This document shows, piece after piece, positions 1-49,687 of a DNA stretch of 49,687 bases. The stretch's first letter is position 1, and the number at the start of each line of letters is the position of its first letter. The DNA lies in the IMG/VR virus record IMGVR_UViG_3300049629_001842, positions 1 through 49,687 of that record. One strand, written 5' to 3'. The translations under genes were made by a program, and so were the position numbers. This DNA is from a virus. The notes under the pieces were generated by a model that was not told where the DNA came from, did not search any database, and saw only the letters and a list, made by a program, of their open reading frames with translations.

Positions 1-69
1 CCCCTTGCGAGGACGCAGAGGAGCGGGTTTTTCAGCGTAGGGATTGGGAGTAAATATTTTATCTAGCAT
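1..69 (-). CDS. Host protein, N-terminal fragment (runs off the window)
   Basis: A minus-strand reading frame opens at an ATG (67-69) and stays open to the window edge for 23 codons, beginning MLDKIFTPNPYAEKPAP. It lies outside the left terminal repeat of the prophage, so it should be host DNA. The fragment is proline- and arginine-rich and too short to assign to a family. No convincing ribosome binding site is visible, so the start and even the reality of the gene are uncertain. Confidence 0.3.
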   Translation of the reverse strand, partial: MLDKIFTPNPYAEKPAPLRPRKG

Positions 70-102
70 AGATTTTTGCAGTTACTGGCTCGGTAAGCTC
101 AT

Positions 103-133
103 TGTAACTTAACAAATAGATTACATCTTAATG
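103..133 (+). repeat. Left terminal inverted repeat
   Basis: TGTAACTTAACAAATAGATT followed by 11 more bases matches the reverse complement of 49539-49569 over 31 bp with one mismatch (A versus G at the 21st base). The TG start and CA end are the usual termini cut by DDE transposases of the Mu/Tn7 class. The five bases outside (CTCAT) do not match those outside the right end (GAGGC). Confidence 0.88.
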
Positions 134-183
134 CAGATAAGCTGGATCGCAGGACGCGTAAACTTGCATCAATATTATTTGAT

Positions 184-244
184 GGATTCTCACTATAAAA
201 CAATTCTGGCTGTTTTAATTGCAAATAGCTCTCAATAAAAAATT
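184..244 (+). repeat. Left-end subterminal repeats, likely transposase sites
   Basis: Two related boxes, GGATTCTCACTATAAAA (184-200) and CTCAATAAAAAATT (231-244), lie 81 and 128 bp inside the left tip. The right end carries the same motif in inverted orientation (49373-49384 and 49391-49408). Paired, unequally spaced subterminal boxes are what MuA-type transposases bind to build the transpososome. The assignment rests on position and similarity only. Confidence 0.5.
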
Positions 245-257
245 AGTAGTTGAGAAA

Positions 258-330
258 ATCAGTATCAAGTTAGCCCAAAATAGTATCAACTTCCTAAACG
301 GTATCAGAATATACAGTTTAGGAATATAGA
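258..330 (+). repeat. AGTATCA-led hairpin units, left end
   Basis: Two AGTATCAA boxes (261 and 282) are present. The second runs into a hairpin with perfect 9-bp arms TTCCTAAAC and GTTTAGGAA. The same box-plus-hairpin design occurs four times at 47561-47735 near the right end, and a lone box lies at 49461. Function unknown; it could be an end-specific protein site or a structured RNA. Confidence 0.5.
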
Positions 331-348
331 ATATGCGCCCATTTAAAA

Positions 349-364
349 TGACAAAATTTTGCCA
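349..364. repeat. Dispersed 16-bp palindrome, copy 1
   Basis: TGACAAAATTTTGCCA is a near-perfect copy of the TGGCAAAATTTTGCCA family (see the copy at 33544). It lies in the left-end noncoding region upstream of the tape measure gene. Confidence 0.6.
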
Positions 365-368
365 GTAA

Positions 369-444
369 AAATTTCCCCTGATTTTTGTTCCAGATAGTCT
401 TTTAAATAAAAGTATTGTTTAAACAATGAAATCAGGGGAAATTT
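369..444 (+). promoter_or_regulatory. Large inverted repeat upstream of the tape measure gene
   Basis: Perfect 16-bp arms AAATTTCCCCTGATTT (369-384) and its complement (429-444) enclose 44 bp that contain a second palindrome, ATTGTTTAAACAAT (414-427). The arm sequence CCCCTGATTTT also stands upstream of the tail tube gene (7549-7567) and the Mor-like gene (36895-36917), in each case reading toward the gene. This suggests a shared regulator of late or middle promoters. Confidence 0.5.
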
Positions 445-508
445 CACAACAAGACTAAACTCCAGAAACAATCAAAGCTGAGATCGTGCATTTGTCTTTC
501 AAAACCTA

Positions 509-3500
509 ATGACAACAAATTTAGGGACGCTAGTTTTAAAGCTTGAGGCTGACATTACCAAGCTTCAGAGCCGACTTGATGAAGCGGAACGGTTGGCTAA
601 ACAATCAGGTAGGCAAATGGGGGTGTCGATTAAAGACGGCATCCTCTTGGGTATTGGCAGTCAAATCGGTTCTCAAATTAGTCGGTTAATTACGACTCCG
701 ATAAATATTGCTACGCGTAGTATTCGTGGATTTATTGATCAAGCTTTTCAAAAAGGACAAAGCTTTGAACAATTTGAAGCTTCTTTAAAAACAATACTTG
801 GAGATGCTGGGAAAGCTAAAAAATTAATTGGTGAGTTGGCAGAGTTTGCCAGAACGACCCCTTTCGAGCTGCCAGAATTACAAGCCGCTACTCGATCGCT
901 GCTTTCCTACGGCTTCGAATCCGAAAAATTAATTGATACACTTAAGCGAGTTGGTGATGTAAGCTCGGCTCTTTCTCTGAATATCAATGAATTAGCTGTA
1001 ATTTACGGAAAGGGTCGCGTCGCAGGTCGTCTTTATCAAGGGGATATAAACGAACTCACTGGTCGGGGAATCCCGATCATTCAAGAATTCGCCAAACAAT
1101 TTCAAGTGACTGATGCTGAGGTCAGGAGATTAACCGAAACAGGTAGAATCGGCTTTCCTCAATTGGAAAAAGCCTTTATTAGCTTGACCTCCGAAGGTGG
1201 CAAATTTTTTGACCAGATGAAGAACCAGTCCCAGACCGTGGCTGGTCAGCTGTCTAATTTTAACGATCAATTTACAGGCGCACAGGTCGCTTTATTTAAC
1301 GCGCTTAAGCCCGCAATTGTCACAACGATTGACAGCGTTAGTCAAATCGTTGGCAAGGTTGCCAATACTAAGGGATTATTTGATGATGTCAGTAAAATCG
1401 CTAAAGATTTTTCAGATACTCTCAAAGAAAATCCCGAATTGATTGAATCAGCTGCCAAGTCGATTCAGGGCGCAATGGTTCAAGGATTGAAATCGGCTAC
1501 TGGATTAGCTCAGGAATTTGCAACTTTTCTTAAGGAAAATCCTGATTCGCTTGCTAAAACAATTGAATTAATGACAGTTTTTCTTCAACTGTTAGCTAAA
1601 GCCACCGTTCTTGCCGCTCAACTAACCCAGACAACTATTCAAGGATATCAGAATTTAGGTATTTTAACGGGATTGCTGCAGCCTGAAGCGGTGTTGGCGG
1701 CAGAAAAAGGAATCGATCCTGTCCAATTACAAGCACGGGTTGACGCTCTAAAAAAAATCGGGCCTAGTGCTGTTGGTAAAAACGAGACCACAGTTACCGA
1801 AGGGGATTTTATTCGTGAAGCTGCCAACCAGCTAGATAAAGAAAAAAGGAGAGCAAAACAGATAGCGAATGCTATGGCTGAAGGTCGCAGTCCAGATCAG
1901 CTTGATTTTGTCTTGCCAGAGGAAGCGACTCAAGAGGACTTTCGGGAAGCGGCGCGAAAAGGCAGAAAAATAGGACTTCCCCCCGAACCTGAAAAAAAAG
2001 AAAAGAAGGAAGAAGAAAAAAAAGCTCCTAAAAAACCTGACGCTGTTGATCCAACTTCTGCGTTAGATAAACAAGTGACTAAAGCGATCGAATTAGAATT
2101 AAAACGAAATCTTGAAGTCACAAAATTAGTTCAAAAAGGCATTCTATCTCACCAACAAGCTGAAGTTGAAAAACTCAAAGCTACCGAACAGAGAATCAAG
2201 GTCGAAATATCGGCTGAGACTGAAAAACTGAAAGGGCTCAAAGGACCAGAGCTTGATACAGCCAAGCAAGAATTAATCCAAAAACAAATCTCTTTATTAG
2301 AGACACAAATGCGGATTGAAAAAACACTTGGAGAAATCGTTACCGCACGACGAGAAAAAGAATTGCAATTTTTACGGCAAAAAATAGAAAATGAACAGCA
2401 AAAAATAGAAAATGAACAGCAAAAAATAGAAAATGAACAGCAAAAGCTTACACTTCTAGACCGTGAAATATCGGCTATTGACTTTCTTAACGCAGGTTTA
2501 GAGCGGCAAAAAAGCTTAAGAGAGGCGATTACAGAGTTAGAGCTTTCTCTCTTAGGATCTGTAGAAAACGATCTTGATATACAACTAGACAACCTTGAAA
2601 GAGCGAAGAAATTAGCGCAAGATTTAGTCTCTGGCAACCTTTCTCCCAAAGAAGCCAGCGTTGTGAAAAATGACTTAAAATCGATCGGCTTAAGTCCCAA
2701 CATCAGTGAACTAGGGGTTGTTCAAAAAATCGCCGAAATTGCCCAACAGCGACGACAAATTGAGCAGGAGACCCTAGAAAAACAACAAGAACTCGCCCGC
2801 AAAAATTTAGACTTTGAGCGGCAACGACTGGAATTATCCAAACAACGAGCCGCGATCGAATCTCAACAAGCGATCGAATCCGCCAAACTGCAATCCTTGC
2901 AAACTGGCAATCAAGCAAAACAGGATGAACTATCGGCTAGGAAAAATTTAATAGACGCTCAATCCGCCTTTAATGCCGCCAAAACACCAGAAGAAAAAGC
3001 ACTCACGCAGGATCAGCTTAATCTTGCAAGCCAAGAAATTGCCTTAGCCCGTGAAAAATTTGAATTAGCAAAAGCCTCCGCACAACTAGAAATAGAGCAA
3101 GCGGAAAAAAACAAACAGAACACCTTCGCTGATCTGCAAGCCCAAGAACAAAAACTTGCTATCCAAAAAGAGCAATTAAAGCTATCGCAAGAATCCGAAC
3201 GTAATCGGTTTGACGACAGGCAAAGAGATGAAGGCTTTGACCAGCAAAGAGAAATCGCCCGCGCTCGTAATCCTCAAAAGCCTTCTCAGTCTTCTCAGCC
3301 TTCGGGTCAACCTCAGTCGCAACCTCAATGGCAATGGTTTAAACCCACCCTTAACTTAGCTAACCCAATAGCAACTTTATCTCGACCTTTGTCTCGACCT
3401 TTATCGGCTCCTGGCAATATCGTTGACGGATTAAACCAGCCCAATAGGGTTTCCGACATGATTAATCGATCAGTTCCCCCCGTCCCTCCAAACCTTTCTA

Positions 3501-3715
3501 CCCCTCTACTGCCCGCTTTTTCTCTAGATTTAAATCGAGTTACTACTAAGCTCGATCAAATCATCAATCTACTCAAGCGCCCGCCTTTAATCCAAAACAA
3601 CACCTTTAACCAATCTTCTGGCAATGGCTCTAATGATACCGATTTATTGCGTCGGCTTAGAAACCAAAACCTAGAAGACCTAAAGACAATTGCTGACCAA
3701 ATCTCTTTATTTTAA
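509..3715 (+). CDS. Phage tail tape measure protein
   Basis: At 1068 residues this is the longest gene and sets tail length. Residues about 80-240 carry the conserved tape-measure N-terminal domain (EQFEASLKTILGDAGKAKK, then FARTTPFELPELQAATRSL). Residues about 500-920 are a long charged E/K/Q-rich coiled coil, including an exact 3 x 21-bp repeat encoding EQQKIEN heptads. The C-terminal 150 residues are proline- and asparagine-rich. A hydrophobic segment near 355-380 fits the membrane-interacting part of tape measures. It is unusual in lying on the plus strand next to the left end, opposite to the tail tube and chaperone genes. No strong Shine-Dalgarno precedes the ATG. Confidence 0.9.
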   Translation: MTTNLGTLVLKLEADITKLQSRLDEAERLAKQSGRQMGVSIKDGILLGIGSQIGSQISRLITTPINIATRSIRGFIDQAFQKGQSFEQFEASLKTILGDAGKAKKLIGELAEFARTTPFELPELQAATRSLLSYGFESEKLIDTLKRVGDVSSALSLNINELAVIYGKGRVAGRLYQGDINELTGRGIPIIQEFAKQFQVTDAEVRRLTETGRIGFPQLEKAFISLTSEGGKFFDQMKNQSQTVAGQLSNFNDQFTGAQVALFNALKPAIVTTIDSVSQIVGKVANTKGLFDDVSKIAKDFSDTLKENPELIESAAKSIQGAMVQGLKSATGLAQEFATFLKENPDSLAKTIELMTVFLQLLAKATVLAAQLTQTTIQGYQNLGILTGLLQPEAVLAAEKGIDPVQLQARVDALKKIGPSAVGKNETTVTEGDFIREAANQLDKEKRRAKQIANAMAEGRSPDQLDFVLPEEATQEDFREAARKGRKIGLPPEPEKKEKKEEEKKAPKKPDAVDPTSALDKQVTKAIELELKRNLEVTKLVQKGILSHQQAEVEKLKATEQRIKVEISAETEKLKGLKGPELDTAKQELIQKQISLLETQMRIEKTLGEIVTARREKELQFLRQKIENEQQKIENEQQKIENEQQKLTLLDREISAIDFLNAGLERQKSLREAITELELSLLGSVENDLDIQLDNLERAKKLAQDLVSGNLSPKEASVVKNDLKSIGLSPNISELGVVQKIAEIAQQRRQIEQETLEKQQELARKNLDFERQRLELSKQRAAIESQQAIESAKLQSLQTGNQAKQDELSARKNLIDAQSAFNAAKTPEEKALTQDQLNLASQEIALAREKFELAKASAQLEIEQAEKNKQNTFADLQAQEQKLAIQKEQLKLSQESERNRFDDRQRDEGFDQQREIARARNPQKPSQSSQPSGQPQSQPQWQWFKPTLNLANPIATLSRPLSRPLSAPGNIVDGLNQPNRVSDMINRSVPPVPPNLSTPLLPAFSLDLNRVTTKLDQIINLLKRPPLIQNNTFNQSSGNGSNDTDLLRRLRNQNLEDLKTIADQISLF
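2378..2440 (+). repeat. 3 x 21-bp exact tandem repeat in the tape measure gene
   Basis: The unit starting CAAAAAATAGAAAATGAACA is repeated three times without change and encodes the heptad QKIENEQ. Exact heptad-length duplication in a coiled coil can lengthen or shorten the tape measure, and therefore the tail, in steps. Confidence 0.85.
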
Positions 3716-3718
3716 AAA

Positions 3719-3904
3719 ATGAAAAATCTTCAAAATACAGCCAAGGAAATTTCAGCAATTCTTAATAAGAAATTGCCAACCATCGAAATAATCGAAAGTA
3801 GTTCGGCTCAGGGAAAAAGTGTCGCCAAACTTAAGCTAGGCTCTCAAATTCGTTATCTGCCCTTGATTGATGAACCAACTTTAAATTCTATCTCTATTCG
3901 TTAA
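3719..3904 (+). CDS. Small protein after the tape measure, unknown
   Basis: 61 residues starting MKNLQNTAKEISAIL, three bases after the tape measure stop, so probably co-translated with it. The stop overlaps by four bases the stop of the minus-strand gene at 3901, a convergent arrangement. It has one predicted helix followed by a short beta-like segment (KSVAKLKLGSQIRYLPL). No family recognised; a small tail accessory protein is the simplest guess. It contains one TCGGCT site (3803). Confidence 0.6.
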   Translation: MKNLQNTAKEISAILNKKLPTIEIIESSSAQGKSVAKLKLGSQIRYLPLIDEPTLNSISIR

Positions 3905-5847
3905 TTTAATCGGGCATACCCACTTAAGGGCCCGATAAAACTTATTTTAGTAGTATTTATTGACACTTGTTCAACTTGTCCTTCTATTTGAATTCCATCG
4001 TGCTTAAAAGCTTGAATCTGGGGAAAAAAACCCAGTCCATGGTTTATTATCCAAGTTGATTCGGCTGTCGTCTGATTATGCTGAAATCCGCCTCCACCCT
4101 GTGAAAACAAAGAAAATTCTGTCAATCCCCCTGCGTGGGTAATCGCTGTTAGTTTGATGTTAGGACTTGGATAAAAATAAGCAACTGCCACCTCTATCTG
4201 TCCTGATAAATTTCCGGTGCCGCTAGAGATTGAAGTGGCAATTGAATTGTAGTTCCAAAAATTAAAAGCAGAGGACGGCGAACTAGGCAAACTGGAAACC
4301 ACAGTAGTATCCAGTGTATCCATAATTAAAAAAGTCACCGATTGCCCGGATATAATTATCGGCTGATTGCGACGATAAATTACTCCCCCAATCCGAAAAT
4401 AAACTCGCAATTGTGGGCAGTTGAATTGAGCCGCCATTCCTGCAATTACATCGGGATAATTAGCCCTTATCGCAGAGGGAAAGCTCAAAGCCACTTGAAG
4501 AGCTTGCCCTTGACTTAAGCTAATAGGGGCAGACCAATTGCTTGCTTCCGCTTCTCCTGATTGAGTAGAAATTGTGGCTCGTACAGCTTCCGAAGCTAGT
4601 GGCTCCGAACGAACAACACAAGCCCCGCCTAAAGCGCCAGAGATACAGACTTTCTGTCCAGATGTATCGGCTACCAGCCCTAAAAAGAAAGTTTCTGGAG
4701 CCAAAAAAGGCGTTATATGATTTTTAATTTGCGCTATCCCGCTACCTCGCTTAAATCCAAGAGTATTTGGTAGAATTCGGCACTTATCCCCCCCGGTTAC
4801 AGCCTCTCCAAAAAAGCTCCCAAAAGGATTGAAAATTCCCACTTGCCGGCGAATAAAAGGATAAGTGCTAATCACACTATCTTCTGAAATCACATCAAGC
4901 AACTCGGCTAAATTAAAAACAAAACTAATCTCTATAGCGATTCCATATCCTCGCGCAACTTCTTCCGATAAAGCAAAAATATAATCCCCAGAATTACTAA
5001 AAACACTCCCTGATTCAGGAAGATTAGTTAAAATTCCAGTAGAACGGCGTACTTTTCCTAAAACTTTGATTCGGACTTTTTCTGCAAATATGACAGTCGG
5101 CTGCTCATTTAATTGAACAGACAATCCGATCAAAGTTCCTATTGGCAAGCTTGACCCGCCATCCTCTTCTAAGCCATTGATCAGCCAATATCTGACCGGG
5201 GTTGAAAGACTTCCATCACCGCTATAGGGCGACGGCAAAATCACCTCTAGATTATTGGTTTGCGCCGCTCGATCGCACCCCCCCTCCGAAGTGGTAGAAG
5301 CAAGGAAAGTAGTAGCCCTAAGTGTTTGTACCCAATATCCCGTTCCCGCTTGCAGAATTCCTTCTATCGCTTCGCTATCCCATTTGTAAAAATCGGCTCC
5401 CACTTGCCTTACCATCCCATTAACCCTAGTCGTCGGGAGCGACGCTAGATTATTCACCGATGGGGCCAACAATAGCAACTCCGTGGCGGCTAACGTAATA
5501 GTTGCCGGAAGCATTCGATCCGTTATTTGATTGCTATTTTTTGCCCGCCATTCGGCTATTTGCCGCGCTTGCTGTGGTGTCGTCACACTGGCACTGGCAC
5601 TGAGGATATAGGCAAAAATATCCTCTCCCGACTGCCTAGCACTTTCATTAATCGTCGCTACAATTTGCTGGCCTGTCGTCCATGTCACCGTTTTCCCTAC
5701 GCTTAAAAGATTGCGACCCGCCCGGTTGCGAGCTTGTAAAAAAAATGTTAACGTCCCGCCCGTGTTTGTCGTTCCCCCACTACTGGCCGCCACAGACCAA
5801 TCATCTTCTCCCAATTGGGTCCGTACCGACCCATACAAAGCTGTCAT
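3901..5847 (-). CDS. Large tail-tip or fibre protein with a WxxxHGLG terminal domain
   Basis: 648 residues, beta-rich, low in charge and high in Ser/Thr/Gly. The last ~55 residues (TWIINHGLGFFPQIQAFKHD then ISFIGPLSGYARLN) match the short terminal domain common in phage fibre and baseplate proteins, which starts W-x-(I/V)-x-H-x-L-G and ends in a G-x-A-x-(L/V)-N motif. The start abuts the stop of the upstream tail gene (TAA 5848-5850, ATG 5845-5847), so the two are translationally coupled. A role in the distal tail or receptor binding is inferred from the domain and from lying last in the tail operon. Confidence 0.6.
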   Translation of the reverse strand: MTALYGSVRTQLGEDDWSVAASSGGTTNTGGTLTFFLQARNRAGRNLLSVGKTVTWTTGQQIVATINESARQSGEDIFAYILSASASVTTPQQARQIAEWRAKNSNQITDRMLPATITLAATELLLLAPSVNNLASLPTTRVNGMVRQVGADFYKWDSEAIEGILQAGTGYWVQTLRATTFLASTTSEGGCDRAAQTNNLEVILPSPYSGDGSLSTPVRYWLINGLEEDGGSSLPIGTLIGLSVQLNEQPTVIFAEKVRIKVLGKVRRSTGILTNLPESGSVFSNSGDYIFALSEEVARGYGIAIEISFVFNLAELLDVISEDSVISTYPFIRRQVGIFNPFGSFFGEAVTGGDKCRILPNTLGFKRGSGIAQIKNHITPFLAPETFFLGLVADTSGQKVCISGALGGACVVRSEPLASEAVRATISTQSGEAEASNWSAPISLSQGQALQVALSFPSAIRANYPDVIAGMAAQFNCPQLRVYFRIGGVIYRRNQPIIISGQSVTFLIMDTLDTTVVSSLPSSPSSAFNFWNYNSIATSISSGTGNLSGQIEVAVAYFYPSPNIKLTAITHAGGLTEFSLFSQGGGGFQHNQTTAESTWIINHGLGFFPQIQAFKHDGIQIEGQVEQVSINTTKISFIGPLSGYARLN

Positions 5848-6399
5848 TTATTTTTCCCTCTCGGCTAAAATCTTAATTTCTTTCATTTCCTCTCCCAAAA
5901 CACCAATCCACTTAGGATGCAAGCTTCCTGAGCAAATCACTTTCCATATCCACGACGCTTTAGTGCTCGATAACGGAATCTTTGCCTGACTTTCCTCGAC
6001 AAAAGGCAAGTATCTCTCGATTGAAACCACTGACTCTCCCACTTTGGAATTAAAATAATCAGTACAGAAGATTGCAAACGGGCGGGAGTGTAAATTTCTT
6101 TCCTCTTTTTCAAGTTCCCACGCTTTTTCCCACGCATCGAAAACGAAACAAACAGGCTGTTCGCCAAATTTATCGGCTGAAAACCTCTCATCATGGCCAA
6201 TCCTCGATCTTCTTATTCTCCAGTAGAAAGAACTCCAGTCAAATTTTCCGATGCTGAGGTACTGCTCAAGTCTTTCGATATGTTCTGCGAGGGAAAGGGT
6301 CGGCTCCTCTGCTTTTTTGCCATTCTTTCCTGATCTGCAAACTCGGAAATTTGTCGGTAAAGCTCCTGATCCAGCAATAAAGTATCGGTAGTATCCCAA
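5848..6399 (-). CDS. Tail assembly chaperone, -1 frame extension (GT-type part)
   Basis: This open frame overlaps the 3' end of the upstream chaperone gene by 187 bases in the -1 frame. Its first ~30 codons have no good start or ribosome site, and it is most likely expressed only as a frameshift fusion. Slippage at A AAA AAG (6318-6312) joins chaperone residue 174 to KAEEPTLSLAEHIERLEQYL and onward, giving a fusion of about 328 residues. This is the arrangement of lambda G/GT and of most long-tailed phages, and it sits just downstream of the tail tube as expected. The extension probably contacts the tape measure. Confidence 0.7.
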   Translation of the reverse strand: MGYYRYFIAGSGALPTNFRVCRSGKNGKKAEEPTLSLAEHIERLEQYLSIGKFDWSSFYWRIRRSRIGHDERFSADKFGEQPVCFVFDAWEKAWELEKEERNLHSRPFAIFCTDYFNSKVGESVVSIERYLPFVEESQAKIPLSSTKASWIWKVICSGSLHPKWIGVLGEEMKEIKILAEREK

Positions 6400-6833
6400 T
6401 CAGGAATTCCTAAATAATTCCTTCGCAAAATTTCCCACGATGCCAAAATTTTGCCATCGGCATTAAAAGCATCTGGATTAATTGCCCGGTGGCGAATAAT
6501 CGTCGTTACCTCCTGTAGTCGGCTTTTTGCCCCTAAATCAGCTTGGATTTGTAATACCTCTTCAATTTCTGATACATACTTACTTGAAATTAGGGAATTA
6601 GCCAGAGGATTATCTAAAATCCCCGCCGCTTCTTCTCGGCTAATATTTTCCTCAGTACATATCTTCTGTAGTATCTTCAGAAGCCTAAGCTGAACCTGAG
6701 AGGTTTCGAGCAACTCGGAATCGATCGCCGCTTGCTCCTGAACCATAATGTATCCAAGTTTGAGTAAACGGAAGGGTCCGTCAATCGTTTCAAAAATAGT
6801 AAAATCAATCGGCTGTTTGCTGAATGGAAGCAT
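6213..6833 (-). CDS. Tail assembly chaperone (G-type, zero frame)
   Basis: 206 residues, mostly helical (for example VQLRLLKILQKICTEENISR and NPLANSLISSKYVSEIEEVL). The last ~32 residues after the slippery heptamer are low-complexity serine-rich, as expected where the sequence is also constrained by an overlapping frame. It lies between the tail tube and tail-tip genes. Such chaperones coat the tape measure during tail assembly and are absent from the virion. The start overlaps the preceding 87-residue gene by 29 bases; an internal ATG at residue 30 (MVQEQAAIDSELL) is an alternative. Confidence 0.7.
   Translation of the reverse strand: MLPFSKQPIDFTIFETIDGPFRLLKLGYIMVQEQAAIDSELLETSQVQLRLLKILQKICTEENISREEAAGILDNPLANSLISSKYVSEIEEVLQIQADLGAKSRLQEVTTIIRHRAINPDAFNADGKILASWEILRRNYLGIPDWDTTDTLLLDQELYRQISEFADQERMAKKQRSRPFPSQNISKDLSSTSASENLTGVLSTGE
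6312..6318 (-). other. Programmed -1 frameshift slippery site A AAA AAG
   Basis: On the coding (minus) strand the phasing is GCA AAA AAG, i.e. a canonical X XXY YYZ heptamer, identical to the E. coli dnaX slippery site. A purine-rich AGGAAAG about 8-15 nt upstream could act as the stimulating Shine-Dalgarno-like element. Sliding back one base enters the 5848-6399 frame exactly. Confidence 0.75.
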
Positions 6834-7068
6834 AATTTAACTCCAAATTGAATACCCGAGAAAGCCCCCCTAGCCCTAAAGCTTCGGGGGGTAACCTTAC
6901 TTTGTAGGAGGTTTTTTCGTCTGTTAATATTATCTCTGATTTTTCTATCCCTTTTTCAAAAAAAGCTAAAATAGCAAAAAGGTGAGAATCGAAAATCTCG
7001 ACTCCCACCAGTGCCACCAAATTTTCCGCATCCGACAAGTGATTAAGTGATTGTTTCGGAGAGATCAT
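6805..7068 (-). CDS. Small tail-region protein, unknown
   Basis: 87 residues starting MISPKQSLNHLSDAENLVAL. It overlaps the end of the tail tube gene by 26 bases and the start of the chaperone gene by 29 bases, so it is embedded in a tightly packed tail operon. It has a compact alpha/beta look (LVALVGVEIFDSHLFAILAF, then a beta-like KTSYKVRLPPEAL). Its position suggests a tail assembly or completion factor. No family recognised. Confidence 0.6.
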   Translation of the reverse strand: MISPKQSLNHLSDAENLVALVGVEIFDSHLFAILAFFEKGIEKSEIILTDEKTSYKVRLPPEALGLGGLSRVFNLELNYASIQQTAD

Positions 7069-7507
7069 AAATTTTTCCTAGTACACCAAAAGTCCACGAA
7101 ATTCGCATCGGCGCATCGACTTCGCGGGGGGTTGACTCTCCTTTGACTGTAGCAAACCCCTTGACCCCACTATCGTCCTGATCCTCAAACTCAAAATAAA
7201 CAACGGCATCATCACCAAGTCCCTTTAATGCCGTTTTGATAATTGCCAGGCCCGGATTAGTGCCATTAATCTCGAAAGCCGAACAGCTAATCTGCCATCG
7301 GCGATTGTTAATCAATTCATCCGTTCCCTCATTATCGAAAGTATTAAAATCGATAGAAGATTCTTGTCCCTGGGTGTTAAAAGAATCCATGCCGTAAATA
7401 TTCGACAAAACCGTAGGAACTATTAGTTGTCCCCCCGTTCCAATTCCAGGCACTCCAACTTTAAGAGTAGCTGTTCGGGTAATCTTATAATCTGCTCTTG
7501 TCGGCAT
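7043..7507 (-). CDS. Major tail tube protein (probable)
   Basis: 154 residues, beta-rich, with the general look of tail tube proteins: an N-terminal strand (ITRTATLKVGVPG), a long loop naming a flexible region, then EDQDDSGVKGFATVKGEST near the C-terminus. It is directly followed by the tail assembly chaperone pair, the most conserved neighbour of tail tubes. The start has an AGGTAAG ribosome site. It appears to be the first gene of a transcript, with a CCCCCTGATTTT regulatory box about 42 bp upstream. Confidence 0.6.
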   Translation of the reverse strand: MPTRADYKITRTATLKVGVPGIGTGGQLIVPTVLSNIYGMDSFNTQGQESSIDFNTFDNEGTDELINNRRWQISCSAFEINGTNPGLAIIKTALKGLGDDAVVYFEFEDQDDSGVKGFATVKGESTPREVDAPMRISWTFGVLGKIYDLSETIT

Positions 7508-7548
7508 ATCTTACCTAAATAAATCTATTCAAGCGATTAAATTTACAC

Positions 7549-7567
7549 AAAATCAGGGGGAAAAATT
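7549..7567 (-). promoter_or_regulatory. CCCCCTGATTTT box upstream of the tail tube gene
   Basis: On the coding strand AATTTTTCCCCCTGATTTT lies about 42 bp before the tail tube ATG. The same box is about 41 bp before the Mor-like gene (36895-36917) and in both arms of the inverted repeat before the tape measure gene. It is a candidate activator site for co-regulated phage promoters. Confidence 0.45.
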
Positions 7568-7569
7568 CC

Positions 7570-7971
7570 TCACAGCACTACTCGGCTAAACCCATCGGGA
7601 ATCTCAATTTTAGCCTGTTCTTCTGCCAAATCCGACCCTGGGATACTGGACGCTTTCGCATCAGGAAACAAGGTCAAAATAATCTCGATCGCCTCTGTTA
7701 ACGTTCGGCTTTTATCATGCTGAATTAGCCGCACCGTATAGGTTCCAGTGCGGGCAACTTCCCCAAAAAGCCTAATTTGCTTAATTTGCGGATTTTTCTG
7801 GATCAAAAGCTCCAATCCCGTTACTTTGCGATCGTTTGCCAATTGCGGCGGCCAACAGTGAACCGCCGGTACAGTCACTGTTCCCGATCCCGTTCGCAAG
7901 GTATAAGTGCCTAGTAAATCGGCTAACTCCTCCTCTAGAGTATCCCTCAAATCTTCCCACCAAGCGCTCAT
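7570..7971 (-). CDS. Tail terminator / completion protein (probable)
   Basis: 133 residues: MSAWWEDLRDTLEEELADLLG, a short beta segment, then LLIQKNPQIKQIRLFGEVARTGTYTVRLIQHD and DLAEEQAKIEIPDGFSRVVL. The pattern of an N-terminal helix and a beta sheet with a basic strand resembles tail terminator proteins of Mu-like and lambda-like phages (gp37/gpU type). Its place just before the tail tube gene in the transcript supports this. Moderate confidence. Confidence 0.45.
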   Translation of the reverse strand: MSAWWEDLRDTLEEELADLLGTYTLRTGSGTVTVPAVHCWPPQLANDRKVTGLELLIQKNPQIKQIRLFGEVARTGTYTVRLIQHDKSRTLTEAIEIILTLFPDAKASSIPGSDLAEEQAKIEIPDGFSRVVL

Positions 7972-7983
7972 AAATTTAACCTC

Positions 7984-9039
7984 CTACGCCTTTGGCTTCC
8001 TACGTTTTTGACTTCCTCCTAGTTTGTGTTCTTTGGTGTTTTCATCACCGATCATTGTCCAAACTCGCTCAAGACCAGCTTGTTTTGCCGCTTCGTAAAG
8101 ATGAGCATTCCCCACTATTTCATATTTGTCTTTTCCTGTCTCCCGCACGATTACAGGTTCCCAGTTTCTTCCGCCTTCTTTAAATCTTCTAGCTGCGTCG
8201 GCTACCTTTTGTCTGTCAATTTGTTGCGGCTTCGCAGAAATTTCATCCAAGTAAATAGATTGGGCAGCTCCCACCTCGGTGTACAATTCTCCGCCTTTTT
8301 GGACGGCAGGATTGAAGTTTTTGGCCTTGGGTCCGACTGTTATTGTGTCGGGTTCTTGATCTCGCGATGTTTTAAGATTGTTTTCGGCTTTACCATCACC
8401 AATAATAGTGTTTATTCTTTCAAGTCCAGCGCGTTTTGCTGCTTCGTAGATAAAAGCATTCCCAATCACTTCATATTGATCTGATGTGGGATCATCATTT
8501 TTTTGACGGACAATCACAGGATCATAATTCAATCCTGCTTTTTTAATAATATCGGCTGCCTCATTTAGCTTCTCTTCATTGAATTTTTTGGGATTTTTAA
8601 TACTTATTTTATCCAGATAAGCGCGTTTGATCGTTCCCACATCGGAATGTGAACTCATTTCAAAATTAAGCTTATCGAAATGTGGACTCATTTTAGAATT
8701 AACCTTGCGGGGATTGTCAGGGTTATCTCCGCTTTGTTTTGATTTTTCTTTTTCCGAGAAGAGAGCGTCGAGTCGGCCCGATTCTTCTTTGCTTCTGGTG
8801 GTACGTCGTTTTTGTCGGCCCTCTTTAGCTTTTTTAAGCCGCTCCTGTCTCGCCTCCTTGGAGTGGTAACTAGCCCTAGCGGCATCTAGTCCAGCTACTA
8901 AAGCGTCGAGATCATCCTCACCACCGCCACCAGAGGCTTTAGCGGCGACCCGCTTCTCGGCTCGTACCTCTCTCGCCGTCTTCCCTTCGGGGTTGACCAT
9001 GAATCCCTTCTTATTCTTTTTCCAGTCTTGCCCTGCCAT
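7984..9039 (-). CDS. Tagged protein with two ParB/Srx-like domains
   Basis: 351 residues from the ATG at 9039, chosen because GAGGG lies eight bases upstream and the N-terminus then matches three other phage proteins (MAGQDWKKNKKGFMVN...GKTAREVRAEK). A short GGGG linker follows, then a charged region. Two tandem ParB-like domains sit near residues 135-225 and 250-335, each ending in a motif of the type YE(V/I)(I/V)GNAxxYEAAKxAGLER, with GNAH or GNAF in the position of the ParB GxxR box. The missing arginine suggests altered nucleotide binding. ParB-like domains occur in head-packaged antirestriction proteins of the P1 Dar/Ddr group; by analogy this may be an injected protein. Confidence 0.65.
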   Translation of the reverse strand: MAGQDWKKNKKGFMVNPEGKTAREVRAEKRVAAKASGGGGEDDLDALVAGLDAARASYHSKEARQERLKKAKEGRQKRRTTRSKEESGRLDALFSEKEKSKQSGDNPDNPRKVNSKMSPHFDKLNFEMSSHSDVGTIKRAYLDKISIKNPKKFNEEKLNEAADIIKKAGLNYDPVIVRQKNDDPTSDQYEVIGNAFIYEAAKRAGLERINTIIGDGKAENNLKTSRDQEPDTITVGPKAKNFNPAVQKGGELYTEVGAAQSIYLDEISAKPQQIDRQKVADAARRFKEGGRNWEPVIVRETGKDKYEIVGNAHLYEAAKQAGLERVWTMIGDENTKEHKLGGSQKRRKPKA

Positions 9040-9043
9040 ACAA

Positions 9044-9400
9044 TTAGCCCTCAAACAATTTTCTAAAAGTTTTCTCCGGTTCCAATCGCTCGATCGCCAC
9101 CTCAGTCCAGGGGCGACCCAGCACTACCTGTCCATCGGCTGACACATAACCCTCATGTAAATACGGCGCATACTCAACAGACCAAGAAAAAACCGCGCTA
9201 GTCGGAGTCTCTAGATCAAACTGAGTCGAAGCCCGCAACTTTCCCGTATCAACTATATCTTGATCCGGAAAATTCACAAAAGCCCCTGGCTCAGAAATGA
9301 CCTGTACATTTTCAGTAAAAAAAAGCAGTGCCAACTCCTTAAAAGCCTCTGTCACTTTCCGATTTACCTCATCCCCTCGCCAATCCAATCGGCTACTCAT
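9044..9400 (-). CDS. Neck / tail completion protein, HK97 gp10-like (probable)
   Basis: 118 residues. An N-terminal helix (DEVNRKVTEAFKELALLFFTENVQ) is followed by DTGKLRAS, then SWSVEYAPYLHEGY. The sequence VDTGxLRxS ... YAxxxHEG is characteristic of the gp10/minor tail completion family. It overlaps the upstream gene by four bases (ATGA) and stands between capsid-region and tail-tube genes, matching the head-tail joining region. Confidence 0.65.
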   Translation of the reverse strand: MSSRLDWRGDEVNRKVTEAFKELALLFFTENVQVISEPGAFVNFPDQDIVDTGKLRASTQFDLETPTSAVFSWSVEYAPYLHEGYVSADGQVVLGRPWTEVAIERLEPEKTFRKLFEG

Positions 9401-9804
9401 ACTCCATCCTCAACATGAAATACTCCTGCTATTTTTTGCCCCGTTAACTGCTCAACCCCAAATGGATTTAGCAAAGAACTCTTAATCTCAAGTTCCCCCT
9501 GTAACACTCGATTTGGTCCGTTCATTTTACACAAAAAGCGATTAGGAAGGCTCACTGACACAGGAAAAAACATCGGCTCAACCAGATACCCATCCACCAA
9601 AATCGTCGAACCATCTACCCCCGGCTCGTTTTTGGTCGTACTACTCCCCTGCCCCCTCTGGCTCGACATTTTCAGCAAAGCCCGCGCCTCGATCGTCGTC
9701 CCCCCCGTCACTTTATAATTACCCGTCTCATCCCTTCCCACAGTCGTACCTGGCAATGGAATAAAAATTGTCGCATTTGCATAAGCCTCAAAAAAACTAG
9801 CCAT
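9397..9804 (-). CDS. Head-tail connector-region protein, unknown
   Basis: 135 residues, beta-rich, starting MASFFEAYANATIFIPLPG. Its start is preceded by the small gene at 9797-9946, with overlapping codons, and its stop overlaps the gp10-like gene by four bases. Head closure proteins (gp9/stopper type) are found at this place in other long-tailed phages; the sequence itself is not diagnostic. Confidence 0.5.
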   Translation of the reverse strand: MASFFEAYANATIFIPLPGTTVGRDETGNYKVTGGTTIEARALLKMSSQRGQGSSTTKNEPGVDGSTILVDGYLVEPMFFPVSVSLPNRFLCKMNGPNRVLQGELEIKSSLLNPFGVEQLTGQKIAGVFHVEDGV

Positions 9805-9946
9805 TTTTTACTCTCACCTTAGTCTTAATTCCTGTTAGTCGCTTTATCCTTTGTTTTGGCATTTCACTAGGCCGGATGGCGTTTTGATTTGTCATAAATG
9901 CGACCTCGTTCATTACTCGGTCTTTCTCGTCTTTCGATAATGTCAT
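9797..9946 (-). CDS. Small basic protein, 49 residues
   Basis: Short frame starting MTLSKDEKDRVMNEVAFMTN and ending in the basic stretch KQRIKRLTGIKTKVRVKNG. AAAAGGAACT provides a ribosome site before the ATG at 9946, and the stop lies inside the start of the next gene (ATGGCTAG), typical of operon packing. It fills an otherwise empty 160-bp gap. No family recognised. Confidence 0.6.
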   Translation of the reverse strand: MTLSKDEKDRVMNEVAFMTNQNAIRPSEMPKQRIKRLTGIKTKVRVKNG

Positions 9947-9967
9947 CGTTTTAGTTCCTTTTGTTTT

Positions 9968-11143
9968 TTAGGCTGACAGTTTTAGTTCCTTTTGAATAGC
10001 TTCTTTCACTGCATTGTACAAATCGGCTTCTATTTTCTTGCGATCACGCTTTTGGCTTAACTGAATGACTGATTCGTTGATAGCGGCACTCACCCCACCA
10101 GAGACGTTTTTCAGTTGATCAAACACTAGCAGTGTACTCGCTGCCTCCCTGGATATTTTAAAACTGGCTTCGGCGTTGATCACATTCCCGGCTTTCTCTA
10201 GGTCTTGCGCGGCCTTTGATTTGCTCACCAACCCAAATAGCTTCTTATCTCTGGATAGACGTTTTTTGATTGCCGCTTGCAGAGATGCCCGTTCTATTGC
10301 GTTTGTTTTTGTGACTTCGGATGCCCCGAATAGATCGAACTGTATCTCACTGCGCTCCTCTGAACCTTTGACTGTATCCACCAATTCGGAGAGAACGTCA
10401 TTTGTGATTTTGCGCCCCTTCTTCGCCTGTTGTTCACTCAGATCATAAAGATCCCGCTGCTTGGCTAGGTTTAGTCCACTGCCCCCGATAATTACCGCTC
10501 TCTCCGTTGGGATTTGACCATCAATCACTTTTCTGAATAGGGAGTCATCCAATTTTGATAGGGCAATACCATCTGTAGCGATCTTTTCCCTCATGGGGAT
10601 GCCCTTCTTATCTAAATCTTCTTTGCTTAGTCCAGTATCTTTAAAAAATTTGGCAGCATCTAAGGCTGTCCCCCGTCCCTCTGCAATGTTAGTTAAGGCC
10701 CCAACCGCCCGCGCTTCTTTGGCGTTCTTCACGTCTAAATACCGAACTGTTACCTTATCGGCCCCTAGTCGATTAGCCAGCGCCAGTCGGTTGTGTCCGT
10801 TCACCACATAGGTTTTACCGTCCTGCGGGTCTTGCCACACCTGAATAATGCCGGCAAGGTTAGGGTCAAACCGCTTGACTCCTGACAGCGAACCGACTTC
10901 CCCCGTCTGTGTATGCTCGCCAATGATTTTGTACTGGAAGCGCTTGGGGTCAACATTCAGCAGGTTTGGGGTAATCTCGGCAACTGAACCAGGTTTAGCC
11001 GCGATCGTTGCAGTGCTGCCGCCACCCCCGCCACCAGAGGCTTTAGCGGCGGACAGCTTCTCGGCTCGTACTTGCCGCGCCGTCTTGCCCTTCGCATTCA
11101 CCATGAAGCCACGTTTATTTTTTGTCCACCCTTGCCCTGCCAC
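9968..11143 (-). CDS. Tagged ParB-like (DdrB-like) protein
   Basis: 391 residues with a GTG start; GTG is supported because the product then begins MAGQGWTKNKRGFMVN, the tag shared with three other phage proteins, followed by a GGGGGG linker. Residues about 60-170 form a ParB/Srx-like domain with the box YVVNGHNRLALANRLGADKV, then TNIAEGRGTALDAAKFFKDT, a signature of ParB-superfamily domains in large phage antirestriction and virion proteins. The C-terminal half is helical. The combination of tag, linker and ParB-like head suggests a protein carried in the virion; this is inferred. The gene is nearly free of the TCGGCT motif (gap 10023-11061), a possible sign of module exchange. Confidence 0.65.
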   Translation of the reverse strand: MAGQGWTKNKRGFMVNAKGKTARQVRAEKLSAAKASGGGGGGSTATIAAKPGSVAEITPNLLNVDPKRFQYKIIGEHTQTGEVGSLSGVKRFDPNLAGIIQVWQDPQDGKTYVVNGHNRLALANRLGADKVTVRYLDVKNAKEARAVGALTNIAEGRGTALDAAKFFKDTGLSKEDLDKKGIPMREKIATDGIALSKLDDSLFRKVIDGQIPTERAVIIGGSGLNLAKQRDLYDLSEQQAKKGRKITNDVLSELVDTVKGSEERSEIQFDLFGASEVTKTNAIERASLQAAIKKRLSRDKKLFGLVSKSKAAQDLEKAGNVINAEASFKISREAASTLLVFDQLKNVSGGVSAAINESVIQLSQKRDRKKIEADLYNAVKEAIQKELKLSA

Positions 11144-11147
11144 AGAA

Positions 11148-11582
11148 TTACCCCTTTTTCTTTCGTTTAAAATTCGATATTTGATTCTCAGCTATTCGTT
11201 TTTTTTCTGCCTTAGAACTCCCCAAAGGCTTGCCCGTTTTGCTCACCCGATTTACCTCAAAAGGCTTACCATCCAAAGAATGCCTATTAAGCGCTTGTCG
11301 GCTGTTTTGAGTTAAACCCAGAGCCTGTCTATCCATGGACACCTTATCATTTTTCGCCTTGTCTCTCACCCCTTGATTTTCCAAAAGCGTCCGCTCAATT
11401 TCGATCGCTTTTTTCTGCTCTTTTTTCCGTCTTTTTTCCTCTGTTGGGCGATCAAAAGCCACAATCTTATTTCTCTCTTTTTTAGCCGCTTGATTTTTTT
11501 CGGCTAGAACGCGCCGACGCGTCTTTCCCTCTGAATTTACCAGATAGCCTTTTTTATTTTTTCGCCATCCCGAAGCAGCCAT
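11148..11582 (-). CDS. Very basic tagged protein, 144 residues
   Basis: Begins MAASGWRKNKKGYLVN...GKTRRRVLAEKNQAAKK, a diverged copy of the tag on the neighbouring ParB-like proteins, but without a glycine linker. The rest is lysine- and arginine-rich and probably helical or disordered, ending SNFKRKKKG. The strong charge suggests nucleic-acid contact, for example inside the head. The stop lies five bases before the next gene's GTG. Confidence 0.6.
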   Translation of the reverse strand: MAASGWRKNKKGYLVNSEGKTRRRVLAEKNQAAKKERNKIVAFDRPTEEKRRKKEQKKAIEIERTLLENQGVRDKAKNDKVSMDRQALGLTQNSRQALNRHSLDGKPFEVNRVSKTGKPLGSSKAEKKRIAENQISNFKRKKKG

Positions 11583-11591
11583 TTTTCACTC

Positions 11592-11954
11592 CTAAAGAAT
11601 TACATCAATAGGCTGAGAATCACCAGAACCCACAATCCGACGGATGCCCCAATTAAGCCCCAAAAGATTGGCAAGGCGAAACTGAAGCTCCGTTCGCTCC
11701 CTCTCTAAACCCTTAAGGCGAGCGCCCGGCTCCCAAGACAAAACGTCGGCTTGAACCAGAGCCTGTTGACCCGATGTTCGATCGCTCGATAATTGCTCGA
11801 TCACCGTATCCAGCGAATCTAGCGTATCTTTTACCACCTGTTCTACCCCAGTCCCTTCGGCTGCCGTCAATGCCGTTTGAACCTCAGATGCCTTAGTAAT
11901 AGGCCAAAAAAGAGCAGACAGCACCCGAATATAATCCCCCGACGCAAAAGCCAT
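11592..11954 (-). CDS. Head-tail joining region protein, unknown
   Basis: 120 residues: MAFASGDYIRVLSALFWPITK, then a helical middle (TALTAAEGTGVEQVVKDTLD) and QFRLANLLGLNWGIRRIVGS. It is the first gene after the capsid terminator. A head completion or adaptor role is suggested by place (between the major capsid and neck genes) and by helical content, not by a recognised motif. Confidence 0.5.
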   Translation of the reverse strand: MAFASGDYIRVLSALFWPITKASEVQTALTAAEGTGVEQVVKDTLDSLDTVIEQLSSDRTSGQQALVQADVLSWEPGARLKGLERERTELQFRLANLLGLNWGIRRIVGSGDSQPIDVIL

Positions 11955-11993
11955 AAAAAAATCCCCTTAGATATCTTTCATTAAAAGGGGATT
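11955..11993 (-). terminator. Rho-independent terminator after the major capsid gene
   Basis: On the minus strand AATCCCCTT ... AAGGGGATT forms a 9-bp stem directly followed by a run of T. It lies between the capsid stop (12024) and the next start (11954), and would reduce read-through from the highly expressed capsid gene. Confidence 0.75.
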
Positions 11994-12023
11994 AATCGGC
12001 TTGAGTTAAGGTGTAAAAAATTG

Positions 12024-13169
12024 CTACGCAATATTCTTGATCACACAGATCGATTCTGGATTAGTGATCACGGGAAATCCCGTCATGTACCCTTCTCCCA
12101 CGATACTCACCGGCTTTTTGTCGTAGGTATCAACGTGAATGATCGGGCCAGATTGCCTATAACCCTCGACCCTCCCCACCCCGTAATATCCCAGGGTATT
12201 ATAAAGGGGAAATGTCCCCTCATCTACCAATATCTGTCGATTTTCCCCGGTAGATCCAATCAAAACAAAACAATTCCTAGGAAGAAAATAAGCCGTTCCC
12301 GACTGAGTTGGATATTGCAGATCGTAAGTCACAATATCGGGCATCGTCTGGCTAGAACTTGAAGATCGCCGCACCGCCGCATTCACATCGGCTAATCCAT
12401 AGCCCGAAATCGACACCGGCAAAACCGACCCACCCGACGTTGACAAATAGCCCGCCCTAGTCCGAACTTTTTCATTCAATGCCAATAAACTCACCACATT
12501 GGTGGAGGTGATCATCGCATCAATATTAAATCCTAACGACCACAGCTTATTACAAGCCGCCATAATATCGTCGAAAGGATCATAAGCATCGCTAGACCAG
12601 AGTCCCCCCGCGTTAAAGCGATGGCCCGGCGGGTTGGGAAAAGCCACCGTCTCGGTAGTTCCCCCCGGAAAAACTCGGTTAACCTCCGCATTCACCATCG
12701 CCTGCCACCGTTGCAGTTCCTTCTTAAGTTGCAACGACAAATTAACCGAAGTGTCAACCCAGTCCAATAACTGCTGTTGGGCCATCAGTTCCGCCGCAGC
12801 CTCTCCCCGGCTTTCGGCTGTCATCTCAATTAAATCCTCCAGCGCCTCAATTTGCGAAGCATCCATCTCCACCTTGACATCGTGGTGGCCAAATTCCACT
12901 TTCATGCTGCCGACCAGTGCGCCCTTAACCAGTTGCGGAGGCGTATAGGGAGTCCCGTCAGTGGCGATCACCGCACGGTATCGTACTGATTGTTCTCGGT
13001 ATTCATTCTTTCGGCGCATTTCATCGGGTAAGTAGCGAGCGCCTAACATTTCTCGCTTCATGTTGAGCATCGACAAAGACCCCAACTGGCTCAAATTATT
13101 GAGCATTACCTTGTCAAAGCTGCCGTCTCTTTTAAGCTCTTGCGCTATCGTCAGCAAAGATTTCGTCAT
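12024..13169 (-). CDS. Major capsid protein (lambda gpE-like)
   Basis: 381 residues. Features expected of the E-type HK97-fold capsid are present: an N-terminal arm and E-loop region with an FGHHDVKVEMDASQIEALED segment, a central domain with DPFDDIMAACNKLWSLGFNIDAMITSTNVVSLLALNEKVR, and a C-terminal TGENRQILVDEGTFPLYNTL...GRVEGY followed by a terminal hydrophobic strand. It sits after scaffold-like and decoration-like genes and is followed by a terminator, as for an abundant product. Assembles the icosahedral head. Confidence 0.85.
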   Translation of the reverse strand: MTKSLLTIAQELKRDGSFDKVMLNNLSQLGSLSMLNMKREMLGARYLPDEMRRKNEYREQSVRYRAVIATDGTPYTPPQLVKGALVGSMKVEFGHHDVKVEMDASQIEALEDLIEMTAESRGEAAAELMAQQQLLDWVDTSVNLSLQLKKELQRWQAMVNAEVNRVFPGGTTETVAFPNPPGHRFNAGGLWSSDAYDPFDDIMAACNKLWSLGFNIDAMITSTNVVSLLALNEKVRTRAGYLSTSGGSVLPVSISGYGLADVNAAVRRSSSSSQTMPDIVTYDLQYPTQSGTAYFLPRNCFVLIGSTGENRQILVDEGTFPLYNTLGYYGVGRVEGYRQSGPIIHVDTYDKKPVSIVGEGYMTGFPVITNPESICVIKNIA

Positions 13170-13173
13170 TCGG

Positions 13174-13773
13174 CTACACTCCTAATATACATTGGTAGCG
13201 GCTACGAATAGCCGCTTGTATTCCTGCTGCCAAGCCAGACCAGCCGGGTAGAAAATTCTCAAAAACTAAGGAAGTATGGCGATAGGCCGCCCCAAAAGGA
13301 TTCTCGATCGCATTCGGCACATCATAGGCCAAAAGAAAAAGTTCGTCATCCGTAGTGACTCCTGGACCAAAACCAGCGCCCGCAGACCTTTCCGCAAGAG
13401 TGCGCCCCACCAGAGTCCCCGATGGGACAAATTTAGCCCCAGAAAAGTTTCCCGTATCACCCACAGCCAAAGCCGTCACCAAAGGCGCAACCGTCACCGT
13501 AGTAGCTCCTACAGCAGCAAAAACCGTCACTCTCGCGAACTTTTTGCCTCCGAAATCAATCACTTGACCGACATTAATTTCCCTAGTCAGCCCCGAAGCT
13601 AAAGTAATCGAAGTGGCATCCACCGCCGCGATCGCATTTACCGTAAGCTCGGCTGACGTAAACTGCGAAGCATCAAGCTTAATCCCCCCCGGCAAGATCG
13701 TTTTATTATTTAACCCATCCCCAGCCCACGCTGGGGGGGTACGCTCCGGAGTATAAATCACCTGTCCGGCCAT
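13174..13773 (-). CDS. Head decoration / accessory capsid protein (probable)
   Basis: 199 residues, low in charge, rich in Ala, Val, Thr and Gly. A beta-barrel-like core (LTVNAIAAVDATSITLASGL, then RVTVFAAVGATTVTVAP) is followed by FVPSGTLVGRTLAERSAG and a DELFLLAYDV segment. Decoration proteins encoded beside the capsid gene in cyanophage and Mu-like genomes have this look. The stop is four bases from the capsid start. Confidence 0.5.
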   Translation of the reverse strand: MAGQVIYTPERTPPAWAGDGLNNKTILPGGIKLDASQFTSAELTVNAIAAVDATSITLASGLTREINVGQVIDFGGKKFARVTVFAAVGATTVTVAPLVTALAVGDTGNFSGAKFVPSGTLVGRTLAERSAGAGFGPGVTTDDELFLLAYDVPNAIENPFGAAYRHTSLVFENFLPGWSGLAAGIQAAIRSRYQCILGV

Positions 13774-13775
13774 AG

Positions 13776-14387
13776 TCAGCTACCTCCTAAAATTTTACCA
13801 ACCACTTGTTCGTACTTATTTAAATGAATCTTTAGAGCATTCGGCTTTTCCTCTTTAGGGGGAAGTCCAGCACTTGTCCCGCTTGGTAAAATGGACAATT
13901 CTGGACCAGAACTACCCGGAAACAAAGAAGGTAAAAAAGCCCCGTGGTTAGTTGTCGCCCAATCTCTTAAATCCTGCCCGCCTAAAATCGGCTTACCGTC
14001 CTTAATCTCCAAAGGCTCCGTTACCCCATTTAGCAATACACGCAATACTTCTGGCTTTGCCCCGATCGCCTGTGCCGCAGAATTAATTACACCCTCTCTT
14101 TTCACAAGAAATAATTCCGATTGAATTTCTGAGTATTTATTCTCAAAATCGGTTTTTTGCTCCCTCAAGTTCTTAATTTGCAATTGGGCATTATCAAGCT
14201 TAGAGTTTAAAGAATCCCCCTCCACTGATAAAGCCCCAAAAAGGCTCTCTAGCAGCGCCTGGGATTGTTGCAATTGAGATTCTGCCTGGGTAGATGCCGT
14301 TACTCGGGTTTTGATTGCCTCCGCAATCTCCGCCGCATTCTCCAAGTTTGAATCACCAATAGCTTTCAAAGCATCTGAATATTTCAT
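13776..14387 (-). CDS. Scaffold-like protein (coiled coil), first gene of the capsid operon
   Basis: 203 residues from the ATG at 14387, preferred over an upstream ATG because GGAAG lies just before it. Residues about 10-110 are a Q/E/L-rich coiled coil (AESQLQQSQALLESLFGALS, then DNAQLQIKNLREQKTDFENKY), followed by a small domain and a Pro/Ser-rich tail. This resembles minor capsid scaffolds that precede capsid genes. I see no protease motif, so the head maturation protease is unidentified. Confidence 0.55.
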   Translation of the reverse strand: MKYSDALKAIGDSNLENAAEIAEAIKTRVTASTQAESQLQQSQALLESLFGALSVEGDSLNSKLDNAQLQIKNLREQKTDFENKYSEIQSELFLVKREGVINSAAQAIGAKPEVLRVLLNGVTEPLEIKDGKPILGGQDLRDWATTNHGAFLPSLFPGSSGPELSILPSGTSAGLPPKEEKPNALKIHLNKYEQVVGKILGGS

Positions 14388-14454
14388 TTTTCTTCCCGTG
14401 CAATCGGCTACACATTCCACTTTACCCTAAACTTACCTGAATTATTCACCGAAA

Positions 14455-14484
14455 CAAAAAAGAGATAGTGTCTATCGCTATCTC
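14455..14484 (-). terminator. Terminator after the KTSC gene
   Basis: GAGATAG (14462-14468) pairs with CTATCTC (14478-14484); on the minus strand the stem runs into TTTTTTG. It lies about 85 bp beyond the KTSC-gene stop and ahead of the scaffold gene. Confidence 0.6.
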
Positions 14485-14569
14485 TACAAAATCCAGAAGA
14501 TTAATTGGCAAATTCTTTCCGCCGTTTGAAAGAACTCCTTTATCTTAATCGATTTGCTGCACCAGAGCC

Positions 14570-14944
14570 TTACCCCGCTTTCAATGACAAAATTTTGTCA
14601 TCGAGTTTCTTTCTTAACACCCGCAACTCGGCTTCCTTTTCCTCAACCTCCCTTTGTAATTGCCGCACCTCAAAACCTCCCACCACAGCCTTAACCCATT
14701 TTCCCTCCTCCGCCTCAGACAAGCGACGACTAGGAAATCTACCCTTAATCAGCGATCGATAAGCTTTCCCCACGCTATCGGCTTTTAAAAAAAGCTCAAA
14801 CTCCCTATCCACAAAAAAATAATCGTAAGTGCCACCACCCACAAAAGATATTCTTAAGTATTTTTGCTTTCCGTCGTAGCCAAAAAAGCGAATACAGCTG
14901 GACTGTTTACACCAAACCTGAATCATGCCACTGCCACAGAGCAT
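14570..14944 (-). CDS. KTSC-domain protein with coiled-coil tail
   Basis: Up to 124 residues. The KTSC fold is visible near residues 14-70: SSCIRFFGYDGKQKYLRISF, then GGTYDYFFVD, FELFLKADSVGKAYRSLIKG. KTSC domains occur alone or in phage and defence proteins and are thought to bind RNA or DNA; the role here is unknown. The C-terminus is a coiled coil (LQREVEEKEAELRVLRKKLD). The start could be 14926 (MIQVWCKQ) rather than 14944. It diverges from the plus-strand fibre cluster, and a perfect copy of the 16-bp palindrome lies in its last codons (14585-14600). Confidence 0.65.
   Translation of the reverse strand: MLCGSGMIQVWCKQSSCIRFFGYDGKQKYLRISFVGGGTYDYFFVDREFELFLKADSVGKAYRSLIKGRFPSRRLSEAEEGKWVKAVVGGFEVRQLQREVEEKEAELRVLRKKLDDKILSLKAG
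14585..14600. repeat. Dispersed 16-bp palindrome, perfect copy
   Basis: TGACAAAATTTTGTCA, a perfect palindrome of the TGRCAAAATTTTGYCA family. Here it is inside the 3' end of a coding region, so it is not restricted to promoters. Confidence 0.6.
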
Positions 14945-14962
14945 AAACCGACTGCATATTGA

Positions 14963-14968
14963 TATAAT
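14963..14968 (+). promoter_or_regulatory. -10 box of the plus-strand fibre cluster
   Basis: A perfect TATAAT lies 31 bp before the ATG at 14999, in the only divergent gap of this area. No clear -35 is present, so an activator may be needed. Confidence 0.4.
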
Positions 14969-14998
14969 AGCTTTATTGATAGTCTAAAACAAAAACTA

Positions 14999-15406
14999 AT
15001 GGATCGGCTGAATGGGACTGAATACGGAATAACAGGATTAATTTTTGAAATTAAGCGCGGCGCCACTTGGCAAGAGACCTTTTTTTTTGAAGGCGACTTA
15101 AGTAATAAAACTTTGCGCGGATATTTATCAAAAAAGCAAGGCGGCGAAAGACTTGCTGAATTTGATTTTTCACAGATATCCTTTGGTAATTTCGTAAGCC
15201 AAAGTGGCGATCCGCTTATCGGCTACACTACTTTTCGGGCAAGTTTGCTGGCTTCGGTGACAAGCCAACTACCGACGACAAGCATCAAATCGACAAGCTC
15301 TCAACGAGCAGGGAAAGACTATTGGGAGTGCGATATCGAGTGTGTTTCTGGAAATGTCGTTATCCCTCTTGTCTCGGCTATTGTTTACGTTGTTGGAGAG
15401 TGCTAG
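14999..15406 (+). CDS. Tail adaptor protein (BppU-like N-terminal type)
   Basis: 135 residues: FEIKRGATWQETFFFEGDLS, then an Ig-like/beta pattern, and near the end DYWECDIECVSGNVVIPLVS. The layout (R-G-x-T-W near the start, W-x-x-D-I-E near the end) is typical of small adaptor proteins that link fibres to the baseplate in siphophages and cyanobacterial prophages. It is the first gene of a six-gene plus-strand fibre cluster and contains three TCGGCT sites. Confidence 0.5.
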   Translation: MDRLNGTEYGITGLIFEIKRGATWQETFFFEGDLSNKTLRGYLSKKQGGERLAEFDFSQISFGNFVSQSGDPLIGYTTFRASLLASVTSQLPTTSIKSTSSQRAGKDYWECDIECVSGNVVIPLVSAIVYVVGEC

Positions 15407-15411
15407 TGCCT

Positions 15412-15612
15412 ATGCCTATTATCGACACAGAAAATCAAGAAATTCGACTAAGCGGGACTCGTCGGCAAGTAATTGTTGGCGCAGTGCTTGGCAATGCAGA
15501 TAGTCCCGGACAAATTAGAGATAAACTAGAAACTCTAACGAACAACAATAGATTGGATGCCTCTGCCATTAAAAATCTCCCCCAGTTTCAATGGAATAGT
15601 ACAAATTGGTAA
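15412..15612 (+). CDS. Small fibre-associated protein, 66 residues
   Basis: Starts at ATG 15412 (or GTG 15406), a few bases after the previous stop. The segment GQIRDKLETLTNNNRLDASA is nearly the same as [20 protein letters not shown] in the long tail fibre at 27366-29264, each followed by IKNLP. The shared ~24-residue module probably marks interchangeable fibre parts or an oligomerisation element. The longer upstream reading of this frame overlaps the adaptor gene and is not supported. Confidence 0.65.
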   Translation: MPIIDTENQEIRLSGTRRQVIVGAVLGNADSPGQIRDKLETLTNNNRLDASAIKNLPQFQWNSTNW

Positions 15613-15623
15613 GGTAAAATCCC

Positions 15624-16187
15624 ATGACAGCTTTCAAAATTTTTCGAGAAACGGCATTGCCAGGCACATTGCAACCTTATGCAATGTATTTGGTCGCTCC
15701 TTCATCAAAGCCTAATTATGTTGAGATTTATGTCAGCAATTCTACTGGAAGTGCCGCTCGTAGAGTTCTGACGGACGTTGACATTCAAGCAATGATCAAC
15801 GCTTCCGTTAGTGGAATATCTGAATTACAGATAGTAGCTGATATTGCGGAAAGGAATGCTTTAAATCCCACTACCAATTTATTAGTTTTAGTATTGAATG
15901 CCACCGGCGATAATACGGTATCCAGTGGTGCGGCTACCTACGTTTATCGGCTTTCTACCACAAGCTGGATTAAAATCAGTGAAGCTGAATCTCTAGAAGC
16001 AGCGACGAGTTGGGCGAATATTCAGGGTCGTCCTACCAGTTCCCCTAGTGCGATCGATGCCGCCGTGACCAATTCTCACACTCACGCTAACAAAACGCAA
16101 CTAGACAAAATAGGAGAAAACTCAGATGGCTTTCTAACCTACAATAGCAATTTACCAGTAATTGCTTGGACTACTATTGCGTGGTAA
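15624..16187 (+). CDS. Tail fibre / baseplate wedge protein
   Basis: 187 residues. An N-terminal domain (LPGTLQPYAMYLVAPSS...VEIYVSNSTGSAARRV) is shared with the next gene. The middle is beta-rich and the C-terminus holds AIDAAVTNSHTHANKTQLDK, a sequence found again and again in phage fibre proteins. Ends in TW-rich strands. Co-directional with its neighbours, with 11 bp from the previous stop. Confidence 0.6.
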   Translation: MTAFKIFRETALPGTLQPYAMYLVAPSSKPNYVEIYVSNSTGSAARRVLTDVDIQAMINASVSGISELQIVADIAERNALNPTTNLLVLVLNATGDNTVSSGAATYVYRLSTTSWIKISEAESLEAATSWANIQGRPTSSPSAIDAAVTNSHTHANKTQLDKIGENSDGFLTYNSNLPVIAWTTIAW

Positions 16188-16190
16188 AAA

Positions 16191-16685
16191 ATGAGCAATT
16201 TTAGACCCAATAAAGTAGTTGGTTCTTTACCTCCAACTCTTGAGCCTAACGCGGTTTATTTTGTTAGAACTGGGGTAGGATTTGATTTATATTGCACCGA
16301 CCAGACTGGAAGCATCGCTCACCAGATAAATGTTAATCCCGCACAAATACGAGCAATTGAACAAACAGCTTCTTTTTCTCTTTTGGGGATTGGCAATGGA
16401 ACTTATTTTATTGACGAAAGAGTTCCTCGCGCTCTAACATTATTAAGATTAAGAACCTTAAGAAATACCAGAGCATCTGGGGCAAGTTTTACTTTTTCCC
16501 TAACCAATAACGGAGCGAATATTACGGGAGTAAACATAGTCTCTGGATCAACTGTTCAGCTTTCGTCTCCACTTACGGCTTCGGCTAATAACGTAATTCC
16601 TATTAACGGAAGTCTAGCTTTTGTTATTTCTGGAATTGCTTCGGGTACAATTGATTTATTGTTTTCTTTCGATTATACGGAGTAA
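16191..16685 (+). CDS. Fibre protein with shared N-terminal domain
   Basis: 164 residues. The first ~50 (LPPTLEPNAVYFVRTGVGFD, then DQTGSIAHQINV) are homologous to the start of the preceding protein, so the two arose by duplication of a baseplate-binding head. The rest is a low-charge beta segment (SFTFSLTNNGANITGVNIVS) suggestive of a trimeric or carbohydrate-binding tip. Starts three bases after the previous stop codon. Confidence 0.55.
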   Translation: MSNFRPNKVVGSLPPTLEPNAVYFVRTGVGFDLYCTDQTGSIAHQINVNPAQIRAIEQTASFSLLGIGNGTYFIDERVPRALTLLRLRTLRNTRASGASFTFSLTNNGANITGVNIVSGSTVQLSSPLTASANNVIPINGSLAFVISGIASGTIDLLFSFDYTE

Positions 16686-16687
16686 TT

Positions 16688-17170
16688 ATGTCAATCAATC
16701 ATATTCCAATTTACAATGGCAACGGACTGAACGTGCCAATTACCTTACAAGCTTCAATTGCTGCTGTTGAATCACCTGAATTAATCAAAAAATTTGCTTC
16801 TGCTATTAGAGCAAGTTCGGCTCAAGGTTATCGACTGCTTGCAATCCCTGAGTATTTTAATCAGGCTAAATTACAAATCAATAATATAAATGATGTTCGA
16901 CTGCTTGCCGCTAAACTCACTTGGGGGGAAAAAATTTTACGGGATATAAGCTACACAGAAGAAATGGCAAAATTAGCAATTAGACAGTGTGTTGGGGGTG
17001 TTGCTTCTTTTGATAATCAGGGTAACCAAATTATCCGGGCATTAATTCCAGCACAGATTGTAAATGAAGTCTTTCAATCTATCCCCGATGAAATTATTGT
17101 AGAAGCTGTTGCTGAATTATCTAACGATAATACCTTAATTCAACTTTTAATAAATCAAAGAGAATTGTGA
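16688..17170 (+). CDS. Fibre-cluster protein, unknown (possible chaperone)
   Basis: 160 residues, mainly helical (ELIKKFASAIRASSAQGYRL, EEMAKLAIRQCVGGVASFDN), unlike its beta-rich neighbours. A helical protein between two fibre genes is often an assembly chaperone, but no motif proves it. It carries the last TCGGCT site (16817) before the 5.5-kb motif-free island. Confidence 0.5.
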   Translation: MSINHIPIYNGNGLNVPITLQASIAAVESPELIKKFASAIRASSAQGYRLLAIPEYFNQAKLQINNINDVRLLAAKLTWGEKILRDISYTEEMAKLAIRQCVGGVASFDNQGNQIIRALIPAQIVNEVFQSIPDEIIVEAVAELSNDNTLIQLLINQREL

Positions 17171-17977
17171 TTGAAAAGATTTAATATTATTCAAGCTCCA
17201 AGATTATGGACACCCGCAGATTTACCTATTGGAACGCTTTCAGTGTGGTTAGATGCGGCTGATTCAAGCACTATTACAATTGCCACAGGCGTTAGTCAAT
17301 GGCGCGACAAAAGTGGCAATGACGCACACGCAACTCAGACAACTGCGGCGAACCAGCCTGCCTATTCCCAGACTGGATTTTTTGGACTGCCGGGTATAAC
17401 TTTCGACGGATCAAACGATAGCTTGTCAATTTCTACCACGCAGAACCAAAACACAACTCACGGTGTGTATTGGGTCTTTGTCCGTCGCGGTGCTGGCACT
17501 GGTGCAGATACCTACAGGCCCAGCGTCAGCGTTCTCACTAGTTCTTCTGACCGTGGCGGGCTGCATTACGTGAAGAACAGTAACAATTTCGGGGCGTCGT
17601 ATCCGTATTACTCTGGTTCAAGCCTCTTCAGTTACGACCTCGGTTCCGGCACGGCATACAACAATACCAACGCGCAGGTCATGGCATTCCAGAGCAACGT
17701 GACAGGCTGGGGCGTGTGGCGGAACGGCAGTTTGGAAGGAACCACAAACGGGATTAGCGCACCGAATAACATGAACCTTGGTTTCACTTTAGCCGCGCAA
17801 GCAAACGCGCCTCGCTTTTCAAATATCACAATGACCGATTTTATTCTGTTGAGAACAACAAATACTTCTATCCGTCAGATTGTTGAAGGCTATCTCGCGT
17901 GGAATAGGGGCTTGACCGCCAACCTTCCCACCGCGCATCCTTTTAAAAATCGTCCACCTCTTGTGTCTGATGTTTAA
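17171..17977 (+). CDS. LamG/concanavalin-like tail tip protein
   Basis: 268 residues with a TTG start immediately after the previous TGA; no ATG fits better. The core reads SVWLDAADSSTI, WRDKSGN, GITFDGSNDSLSI, then a long beta sandwich and TDFILLRTTN, the pattern of LamG/pentraxin-type carbohydrate-binding domains. Base composition changes inside it: roughly 17450-17950 is richer in G and C than its neighbours, and it has no TCGGCT site. This suggests a receptor-binding tip recently acquired by horizontal exchange. Confidence 0.65.
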   Translation: MKRFNIIQAPRLWTPADLPIGTLSVWLDAADSSTITIATGVSQWRDKSGNDAHATQTTAANQPAYSQTGFFGLPGITFDGSNDSLSISTTQNQNTTHGVYWVFVRRGAGTGADTYRPSVSVLTSSSDRGGLHYVKNSNNFGASYPYYSGSSLFSYDLGSGTAYNNTNAQVMAFQSNVTGWGVWRNGSLEGTTNGISAPNNMNLGFTLAAQANAPRFSNITMTDFILLRTTNTSIRQIVEGYLAWNRGLTANLPTAHPFKNRPPLVSDV

Positions 17978-18021
17978 ATTTCATCCTTCCTACTTCTTAA
18001 TTTGTTGAACAGAGGATTGCA

Positions 18022-18044
18022 CCCGACCGTCGCGATCGGTCGGG
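18022..18044. terminator. Strong hairpin between convergent genes
   Basis: CCCGACCG pairs perfectly with CGGTCGGG around a TCGCGAT loop. It lies between a plus-strand gene ending at 17977 and a minus-strand gene ending at 18056. There is no T-run, so termination is probable from position rather than proven. Confidence 0.45.
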
Positions 18045-18055
18045 GGAAATTGTCG

Positions 18056-18682
18056 TTAATTTGCGGCTAAATCAGCTTCTGAAAAGCCTGCTTCAATCAG
18101 TCGGTGAATAAGGATGAACTTCGCACCCTTACTATCTAATCGGTGTTTTTTGGCTAGTTTCCGTAGGTCGTTAATCCCCAATTTGTTTAGGGAAGCTGTG
18201 AGGTCACTGACACCTATCTCAAAAGACTCCACATCAATATGCCCGTGGCCATTGTGACCGTTCCCGTTGGAATCGGGCATTTTATCCAACTCTTTTATTA
18301 CAGCCGCCGACTTGGTAAGGGCTGTTTCCAGTTCTTCTACGCTATACTCAGCAAAATCGTCCCCGCCATCATCCGATGGATCAGGATCGGGGGATGCACT
18401 TGCCAGTAAAGGAGTGTTTCGGTCAGCGAAAAGGCTCATTAGGGCATCCTTAAAGGTTTCTCGCTCCGCCGGGCTGATCGCATCGATCATAGCCAATGCA
18501 GTTTTGACCTGCTCGATCGCACTCTCGGAGGCATTTTCCGCCGATCCGAGTTGCTGTTGATACTGTTCTAATTCAAGCTTTTCGATCCTTAAGGCTTCAA
18601 TCCGGGACTGTAAATCTTCGATTTCTTGAGAAATGTTAGCAATCGTTGCGTTAACTTCGTTAATCTTGCCAGCGAATAACAT
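18056..18682 (-). CDS. Cargo protein with coiled coil and SAP/Rho-N-like end
   Basis: 208 residues from ATG 18682, chosen because AGAGGA lies eight bases upstream; an upstream ATG would place the promoter -10 box inside the coding region. Order: coiled coil (INEVNATIANISQEIEDLQS...), acidic linker, a module DDFAEYSVEELETALTKSAA...KELDK, a GNGHNGHGH patch, and a C-terminal helix-extended-helix (LGINDLRKLAKKHRLDSKGA) like SAP/Rho-N nucleic-acid-binding domains. The middle module resembles the two repeats in the phage protein at 33631-34053. Expressed from cassette A. Confidence 0.6.
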   Translation of the reverse strand: MLFAGKINEVNATIANISQEIEDLQSRIEALRIEKLELEQYQQQLGSAENASESAIEQVKTALAMIDAISPAERETFKDALMSLFADRNTPLLASASPDPDPSDDGGDDFAEYSVEELETALTKSAAVIKELDKMPDSNGNGHNGHGHIDVESFEIGVSDLTASLNKLGINDLRKLAKKHRLDSKGAKFILIHRLIEAGFSEADLAAN

Positions 18683-18741
18683 ATCTTTAATCCTCTTTAG
18701 TTTTCTAGGTGCAATGCTTGGGTTGGTTCTTTTGTAATGCT

Positions 18742-18860
18742 TCTCAACCCCTGTGATTAACATCATAACAGGTAGCTAGGTATCTGTCAAGGGGTTTGGG
18801 AAAATATTTTTGATATTTTTTTTCCGACCCCTGAAAGTCAGGTGTATCAAGGCTTTTGGG
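18742..18860 (-). promoter_or_regulatory. Promoter cassette A (upstream of the 208-residue cargo gene)
   Basis: One of three near-identical ~117-bp units. On the minus strand it has TTGACA (18785-18790), a 17-bp spacer and TATGAT (18762-18767), close to a consensus sigma-70 promoter. Upstream of the -35 lie an A/T tract and the palindrome CCTGACTTTCAGG, a possible operator. A shared leader CCTAGAAAACTAAAGAGGA, with ribosome site, links it to the start codon. Confidence 0.7.
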
Positions 18861-18872
18861 CGTTTAGGATTA

Positions 18873-19105
18873 AAAAAATCCTAAAGTAAAGAGATTGAAT
18901 TGAATTTAATCAGTCGCAGGGAATAATAGACTACTGGATTATCAAAGAGTCCAACTCTTGCTAGTTCTATTCGGAATTTCTTCACACTTAACTCGCCCGT
19001 TTGGACTTGCACCTAAGACAAATATTTCCCTTTGTCCCAGCACTTTTCACCGTCGAATGTTTTCCTTGGCAATCTCTTTACTTTAGGGTTTTCTCAACCC
19101 CTGTG
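18873..19105 (-). ncRNA. Candidate structured small RNA, about 230 nt
   Basis: No gene fits between cassettes A and B. The minus strand reads: promoter B, then CCTAAAGTAAAGAGATTG, about 170 nt with several local hairpins (GACAAA/TTTGTC; AAGAGT/ACTCTT), then the exact complement CAATCTCTTTACTTTAGG, followed by ATTTTTTT. The arms are perfect over 18 bp (19087-19070 and 18897-18880), and the 3' arm plus T-run forms a ready terminator. Own promoter, closing stem and terminator together describe an independent noncoding transcript. It does not match a class I recognise; 6S-like overall shape is noted but the sequence does not resemble 6S RNA. Confidence 0.6.
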
Positions 19106-19210
19106 ATTAACATCATAACAAGTAGCTAGGTATCTGTCAAGGGGTTTGGGAAAAAATTTTTGATATTTTTTTCCGACCCCTGAAAGTCAGGTGTATCAAG
19201 GCTTTTGGCG
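19092..19210 (-). promoter_or_regulatory. Promoter cassette B (upstream of the candidate RNA)
   Basis: Same unit as cassettes A and C with a few base changes and a one-base shorter T tract: -35 TTGACA at 19135-19140, -10 TATGAT at 19112-19117. There is no start codon with a ribosome site downstream, so its product is probably the structured RNA. Confidence 0.65.
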
Positions 19211-19358
19211 TTTAGTTCCTAAACTAGCCACGAACTATCGATTTCTTCCTCAATTCCTTCTTCAATCTCTTCCTCTACCAAACAATCGTTTGGTAGAGGT
19301 TCTAAGTCCTCAAAAAAGCCAACTTCTAACCATTAACTGATAACTGATAAATACCAAA

Positions 19359-19745
19359 CTATTCTGGCTGTGGATCGAAAATTTCTACAAGAATTTCGAT
19401 GTCGCTGTTGCCAGTTCCATGCAAGTGGATATTTATATCATCTAAATCGGTAAGAGGATAATCCCAGCCATCAGGAATGATGGCTTCGCACGTGATTAAT
19501 TCCTTAAGTTCCGCCCAATTCACATCAAAAAATACATTTTCTTTGCCTGTTAGGCATCGCCCGCCGCCTCGCCGAACTAAGCTCCGAACTATCTCAGAAA
19601 TTTTAATTGCCCCCTCTTCGGTTTCAGCAAATTCAGCAATTGGAATCTCCCGGTGAAAATTATTGTAGTAATTTTCCCAAATTGTGCCTTGATCTCGCCA
19701 GTAAGCTCTTTGAATATCTGGGCGTTCATTGTCAATGCTATACAT
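19359..19745 (-). CDS. Cargo protein of 128 residues, unknown
   Basis: Starts MYSIDNERPDIQRAYWRDQG. The N-terminal 54 residues are identical to those of the chimeric FGE protein because both come from the 919-bp duplication. The C-terminal half is acidic (LTDLDDINIHLHGTGNSDIE). No family recognised. It was probably the original last gene of the cargo operon, downstream of one FGE gene. Confidence 0.55.
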   Translation of the reverse strand: MYSIDNERPDIQRAYWRDQGTIWENYYNNFHREIPIAEFAETEEGAIKISEIVRSLVRRGGGRCLTGKENVFFDVNWAELKELITCEAIIPDGWDYPLTDLDDINIHLHGTGNSDIEILVEIFDPQPE

Positions 19746-19789
19746 AATAATTCTTTTTTCCGACTCCTAATTAGTTTTAACTGATAACT

Positions 19790-19842
19790 GATTACTGATA
19801 ACTGATTACTGATAACTGATTACTGATTACTGATTACTGATT
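19790..19842. repeat. Heptamer tandem repeat (ACTGATW)n, STRR type
   Basis: Runs of ACTGATA and ACTGATT follow each other without a break. A second, identical array lies about 20701-20760 through the 919-bp duplication. Short tandemly repeated heptamers between genes are well known in cyanobacteria. Confidence 0.75.
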
Positions 19843-20664
19843 GTCGCAGACCACCCGAAAACCGACACTGTAGTAGCGGTCGTTGCGGCGGTCGCCGAAG
19901 TTGCGAATCGCGGAACGGCAGAGATTAGGATTGTTGCCCCAAGAACCGCCCCGCAGACATTTTCGAGACTGGGAACAATTATCATTATCAATCGGCCCAT
20001 CATCCAGCGCTCCAGCATAGCTGTTACGCCAATTGTCCTCGCACCACTCCCAAACATTGCCACTCATGTCATAGAGTCCCCAAGCATTGGGCTTTTTCTG
20101 GCCCACAGGATGAGTTGTCCCCTGAGAATTTCCGTAATACCAAGCGTAATCTCCTAACTGATTAGCATCATCACCGAAATAAAAGCGAGTAGTAGTCCCC
20201 GCACGACAAGCATATTCCCATTCCGCTTCTGTGGGTAGGCGATAGGTTTTCCCTGTTATTTGACTCAATTTCTGACAAAAAGCTTGAGCATCATCCCAAC
20301 TAACCTTTTCTACCGGATTTTGGGGATTATTTGAAAAATGAGAGCGATTGGTTCCCATTACCGCTTGATATTGTGCTTGAGTAATGGGATATTTGCCAAT
20401 GGCAAAACTGTTTATTTTAACTTGGTGTTGAGGCGCGTCATAGTCTGACGCATCGCCTATGAGAAACTCACCTGCTGGTAAGCTCACCATCTCTAATGCG
20501 ATCCGAACTATCTCAGAAATTTTAATTGCCCCCTCTTCGGTTTCAGCAAATTCAGCAATTGGAATCTCCCGGTGAAAATTATTGTAGTAATTTTCCCAAA
20601 TTGTGCCTTGATCTCGCCAGTAAGCTCTTTGAATATCTGGGCGTTCATTGTCAATGCTATACAT
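19834..20664 (-). CDS. Chimeric FGE-fold protein created by duplication
   Basis: 276 residues: the first 54 come from the 128-residue gene (start MYSIDNERPD), fused in frame to the FGE/SUMF1 domain from IALEMVSLPAGEFLIG on. FGE hallmarks are present: RLPTEAEWEYACRAG, GLYDMSGNVWEWCEDNW, CLRGGSW and GFRVV. The normal N-terminus (MNQFTEKLPNQ) is missing. The final ~35 residues show the NNC-codon pattern of a retroelement-diversified region (see findings) and equal those of the complete copy upstream. Whether the chimera folds is unknown. Confidence 0.8.
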   Translation of the reverse strand: MYSIDNERPDIQRAYWRDQGTIWENYYNNFHREIPIAEFAETEEGAIKISEIVRIALEMVSLPAGEFLIGDASDYDAPQHQVKINSFAIGKYPITQAQYQAVMGTNRSHFSNNPQNPVEKVSWDDAQAFCQKLSQITGKTYRLPTEAEWEYACRAGTTTRFYFGDDANQLGDYAWYYGNSQGTTHPVGQKKPNAWGLYDMSGNVWEWCEDNWRNSYAGALDDGPIDNDNCSQSRKCLRGGSWGNNPNLCRSAIRNFGDRRNDRYYSVGFRVVCDNQ

Positions 20665-20752
20665 AATAATTCTTTTTTCCGACTCCTAATTAGTTTTAAC
20701 TGATAACTGATTACTGATAACTGATTACTGATAACTGATTACTGATTACTGA

Positions 20753-21454
20753 TTACTGATTGTCGCAGACCACCCGAAAACCGACACTGTAGTAGCGGTC
20801 GTTGCGGCGGTCGCCGAAGTTGCGAATCGCGGAACGGCAGAGATTAGGATTGTTGCCCCAAGAACCGCCCCGCAGACATTTTCGAGACTGGGAACAATTA
20901 TCATTATCAATCGGCCCATCATCCAGCGCTCCAGCATAGCTGTTACGCCAATTGTCCTCGCACCACTCCCAAACATTGCCACTCATGTCATAGAGTCCCC
21001 AAGCATTGGGCTTTTTCTGGCCCACAGGATGAGTTGTCCCCTGAGAATTTCCGTAATACCAAGCGTAATCTCCTAACTGATTAGCATCATCACCGAAATA
21101 AAAGCGAGTAGTAGTCCCCGCACGACAAGCATATTCCCATTCCGCTTCTGTGGGTAGGCGATAGGTTTTCCCTGTTATTTGACTCAATTTCTGACAAAAA
21201 GCTTGAGCATCATCCCAACTAACCTTTTCTACCGGATTTTGGGGATTATTTGAAAAATGAGAGCGATTGGTTCCCATTACCGCTTGATATTGTGCTTGAG
21301 TAATGGGATATTTGCCAATGGCAAAACTGTTTATTTTAACTTGGTGTTGAGGCGCGTCATAGTCTGACGCATCGCCTATGAGAAACTCACCTGCTGGTAA
21401 GCTCACCATCTCTAATGCGATTTGATTGGGTAGTTTTTCGGTAAATTGGTTCAT
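20753..21454 (-). CDS. FGE/SUMF1-fold protein (C-type lectin-like), cargo
   Basis: 233 residues from ATG 21454 (MNQFTEKLPNQIALEMVSLP), preceded by GGGA; a TTG 42 bases upstream is less likely. A complete formylglycine-generating-enzyme fold: GKYPITQAQYQAVMG, PVEKVSWDDAQAFCQKL, RLPTEAEWEYACRAG, MSGNVWEWCEDNW, GGSWGNNPNLCRSA, GFRVV. In cyanobacteria this fold is widely used as a ligand-binding target of diversity-generating retroelements as well as an oxidase. It follows a 130-residue gene in an operon from promoter cassette C. Confidence 0.8.
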   Translation of the reverse strand: MNQFTEKLPNQIALEMVSLPAGEFLIGDASDYDAPQHQVKINSFAIGKYPITQAQYQAVMGTNRSHFSNNPQNPVEKVSWDDAQAFCQKLSQITGKTYRLPTEAEWEYACRAGTTTRFYFGDDANQLGDYAWYYGNSQGTTHPVGQKKPNAWGLYDMSGNVWEWCEDNWRNSYAGALDDGPIDNDNCSQSRKCLRGGSWGNNPNLCRSAIRNFGDRRNDRYYSVGFRVVCDNQ

Positions 21455-21496
21455 TTTGTTAGTCCCAAATAGTTGATGATAACTGATAATTGACAA

Positions 21497-21889
21497 TTAA
21501 TTAAGAAGCTCTAAAGCTTTTTCTGTAGCAAGGTCTGACCCAAATTCTTTTATCGAGGCTTCGAGTGTTTCTCGAAAAGAATCTAAATCTCTTTCCCAGA
21601 TTTCTCCTGTTTCCTGAACTTCTAAAACTTGATCCAATCCGCAAGCTTCAATAGCGTCCCGATTTAAGAAAAAAGCGTCGTTAGTGTGTTCGTAAGAAAC
21701 AGTGCAAACACCGTTCGGGTATTCGTAAGCTAAAAAGGTGTAGGTTTTTTTTGTTTCCTCTGAACAGACAAACTCTTCTGCAATTACTTTTAAAGTTTTT
21801 ACGATCATTTTTGACTCCTGAATCATTGCTTGGGGTCCGTAATCATTAATTGATCCGGCAATCATCACATACTGGTTGCTGTTACTCAT
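21497..21889 (-). CDS. Cargo protein of 130 residues, unknown
   Basis: Starts MSNSNQYVMIAGSINDYGPQ after AGAGGA. Alpha/beta, acidic, with a possible beta sheet (TYTFLAYEYPNGVCTVSYEH) and a helical end (SFRETLEASIKEFGSDLATE). First gene behind cassette C, 42 bp before the FGE gene. No family recognised; it may be a partner of the FGE protein by co-expression. Confidence 0.6.
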   Translation of the reverse strand: MSNSNQYVMIAGSINDYGPQAMIQESKMIVKTLKVIAEEFVCSEETKKTYTFLAYEYPNGVCTVSYEHTNDAFFLNRDAIEACGLDQVLEVQETGEIWERDLDSFRETLEASIKEFGSDLATEKALELLN

Positions 21890-21929
21890 GGTTGCAATTC
21901 CTCTTTAGTTTTCTAGGTTCTGCGGGGTT

Positions 21930-22047
21930 TTCTCAACCCCTGTGATTAACATCATGACAGGTAGCTAGGTATCTGTCAAGGGGTTTGGGAAAATATTTTT
22001 GATATTTTTTTTCCGACCCCTGAAAGTCAGGTGTATCAAGGCTTTCG
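21930..22047 (-). promoter_or_regulatory. Promoter cassette C (upstream of the FGE operon)
   Basis: Third copy of the ~117-bp unit: TTGACA, 17-bp spacer, then TGTCATGATG instead of TGTTATGATG, so the -10 hexamer CATGAT departs one base from the other copies and may be weaker. Same leader with AAAGAGGA before the 130-residue gene. Confidence 0.65.
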
Positions 22048-22049
22048 TC

Positions 22050-22256
22050 TTAAAACTCTATTTCGATCAACTCGCCAAGACTTTTGCATCCAAAATATTC
22101 GCACAGCACAAGCAAAGTTCTTTGATCAAATCGATCCATGTGATTCCTGTAAAGCCTGCTGATCGTCGTGGGACTTAAGCCCGTTTCCTCAGCCAATCGT
22201 TTTTGGCTGATTCCTTTTTTTGCCGTTAATTCCGGAAGCTTGCAGATTAACTTCAT
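22050..22256 (-). CDS. Small XRE/Cro-type regulator
   Basis: 68 residues that are almost entirely a Cro/C1 helix-turn-helix: KGISQKRLAEETGLSPTTIS, then FGCKSLGELIEIEF. Its upstream region has repeated AGGATA boxes that could be its own operators, with a possible TTGATA -35. Its stop adjoins promoter cassette C. It may control the cargo cassettes or lysogeny; the former is favoured by place. Confidence 0.75.
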   Translation of the reverse strand: MKLICKLPELTAKKGISQKRLAEETGLSPTTISRLYRNHMDRFDQRTLLVLCEYFGCKSLGELIEIEF

Positions 22257-22361
22257 AACACTATCCTATTATCCTACTATTTACAGGATAACAGGTAACT
22301 ATCAAGTTGTATTAGTTCACCAAAAATAGTAAAATCTTCCTACCCCTCATTCCCAAAACCC

Positions 22362-22532
22362 ATGATTCCCACAATCGGCTTAATGCTCGGAACCTACATC
22401 ATCGTTCGCCTAGTCGAAATCAGCGACACCAACAAACCCGTCCTGCAAATTCTTTGCCTAATCGCCCTAATCGTTAACATACTTGGCATGATCTTCCTTT
22501 GGCAAAACAGCACCACCCCAACCAGACTCTAA
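22362..22532 (+). CDS. Small membrane protein, 56 residues
   Basis: Frame starting MIPTIGLMLGTYIIVRLVEI and ending NSTTPTRL, with two hydrophobic stretches (IGLMLGTYIIVRLV and VLQILCLIALIVNILGMIFLW) separated by a polar turn. Convergent with the minus-strand tail gene, overlapping it by four bases. Topology fits a small holin or superinfection-exclusion protein; function not known. It contains the first TCGGCT site after the cargo island. Confidence 0.55.
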   Translation: MIPTIGLMLGTYIIVRLVEISDTNKPVLQILCLIALIVNILGMIFLWQNSTTPTRL

Positions 22533-22963
22533 ACCTCCTGAAAAAAAATCCGATACCCGCTAATCTGCTGCTTCCCCCGCACCCCATCAATCGCCCCACC
22601 AATCGGCTGAAATTGCAGCACCCCAAACCGAGTCACCGCCTCACCCGGAGAGTGTCTGTCAATGCACTCCACCAACTTGTACCTAAGAGGATCGCTGGTC
22701 GCATCTTCCACAATCGCCTCAAGCACCTCTCCGATAATCTCGGCTCCCTGCTCAGTTTTCGCCTCAAAAGCGTAGGGAGTAGGCGTAATCTCGATCGCAC
22801 TTGAAACAAATCCCCGATGAATTGTATAGGAATCCTCCGAAACCTTGCGATAGTCCGTCGGCTTGACTTGCAGCACCAAATATCCCCCCTCAAACAGATA
22901 GGGATGCGCCGTTTGATCAAACGCCCCTGATATTTTCAATAAAATAGTCGTAAGCCCCGCCAT
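22529..22963 (-). CDS. Tail-associated protein, unknown
   Basis: About 144 residues from ATG 22963 (MAGLTTILLKISGAFDQTAH). The longer reading would run into the divergent baseplate gene and lacks a ribosome site. Beta-rich with an internal VLQVKPTDYRKVSEDSYTIH and a Gly-rich end. Divergently paired, 13 bp apart, with the baseplate hub candidate, so a baseplate role is likely. Confidence 0.5.
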   Translation of the reverse strand: MAGLTTILLKISGAFDQTAHPYLFEGGYLVLQVKPTDYRKVSEDSYTIHRGFVSSAIEITPTPYAFEAKTEQGAEIIGEVLEAIVEDATSDPLRYKLVECIDRHSPGEAVTRFGVLQFQPIGGAIDGVRGKQQISGYRIFFQEV

Positions 22964-22976
22964 AAAAACCTCATCA

Positions 22977-24974
22977 ATGCCCACCCTAATCTTACGATCC
23001 CCCACCCCATCATCGGGCAAAATTCGGCTCACCAACACCGAAACCACATTAAACCCTCAAGAAACAATCAGCACCCGCATCACCCAAGACGTTCCCGACC
23101 TATTCAAAGAATGGAACCTCGAAGGGCAAATAGAATTCAGCCACAACATCGGCACACTCCCCACCTGCCAATTCACCTTCACAGCCCTACCAAGCCAAGA
23201 AAATCAAATCAGAAATTACTTTACTCCCTATCGGCTTCTCACCTTTTACGATCACACCTATTGGGTAACATCTCTTCAAATCGAACACCTTCCCATTCCC
23301 CAACGACTCAAAATCACCATCTCCTGCGGTGAACCCAGCAGCCAGCGCAACCCCTACAACCGCCCCATACTTCTCAAACAAGACGATCAAAATCTTCACA
23401 CCTCCCTAGCCTCCCTTTGCAGCGCCGTCGGCCTATCCTACGATGGGCCAACCATCCCCCTTAAACTACCAGACGACCTTGCCAACGACAGCACCACCAC
23501 CCTCAGCGACGAACTAACTTGCGCCTACCAATACGGCTACTTTTGGCAACCAAGCCCATTGGGATTAACCCTTAATCTCTTCGGAAACACCCCTCAGCAC
23601 ACCCTCAGAGATAGCGACATCCTACAGCTTACCTACAGCCTCAACTACCCCGGCGACGGAGCCAAATTTGAAGAAATTCCCCTCACCAAGGAATACCACA
23701 ATACTCGGCTAACCCTAGACACCACCAACACCACTAACCAAAGCAACACCCGCGAAACAATAATCGAAGGCGACCCCACCCCCCAAGTTCCCCCGAGCTT
23801 CAACAAGCAACTTCTCTACTCTCCACGATTAGCCTTCGATACCGGCGGCCCCACCAAAACAAAAAAACAAATCACCTATCTCAACGGACAACCAATTCAA
23901 GAAACCGAAACAACCTTCGGCTTTCTCTACACCAGCCTTGATACCCACACCGTCACCATCAACAATGGCGAGGTGGCTATTCGTCGGGCAGGCTTAGATT
24001 TTACCAACTTCTGGACACAAGTGCGCTCGATCGAGCGCATTTATATCACAGATAGCGACGGCTACTTAACGCAAATATCTGCCTCTGGAACCCTCAAAAC
24101 CCGCTTTCGCCAAGAAAGTGATCAATTAGAACAAGCTGTCGCCCTAGGAGAAAGACTATTTGTAGGTACTCAAAATGCCGACGAATACACTCGGCTATCG
24201 AAAATAATCGAGCTTTACGAATACTTTGACCAGCCCCTTGAAGAAAAGCGCCTTTTCACCCTTTCCTCTTTATCAGTTTTTCCCGATACCCCTCCCCAAA
24301 AACCCGATCCTCTTTACGTCTCCCGCGACCTCTATACCTTCAATGCCTACGCCGAAATTCCCGACCCTGACAGCACCCCTCAAGCCCCCTTGCCCCCTAT
24401 TTTCACTGGCAAATACAGCCAATCCGAAACCTTAACCTCCATAGTTCAGACAAAAAACCCCTCAGTCTATCGAACCCTCACCCGCACCTCCAACTCCGAA
24501 GGGACAGCCCTATCCGATAGCGCAGCGATCGAAACCACTCAGCTTGTGCAAGGCAGGCCCAGCGTAGCCAATCGGCTACAGTTATATCCAGACGACACTT
24601 CCCCCGACGACACCCCCGAAACCGAAAAAATTTATCGACTTCGCACCCCAAACTCCTTATTTATTGACAAAAATCCCGAATCCCTTTCCTTCTCTGGCGC
24701 AGACACCATCGGCTTGGCTAGTACCGCCGCTCGTACCCTTTGCCAGATCGAAAACTCTCGCAATGCCTGCACCACCACCCTTAAGATCAAAAGAAAATCC
24801 TCCTGGCAAGTAGGCGATCAAATACTTTGGAATAATAAAAACTGGTGGCTTCTCGAAATTCAAGACACCCAAACAATCGATCGCACGCTTGTCAACTCCT
24901 CCGAATTTCAAATCAAAATCGGTCGGCTTCTTCTCGTCCCCACCACCTACTCCCTTGATGCTAATCCCAGCTAA
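22977..24974 (+). CDS. Baseplate hub protein (gp27/gpD-like, probable)
   Basis: 665 residues. Opening beta domains (WNLEGQIEFSHNIGTLPTCQ, LLTFYDHTYWVTSLQIEHLP) resemble phage late-control/hub proteins; a central section of long strands follows, and the end (WQVGDQILWNNKNWWLLEIQ, then SSEFQIKIGRLL) is typical of hub proteins. The coding strand is unusually rich in C and poor in G (Thr/Pro codons), the same plus-strand bias as the rest of the element. It overlaps the next gene by 17 bases. Confidence 0.5.
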   Translation: MPTLILRSPTPSSGKIRLTNTETTLNPQETISTRITQDVPDLFKEWNLEGQIEFSHNIGTLPTCQFTFTALPSQENQIRNYFTPYRLLTFYDHTYWVTSLQIEHLPIPQRLKITISCGEPSSQRNPYNRPILLKQDDQNLHTSLASLCSAVGLSYDGPTIPLKLPDDLANDSTTTLSDELTCAYQYGYFWQPSPLGLTLNLFGNTPQHTLRDSDILQLTYSLNYPGDGAKFEEIPLTKEYHNTRLTLDTTNTTNQSNTRETIIEGDPTPQVPPSFNKQLLYSPRLAFDTGGPTKTKKQITYLNGQPIQETETTFGFLYTSLDTHTVTINNGEVAIRRAGLDFTNFWTQVRSIERIYITDSDGYLTQISASGTLKTRFRQESDQLEQAVALGERLFVGTQNADEYTRLSKIIELYEYFDQPLEEKRLFTLSSLSVFPDTPPQKPDPLYVSRDLYTFNAYAEIPDPDSTPQAPLPPIFTGKYSQSETLTSIVQTKNPSVYRTLTRTSNSEGTALSDSAAIETTQLVQGRPSVANRLQLYPDDTSPDDTPETEKIYRLRTPNSLFIDKNPESLSFSGADTIGLASTAARTLCQIENSRNACTTTLKIKRKSSWQVGDQILWNNKNWWLLEIQDTQTIDRTLVNSSEFQIKIGRLLLVPTTYSLDANPS

Positions 24975-27360
24975 AGCCCTCTCCTACGGCGGACCCCGGT
25001 CTCGAATTCAATGTCAGCTTCCCAATGGCAAAATTTTGTCAGCGATTGCCGCCACCCCCATCAACTCCCCCAATGTTGTCATCGGCTTCGACCAAAACGG
25101 CCAAGCTTGGGTCTGGGGGGAACCAAGCAAAATTCAGCTACAATCCACCTCGATCCGCAAAAATCGCCCCTCACTCAAAGAAGAGATAATCTATCCCTTT
25201 AAAGTTGTTGCCACTTGGAATACTCCCCTATTTATCGCCCAAGCCGGCGACCGCCCCAGCACACAACTAAGCACCCTTAAAGTTTTAGCCTTTGGTAATC
25301 GTGGCAAAAATAAACAAGATTTTATCCTATTACAGGAAATAAGCACCGACCAATATCGGCTAACCACCAAAGAAGGCGATCGACAATTACAATTTGAATC
25401 TCCTGATTTTTTAAACTTTTTCAAAACCAAAGGTAAATATTATGGTGACGATTTTTTTGGAATTTTATTAACAGAAGAGCAAGACTGGAAAAGCTCCGAT
25501 ATAGTTACCACAACCAACGGAAATACTACAATTAGAACCACCCCCAATGGCGGCTATTACGATATCTCCACTAGAGCCAGTAATGGCTCAACTCAATACG
25601 ATCCTCCTATCTCATCACTTCTATCAGAGCCTCTCCAACCCGACCCCTCCGCACGGCGTGGCTACAAACCTACACTATTGATACAGTTTCCACTTCCCGA
25701 TCCTTTCTATACTTCAGGTCTTTTTGGTAACGGAATCGTTGGACCCGAAGAGAGAGCCAATTGGAATCAAGCGATACAAGCCTGCGTAAACACCGCCTCC
25801 ACCGAAATACTTCCACCCGATCCAATACTCAGCGGAGGGCAAACCAATCAGCTTTATACTGATTTATATGAAAGAAATACCAATAGAAGAAAGTTTCTTT
25901 TATCTGGCTCTCTTGATTCTATTTCCAAAAATACTGCCATCGAAAATATCGAAGACAGAGAAGATTATAGCCAGTCTGGAGAATACGAAGTAACACCTAT
26001 TGTTACATTTACAGAGGGAGCTGGGGGTGGTGATTACTGTGCATACCCCATAGCTGGGGCAGGTAGTGTCAACGGAGCTTATTATGAATTTCGCTACACC
26101 TTCAATGTTGTAGTCGATAGCTACATCGAAAATGTCCTGCAGATAGAAGCTAATACGGACGCATCGGCTTATGCTAATTCTATTCCAATCAAAATTAACA
26201 CATCTAACTCGATTGACTATACTATTAATTCTACATACAACAGTACAAAAACCGTTGACGACACTCTCACTCAAACAGGATCAGACGTTAGTAACTCAAC
26301 GCAATCAATTGAAACCATCGAAACTAGACAACGCACAACCATTATTAACAACGAAGTGACTGGATTATACAAAGGTAACGATGAGCTTTGTATATACGCC
26401 AAAACAGATAATAGCACTCGCATAGCATCCGATTCACTCAATAACATTAACAACATAGTAAACGGCATAAGCTCTCAAATTACCACCTTTAGCGGTGGAT
26501 TAGATACCAACGAAAATATAGAGCCAAAAAACATTTATTTAGCAAACAAAGAAAATATTATATCTTTTGAAAAAAATTATTTTTATTTAAGAGTATCAAA
26601 CATAAAAAATATAATCAATTTATCACAGCTTGTCTGTCCTTTTAGCTTCGATATTGAATCTTTTAGCCTAGCAGAATACAAAGGACTTTTTTATCTCTAC
26701 TTTGATTATCCAGTAAAATACACTTATGATCGCATTGTCACAGGAAACACTATTACCTCTACCAATATTAATCTAATATCTTCCCACAGTGACGAATACC
26801 ATCTTGTCCCAAATTTTAATTATCCTCTTGAATTAATTATTTTTGATGAAGAAAATATTTATAAATTATTAGGTACAATAAGCTTTACATACAGCATTAC
26901 GCCTAGAAATTATACTGCAAGCAATGTTTTTAACCCAGCTTCCCCTTTTGGTTCATTTAGTTACTCTACCGCATCTTTAGCAAGCGCATCAATCACCATA
27001 ACAGATTATCAATTAATTAAATACCATGCCTTAAAAGGCCTAAACACCAACACCTTTGGTCACATCTACAGCCCAAATAATTGCTTAGGATTATTTCAAA
27101 AACTCTTAGGAGACAATTTCGACCAACAATCAGGTGTAAGCAGAGCAAATCTTTACAGAAGAAAAAATAATCAAATCATCCTCGCATTTTCCGATAACTC
27201 TAATCTCACAAAAAGAGGAGAAAGATACGCCGACCTATATCGGCTAGAAAATAATAAATTCATTCGAGAAGGCGAAAAAAAAGGGAGCTACTATCCAGTA
27301 ATAAATAGTAGCACCCAAAATTCTCCCAACAGCGCCTTTATCTCCTACCAGGATAACTAA
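24958..27360 (+). CDS. Large tail-tip protein, likely receptor-binding
   Basis: 800 residues from ATG 24958, chosen over an upstream ATG because it gives a short overlap with the hub gene. The N-terminal ~150 residues (YGGPRSRIQCQLPNGKILSA, GFDQNGQAWVWG) are C-rich in DNA like the hub gene. From about 25430 onward the DNA becomes AT-rich and the protein rich in Asn, Ile, Ser and Tyr. That switch, with only two TCGGCT sites in the last 1.95 kb, suggests a conserved tail-binding head joined to an exchangeable tip. No known domain recognised in the tip. Confidence 0.55.
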   Translation: MLIPAKALSYGGPRSRIQCQLPNGKILSAIAATPINSPNVVIGFDQNGQAWVWGEPSKIQLQSTSIRKNRPSLKEEIIYPFKVVATWNTPLFIAQAGDRPSTQLSTLKVLAFGNRGKNKQDFILLQEISTDQYRLTTKEGDRQLQFESPDFLNFFKTKGKYYGDDFFGILLTEEQDWKSSDIVTTTNGNTTIRTTPNGGYYDISTRASNGSTQYDPPISSLLSEPLQPDPSARRGYKPTLLIQFPLPDPFYTSGLFGNGIVGPEERANWNQAIQACVNTASTEILPPDPILSGGQTNQLYTDLYERNTNRRKFLLSGSLDSISKNTAIENIEDREDYSQSGEYEVTPIVTFTEGAGGGDYCAYPIAGAGSVNGAYYEFRYTFNVVVDSYIENVLQIEANTDASAYANSIPIKINTSNSIDYTINSTYNSTKTVDDTLTQTGSDVSNSTQSIETIETRQRTTIINNEVTGLYKGNDELCIYAKTDNSTRIASDSLNNINNIVNGISSQITTFSGGLDTNENIEPKNIYLANKENIISFEKNYFYLRVSNIKNIINLSQLVCPFSFDIESFSLAEYKGLFYLYFDYPVKYTYDRIVTGNTITSTNINLISSHSDEYHLVPNFNYPLELIIFDEENIYKLLGTISFTYSITPRNYTASNVFNPASPFGSFSYSTASLASASITITDYQLIKYHALKGLNTNTFGHIYSPNNCLGLFQKLLGDNFDQQSGVSRANLYRRKNNQIILAFSDNSNLTKRGERYADLYRLENNKFIREGEKKGSYYPVINSSTQNSPNSAFISYQDN

Positions 27361-27365
27361 ATTGC

Positions 27366-29264
27366 CTAGGGACTTAAAAAGCCATATAATTCAATCTCCC
27401 CGAAGACTTGCTGCCACCAAGTAGAGCTAGTGCCGCTAGTTCGCCGAAATCGAATATACCTGCTGAATGTGCCGCTTGCCGGTATCTCCGGGCTGATTAA
27501 ATCTTGTCCAGCAAAAGCGCCACTTGTAAAAGAGTGTATCTCCGTCCAGTTCAAGCCGTCGTCGCTCCTTTCGACGGCGGTGGGTGAGAGAACCGGTAGC
27601 CCGTCGGTTCTAGCCCATGGACGAATCACAATTCGAGTTAGAATTACTTTTCTGCTTTGGAAATCTAATTGAAAAATTTGAGATGTGGGCGATATGTCGC
27701 TGGCGTGCCACGCAGTATCTAAATTTCTATCGGTTGCTTGTTCTACGCCAAATCCGCCTGTATGAACCCCCGAAGATGTGGCCACCACCTGAGTAGGAAC
27801 AGGATTAACGAAAATTTGAGAGTTAATGGCAGTAGTTCCCAGATAATAGATAATCCCGTTTGTATCTCCTGGTGACTGATAATTAGTAAGGTTTATCGTA
27901 TTAATTAATATATCCGAAACATAACTAGGAAGAATATTCCATCGATTCTTGAATAGTAATGGAATTATAAATCCTTGTGGATTAATCTTAAACAAACTTA
28001 CCGACACTTGTGAATTTAGTGTAATAGTGCCAGTGACAGTTATCAGGCAAGGATTCTCTAAAACTAAAAAATAGATTATAGTATTTTCTTGTGGAGTGCT
28101 TGGTAGAGCTACCGAAAAATTATTAGCCACAACTAAATCATTAGCCACAACAGGAAAATTGTTTGCTGTAGGGCTAACTATATTTAATCCACCGCTTCCC
28201 CCACCAGTGGGCAGATTCTTAATAGCAGAAGCATCTAGGCGATCATTACCAGTCAAGGTGGCTAAAGAATCTCTAATCTGAGCAGGTGACAAAGACCCCC
28301 CCTCTCCACCAGAAACCGTAGCCCACGCCCCATCACCCCTTAAATAAGTAATACTGCTGGCCGTACCAGTAGCACTGATTTTAGCGGGCGTAACAGAACC
28401 ATTAGCCAACTTAGCCGTGGTAACAGCACTATCGGCTAACTTAGCAGTACCAATAACCCCACTATCAATACTCCACACCGTCCCACTACTAGAGACAGTG
28501 ATCTCCCCCTTATCCCCGTCCGATACCCCACCAGAAACCGTAACCCACGCCCCATCACCCCTTAAATAGGTCGTGTTGCTGGCCGTACCAGTAGCACTGA
28601 TTTTAGCGGGCGTAACAGAACCATTAGCCAACTTAGCCGTGGTAACAGCACTATCGGCTAACTTAGCAGTACCAATAACCCCACTATCAATACTCCACAC
28701 CGTCCCACTACTAGAGACAGTGATCTCCCCCTTGTCCCCATCGGTGACACCTCCACTAGGAACCGTAGCCCAAGAGCCATCACCCCTTAAATAGGTCGTA
28801 TTGCTGGCCGTACCAGTAGCACTGATTTTAGGGACTGTAACGGATTGATTGGCTAACTTAGCAGTACCAATAACCCCACTATCAATACTCCACACCGTCC
28901 CACTACTAGAGACAGTGATCTCCCCCTTGTCCCCATCGGTGACACCTCCACTAGGAACCGTAGCCCAAGAGCCATCACCCCTTAAATAGGTCGTATTGCT
29001 GGCCGTACCAGTAGCACTGATTTTAGGGACTGTAACGGATTGATTGGCTAACTTAGCAGTACCAATAACCCCACTATCAATACTCCAAATCGTGCCACCC
29101 CCAGAGACAACAATCTCCCCTTTATCCCCATCAGATACCCCAGAAGTAACTAGGCTATCAGCGTAGCTTTTCGGAACCGCATCGCTAGGTTCCACAGGAG
29201 TCGGCACTTTAACCGTCGCCCCCAGTGTCAGCACAATATTTGTCGGAAATTCTTTATTACTCAT
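27366..29264 (-). CDS. Long tail fibre: tandem repeats plus discoidin-like tip
   Basis: 632 residues. After a short head, four related modules of about 65-73 residues follow, each with [33 protein letters not shown] and YLRGDG, then [20 protein letters not shown] and a linker. The last ~140 residues are an F5/8 type C (discoidin) domain: [59 protein letters not shown], ending GEIELYGF. Such domains bind glycans, here probably host-cell polysaccharide. It is convergent with the plus-strand tail-tip gene, six bases apart. Confidence 0.85.
28276..29100 (-). repeat. Tandem DNA repeats inside the tail fibre gene
   Basis: Four near-identical units at periods of about 195-220 bp. Blocks such as the segment around CCACTATCAATACTCCACAC recur almost unchanged. 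They allow fibre length variation by recombination and could be collapsed in short-read assemblies. Confidence 0.85.
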
Positions 29265-29300
29265 CTCTACCTCCTAAAACTAAACGCGAACAGCAGATAT

Positions 29301-29615
29301 TTATTCATCCTCGTCATCCGATGACGAACCCTCTTCTAAGCCAGAAGAACAATTCGCGACAAGACTCTTCGCAGGAGTAAAAACAGGGATATATTTCTCC
29401 TGGGTTACGAGCCATTCTCCACTTGCTGGATTTTGTGCATCTCTTGAGGGTCTGTGCTTAAGCTTAAAAGTTCCAAATCCCCTGATGCTGATATCCTCCC
29501 GTTGGGCAAGAGTTTTTTCGAGTAATAACAAAGTCGCCTCCAAAAACTCACCGCATTCTTTCCTCGGCTTGTTCAAAAATTGAGCCAGTTGTGCTACTAA
29601 CTGATTTTTGTTCAT
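29301..29615 (-). CDS. HU/IHF-family DNA-binding protein
   Basis: 104 residues: helical N-terminus (KNQLVAQLAQFLNKPRKECG), then ISIRGFGTFKLKHRPSRDAQ with NPASGE and PVFTPAK, the HU signature (GFGxF, R-x-x-R-x-x-x-NP-x-(T/S)G). A Ser/Asp-rich acidic tail (SSSDDEDE) replaces the usual end. Mu transposition needs host HU and IHF to bend its DNA; a phage copy may supply this or act in head packing. AAGGAAAAATG gives a good ribosome site. Confidence 0.9.
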   Translation of the reverse strand: MNKNQLVAQLAQFLNKPRKECGEFLEATLLLLEKTLAQREDISIRGFGTFKLKHRPSRDAQNPASGEWLVTQEKYIPVFTPAKSLVANCSSGLEEGSSSDDEDE

Positions 29616-29705
29616 TTTTCCTTAATCCATCGGCTATCTTTACTGTACAAATTCTATCACTTCCAATATTGCAAATTGTGCGTAAAAAGATATTGATCAA
29701 TAAAA

Positions 29706-29721
29706 TGCCAAAATTTTGCCA
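29706..29721. repeat. Dispersed 16-bp palindrome copy
   Basis: TGCCAAAATTTTGCCA, a variant of the palindrome family with one altered left base, in the gap between the MuF-like and HU genes. Confidence 0.55.
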
Positions 29722-29726
29722 CTTTT

Positions 29727-30758
29727 TTAAGGTCTCCAAACCGGTTTAGGCGCAGATTCCAATCCCGATGCCCGCTCAAAAGGCGAAACACCATAATCTG
29801 GTTGCAAACCTTGTTTTTCCAATTCGGCTAATCCTTTAGCTCGATGATCCCTGATCCAATCTTCCTTAATCAATCCCTTCTCAAAAAATTTCTTTTTTAC
29901 CGGCACAATAAAACACCGATCCTGAAAATGAATCGGTGGGCGCGTCGCTCCCAATTCGTACATATTCCCATTTCTGGCCGAGCAATACCGACAAACTCGG
30001 CTATCAATAGTAGCCATCCACTGAATCCACTCCACCCCATTCTCCCGAAACAGATTCTCCGCCGCCGCATTAGAAGCACTTAATGAAGCAGTGCGGGCAA
30101 TGATATCCGCTCGTTTTTTCGTTACCTCAAGCTGATCGCGCAAAACCTTTGACAATCGGGCAACCCCCCATCCCTGAATCAAGGCTTGCTCCACCGCAGC
30201 AGAAGCCTTTGAAGCAAATTCATCTCCATATCGAGATAAATACCTAGTCTGTTCTTCCGCCGCATACCGCAGCGCATCAAGAGGAATCGTCGCCGTTGCC
30301 CTGATAAAATCCTCCCCAGAAATCTCCATTAATCGCTGTCCCATCTCAATCCCCGTCGCATCGGCTAAACGCAAAAGCTCCTCAAAATCTTGCCGAAAAT
30401 CTCGCCCAGAAGCCGGATTGAGTAGTTCCTTTAGCTGATCCAATAACAAAAGCTTGCGCTGGTAAGCCACTAATCCCCCCTGCGCCTGATACTCAGGATA
30501 CTTCCGGCGCAACTCCTCCTCCAATTCCAGAAAAGCCCTCGCCAAAGCCCGATTGATGCGATCCGCTATTCGCGTCTCCGTCGCAGCCAAAGTCCGATTT
30601 AAATTTTCAATTAATCGTAAATGCTCAGGGCTTGTCATAGTTTTAGATGGTAAAAGAAAAATAAAAAGCGCAACGATTCTCGCCATCGCCGCGCTCTTGA
30701 CCAAAAGGAAATTACCAAGCAGTAGAATCGGCTTTGTGTTACCCATTCTACAAATCAT
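29727..30758 (-). CDS. MuF-like minor head protein
   Basis: 343 residues if started at 30758, where AAGGT lies just upstream and the portal stop is six bases away; a start at 30638 (MTSPEHLRLIENLNRTLAAT) would be more typical. The C-terminal MuF domain is clear: QGWGVARLSKVLRDQLEVTK, IIARTASLSASNAAAENLFR, then DSRVCRYCSARNGNMYE and RPPIHFQDRCF. MuF proteins sit in the head near the portal and can be injected. The gene follows the portal gene, as in Mu and SPP1. Confidence 0.85.
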   Translation of the reverse strand: MICRMGNTKPILLLGNFLLVKSAAMARIVALFIFLLPSKTMTSPEHLRLIENLNRTLAATETRIADRINRALARAFLELEEELRRKYPEYQAQGGLVAYQRKLLLLDQLKELLNPASGRDFRQDFEELLRLADATGIEMGQRLMEISGEDFIRATATIPLDALRYAAEEQTRYLSRYGDEFASKASAAVEQALIQGWGVARLSKVLRDQLEVTKKRADIIARTASLSASNAAAENLFRENGVEWIQWMATIDSRVCRYCSARNGNMYELGATRPPIHFQDRCFIVPVKKKFFEKGLIKEDWIRDHRAKGLAELEKQGLQPDYGVSPFERASGLESAPKPVWRP

Positions 30759-30764
30759 AATACC

Positions 30765-32216
30765 TTATTGAGGCACATCTTCACGCATCGAAAGCTTACT
30801 TAAATTATCAACTTCCGATTCCCGCTCTCGCTGAATCAACTCCACCTCCGCATCAGGATCGCTTACCCCCACCAACATCATTGCACTCGTTCGGCTACGC
30901 AACCCTGATTGATACTCAGCAATCGCCTGTGATCGCTCTTCAGCCAAAGGCTTACCAGTAGAAAGGTTTAACTCACAAACGATTTTACAATTACTCTCAG
31001 GAAATAAAAACCTTTTAACAGCTTCAAAAACCGAGCTAATTCCTGATTCAATAATTTCACTAATCCCCTCCAAGCGAACCGTAAAATCTCCCTTAATCGT
31101 CTCTCGGCTTCGTCCGCTCAACGATCCATCCCCCGCCGACAAATTATGAGCCAGTCCAATCGACAACCAGAATACCTCATAAGAAATACCCAACCCATTA
31201 GCAAATACGCCCACATCAATCGGCTGCTCAGTCAGCAATTGCGGGCTAGTGTACCCAGTCGGAGACTTTGGATCCCCGATGGGCATCCCCGACACATAAA
31301 CCACCTGATTGGGGCCAAAAGCAAGGGGCTTGTCGCTTGGCACAAATTTCTCGCCATTTGGCTGGGTGGGATCCATAATCCACTCTCCCGGCATTTGAGC
31401 ATTAAGCATCACCCTGCTCACCAACCCAGCGGCGTCCACGTTAATATCCTTAAGAGTAAGAGCCTTATTAATTGAATTTTGGCACTGCTTAATCGATCTT
31501 GTAATCAAAGCCTTGCCCCGAAACTCAAAAATCGGCAAAAATCCCCCCATATCCACCTCCCTAGTCCCCTGTGGGTCAGTGATCTTAGTTTTGCCATTAT
31601 CGAGCAACTCGTAAACCTCCAATCCCGATTTAGCCTGATAAGAAGCATAGTACAAAAAATCATCATCATCCCTTTTCGTAGAGATTGTGCCTAGTTCCGG
31701 GCAATGCAAAATATATTTTTTATGTTTTTCCTGCTGATTTATCAGTCGTTTCGGCTCATACAGCCGCAAAAATCCCCGTCCCGTCACTAGCATTTGAGTC
31801 ACCGCCGCAGCCAAGACTTTTCCCCGTCCCGACTGAATTCCTAGCTCTCCTTGATAATCCCACCAATCCTGGAGAATCTTTTCCTCTCGATCGAATTGCT
31901 TCTTTTCCTTGTCAGATAAATCCTCCACCAATTTATCGGCTGCCGAAAGATAAAAATTAAAAGGCTGCCCCACCAAAGCCGCCACATAATGATCGATCGC
32001 TTCCCCAATCACGTTATGAGATTGAAAGACATCCTCAAGCCGTCGGAGCGCCTCCACATACCTATCATGATCTTTTGGCGGACGCGGACCCACCCAAAAC
32101 CTAAAAGTATCCCCGATATAGTATCGCCAATTTTCCAAAGCCTCAGCATAGGATAAATCCCCGTGCAAATACTCGGCTAAATCTGCTTTATTTGGGATAA
32201 GACTGTTGTTATACAT
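30765..32216 (-). CDS. Portal protein
   Basis: 483 residues: YRYVEALRRLE-type helices near the start, LVTGRGFLRLYEPKRLINQQ, FLPIFEFRGKALITRSIKQC, then IKGDFTVRLEGISEIIESGI and AIAEYQSGLRSRTSAMMLVG at the end. This is the wing-stem-crown arrangement of SPP1 gp6/Mu gp29-type portals. It lies between the radical SAM and MuF-like genes. Forms the dodecameric DNA channel at one vertex. Confidence 0.8.
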   Translation of the reverse strand: MYNNSLIPNKADLAEYLHGDLSYAEALENWRYYIGDTFRFWVGPRPPKDHDRYVEALRRLEDVFQSHNVIGEAIDHYVAALVGQPFNFYLSAADKLVEDLSDKEKKQFDREEKILQDWWDYQGELGIQSGRGKVLAAAVTQMLVTGRGFLRLYEPKRLINQQEKHKKYILHCPELGTISTKRDDDDFLYYASYQAKSGLEVYELLDNGKTKITDPQGTREVDMGGFLPIFEFRGKALITRSIKQCQNSINKALTLKDINVDAAGLVSRVMLNAQMPGEWIMDPTQPNGEKFVPSDKPLAFGPNQVVYVSGMPIGDPKSPTGYTSPQLLTEQPIDVGVFANGLGISYEVFWLSIGLAHNLSAGDGSLSGRSRETIKGDFTVRLEGISEIIESGISSVFEAVKRFLFPESNCKIVCELNLSTGKPLAEERSQAIAEYQSGLRSRTSAMMLVGVSDPDAEVELIQRERESEVDNLSKLSMREDVPQ

Positions 32217-32290
32217 ATATTAATCCCCCCCTTATCAAAGGGAGAGGCAGGGGTGATCACAAATCCATTGTAATTTGCCCTGCCATAGAA

Positions 32291-33493
32291 CTAACCCTCC
32301 AGCAAAAACTTAAAATTAGTTCCATCTGGCACAAACCCAAAGCGAGGCATTCCCGACTCTAAAATCGGCTCAAATTCCCCTGGCGAAACTTCTCGCACCA
32401 AATACAAAAAGCCCGCAGAACGGATTGGATTCGCCCGTGGAAACTTCTCATTTTGCCAGCAAACAGGCAAAAGCTCCTCGTATCGGCGAACCTTCGGAAT
32501 AATCACCCCCGTTTGCTGTCGCTGCGCCCCAAATTCAACGTAATGGTAAAGCTGGCTAGAATCCACTTCGGCTGGCAGCTTCCCTCGGAAAAAATCCATC
32601 CAATCCTCAATACCAAACCGAGAAATCCCCTGATCATGGCAGTGGTTCACCCAATCCTGCATATTCGGGAAAGTCTGCTCGTAACACTCCCGAAAAGGCC
32701 GCCAAAAATCTGATCGCCGCGCTTGCCCAATCGAATAAATCTCCATCCCCGACAAACTGATCGCCGCGTCACATCGCACCCCAAAATCCTCCCAATCGGC
32801 TGGCAGATTACGCTTCATTGATTTTTTAATCAAAGCCTCGCCCATAGCCGTTCGCTCCCGGGGCAGCATGGCATCTCGCTGCTTGTAGGAAAGGTGCAAA
32901 AATTCAGTCCACACCCCCTCCACCCCCAAATCCGCCAATCGATTGAAAAACACCTCCGGCGATCGAATCCAATCCGGATTCAAAGGATTAGCCCCCACCA
33001 CAACCCGATGCCCATATTGCTTCAGCTTTTTAATTAACTCAAATCGGCTCTCAATATCCGGAGCTTGCCGCTCAATTAATTGCCTAGTTTCTTCCTGATC
33101 ATGGGTGATCGACACATACCAAACCGAAGGCGGTAAAAATTTCAGCACCTCATCAATGCCATACCCGCCCCTAGTTTGAATCGCAATCCCGATCCCCTCC
33201 TGCGTCAGCAACTCCATAATCGGCAACATATCTCGGTAATTAGACTTACTAAAAGGATCGACTTTATTAGAAATCAAAACCGGATAACCCAGCCGTAACA
33301 ATTGAGCCTCCAAAGCCTGTCTGTCATGTCGGCTTTTGATCAAGCTTATCGTTTTTAGCACATCCAACTGGCGCTGGCGATTATTCAAATTTGCAAAACA
33401 ATAACTACAATTATGGGAGCAAAAATTACCCCCCATCTCAAGCGGCACACAGCTTACAAAAAACTCCCCGTAATAAGGCTTAATCCTGTCCAT
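32291..33493 (-). CDS. Radical SAM enzyme, unusual cargo in the head operon
   Basis: 400 residues. The [4Fe-4S] motif is CSHNCSYC (Cys25, 29, 32; CxxxCxxC) after GGNFC. It is followed by a TIM-barrel pattern (GYPVLISNKVDPFSKSNYRD, IGIAIQTRGGYGIDEVLKFL, WYVSITHDQEETRQLIERQA), as in spore photoproduct lyase-like radical SAM proteins that act on nucleic acids. It stands between terminase and portal, where DNA is packaged. A role in modifying phage DNA or a virion protein is inferred; the substrate is unknown. The C-terminus has an F-G-F strand pattern and no second iron-sulfur cluster motif. Confidence 0.85.
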   Translation of the reverse strand: MDRIKPYYGEFFVSCVPLEMGGNFCSHNCSYCFANLNNRQRQLDVLKTISLIKSRHDRQALEAQLLRLGYPVLISNKVDPFSKSNYRDMLPIMELLTQEGIGIAIQTRGGYGIDEVLKFLPPSVWYVSITHDQEETRQLIERQAPDIESRFELIKKLKQYGHRVVVGANPLNPDWIRSPEVFFNRLADLGVEGVWTEFLHLSYKQRDAMLPRERTAMGEALIKKSMKRNLPADWEDFGVRCDAAISLSGMEIYSIGQARRSDFWRPFRECYEQTFPNMQDWVNHCHDQGISRFGIEDWMDFFRGKLPAEVDSSQLYHYVEFGAQRQQTGVIIPKVRRYEELLPVCWQNEKFPRANPIRSAGFLYLVREVSPGEFEPILESGMPRFGFVPDGTNFKFLLEG

Positions 33494-33543
33494 TCAATAT
33501 TTCCCATCTGCTTATTTCCATACTCAGCTAATCGGCTATAAAC

Positions 33544-33573
33544 AAATCAGTGGCAAAATTTTGCCACTGATTT
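33544..33573. repeat. Dispersed 16-bp palindrome family, best copy (30-bp symmetry)
   Basis: The core TGGCAAAATTTTGCCA is a perfect palindrome, and here symmetry extends to 30 bp (AAATCAG at one side, CTGATTT at the other). Family members: 349, 6441, 14585, 25026, 29706, 33551, 36398, 37824, 42132, 48989 and 49343. Eleven copies in one 49-kb element, in both intergenic and coding DNA, is far above chance. The length and dispersal resemble ParB-type parS sites, and the phage encodes ParB-like proteins, but no binding is shown. This copy lies upstream of the plus-strand tagged gene. Confidence 0.7.
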
Positions 33574-33630
33574 TGCGCCCCTTTGCCAGCAAATATAGTT
33601 AGTAATAGGATGGAGTTAGCAGGAAAATCT

Positions 33631-34053
33631 ATGGCTGGGCAAGACTGGAAAAAGAATAAGAAGGGATTCATGGTCAACCCCGAAGGGAAGACGGCGCGAC
33701 AAGTACGCACCGAGAAGCGGTCCGATGCTAAAGCCTCTGGTGGGGGTGGTGGCGGTGGTGGCGGTGGAGGTGACAACTTTGATAATTACAGCGAAAAACA
33801 ACTGCAAGGAATGCTTGCTGAGTTAGAGCCTGTCATGAAAAAACTCGATAAAGCTACAAAAGGGCCAGCACCTAAAACTAGAGCAAAATCACAATCGGCT
33901 AAACCTAAAACCGAAGACAACTTTGATAATTACAGCAAGGAACAATTAAAAGGAATGCTTGCTGAGTCAGAGTCTGTCATGAAAAAACTCGATAAACTTA
34001 CAAAAGGGCCAGCGCCTAAAACTAAAAGAAAATCATCTTCAAATAAACCCTAA
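33631..34053 (+). CDS. Tagged protein with two DNFDNYS repeats
   Basis: 140 residues from ATG 33631 (AGGA upstream). Starts with the shared tag (MAGQDWKKNKKGFMVN...GKTARQVRTEK), then a long glycine linker, then two ~48-residue repeats beginning DNFDNYS and holding VMKKLDK. The tag DNA is almost identical to that at 8940-9039, pointing to recombination inside the phage. It is the only plus-strand gene in the packaging block. A related repeat is found in the cargo protein at 18056. Confidence 0.7.
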   Translation: MAGQDWKKNKKGFMVNPEGKTARQVRTEKRSDAKASGGGGGGGGGGGDNFDNYSEKQLQGMLAELEPVMKKLDKATKGPAPKTRAKSQSAKPKTEDNFDNYSKEQLKGMLAESESVMKKLDKLTKGPAPKTKRKSSSNKP

Positions 34054-34079
34054 AATCTGATTTTTTTGTAGTTTAGCTC

Positions 34080-35498
34080 TTACCAACAAGAAAAATCCTG
34101 ACTAGGTTGAGCGTGCAAGCTCGCCTCCCAATTCAGGGAGGCGAACCACGCCAAACAAGCAGCAATCGCACCATCTCCGTGCCTTTGCCCGCCATCAGCC
34201 CCCTTAGTCCGTTTATCTGGAATCCGAGGAATTCCCCGCTCCATCACCACCAAGCGGTGATCGTCCAACAAATCAGAGCATTTCGGCAGTACGATCTTTC
34301 TATCCTCATGAGCCGCCTTATATTTCGGAAAAGCCTCCAGATACCAATTCGCAGTCGGGAAAACCTCAATTATGCGATGTTTTCCGTACCTTTGCATGGC
34401 AACCTCGGCTAAATACTGCCCATTTCCACGCGCATCATGCGCTCCCCCCACCAAACGAGGCAAGCGATCGCAAGCCGCAAACAAAATCTGCCTTTGCTGC
34501 TCAAAAGGAATATTCCGCATCTCGATCGCAAAAGCTGATCGGCGCACCAGATCAGGCCACTCCTGCATCACCAGCAAATAAGATAAATCCCCTGATCGAC
34601 CGAAATCAAGCCCATAGCTAGATTTGTAGCGAGGATTAAGCCCAGACAAAACAGGATTCAGGCTAGAATCAATCCAATCGCGAGTAATCCCCTCTCTTTG
34701 AGGATTAGTAGCAAAATCAGCCTTCCCCGAAAATTTTAAAACTGGAATATCAGCCGCCATATTCTGCTCGATCAAAACCCTCGGCAAATAGCATCCCCCC
34801 GATTGATTAGGGATACAAAAAAGCTCCTCATCCGCCCCCTCCTCCCCGTACTGATTGATTAAATCTTGTCGCCAAGCCTCCTCATTTTTCTTTGAGTATT
34901 TCTGCTTGGTTTTCAAGCAAATCCGTTTATACAGCCCATCGGCTAAAGCCTCATCAAGAGTAATCCGATGCAAAGAATATGGCTTTTTCCCCTGCCGGCA
35001 ATCCTCCACCAACTCATAAAAATAATTCTCCACCCCATTATGAGTACTGATAATCCGGACCTGCCCACCCCACATCAAAAAAGCCATCGCCGCCTTAATC
35101 AACCCCGGTAGATCAGGGTGAAAAGCCGCCTCATCAATAATTACCCGCCCTTGTCTCCCCCTCAAATTAGTCGGTCGGCTACTCAATGCCACCACCCGAA
35201 AACCACTGGCATAACTAACCTGAAAAGCCCGAATATTCTCAAGGTAAACCTCCTGCATCGTATCGGCTACTAACTGAAAATGACCAGACCACTCGATCAC
35301 ATCCCGGACAAACTCCCTTGCAATATCCTCCGAATACCCAATGTAATAAACATCCAGTCCCTTTTGGCTGCCAGCCGTCACCGCCGCGTCCGCAGCCTCC
35401 GCCCAAGTGAGTCCCACCCGGCGCGACTTCTCACAAATCTTTACAGAAGCCTTATCCTTCATCCATCTTTCCTGATAGGGCAGAAGAATACTATTCAT
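34080..35498 (-). CDS. Large terminase subunit (Mu gp28-like)
   Basis: 472 residues. ATPase: Walker A CEKSRRVGLTWAEA (about 22-35), Walker B GRVIIDEAAFH (about 117-126) with catalytic Glu, and coupling motif RIISTHNG (about 148-155). Nuclease: YGLDFGRSGDLSYLLVMQEW (Asp near 298) and later conserved acidic residues. Pumps DNA into the head and cuts it. Overlaps the nuclease gene by four bases (ATGA-type), and follows small terminase and nuclease in one operon. Confidence 0.9.
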   Translation of the reverse strand: MNSILLPYQERWMKDKASVKICEKSRRVGLTWAEAADAAVTAGSQKGLDVYYIGYSEDIAREFVRDVIEWSGHFQLVADTMQEVYLENIRAFQVSYASGFRVVALSSRPTNLRGRQGRVIIDEAAFHPDLPGLIKAAMAFLMWGGQVRIISTHNGVENYFYELVEDCRQGKKPYSLHRITLDEALADGLYKRICLKTKQKYSKKNEEAWRQDLINQYGEEGADEELFCIPNQSGGCYLPRVLIEQNMAADIPVLKFSGKADFATNPQREGITRDWIDSSLNPVLSGLNPRYKSSYGLDFGRSGDLSYLLVMQEWPDLVRRSAFAIEMRNIPFEQQRQILFAACDRLPRLVGGAHDARGNGQYLAEVAMQRYGKHRIIEVFPTANWYLEAFPKYKAAHEDRKIVLPKCSDLLDDHRLVVMERGIPRIPDKRTKGADGGQRHGDGAIAACLAWFASLNWEASLHAQPSQDFSCW

Positions 35499-35824
35499 AG
35501 GCTCCCTCCCCGTCGAATTTTGGCCGCAACCAAGTCAATCCAAAAATCCGAAATCATTTCGTCAGAAAGCTGAAAAACAGACCACCCTCCCAGTATAGCC
35601 AAATTCAGCTTCTCAAAATCCTTAATCTGTCCCACCCCGCCACTATGGCGGCCTCCCACCCAAATCCCCCCCTGTATCTCGATCGCAACTCGGCTTGGCG
35701 GGTGACAAAAATCAAATCGAAATCTTCTATTTGGAATTCCTTGATATTCCCTCTCCAAAGGAATATCCCATCTCCGTTGCCAAAGCCGCAAAAACCGCTC
35801 CTCCAAAGCACTTACACTTCTCAC
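35495..35824 (-). CDS. DUF559/VSR-like endonuclease
   Basis: 109 residues. Two-helix start (LEERFLRLWQRRWDIPLERE), then the PD-(D/E)XK-like core RFRFDFCHPPSRVAIEIQGG (Asp in FDF, Glu-x-Gln), and LNLAILGGWSVFQLSDEMI. The family makes single-strand breaks or mismatch cuts. Wedged with four-base overlaps between the two terminase subunits, which suggests a role in DNA cutting for packaging, in the way HNH proteins aid some terminases. Confidence 0.8.
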   Translation of the reverse strand: MRSVSALEERFLRLWQRRWDIPLEREYQGIPNRRFRFDFCHPPSRVAIEIQGGIWVGGRHSGGVGQIKDFEKLNLAILGGWSVFQLSDEMISDFWIDLVAAKIRRGGSL

Positions 35825-36345
35825 TCTCCCACCCCCAGAATCTTCTCACGAATCTGCTGGGCTGCAAACTCCGAAAGCCCCGCCGACCGGACTTCAGCCG
35901 CCACCTCATCCCCCACTCGCCGTAGTTGTGATCGAATTGCTTGCGAGTGTTTTTTGGTCGCGTTCGCCGACTTATTTAAGTTCGCGATCGCGTTAACCAA
36001 TCGATCAAAAGCCAAAGGCTCCGAACCACTGGGATCAAATTGACAAATCAGATCAAAGGCCTTTTGTTGGGCTAATCGGCCCAACGCATCCCCTAAGTTA
36101 TTCGCATCATCATCACAGACCTCAGAGATTGCCTTCGCTTGCTCCGTTGCCAGTCGAATTGCCTCTATCTGCTCCTTAAATTCTTTGCCATAGCGATGAA
36201 TAGAAGATTTACCGATCTCAAATCCCTTTTCTGCCAGCCACGCCTCTAAGCCGCGATAATCGCTAAAAGCCCGCTGAATCAGCAAGCGATCGAGTTCCAT
36301 CCTAACATCCAAAGGCAGAGCATCAATCTTAGATATTTTTGGCAT
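35821..36345 (-). CDS. Small terminase / DUF3486-like (Mu gp27 type)
   Basis: 174 residues from ATG 36345 (AAGGG before MPKISKIDALPLDVRMELDR); an upstream ATG exists but is unsupported. An HTH pattern (YRGLEAWLAEKGFEIGKSSI) is followed by a long coiled helical region (QIEAIRLATEQAKAISEVCD, DALGRLAQQKAFDLICQFDP), matching gp27-type proteins. Recognises DNA for packaging with the large subunit. No TCGGCT site falls in this gene (gap 35690-36975). Confidence 0.75.
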   Translation of the reverse strand: MPKISKIDALPLDVRMELDRLLIQRAFSDYRGLEAWLAEKGFEIGKSSIHRYGKEFKEQIEAIRLATEQAKAISEVCDDDANNLGDALGRLAQQKAFDLICQFDPSGSEPLAFDRLVNAIANLNKSANATKKHSQAIRSQLRRVGDEVAAEVRSAGLSEFAAQQIREKILGVGE

Positions 36346-36397
36346 TATTACCCTTAACTCTATTCCCACCTTCAAAGAAATCGGGACAAAAAATCAG

Positions 36398-36413
36398 TGT
36401 CAAAATTTTGCCA
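36398..36413. repeat. Dispersed 16-bp palindrome copy
   Basis: TGTCAAAATTTTGCCA, in the 47-bp gap between the Mor-like gene and the small terminase gene, so it could act as an operator of the packaging operon. Confidence 0.55.
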
Positions 36414-36422
36414 CCAGCAAAT

Positions 36423-36854
36423 TTATTGATCGCGGCAAATCTTCTTAATTGTTTCGGCAGATAGTTTAAATTTCTGCGCCACCGAAAAAAGAGCCTTCGT
36501 CTTGTTTTCGCAAATTTCTTTTAAAGCATCGTAATCCTTGCGAATTTGCTCATCTCTCACTCGCTTAAATAAGCTCTTACAGCATGGCAAATCAATCCAC
36601 AGCCCACCCCAATGAAAGCTTAGAATAGTTAGACTTTCTATTCCAATCAGTTCCACCAAAAAATGATCGATCTTCACTTTTTTTGGAATATAGATTCTGC
36701 GAATCACCCCTTTTCGCTTATCAGGACTTTGCCCGAAATGTCGGTACAAAGCCACTACTGGAATCAATCCAATTAAATTAATTACCTCTTGAATAGTAGA
36801 AGGAAAATCCTCCTTTGTTGCGCCTGCCCAAACATCTACTGATACCATAATCAT
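36423..36854 (-). CDS. Mor/C-like transcription activator (probable)
   Basis: 143 residues. The middle has IRRIYIPKKVKIDHFLVELI and the end KALFSVAQKFKLSAETIKKI, the spacing of Mu Mor and C proteins: a beta strand IYIP followed by helices and a C-terminal HTH. It lies directly before the packaging operon on the same strand. In Mu, Mor and C switch on middle and late genes; the repeated CCCCCTGATTTT box about 41 bp upstream of its own start and before other late genes could be its target. Confidence 0.6.
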   Translation of the reverse strand: MIMVSVDVWAGATKEDFPSTIQEVINLIGLIPVVALYRHFGQSPDKRKGVIRRIYIPKKVKIDHFLVELIGIESLTILSFHWGGLWIDLPCCKSLFKRVRDEQIRKDYDALKEICENKTKALFSVAQKFKLSAETIKKICRDQ

Positions 36855-36894
36855 ATACTTATCACTTTTCCCTGATTATCAGTCCCTAACCTTC

Positions 36895-36917
36895 AAAAAA
36901 TCAGGGGGAATTTTTTT
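36895..36917 (-). promoter_or_regulatory. CCCCCTGATTTT box before the Mor-like gene
   Basis: AATTCCCCCTGATTTTTTG on the coding strand, about 41 bp before the start. Same box as upstream of the tail tube gene and in the inverted repeat before the tape measure gene. Confidence 0.45.
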
Positions 36918-36985
36918 CTGGACTTTTCCTCTTTTTGTTGCAAATATAAAAAAATAAAAAATAGATTAACCGCAATCGGCTTAAG

Positions 36986-37023
36986 CCACAAAAAAACCGC
37001 GCAGGGCTTTCGCTGCGCGGTTT
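36986..37023 (-). terminator. Strong rho-independent terminator
   Basis: On the minus strand AAACCGCGCAG pairs with CTGCGCGGTTT, an 11-bp GC-rich stem with TTTTTTT at its 3' side. It closes the early transcript just after the 119-residue gene (stop at 37046) and separates it from the Mor-like gene. Confidence 0.85.
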
Positions 37024-37045
37024 CCGCAAAATCAGTCTAAAAAAA

Positions 37046-37405
37046 TTATAACGTAATTTCCCTGATAATCCGTCTTTCGGCTGGTATAGAAAACTGACAA
37101 ATCGTCTTTCTGCGAGGGTCTCGGCAAAATAAGATCAAATAATCCACAGAAGGAGAAATGGTTTTATAAATCTCTTTTTTGACCTCAGTTACCACCCACG
37201 TTTTACTATTTAAGTATCGCCCGAATTTGATTCGATCACCCACCTGAAGCTCCTGAGCCTCACAATCACCAAAATTCTTCTTAATCGTCGTTTTTACTTT
37301 CACCTCTTTCTTTTGTGCCAGAATCTTCACTCCCTCCGTCCGCAGCCACATCTCGGCTTTTGTCCGCAACGCATCGCTAATCTTAGTCTCGTTAGTCTCG
37401 TTCAT
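37046..37405 (-). CDS. Early protein of 119 residues, unknown
   Basis: Starts MNETNETKISDALRTKAEMW. A small SH3-like beta core is suggested (ELQVGDRIKFGRYLNSKTWV), as in the downstream half of the neighbouring ParB-like protein. It is the last early gene before a strong terminator. No specific family recognised. Confidence 0.55.
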   Translation of the reverse strand: MNETNETKISDALRTKAEMWLRTEGVKILAQKKEVKVKTTIKKNFGDCEAQELQVGDRIKFGRYLNSKTWVVTEVKKEIYKTISPSVDYLILFCRDPRRKTICQFSIPAERRIIREITL

Positions 37406-37477
37406 GATTTTTCTCCAAGTATGATTTTCAAAAACTATGATCGGGGTTTCCCCTAAAGAACCCCGAAAAAATTGCCC

Positions 37478-39628
37478 CTAATGCTGACCCATTGCCAATC
37501 TCCAAAGATTGACAACCGAAAGCTCAAGCACCTTCGGAGATAAGCCCTTAAGAGTAGAGATAAGCTCCTGTTCGTCCTTAATCGCAAACAAATCAATCGG
37601 CTTTTCGTGCTGAGAAAGCACTGCCTTAAAAGCCGCGATCATATCCCCAAAGTAGGGACTATCTACCCCGCAATAAGGCAAACCCAAATTTTCAAAAACA
37701 TTCCGAACGTGCTTAAGAGCCTCTTTATCTCCGTGGGGAGCAAATCCCACCACAAGATTCAAAATCCCAGAAGGATGGCTTTTGTCGCTAACATACTTTT
37801 CGATGTATTCGATCGCATCCTGATGGCAAAATTTTGGCAACTTTTTCAGCCACTCAAAAGGCACTCGCGCTCTTCTATCTCCAATCAAGACATCGGCTAC
37901 GCACCGAAAAACAGAAACAATCGAGCCTCCAAACAAATCCCCGTCCCACTGAAAACTAACCACATCCCTCACCGCAAAGCCACAATTAACAGCTAGATGG
38001 ATTTGATGATCTTTCCAAGACTGCCCTTGGGTAGTTCCCCAGTCAATTCGCCAGTCACCATAGTCGTCCCGGTCCACTAAAGTACCGCGCTTCAAACAAG
38101 CCTTATCAGCTTTTGCCGAAACCACATCCCCCACCTTAAATCCCACCAAAACCTGCTTAGGCGGATCAAAAGGATCAAAATCAAAAAACTTAAGCTCCTC
38201 TACCCCCTCCTGAATATCTCCCCGGGGAGCCGGATCACTCCCCATCCCCATCCATTGAATCTTAATCGGTTCAAGATCAATCACCACACCGATCGAGCTA
38301 TGCCCCGTGACCCAATTCCCTATATCAAAATCGGATGGCTCCCCATCAGTCCACGGCTCAATGTGATCTTCCAGCAAGGAATCCACCTTATCCGAATCTA
38401 AATAGCGAAAATGATACAACCATTGCCTGTGTAGTTCCGACCACTGCACGCGCTCAATAACCGCTCCCTTTTCGCGATAATGAAGCCAAACCTTTTCTCC
38501 CACAGAAAAAGCAGACGTAAGTACAGGCTCCTTCGTAATGTTCGGAGTCTTTATTGCCGCAGGCACTGGCACAGCCGGCGCAAGACTCGGCTTCGGCTGC
38601 TTAGGAGGCTTATTTTTACCCAATCCCACCAACTCAAGCTCAGTCCACTTCACGAAAAAAGACTCACCCGTTTTATCCGAAACAATCGCTTGAGAATCCT
38701 GATCTTTCAGCTTAATCGTACCAGGAGAACACATATCCCCAGGCAACAAAACCCCCTTGGACCCCTGAATTTTCTCTCCCAAATAGAGATAGTGAGCTTC
38801 CTCCAAGCCTTCCAATTCCCGAAGCTTGAAAATTGCCGAATGCACACTATTATTCAGCGTCTGGCGCAACAATTCCGCCTCATATCGCCGCCCTAGCTCC
38901 ACAAATAAATCAATCGCCTGAACCACCTTAGTTGCCTTCCTTAAATTCTCTCGGCTACCCATCCCCGTCACCTCCGCCAAAAGGTCATCCTGACGCACGC
39001 ATTGAGATGGCTTTAGGGACAATTCATTAATCCCCCACTTTTGGCAAAGCTTCCAATCATCGTCTAATCGTCCCGTCAGCTGAGAAACCCTCTCATCTTT
39101 TCGGCTTTCCAGAAAAAATCGCACCTCCTCAAGAATTTTCCGCTGGCGAGCCACCTGCTGCGATTTTAACCAAGACTGAGCAGAAGCAAGCACCTCCGCT
39201 TCCCTTACCCGCTCCTCGGTTGTTTTGATCCTTCCTGCATTTTCCAGAATCAATCGCGTTAACTCCGCCTCCTGATCAGCAAAAGACACCACCTCGATCG
39301 GAATAGATTTAAGTCCTAAATTTCGAGCGCAAGCTAATCGGCTATTACCGCTCACCGCCTGCCGCTTCCGATTGATCACCACCGGCTTAATCCAGCCCGA
39401 TTCCCTGATTTGCTCCTGTAAAATACTAATATCTGTGCGAGGATAAATCAGCGAATTGTAGGGATGAGGCAAGATTAAACTCGGATCAAGCTCTTTCGGC
39501 TCGACAATATCCCAGCCCTCCTCACACTTAATCGCCTCCACATAAAACAATCCCTTGATAATGCCATTTTTTTCGACAATCTTATCCGTACCAAGAAACT
39601 CCAGTAATTCAGTTTCGCTATAGCGCAT
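37478..39628 (-). CDS. ParB-like protein with several SH3-like domains
   Basis: 716 residues. Residues about 47-135 are a ParB nuclease/CTPase-like domain: NSLIYPRTDISILQEQIRES, GWIKPVVI, the box VSGNSRLACARNLGLKSIPI, and LILENAGRIKTTEERV. A helical region follows. From about residue 380 come at least four KOW/SH3-like repeats, each starting F-x-V-(G/R)-(D/E/N)-x-V (FSVGEKVWLHY, FDIGNWVTGH, FKVGDVVSAKADK, FAVRDVVSFQW). It is a large early DNA-associated protein and a candidate reader of the dispersed DNA motifs; this is only a hypothesis. Confidence 0.75.
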   Translation of the reverse strand: MRYSETELLEFLGTDKIVEKNGIIKGLFYVEAIKCEEGWDIVEPKELDPSLILPHPYNSLIYPRTDISILQEQIRESGWIKPVVINRKRQAVSGNSRLACARNLGLKSIPIEVVSFADQEAELTRLILENAGRIKTTEERVREAEVLASAQSWLKSQQVARQRKILEEVRFFLESRKDERVSQLTGRLDDDWKLCQKWGINELSLKPSQCVRQDDLLAEVTGMGSRENLRKATKVVQAIDLFVELGRRYEAELLRQTLNNSVHSAIFKLRELEGLEEAHYLYLGEKIQGSKGVLLPGDMCSPGTIKLKDQDSQAIVSDKTGESFFVKWTELELVGLGKNKPPKQPKPSLAPAVPVPAAIKTPNITKEPVLTSAFSVGEKVWLHYREKGAVIERVQWSELHRQWLYHFRYLDSDKVDSLLEDHIEPWTDGEPSDFDIGNWVTGHSSIGVVIDLEPIKIQWMGMGSDPAPRGDIQEGVEELKFFDFDPFDPPKQVLVGFKVGDVVSAKADKACLKRGTLVDRDDYGDWRIDWGTTQGQSWKDHQIHLAVNCGFAVRDVVSFQWDGDLFGGSIVSVFRCVADVLIGDRRARVPFEWLKKLPKFCHQDAIEYIEKYVSDKSHPSGILNLVVGFAPHGDKEALKHVRNVFENLGLPYCGVDSPYFGDMIAAFKAVLSQHEKPIDLFAIKDEQELISTLKGLSPKVLELSVVNLWRLAMGQH

Positions 39629-39683
39629 AATACCTCCTAATAATGTCTCCTAAAGCCCCTACTTAGGGGCTTAAAACAATCAA

Positions 39684-39824
39684 CTAAACATCTCTCGAGA
39701 AAGAAGCCCGAGAAGTTCTACAAGAACCCTCTTTCAAAACCTTTAACTGCATGGTTAGCTTCTCATTTTCATTTTTTAACTGACTAATGTAGTTCCTGGT
39801 AATATCCACTGGGCGATCTATCAA
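39684..39824 (-). CDS. Candidate small protein, 46 residues
   Basis: Frame starting at TTG 39824 (reading IDRPVDITRNYISQLKNENE) and ending RTSRASFSRDV. The middle looks like a short coiled coil (LKNENEKLTMQLKVLKEG). Its TTGA start overlaps the stop of the next candidate. The 330-bp gap 39629-39959 has no better gene. Translation is uncertain. Confidence 0.35.
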   Translation of the reverse strand: MIDRPVDITRNYISQLKNENEKLTMQLKVLKEGSCRTSRASFSRDV

Positions 39825-39907
39825 ATAAACAACCCTTTTCGTAGCTCAAAATTTTCTTTTTTCAGCCTTTCAATTTCAGCCTCATAAGCCTTAATTTGAT
39901 CATTCAT
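39821..39907 (-). CDS. Candidate small coiled-coil peptide, 28 residues
   Basis: MNDQIKAYEAEIERLKKENF then ELRKGLFI, with AAGG upstream. A regular heptad pattern supports a real helix, and a second short coil follows immediately. Low confidence because of length. Confidence 0.35.
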   Translation of the reverse strand: MNDQIKAYEAEIERLKKENFELRKGLFI

Positions 39908-39959
39908 AAATCCATCCATCCTTATTTGTTCTTTGCACTGATAACCAATAACCAATAAC

Positions 39960-40709
39960 TTAGAAGGGACAATCATCATCCACCAGAGTCCTCGTCGGAG
40001 ACTTCAACTTATTGCAATAAAGAACAAAATCAATGAGTTCCTCATCAGTCAATAATGACCGAGATTTCTTACCGTAGCGGCTGACTAACAGCTGCCGCGC
40101 TTTTTCGGTATCAATCCCTAAAAAGTTTAAATCGGCATTATTCTGATTAAGCAAAGATTGATAATCAACTTCACCAGACCCACTGTCGGCTTCTACTTTG
40201 GCACTGTCCTCATGGACAGAACTAGAAGTATCCGCCTCATCCCTTTTTTCAAAAGGAATATTCGGGAAATACTTTTCTGCCAAGCTTCTAGCCAAAGAAT
40301 GAAGAGAAATTTCTTTATTCCACTCGACCTTTACTCGATGATTGTCAGCCCAAAGATTGCAAAAAATCACCTTTTGATCGCGCTCAGAAAGCTTCGGAGC
40401 AACAATTATCGAGCAATTGGCTTGCGTGGCTAAACAAGTCTGAAGTCCCAGCAACAACCCCCGACTAAAATTCGTTTCCAGCCCGCACCGAATACAGTAG
40501 GTAAAATCCTCATCTTTTAGCAAGAAAAGCAATTTTTCGCTAACATCTTCTTTATACTTCGATGTCCGAAGCATCAACCCGATCGGCTTGCCTTCAAGCG
40601 CAGCCTCTTGGCACGGAATATTATCAGGCCAAGACCACGGATAGCCCTGACAATTATTGATAAACAGCAGCTTATCGTAAAGCTGACCAGGCGGTTTCGT
40701 GAAACCCAT
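39960..40709 (-). CDS. Early protein of 249 residues, unknown
   Basis: Starts MGFTKPPGQLYDKLLFINNC. There is a CIRCG pair after an FTY strand, an IIVAPKLSERDQKVIFCNLW segment, an acidic Ser-rich linker, and a C-terminal helical domain (GIDTEKARQLLVSRYGKKSR, TDEELIDFVLYCNKL) that looks like a small protein-interaction or DNA-binding end found in cyanobacterial proteins. Sits four bases after the HTH gene in the early operon. Function unknown. Confidence 0.55.
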   Translation of the reverse strand: MGFTKPPGQLYDKLLFINNCQGYPWSWPDNIPCQEAALEGKPIGLMLRTSKYKEDVSEKLLFLLKDEDFTYCIRCGLETNFSRGLLLGLQTCLATQANCSIIVAPKLSERDQKVIFCNLWADNHRVKVEWNKEISLHSLARSLAEKYFPNIPFEKRDEADTSSSVHEDSAKVEADSGSGEVDYQSLLNQNNADLNFLGIDTEKARQLLVSRYGKKSRSLLTDEELIDFVLYCNKLKSPTRTLVDDDCPF

Positions 40710-40713
40710 CTTT

Positions 40714-41001
40714 TTATCCCTCCTTTGTAGATAAATCGCGTCGACGAAGCGTGATCTGATTCTGATTTTTTACAACCAAAAAACCAGAATCACGATAATA
40801 AAAAACCAGTAGTTCCACTCGGCTTTTAGCGCCAAACTTTTTTAAGATATGATACACATGAGTAGTAATCGTTCGTGCCGACAAAAAAAGCTGAACTGCT
40901 ATTTGCTGATCGCTTAATCCTTCCATCAAACAGCTAAAAACCACTTTTTCCTGACAGGTTAAATTATCCCATGCCTTCAAAAAATCAACTTTTTCGTTCA
41001 T
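40714..41001 (-). CDS. LuxR/GerE-type HTH regulator
   Basis: 95 residues. LTCQEKVVFSCLMEGLSDQQ then LSARTITTHVYHILKKFGAK and SRVELL form the full LuxR-type helix-turn-helix, with no receiver domain. Likely an early or middle transcription factor of the phage. A perfect hairpin CCCTGATTT/AAATCAGGG lies 22-41 bp upstream of the start (41023-41042), a possible operator or attenuator. Confidence 0.85.
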   Translation of the reverse strand: MNEKVDFLKAWDNLTCQEKVVFSCLMEGLSDQQIAVQLFLSARTITTHVYHILKKFGAKSRVELLVFYYRDSGFLVVKNQNQITLRRRDLSTKEG

Positions 41002-41051
41002 ACTTACTCCCTTGATGTGTAACCCTGATTTACAAATCAGGGTTATTTCAA

Positions 41052-41147
41052 CTATTTTTCTCCTGGAAGAACTCTTATAGTGCGGCCTGCGGGAAAATCA
41101 GGAAGCAATATATGGCAAATCGTATGATTAGGCACAGGCACTCGCAT
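41052..41147 (-). CDS. Small protein, 31 residues
   Basis: MRVPVPNHTICHILLPDFPA followed by GRTIRVLPGEK. It has one of the best ribosome sites of the window (GGAGGT four to five bases before the ATG) and overlaps the end of the upstream gene by 20 bases, a typical operon arrangement. No family recognised. Confidence 0.55.
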   Translation of the reverse strand: MRVPVPNHTICHILLPDFPAGRTIRVLPGEK

Positions 41148-41517
41148 TTTTACCTCCTACCCACGAAAGCATCGCCAAATAAGCCCGCAAAAAAGCCTCA
41201 AATCGCGTAGGAGCAGAAAAGATCGCCTTTTGGCGAGTTTTTCGACACTCGATCGCACAAGTCCAACAGGTCGTCATATTAACTTGCGACTGTACTACAA
41301 ACCAATCCTTTAAAAAGCATTGGCACTCAAGCACAGCATTAAGCAAGTATTGCCGCTCAAACTCAGTGTTTCGCCCCACATTAAAAGAATTGCGTACATC
41401 AAGAAATTGCCAATCAAGAGGAGAAACAATTTCAAAAGTACCAGGCATAAAAGTAGTCTTACAAACAGTCGGCTCTAACTTCGCCCACTGCCCTAACAAT
41501 TCAGTCATCTTAGTCAT
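41128..41517 (-). CDS. Early protein, paralogue of the 130-residue neighbour
   Basis: 129 residues from ATG 41517, which has GGAGGT just upstream and overlaps the previous stop; upstream ATGs are inside that gene. LLGQWAKLEPTVC at the start and FEAFLRAYLAML near the end correspond to LLEKWQTLEPHVC and IVALLDAYLQAL in the protein at 41721-42113, so these two are diverged duplicates. Function unknown. Confidence 0.65.
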   Translation of the reverse strand: MTKMTELLGQWAKLEPTVCKTTFMPGTFEIVSPLDWQFLDVRNSFNVGRNTEFERQYLLNAVLECQCFLKDWFVVQSQVNMTTCWTCAIECRKTRQKAIFSAPTRFEAFLRAYLAMLSWVGGKNASACA

Positions 41518-41731
41518 CTTGACCTCCAAACCATTGCTTACTGGAAACAACCTCCGGCATCGTCTCTGGCTCACGACTTAAGCCCCAACCACACCAAGCA
41601 AAAGCCTCCTGCTTTGTCCGGCACCAATGTCGCACCCGGCGATTTTGGCCATCCCAGCAAGCCGTAACCAGCCAGGGATACTCAATATCAGGCAAAACAA
41701 AAGGGGAAAAAGGCAAATTACTAAGCCCCAT
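41510..41731 (-). CDS. Small Trp-rich protein, unknown
   Basis: 73 residues, MGLSNLPFSPFVLPDIEYPW and later HWCRTKQEAFAWCGW. It is between the two paralogues and overlaps both, which shows tight operon packing. The pattern of Trp and Cys hints at a compact fold, but no motif is diagnostic. Confidence 0.55.
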   Translation of the reverse strand: MGLSNLPFSPFVLPDIEYPWLVTACWDGQNRRVRHWCRTKQEAFAWCGWGLSREPETMPEVVSSKQWFGGQDD

Positions 41732-42113
41732 TGCTCACCTCCTTCTTTTTGAGCAGAGGAGTTTTCCCTAAGTCCAAAGCCTGCAAATAAGCGTCTAAAA
41801 GAGCCACGATTAAGCTCGGCTGCCGAGAGGAAACTACCTTCTGACGGGGAACATCAACAACAGCCATATAAGAATTAGGGAGCTTTCCCATTGACCAGTT
41901 CCACTCAAAAAGATCGAGCTTAGATTGCAGAAATATCTGTAGTTTCGCTACCGAAGTGCGATCAAAGGAAAAAGGATCAGGATTCGTAGAAGAAATCGAT
42001 ATCCAATCTCCCCACGAAACCCAGATAAAAAAGCTATCCCGAAAAACCCCCGATCCATACCGACAAACATGAGGCTCTAAAGTCTGCCATTTTTCCAAAA
42101 GTTTGATAAGCAT
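41721..42113 (-). CDS. Early protein, paralogue of the gene at 41128
   Basis: 130 residues beginning MLIKLLEKWQTLEPHVCRYG; ends with IVALLDAYLQALDLGKTPLL and a basic tail. Starts one base after the ATPase gene stop, so it is probably co-translated. Its relation to the other copy is described there. Confidence 0.65.
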   Translation of the reverse strand: MLIKLLEKWQTLEPHVCRYGSGVFRDSFFIWVSWGDWISISSTNPDPFSFDRTSVAKLQIFLQSKLDLFEWNWSMGKLPNSYMAVVDVPRQKVVSSRQPSLIVALLDAYLQALDLGKTPLLKKKEVSNGA

Positions 42114-42854
42114 TTATACCCCCCGTACCAGTGGCAAAATTTTGGCACTATTTCCCGTCGGAAATTCTGGCAGAAAAGATTTATTACCCCACTTCTGCAA
42201 ATTCACCTCGCCCAGATCATTGGCAAAAGCCCACTTCTCAATCCGCCCTAAAGCCCACGCGACCCGGCGGCAATTGCAAGCAATTCGCGGATCTTCAAAA
42301 ATCGCATTCAAGATATCAGAATCAAATTCCACCTCGCACAATCGGCTAATCTCCTCAATATCAGCGAGAGTGGCACGAGGAACTTCCCCTAAATACCGGA
42401 AGCGATCAAAAAATAAAGGATACTGAAGAATCCGTTGATAGGAGCCAGTCATACCGATCAACACCACCGGCACATTCCCCTGATCGTGAAGAACGCGAAC
42501 CGCCTCCACCAAATCAATCCGACCCAGCAGTCGCTCACACTCGTCAATGAAAACCGGTCGGCAAGAAGTTTGCAGATAATCAATCGCACCCTCCAAAGCA
42601 CCCGCGAAACTACGGCTTTTCTCCCCGCTTGAAATCTTCAGTAAATGATTGATAAAGTGATAAGGAGACCAACCTTGAATCGCTTCCAGATAAATTCCGT
42701 TAAATTGCGAACAAATCAGCTTAATAGCCGTGGTTTTGCCGTATCCCGGCTCCCCCCAAAATAGCCCAAGCTTTTCCTTCGGCTCATCAACGAGCCACCC
42801 AATACCCCCCTCGATAAATTTAAAAGCCGTAGTTTTGACAACGAGATCTTTCAT
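42114..42854 (-). CDS. MuB-like AAA+ ATPase, target selection
   Basis: 246 residues. Walker A GEPGYGKTT (about 34-42), Walker B PVFIDECERLL (about 100-110), sensor PVVLIGMTGSYQRI (about 129-142), and RFRYLGEV. The family (MuB/TnsC) forms ATP-dependent filaments on target DNA, activates the transposase and provides target immunity. It is 48 bp after the transposase gene as in Mu. Confidence 0.88.
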   Translation of the reverse strand: MKDLVVKTTAFKFIEGGIGWLVDEPKEKLGLFWGEPGYGKTTAIKLICSQFNGIYLEAIQGWSPYHFINHLLKISSGEKSRSFAGALEGAIDYLQTSCRPVFIDECERLLGRIDLVEAVRVLHDQGNVPVVLIGMTGSYQRILQYPLFFDRFRYLGEVPRATLADIEEISRLCEVEFDSDILNAIFEDPRIACNCRRVAWALGRIEKWAFANDLGEVNLQKWGNKSFLPEFPTGNSAKILPLVRGV

Positions 42855-42901
42855 AATGGAATCATCCTTATTTGTTCTCCTCGCTTAATGCGAGGATTTT
42901 T

Positions 42902-44953
42902 TTACCTAGCTACAGCCTGCGCCCTAGCCTTAAAATTCTTGGCAAGATTAGGCGATATACGCTCAAATCGCGCCAAGAACTGTCGTTCCTCCTCAGATAA
43001 ATCGCCACACCGCTCGTACAAAGCACGCGCACGGTCTATCTTCACCTGGAACTGCTGCTCCTCCGTCATGTCAGCCTGCTGACTCAAACGAGCCTGCAAT
43101 CGCTCCTGACGGAGGAGCATTTCTTCTTGATCGGCTGCATCCATTTGTGGAGCAGGAATTGCAGCCATCGGATCAAAAATCTTCTTAGGAGCCTCCCGGG
43201 GAATATTAAGATTCACATTCCCCTCCTTACTCACCTTCACCAATCCCACCGGGTCATTCTCGATCACCCGCTTCAAGGCCTTGGCCTGCTTCTGCTTTTC
43301 CTTCACGTCGGCTTGCGCCTGTTTATAGGTCGCCTTCCCAGCCGCCGCCACCTGCTTCTGTTGCTCCGCACTCATCGGATTCAGCCACCGAGCAACACAA
43401 ACAAACTTATCCAGAGAATCATTACTGTAAACATAAATATCATTGGGATTTTCGGGATGCCACCGGACGTGAACCTCCTGTCCGACCAACTTTCCTAGTT
43501 CACCCGCCACATAGTAGCGATTATTTACCTGTATCCCTGATTTCTGTACTTTCCGAGTTGCTACTGGCAAAATCAAGAAATCAAGCGCCCGCTCATCGGC
43601 TATCGATCGAGGATGCCAGCCCTTCCTGATCGATGAAGCCAAAACCTCAATCGGAGACATCCCGTCCAAACCCTCGCTGGCCGATAAATGGGCTTTTTCA
43701 CACCACTTATCAATCCAAGCCTGAAAAGCCTCCGGCGACATCCGCAAACGATAAGGATCCTTCTCATCCCGAATATCCTGCCGCTCGGCTACACTATGTC
43801 CACAGTAGCCCGGCAGCATCTCAAATTCACCATGCTGCAAAGTCCGAAACAGTCGCTCAATATGGGGTTTCTGCTGAGGGCTATAGGGATCACACCGCTC
43901 AACCCCAATCTGCAAAGCCCGCAAAAATAATTCCGTCCGGCCAGAGACATAATTTTTACCATTATCGGTCTTCACCGCAATCGGCTTACCCCAATCCAGC
44001 AAGCACCGCCGCAAAAGAAGAAGCACAGCCTCACTATTAGCCGTCTCGTAAATTTGGAACTTTCGCCGGCGTGTGTAAACATCGATCGCCCCCACCAAAG
44101 CAAATCTTTTTTCCTTGGCTTCCCCATCCTCCTCAAATTCCAGAATAAGATCCTGCTTAGTATCGTCTAGCTCCCAAATTTCATTAGGAACCGTCAAATG
44201 CGCCGAATAAGTGCCAAAAGCTGGCATCAGCTTATTCTTACTTTCTTTCTCCGAACGATACTGAATCAATTTTGGCTTCTGCTCTACCTCAAATTTATTT
44301 AGCCACCGCCGCAATTGATGCTCTGAAGGTATAAAAGGTAAATCCTCAAAAGATTTTTCTAAAGCCAGCTTCACTTGCCTCGGCGACCACCGCCCTCGCC
44401 CCGCCGCAATACAAACCTCGATCGCCTCCTGTAACCCAGGATAAGACTCGATCGCTCCAATGCGTCGGCTATTCCGTCCCAAAGCATCAAGCCCCTGCAA
44501 TTGATACTCCCTCCGCCGCTTGCAGAGCGTAGATCGAGAAATTTGCGGAACAATCGCCCAGCACTCAGAAGAAACAGTAGTCAATTCTCGCTGGTTATAT
44601 AGCTTGCAAAAATTTAGCTCCAATTCCTCTCTCAAAGCGTTACAACCATAGTCGGCTTCAAACCGACCAAAAGCATCTAGTATCTGCAAATTAGCCCAAG
44701 CCTTTCTCTGATCGATTCCATGACCTACCGTGATCGGCTGCTCCTCAATCGCCGGCTGTAACTTAGCAACCAAAGCCGCTTGAGAATCTCGTGGAAGCGA
44801 TTCCACACTATACTCCCAGCCACCCCCACGACCTTCTCTCGCGCGGCACTCCCAATCCTCTTTCTGAGCCTTTTTTCTAAGCCCCGCAACGGTACTAGGC
44901 AATCCAATCAGATCAAACTTAATCAATTCTTGCAAAGTGTACCAATTACTCAT
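42902..44953 (-). CDS. MuA-type DDE transposase
   Basis: 683 residues. N-terminal Mu DNA-binding winged helix (WYTLQELIKFDLIGLPSTVA...). A second HTH region (STLCKRRREYQLQGLDALGR) follows. Catalytic core: Asp near 263-264 in NEIWELDDTKQDL, Asp 330 in IAVKTDNGKNYVS, Glu 366 in QKPHIERLFRTLQ, giving a D-x66-D-x35-E spacing. The C-terminal part holds a Mu-type beta-barrel (YYVAGELGKLVGQEVHVRWH) and a charged helical tail that should bind the ATPase. Overlaps the preceding small gene by eight bases. Confidence 0.93.
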   Translation of the reverse strand: MSNWYTLQELIKFDLIGLPSTVAGLRKKAQKEDWECRAREGRGGGWEYSVESLPRDSQAALVAKLQPAIEEQPITVGHGIDQRKAWANLQILDAFGRFEADYGCNALREELELNFCKLYNQRELTTVSSECWAIVPQISRSTLCKRRREYQLQGLDALGRNSRRIGAIESYPGLQEAIEVCIAAGRGRWSPRQVKLALEKSFEDLPFIPSEHQLRRWLNKFEVEQKPKLIQYRSEKESKNKLMPAFGTYSAHLTVPNEIWELDDTKQDLILEFEEDGEAKEKRFALVGAIDVYTRRRKFQIYETANSEAVLLLLRRCLLDWGKPIAVKTDNGKNYVSGRTELFLRALQIGVERCDPYSPQQKPHIERLFRTLQHGEFEMLPGYCGHSVAERQDIRDEKDPYRLRMSPEAFQAWIDKWCEKAHLSASEGLDGMSPIEVLASSIRKGWHPRSIADERALDFLILPVATRKVQKSGIQVNNRYYVAGELGKLVGQEVHVRWHPENPNDIYVYSNDSLDKFVCVARWLNPMSAEQQKQVAAAGKATYKQAQADVKEKQKQAKALKRVIENDPVGLVKVSKEGNVNLNIPREAPKKIFDPMAAIPAPQMDAADQEEMLLRQERLQARLSQQADMTEEQQFQVKIDRARALYERCGDLSEEERQFLARFERISPNLAKNFKARAQAVAR

Positions 44954-45266
44954 CGCTCCCCCCCGCCAAAAATCTTCGAGTCCGTGCTAGGTGCGATTGC
45001 GATAATTCCGCTAAATTGTAAAGAGCAGTCGATCGCTCCCTAATCGCTATCCCAATCAAAAGCAAATAATCAGCCGCATCCGAAGCCGGCATTCTTTCCT
45101 CGATCGCGATTCGTCGGACTTGATCCAAAACCTCCGGGTGTAGCCTCGTGTGCGATTTCTGCCGCACCCCTAACTCCGCAAGAGGACAATCGGGTAACAC
45201 ACTCTCCCCCCCAAGACTGAAATTTCGTCTTTGATCGGTTTGGTGTGGTGGATGGTATCGGCGCAT
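44946..45266 (-). CDS. Small RHH-like early protein (Ner-position)
   Basis: 106 residues; the core QKSHTRLHPEVLDQVRRIAI resembles a ribbon-helix-helix strand followed by helices, with EERMPASDAADYLLLIGIAI after it. First gene of the transposase operon, divergent from the repressor. In Mu the same place holds Ner, a small negative regulator. Assignment is by position and a weak motif. Confidence 0.5.
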   Translation of the reverse strand: MRRYHPPHQTDQRRNFSLGGESVLPDCPLAELGVRQKSHTRLHPEVLDQVRRIAIEERMPASDAADYLLLIGIAIRERSTALYNLAELSQSHLARTRRFLAGGSDE

Positions 45267-45404
45267 AATCCTCTCGAATCACTTTCCAAAAACTATAGCA
45301 CAGCTTGTGTAAAGTGTTCCACAATCTCTTAATATTTTTTTACAAAATAGTGCAAACCATAAAAAAGCCCCTAGAATACTGATCAAGATAAACGGGGAAT
45401 TTCT
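45267..45404. promoter_or_regulatory. Divergent repressor/transposase control region
   Basis: 138 bp separate the repressor and early operon starts. The DNA contains TTTACA and TATAGT-type boxes for the leftward transcript and an imperfect palindrome CACAGCTTGTGT near GTGTAAAGTGTTCC that could be operators. This is the equivalent of the Mu early control region. I cannot fix exact promoters. Confidence 0.5.
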
Positions 45405-45974
45405 ATGGCGACTACATCACTTATCCCAGTACGACAAGCGGAATTATGGACAAAAAAAGGATTAGGAAGACTGGGCTTCCTAATCCGACAAGCCAGACTA
45501 GACCTCGGCTGGTCAATGGACCGTCTAGCGTTGGCCGTGTACCACAAAACCGGGGAGCAAATCGCCAAGAAGACAATCGGCAATATAGAGAATAATGTCG
45601 GCTTTCCCCAGTACAACTCTCTAGCGGCAATCGCCGCCCTCCGAATCGTCAAGAGCGCCACGGGCAGACCCCTCGATCACCACGACTTTATCGACATTGC
45701 CTCGGAGAACTACGAGATTACCCCTATGAACCTTCGCGACATGATCGACTGCGCGATACTGATCAACAAACTTAGCGAGGGGGAAATTTGGAGAAAACTA
45801 GAAGCGATGAAAAACACGCTTCCAACCCCCTTTACCCTCGATCGCCTCGAAAAAATCAAAGAAAGACAGATCAGCCCCACTGATACAGATATTCGGATTA
45901 TTAGAGAATTAGTAGATCCCAATGGAGAAGCCTTTGACGAAGCAGAATGGCTTCAATCGGCTAACCTGCTTTGA
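45405..45974 (+). CDS. XRE-type lysogeny repressor (probable)
   Basis: 189 residues. HTH near residues 25-65: LGFLIRQARLDLGWSMDRLA, then AKKTIGNIENNVGFPQYNSL. A C-terminal helical domain with no protease or Mu-c homology follows. It diverges from the transposase operon across the control region, exactly the position of phage repressors. It retains three TCGGCT sites, so it belongs to the old backbone. Confidence 0.75.
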   Translation: MATTSLIPVRQAELWTKKGLGRLGFLIRQARLDLGWSMDRLALAVYHKTGEQIAKKTIGNIENNVGFPQYNSLAAIAALRIVKSATGRPLDHHDFIDIASENYEITPMNLRDMIDCAILINKLSEGEIWRKLEAMKNTLPTPFTLDRLEKIKERQISPTDTDIRIIRELVDPNGEAFDEAEWLQSANLL

Positions 45975-46073
45975 CCCTACAACCTGCTTTAACCCATCAT
46001 TTCCCCAAAACTTACTCTTAAAAGTGCTTCAAAACAAATCGGCTTCCCCTTTTTTGGATATGAGGTAAGGGGG

Positions 46074-47211
46074 ATAATCCTCACGTCCGAGTAAAGGGTA
46101 AAAGGGGAAAAAGAAAAAAGGGTTAGAGAGTTCTCCCGAATACGCAGACTACCCGAAAACCGTAACTGTAGTAGCGGCGGTCGCGGCGGAAGTCGTTGAG
46201 ACGGAAAGCGGAACGGCAGCAAATTGGATTGCTGCCCCAGGAACCGCCCCGCAGGACAGAATATGGATTATTTCCGTCTTTTTCAGTAGATTCTAAGCTA
46301 TTTTCAGCATCAAGATTTTCCTCTTGATTATTATCAAGCCAAGCACTACCGTCACTAGGCGCATTTTCATAATTGTCATGCCAGTCATCCATACACCATT
46401 CCCAGACATTTCCGTGCAGATCGTATAATCCGAAAGCATTCGGGGGAAATTGATCAACGGGAGTCGTTTCTTCTCGATATTCTCCTTTGGGTTCATCTGC
46501 ATAAGTTTTAGTAGCATTATAGTTGGCTAACTTATCAGTGAGGGTTTCTCCAAAGTAAAAGGGTGGGTAAGATTCACCTTTTGCGAGGTCTAGGGGTTCT
46601 GTCATAGCACGACAAGCGTATTCCCATTGTGCCTCCGAAGGCAGTCTATAATCTCTCCCCGTTAGTTTTGCCAGTCGCTGGCAAAACTCTACAGCTTCAT
46701 ACCAATTGACTCTTTCAACGGGTCTAAGCCATCTATCTATTTCTCTGTCTTGATCTTGATAGGGTTTTTTAAAATAAGATGGATCTTCTTCTAAGTCTAT
46801 TTTTACTTTTAAATCGGTACGGGAGGCGATCGCTCTCCACTGCGCTTGAGTAATGGGATATTTCCCCATGAAGAAAGGAGGAACCTTTACATTATGTTGG
46901 GGACGTTCATTATTACGGCTATCTTTTTCATTTTTAGGAGAACCCATCGTAAAAGTACCATCAGGTATAGATACTATGTCGAGAGTAATTTCTTCGGCAA
47001 TATTCGTCTTTAACTGTTTAGTATTAACTATTAACTGTTCGCTGAAATATTGGGCGGTGTGGGTGGTAGTTTTAATGATTTCGCCGCGAAGGTTTACTGT
47101 GGGAGTTTCAAACATAATGTCCTTTCCTTTGTATTAGTATTTTAACAAAATTGATGAGCAGGACTCACTAAAGCTTTAATTTCTTGCTGGTGGGGAATAA
47201 TCCTCACGTCC
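46074..47211. mobile_element. Cargo insert flanked by 15-bp direct repeats
   Basis: ATAATCCTCACGTCC occurs at 46074-46088 and 47197-47211, with an FGE gene between. The left copy is followed (minus strand) by the codons GRED-YPPYLISKKGK..., which look like the original C-terminus of the gene at 47176, now cut off and replaced by SPPARN. The insert has no TCGGCT site. It therefore appears to be a recent gain of about 1.12 kb by recombination at the repeats. Confidence 0.65.
46123..47115 (-). CDS. FGE/SUMF1-fold cargo protein, second locus
   Basis: 330 residues. An N-terminal ~45-residue extension is followed by the full fold: IVSIPDGTFTMGSPKNEKDS, GKYPITQAQWRAI, PVERVNWYEAVEFCQRLAKL, RLPSEAQWEYACRA, GLYDLHGNVWEWCMDDWHDN, VLRGGSWGSNPICCRSAF, GFRVVCVFG. 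The end aligns codon by codon with the other FGE genes (19834, 20753): constant flanks and about ten NNC codons that differ at positions one and two. AAGGAAAGGACATTATG gives a clear start. Confidence 0.8.
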   Translation of the reverse strand: MFETPTVNLRGEIIKTTTHTAQYFSEQLIVNTKQLKTNIAEEITLDIVSIPDGTFTMGSPKNEKDSRNNERPQHNVKVPPFFMGKYPITQAQWRAIASRTDLKVKIDLEEDPSYFKKPYQDQDREIDRWLRPVERVNWYEAVEFCQRLAKLTGRDYRLPSEAQWEYACRAMTEPLDLAKGESYPPFYFGETLTDKLANYNATKTYADEPKGEYREETTPVDQFPPNAFGLYDLHGNVWEWCMDDWHDNYENAPSDGSAWLDNNQEENLDAENSLESTEKDGNNPYSVLRGGSWGSNPICCRSAFRLNDFRRDRRYYSYGFRVVCVFGRTL

Positions 47212-47505
47212 CATCATCGCCAATCCGAACCGCGTTCCACCGCACTTAATCAAGCAAAATCGGCTTAAGCCAATTTGACGGGCAGCGCTGACCAGATAAG
47301 CCCTTTGCTCCCAAAGTTTAGAAGCGATCGCAAAATCAAAACAATCAACCACTAGCACCCTGACCGATTCCCCTCTCCTTTCGATTAGCTCAAAATAAAG
47401 ATCGGCTTTTCTTTCTATTTCACACTCGGAAATTAGAGCAAACTGACGCTTTAAATCAGCCGCAAGACTTTGACGACCACACTCTAGACCTGGATTCATA
47501 AACAA
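47176..47505 (-). CDS. Phage protein of 109 residues with interrupted C-terminus
   Basis: MFMNPGLECGRQSLAADLKR, then LVVDCFDFAIASKLWEQRAY and ARQIGLSRFCLIKCGGTRFG, an alpha/beta fold resembling a small nuclease-like or Rossmann-type core; not assigned. Two TCGGCT sites mark it as phage backbone. Its end has been displaced by the FGE cargo insert (see 46074). Confidence 0.6.
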   Translation of the reverse strand: MFMNPGLECGRQSLAADLKRQFALISECEIERKADLYFELIERRGESVRVLVVDCFDFAIASKLWEQRAYLVSAARQIGLSRFCLIKCGGTRFGLAMMGREDYSPPARN

Positions 47506-47857
47506 AAAAAATAAAGCTGTCTCTATCGTAAGATAGAGTTAAATTACATCGCACCAAAATCAGTATCAACTTCCAAAACCCTTATACAGTAAAGGTTTTG
47601 GAAGTTGAGCAAACAGCCAAAAATTTAGTATCATGTTTGGAAACCCTTGATATACAAGGGTTTCCGCATTTCAGCCAAAAATTTAGTATCAAGTTCCGAA
47701 AGCCAGTATCATGTTACAAAACCTGTAACATGATACTCATATCAATTTTTCTTGATATGGGCAAAACCCTTGCTACGAAAAAGCTTGGGACAATTTATCA
47801 TCCCAAGCCCTCAATCCCCAAAAAAATAAAGCTTATTGAGAATTAGACTCAATAAAA
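47506..47857 (+). repeat. Noncoding hairpin array led by AGTATCA boxes (352 bp)
   Basis: No convincing gene. AGTATCA(A/T)GTT or AACTT boxes at 47562, 47626, 47685 and 47704 lead into or belong to hairpins: 17-bp arms starting CAACTTCCAAAACC (one mismatch), perfect 11-bp arms GGAAACCCTTG, perfect 14-bp arms AGTATCATGTTACA, and a small ATATCAA/TTGATAT. A 7-bp hairpin CTCTATC/GATAGAG (47521-47538) precedes. A TTATTGAG/CTCAATAA hairpin at about 47832 could end transcription from the gene at 47858. The left-end units at 258-330 match the box design. Confidence 0.6.
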
Positions 47858-48091
47858 TTACTCCTCACCCTCATTCCGTCCTGGCAAAAAACTAGGAGTA
47901 TAGACCCCTTTACAGTCAGAATGGTAGTTCATCAAAACCAATCCCGACGAAGCCAGAGCCGAAGCCAACTCTAGCCAATCCTTGACCGTAAACCGTTTAG
48001 CCTCTAACTCCTGCAACTTAGGGGAAACAGCCAAAAATAAGGTAAAAACTACCCCCCAAAAAACCTGCGTAAAAAATAAATTTTTAGCCAT
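47858..48091 (-). CDS. Holin candidate, 77 residues
   Basis: Two membrane segments: FTQVFWGVVFTLFLAVS and WLELASALASSGLVLMNY, with a charged region between. The C-terminus is polar (PSFLPGRNEGEE). It follows 45 bp behind the GH19 endolysin gene, the usual holin place. Small size and topology agree with a class II holin. Not proven. Confidence 0.6.
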   Translation of the reverse strand: MAKNLFFTQVFWGVVFTLFLAVSPKLQELEAKRFTVKDWLELASALASSGLVLMNYHSDCKGVYTPSFLPGRNEGEE

Positions 48092-48136
48092 TTCAGTAAT
48101 TCCATCTTGAATTCTTTTGACCTATTTCTAAGATAA

Positions 48137-48889
48137 TTATTTGATAACTTGACAAGCCTTTTCGTAATAACGTTGACGATCCGATAGTCCGTTATAACCA
48201 CCATTAACCTTTTTTGTTACCTCTTTAACAGTTCCACCCCGATCGCATATTGGATTCATGTTATTATTCTTCCACCAAAATCCGGCACTGGTAAAGGGAT
48301 AAACCTGAGCAACATAGCTATGTCCCTGCATCACCTTTTTATCGCCGATAAAGTCAGCAAATTTCTGATAATTATGCCGTCCGGTTAGCTGAATAACACC
48401 AGCCCCTTTATATTTACGACCATCACCAGGAAAGATATTTCCCAAATCTCGGCGACCTTCGTAATCCTTACCACTGGCAAGTTCTTTCATCCATTTTAAG
48501 CCTCCTGATTCATGGGCTGTTTGGCTGAGAAAATGTCTAATTCGTGGCACTGTATTAATTTCAAATTGCTGTAAACAAGAGTTTAAGTCATTGAATTGTC
48601 GATCACTCATTTTACGTCCATAGACAGACTCAGCCTGCTGACGAGTTACAACAATCCCTTTGCTAAATTTTTGCCAAGATAAATGCCAATGATCTGGCCA
48701 AAGATACCAAGTTCCAGCACCGTAGTCTAACTCCACTAGGCAATGTCCGTCAATTTCTTCTGAATACTCAAGAACTTTGTAGTCTTTGCCCGCAGGAACT
48801 TCTGTTTTTTCGTTGTGGCCGAGTTGCGACGAATCAATCGGCTGCTTTTTCAGATAAGTATCAGTAATTGCCTTAATTATATGAGTCAC
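48137..48889 (-). CDS. GH19 endolysin (peptidoglycan-degrading)
   Basis: 250 residues. An N-terminal SH3-like cell-wall domain (TYLKKQPIDSSQLGHNEKTE, WYLWPDHWHL) is followed by a GH19 lysozyme/chitinase domain: catalytic Glu in TAHESGGLKWM (about 127), second acid in KDYEGRRDLGN (about 144), KGAGVIQLTGRHNY and TVKEVTKKVNGGYNGLSDRQ. Cyanophage lysins of this type cleave the cell wall at the end of the cycle. No signal peptide, so a holin is needed. Confidence 0.9.
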   Translation of the reverse strand: MTHIIKAITDTYLKKQPIDSSQLGHNEKTEVPAGKDYKVLEYSEEIDGHCLVELDYGAGTWYLWPDHWHLSWQKFSKGIVVTRQQAESVYGRKMSDRQFNDLNSCLQQFEINTVPRIRHFLSQTAHESGGLKWMKELASGKDYEGRRDLGNIFPGDGRKYKGAGVIQLTGRHNYQKFADFIGDKKVMQGHSYVAQVYPFTSAGFWWKNNNMNPICDRGGTVKEVTKKVNGGYNGLSDRQRYYEKACQVIK

Positions 48890-48988
48890 AAATCAAACCT
48901 CGCAAACATCAGATTTATAATACTTAACCCTAAAACCTAAAAGTCAGGAGTATTTTTGCCCAAAAAAATCACTCCTCTCCTTAATCCA

Positions 48989-49003
48989 AGCAAAATTTTG
49001 CCA
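48989..49003. repeat. Dispersed palindrome, partial copy
   Basis: AGCAAAATTTTGCCA with TGA after; the left arm is degraded. Lies about 65 bp before the start of the 92-residue gene. Confidence 0.5.
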
Positions 49004-49066
49004 CTGAAAAAAGCCGTCCACATTTGAGATAGTAAAAGCATCTGGGAAAGAAAGGGAAAGAAGCAA

Positions 49067-49345
49067 ATGGGGCAAAATAACACCAAATGGGACAAAATTC
49101 AAGCAATAACAGCCGTAATCCTTGCATCAATCACAATCGCAGGAATTGTTTTAAGTTTTGGAGAAGCCAAAAATAAACTCGAAAACCTAGAGATCGGACA
49201 AAAAAACATTAAAATCGAGTTACAAGAGATAAATTCAGGGCTTAAAAACCTTCAATTATCCACTTACACAAAAGAAGATGCTGAAAGAGATTTTAGTATC
49301 CGCGATCGTCTCTGGGAAGCCAAACGTCAAATCTCACAAAACTGA
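49067..49345 (+). CDS. Small membrane-anchored coiled-coil protein
   Basis: 92 residues. One N-terminal membrane span (IQAITAVILASITIAGIVLS) followed by a helix (NKLENLEIGQKNIKIELQEI) and a charged end. It is beside the lysis genes and just inside the right tip. Single-span plus coiled-coil layout fits a spanin- or holin-accessory protein. The last codons overlap a perfect copy of the 16-bp palindrome (49343-49358). AAAGAAGCAAATG offers a weak ribosome site. Confidence 0.55.
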   Translation: MGQNNTKWDKIQAITAVILASITIAGIVLSFGEAKNKLENLEIGQKNIKIELQEINSGLKNLQLSTYTKEDAERDFSIRDRLWEAKRQISQN

Positions 49346-49358
49346 CAAAATTTTGTCA
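49343..49358. repeat. Dispersed 16-bp palindrome, perfect copy near the right end
   Basis: TGACAAAATTTTGTCA. With the copy at 349 it places one member of the family inside each end of the element. Confidence 0.6.
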
Positions 49359-49372
49359 CGCCACCAAAATCT

Positions 49373-49408
49373 CTATTGAGAACTATCTCTTTTTATTGAG
49401 AATCCGCC
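49373..49408 (-). repeat. Right-end subterminal repeats, likely transposase sites
   Basis: Read inward from the right tip, GGATTCTCAATAAAAAG (about 49390-49406) and AGTTCTCAATAG (49373-49384) match the left-end boxes at 184-200 and 231-244. Confidence 0.55.
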
Positions 49409-49538
49409 TAGCCGAGCATACTACACTGATATGTCAAGCATCTGCCAAGGGTAAAAAATTAGTATCATGTTCGTGAAAAGCCTGAACCCCTTATATCCCA
49501 ATACTTCCCGCTTAGTCCTACCTAGTCCCTTTACAAAC

Positions 49539-49569
49539 CATTAAGATGCAATCTATTTGTTAAGTTACA
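49539..49569 (-). repeat. Right terminal inverted repeat
   Basis: Reverse complement of 103-133 with one mismatch; ends CA at 49569. The next five bases are GAGGC. Confidence 0.88.
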
Positions 49570-49687
49570 GAGGCCCTTGAGCGCCTAGAAAAGTATCGCC
49601 AACAACAGGGGGCCAGTAATGTGCTTTTATTACCCTTTCAACCCCGGGAAAAATTACCAGAAATGTTGGCAGCCGCCGATGTGGGTA
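49570..49687 (+). CDS. Host glycosyltransferase-like fragment
   Basis: Open through the window end with no start visible; reads EALERLEKYRQQQGASNVLL then PFQPREKLPEMLAAADVG. The block (N-V-x-L-L-x-F-Q-x-R-E-x-L-P-x-M-L-A-A-A-D) is typical of the C-terminal donor-binding half of group 1 (GT4) glycosyltransferases. It begins exactly at the prophage end, so the insertion cut the gene. The left flank does not encode its N-terminal part. Confidence 0.6.

Follow-up and report, generated by a model that had tools for sequence, protein, structure and literature searches.

The window analysed here is the whole stretch of 49,687 bp of the IMG/VR virus contig IMGVR_UViG_3300049629_001842. It shows three genes with an FGE domain (genes A, B, and C), whose 3' ends were predicted to be variable regions (VRs) of a diversity-generating retroelement (DGR) diversified by an enzyme acting in trans from the host. 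Known phage DGRs carry their own reverse transcriptase (RT) and mostly vary tail proteins. The locus raises the question of whether a phage can contain DGR targets without DGR machinery and, if so, which retroelement diversifies them.

Genomic context of the FGE genes

The window is apparently a complete Mu-like phage of the bloom-forming cyanobacterium Microcystis, spanning positions 103-49569. It encodes a MuA-like transposase (42902-44953, minus strand; Pfam Mu-transpos_C, HTH_Tnp_Mu_1, and rve) and, directly after it, a MuB-like AAA ATPase (42114-42854, minus strand; Pfam AAA_22), as well as terminase, portal, major head, and tape-measure proteins and an endolysin. The assignment to the Mu-like phages is based on MuA/MuB, inverted termini, variable host DNA at the ends, and head and tail genes. 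The left terminal inverted repeat TGTAACTTAACAAATAGATTACATCTTAATG (103-133, plus strand) has an inverse copy at the right end (49539-49569, minus strand), so that the sequence TGTAACTTAACAAATAGATTRCATCTTAATG begins at 103 and its inverse copy ends at 49569. Contig L135, which is 99.99% identical to the window, matches it up to the right repeat and diverges right after the right terminus. Outside the termini, positions 1-102 show 95-100% identity to the chromosomes of 12 of 12 Microcystis genomes, and positions 49576-49687 (about 112 bases, starting at about 49570) show 94-97% identity to the same number. These two flanks map to unrelated Microcystis chromosomal loci, which indicates that the contig blends phage copies from different insertion sites. 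The original prediction described the element as a prophage; it is a Mu-like phage whose flanks do not show residence at one site. No close match to the phage MuA region was found in 12 Microcystis genomes.

Gene C (46123-47115, minus strand) encodes a stand-alone linker and FGE domain of 330 amino acid residues (Pfam FGE-sulfatase, E 3.9e-55). It is adjacent to a phage repressor-like gene (45405-45974, plus strand; phrog_3 transcriptional repressor, weak match, E 2.9e-4), at the end corresponding to the c end of Mu. The possibility that gene C lies in host DNA beside a prophage, with the RT just past the contig end, was tested and rejected: the inverted termini are located beyond gene C, the related contigs stop at this point or close to it, and host sequence appears only farther out, which places gene C inside the phage. 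All three FGE genes are located within the phage termini.

Gene B (20753-21496, minus strand) is an open reading frame encoding an FGE domain protein listed with 247 residues (Pfam FGE-sulfatase, E 4.8e-55), and its true start is probably the ATG at about 21454. Gene A (19834-20664, minus strand) is a chimeric copy of B: the 669-nt 3' ends of both genes are identical, and the first 54 residues of A derive from the neighbouring gene 19359-19745. The original prediction named the end at 20759-20880 as a copy of that at 19840-19960; A and B are exact copies, contained in a 919-bp tandem duplication (19583-21420; repeat 19583-19882/20502-20801, spacing 919). The exactness of the duplication indicates that it is very recent, and it generated the chimera with 54 residues of the neighbour. 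Large unassigned proteins and a tail-fibre gene are encoded near A and B. Furthermore, the A/B cassette is flanked by a 116-nt direct repeat (18741-18856, 19091-19206, and 21930-22045; 79-100% identical), possibly a mobile cassette border or a regulatory repeat, whose 33-nt core shows no exact match in the loci searched.

According to Pfam, the three genes share the FGE-sulfatase fold. The structure model of gene C, of moderate quality (pTM 0.76, mean pLDDT 68), matches PvdO, FGE, and Treponema variable protein 1, a DGR variable protein.

Variable regions and template adenines

The last ~111 bp of genes A, B, and C are homologous to template repeats (TRs) of Microcystis. The VR of gene C (46144-46254, minus strand) aligns without gaps to the host TRs, the VR of gene A (19846-19956, minus strand) matches the TR of M. 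aeruginosa FD4, and the VR of gene B (20765-20875, minus strand) is identical to that of A and also matches the TR. The distance from the VR end to the stop is six codons in C and three in A and B; in all cases the VR is at the 3' end of a CLec/FGE-fold gene, as expected for a DGR target gene. With respect to the TR of the FD4 plasmid, the VR of A is changed at 14 of 29 adenines and 2 of 82 other bases (Fisher p = 3.2e-8), and the VR of C at 16 of 29 adenines and 4 of 82 other bases (Fisher p = 2.3e-8). The mismatches (14+2 in A, 16+4 in C) were rated as directed to template adenines. The exact source TR allele of gene C was not found, and the TRs of S464, S102, and FD4 each leave four non-adenine mismatches. 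The GC content is 61% in the VRs versus 41-44% in the remainder of each gene.

The predicted signature is thereby confirmed at the three gene ends, with adenine specificity against the host TRs (p ~3e-8). The original prediction had relied on the comparison of A and C, stating that codons differ at the first two bases and the third stays C or T. Between LRGGSWG and GFRVVC there are 17 first- or second-position differences and six third-position differences, against 130 and 106, respectively, outside the VR; the statement is mostly but not wholly right, and the comparison, although correct in kind, is weak alone (p = 0.12, non-significant). Most of the changes at the third position (CCT/CCA, GCG/GCT, CGC/CGT, TCT/TCC) correspond to fixed differences among host TR alleles. 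That p value would agree with ordinary FGE-family variability of the LRGGSW-GFR loop with no retroelement involved; however, this is already contradicted by the TR comparison (adenine specificity p ~1e-8), by the absence of any non-adenine mismatch in several phage VRs, by near-identical genes with 16-27% different VRs, and by the location of the host TRs next to RT and Avd, which makes it practically untenable. Gene C is a DGR-type target gene, and the VRs of the phage FGE genes almost certainly have a DGR origin.

The 3' end of the VR, CGGTTTTCGGGTAGTCTGC (46144-46162 in gene C, minus strand), is invariant: it is the same in TR and VRs, and the differences between phage pairs stop here. This candidate IMH-like site, with the conserved 3' end CGGTTTTCGGGTRGTCTGC common to TR and VRs, would have the IMH role in priming. 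Directly downstream of gene C is a 3' flank common to it and the host target gene (46089-46122, minus strand), as the blastn alignment to plasmid p1FD4 of M. aeruginosa FD4 runs through 46089-47112. In the 60 nt downstream of the VRs the best folds are weak (-0.5 and -6.5 kcal/mol, RNA parameters) and are not GC-rich stems of 7-10 bp, and no BPP-1-like GC-rich hairpin was predicted there. Since the host targets share the flank of gene C, this DGR clade may not need a BPP-1-type hairpin.

DGR machinery in Microcystis and in its phages

The prediction that the host would show a DGR with a matching AAC-rich template was borne out. An RT search of Microcystis genomes found RTs of 352-356 residues adjoining Avd and a non-coding repeat rich in AAC codons, and Avd (NF033474, above cut-off) is found in the host genomes G001, G003, and G014. 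Plasmid p1FD4 contains a complete DGR cassette (RT, 26945-28003; Avd, 29952-30293; TR, 26796-26923) with two targets. Two Microcystis genomes encode RTs that are 98% identical to each other, and the Microcystis RT is 74 and 68% identical to the RTs on plasmids of Fischerella NIES-4106 (AP018301) and Anabaena sp. 90, respectively, which were reported as DGR-bearing (PMC7517822).

Additional elements were observed in these hosts. p1FD4 shows a second FGE target and an avd without RT (L260 8834-11319); the last 300 bp before the VR of this target are 100% identical to those of the G003 target, and the VRs are 75% identical. A third template type, ending in GGTTTTCGGGTTGCGTGTGTC, is located beside the chromosomal RT of genome G010 (L218 about 6735-6830), and some viral VRs (L087, L110) end in the same way. 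Moreover, M. wesenbergii has an open frame of 1313 residues, related to phage genes A and B, that encodes five FGE domains in tandem (L220 2893-6834).

None of the parts of a self-contained DGR cassette (RT, Avd, and TR in the element) was found in the phage. As stated in the original prediction, the window lacks RT (no RVT_1 match) and template, with only the three VRs matching host TRs. RT is absent from four complete Ma-LMM01-type genomes (Ma-LMM01, MaMV) and 28 viral contigs. Avd (NF033474) is likewise missing in these four genomes, as well as in the window and in eight viral contigs. The RT query of viral contigs retrieved only two distant relatives (47% identity), and the exact TR core pattern showed no match in 2.9 million viral contigs, which is expected if the template is host-borne.

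Gene C and the conflict system of the host

Over 990 bp, gene C is 94% identical at the nucleotide level to the C-terminal part of the p1FD4 gene for WP_233271454. This protein has 1238 residues, with a SAV_2336-related N-terminus (RefSeq name), GUN4, and a C-terminal FGE domain, and its gene is a DGR target whose neighbours encode a MoxR ATPase, VMAP-C, and TIR proteins. The same arrangement with MoxR and VMAP-C is found in G001, and the target of S464 is a CHAT-NB-ARC/NACHT-FGE protein. The homology starts exactly at codon 2 of gene C, the point at which the phage carries a ribosome-binding-like stretch and an ATG. Judged by its sequence, gene C represents the sensor domain from the C-terminus of a host VMAP/MoxR/TIR conflict protein, with a start codon of its own, an identification that is new here, and the capture was most likely from host to phage. 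DGR-diversified antigen sensing has been proposed for such VMAP/MoxR conflict systems (PMC10907252), and the host protein resembling gene C probably detects viruses. The complete MoxR/VMAP/sensor set is on the host plasmid p1FD4 and in G001. A VMAP/MoxR ternary conflict system was not seen in the phage: gene C is the FGE domain alone, the phage protein lacking the SAV_2336 and GUN4 parts, and a PADLOC scan of a few window proteins gave no match.

Targets in other Microcystis phages

The original prediction considered two such target loci in a prophage unusual, which needs qualification: targets of this kind are also found on many Microcystis viral contigs and in cultured Ma-LMM01-type phages. 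Six contigs (L132, L145, L146, L150, L151, and L155) share synteny with Ma-LMM01 in the gp062 region and belong to myoviruses. The VRs of L132, L145, and L146 carry no mismatch to the FD4 TR at non-adenine bases, and 12-13 of the 29 adenines are changed. An FGE domain and a variable region of the DGR type are also found in gp062 of Ma-LMM01 (L254 2956-3786), which is annotated as 'kinase' and belongs to the early, host-takeover-class gene cluster gp054-gp063 (PMC5780444). The gp062 VRs of the MaMV isolates (L255-L259) are identical, yet the MaMV-DC gene differs from the rest at 18 other sites. Diversification is therefore not constantly active, and in MaMV it looks switched off or the VR looks to be under selection.

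Nine pairs of near-identical FGE genes were compared: seven phage-phage or phage-p1FD4, and two from host-host loci. The differences rise in a block from the 5' border of the TR and end before the invariant CGGTTTTCGGGTRGTCTGC. In eight of the nine pairs the rise is inside the TR-homologous block and the gene just upstream is nearly identical, L094/L095 being a weak exception. Between L137 and L139, five bases differ in the gene of ~830 bp and 27 of 105 in the VR, and their 200-bp 5' flanks are identical; across the 570 bp preceding the last 30 bp upstream of the block no difference is found. The divergence of the window from L136 is 4.6% over the gene and 22% over the VR. The 11 VR differences between L145 and L147 are all at TR adenines, and this pair also shows VR 3' parts shared between some phages.

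These pairs bear on whether the DGR writes phage DNA at all. VRs diversified in the host could be gained ready-made by the phages, through capture and short homologous recombination. Such a route would agree with gene C being a recent copy of a host target gene, with the high number of FGE genes in hosts and phages, and with the shared VR 3' parts of L145/L147; nevertheless, recombination tracts would be expected to have varied borders, in contrast to the common border at the TR block and the clean sequence upstream of it in L137/L139. We consider this route unlikely, and retrohoming in trans onto the phage DNA, suggested by the fixed border, quite probable.

Proposed mechanism and role of the phage FGE proteins

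As a whole, the phage FGE genes are likely best explained as remote targets of host DGRs. The phages would have taken over the FGE sensor domain at the C-terminus of host proteins diversified by DGRs, and supplied it with its own start site. In infection or lysogeny, the host RT and Avd would then copy the host TR, on plasmid or chromosome, into cDNA with errors at adenines, and this cDNA would replace the last ~110 bp of the phage gene. The phage would thereby try out altered binding surfaces on the domain that serves a SAV_2336-GUN4-FGE/MoxR/VMAP-C/TIR conflict system of the host as its sensor. At the level of sequence, the capture of the domain, the adenine-directed variation, and the machinery absent from the phages and present in the hosts can be read directly, and from them we infer that host RT and TR may target the DNA of an infecting or lysogenic phage. 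A plasmid-supplied BPP-1 DGR can retarget a phage-borne cassette (PMC3240598). The missing source TR of gene C, the constant MaMV VRs, and the lack of a BPP-1-like hairpin were counted against action in trans, and the 116-nt repeats around A and B suggest cargo moving for other reasons. With the two corrections on prophage residence and rarity, the interpretation of the original prediction is supported: its observation is confirmed, and its enzyme acting in trans from the host would be that of the Microcystis DGRs.

Of the roles considered for the phage FGE protein, that of a diversifiable decoy or dominant-negative form that might blunt host sensing is the most likely, a tentative role for which the chances appear somewhat short of even. 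The early, host-takeover class of gp062 fits counter-defence better than a virion part. The same DGR mechanism could instead vary a virion protein for host recognition, like Mtd in BPP-1, given that phage DGR targets are usually tail proteins and that a tail-fibre gene and large unassigned proteins are near A and B. Gene C, however, is outside the tail genes, Ma-LMM01 gp062 is early and not late (PMC5780444), and no tail-attachment domain was found, so a virion role is very unlikely. Equally under the same mechanism, the protein could be lysogeny cargo, an extra sensor for the host MoxR/VMAP against competing phages. The host partner genes exist, and the repressor-like gene is the neighbour of gene C at the equivalent of the Mu c end; but the homologous gene is early in lytic Ma-LMM01-type phages (PMC5780444), and the phage protein has no SAV_2336 and GUN4 parts. 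There is only a small chance, in our estimation, that this is its role. Returning to the decoy, the wider scenario that unrelated Microcystis phages, transposable and lytic, stole a host defence sensor domain as decoy, and that the host DGR diversifies this decoy in trans, is more doubtful than the decoy role by itself.

Discussion

The system resembles the cyanobacterial DGRs with remote targets (Vallota-Eastman 2020, PMC7517822) in the kind of RT, in Avd, in the TR near the RT, and in FGE/CLec targets, which there are remote within a genome. Unlike here, the targets in that study are cellular genes and no cyanobacterial DGR was assignable to a prophage, while our targets are on phages without RT, Avd, or TR. 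It also resembles the VMAP/MoxR and STAND DGR sensors (Dore 2024, PMC10907252), as p1FD4 shows a DGR target fused to signalling domains together with MoxR ATPase, VMAP-C, and TIR. Trans diversification was inferred there from VRs matching a distant TR at all non-adenine sites, but within one bacterial genome; here the isolated sensor domain has moved to viruses. As in BPP-1 and hankyphage (PMC3240598, PMC12135933), the latter also transposable, a phage target gene has a 3' VR; those phages, by contrast, encode RT and Avd and contain a TR themselves, and the protein that they diversify, in cis, is a tail protein. A further likeness is with gp062 of Ma-LMM01 and its MaMV orthologues (Fukuivirus), FGE genes that have a VR of this template type in phages lacking RT and Avd, although they belong to a different phage family and are annotated as kinase or hypothetical.

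No paper linking gp062 to a DGR was found, nor any description of a host DGR that diversifies phage targets, in the literature searched, which included few subscription journals and little bioRxiv and so does not prove priority. Trans-targeted DGRs are known within bacterial genomes; viral targets without RT, Avd, and TR, and with host-conflict-sensor ancestry, were not found in that literature.

Cultured and uncultured phages thus appear to borrow a plasmid or chromosomal DGR of the host to vary a conflict-system domain, and the model cyanophage Ma-LMM01 gains a likely origin for one of its early genes. Viral targets of this kind would escape surveys that search for DGRs in the vicinity of an RT only. 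Two questions become testable: what cyanobacterial sensors diversified by DGRs recognise, and whether a DGR can act on a virus that enters the cell. If the decoy scenario is true, a host mutation machinery built for sensing would have been turned into viral counter-defence.
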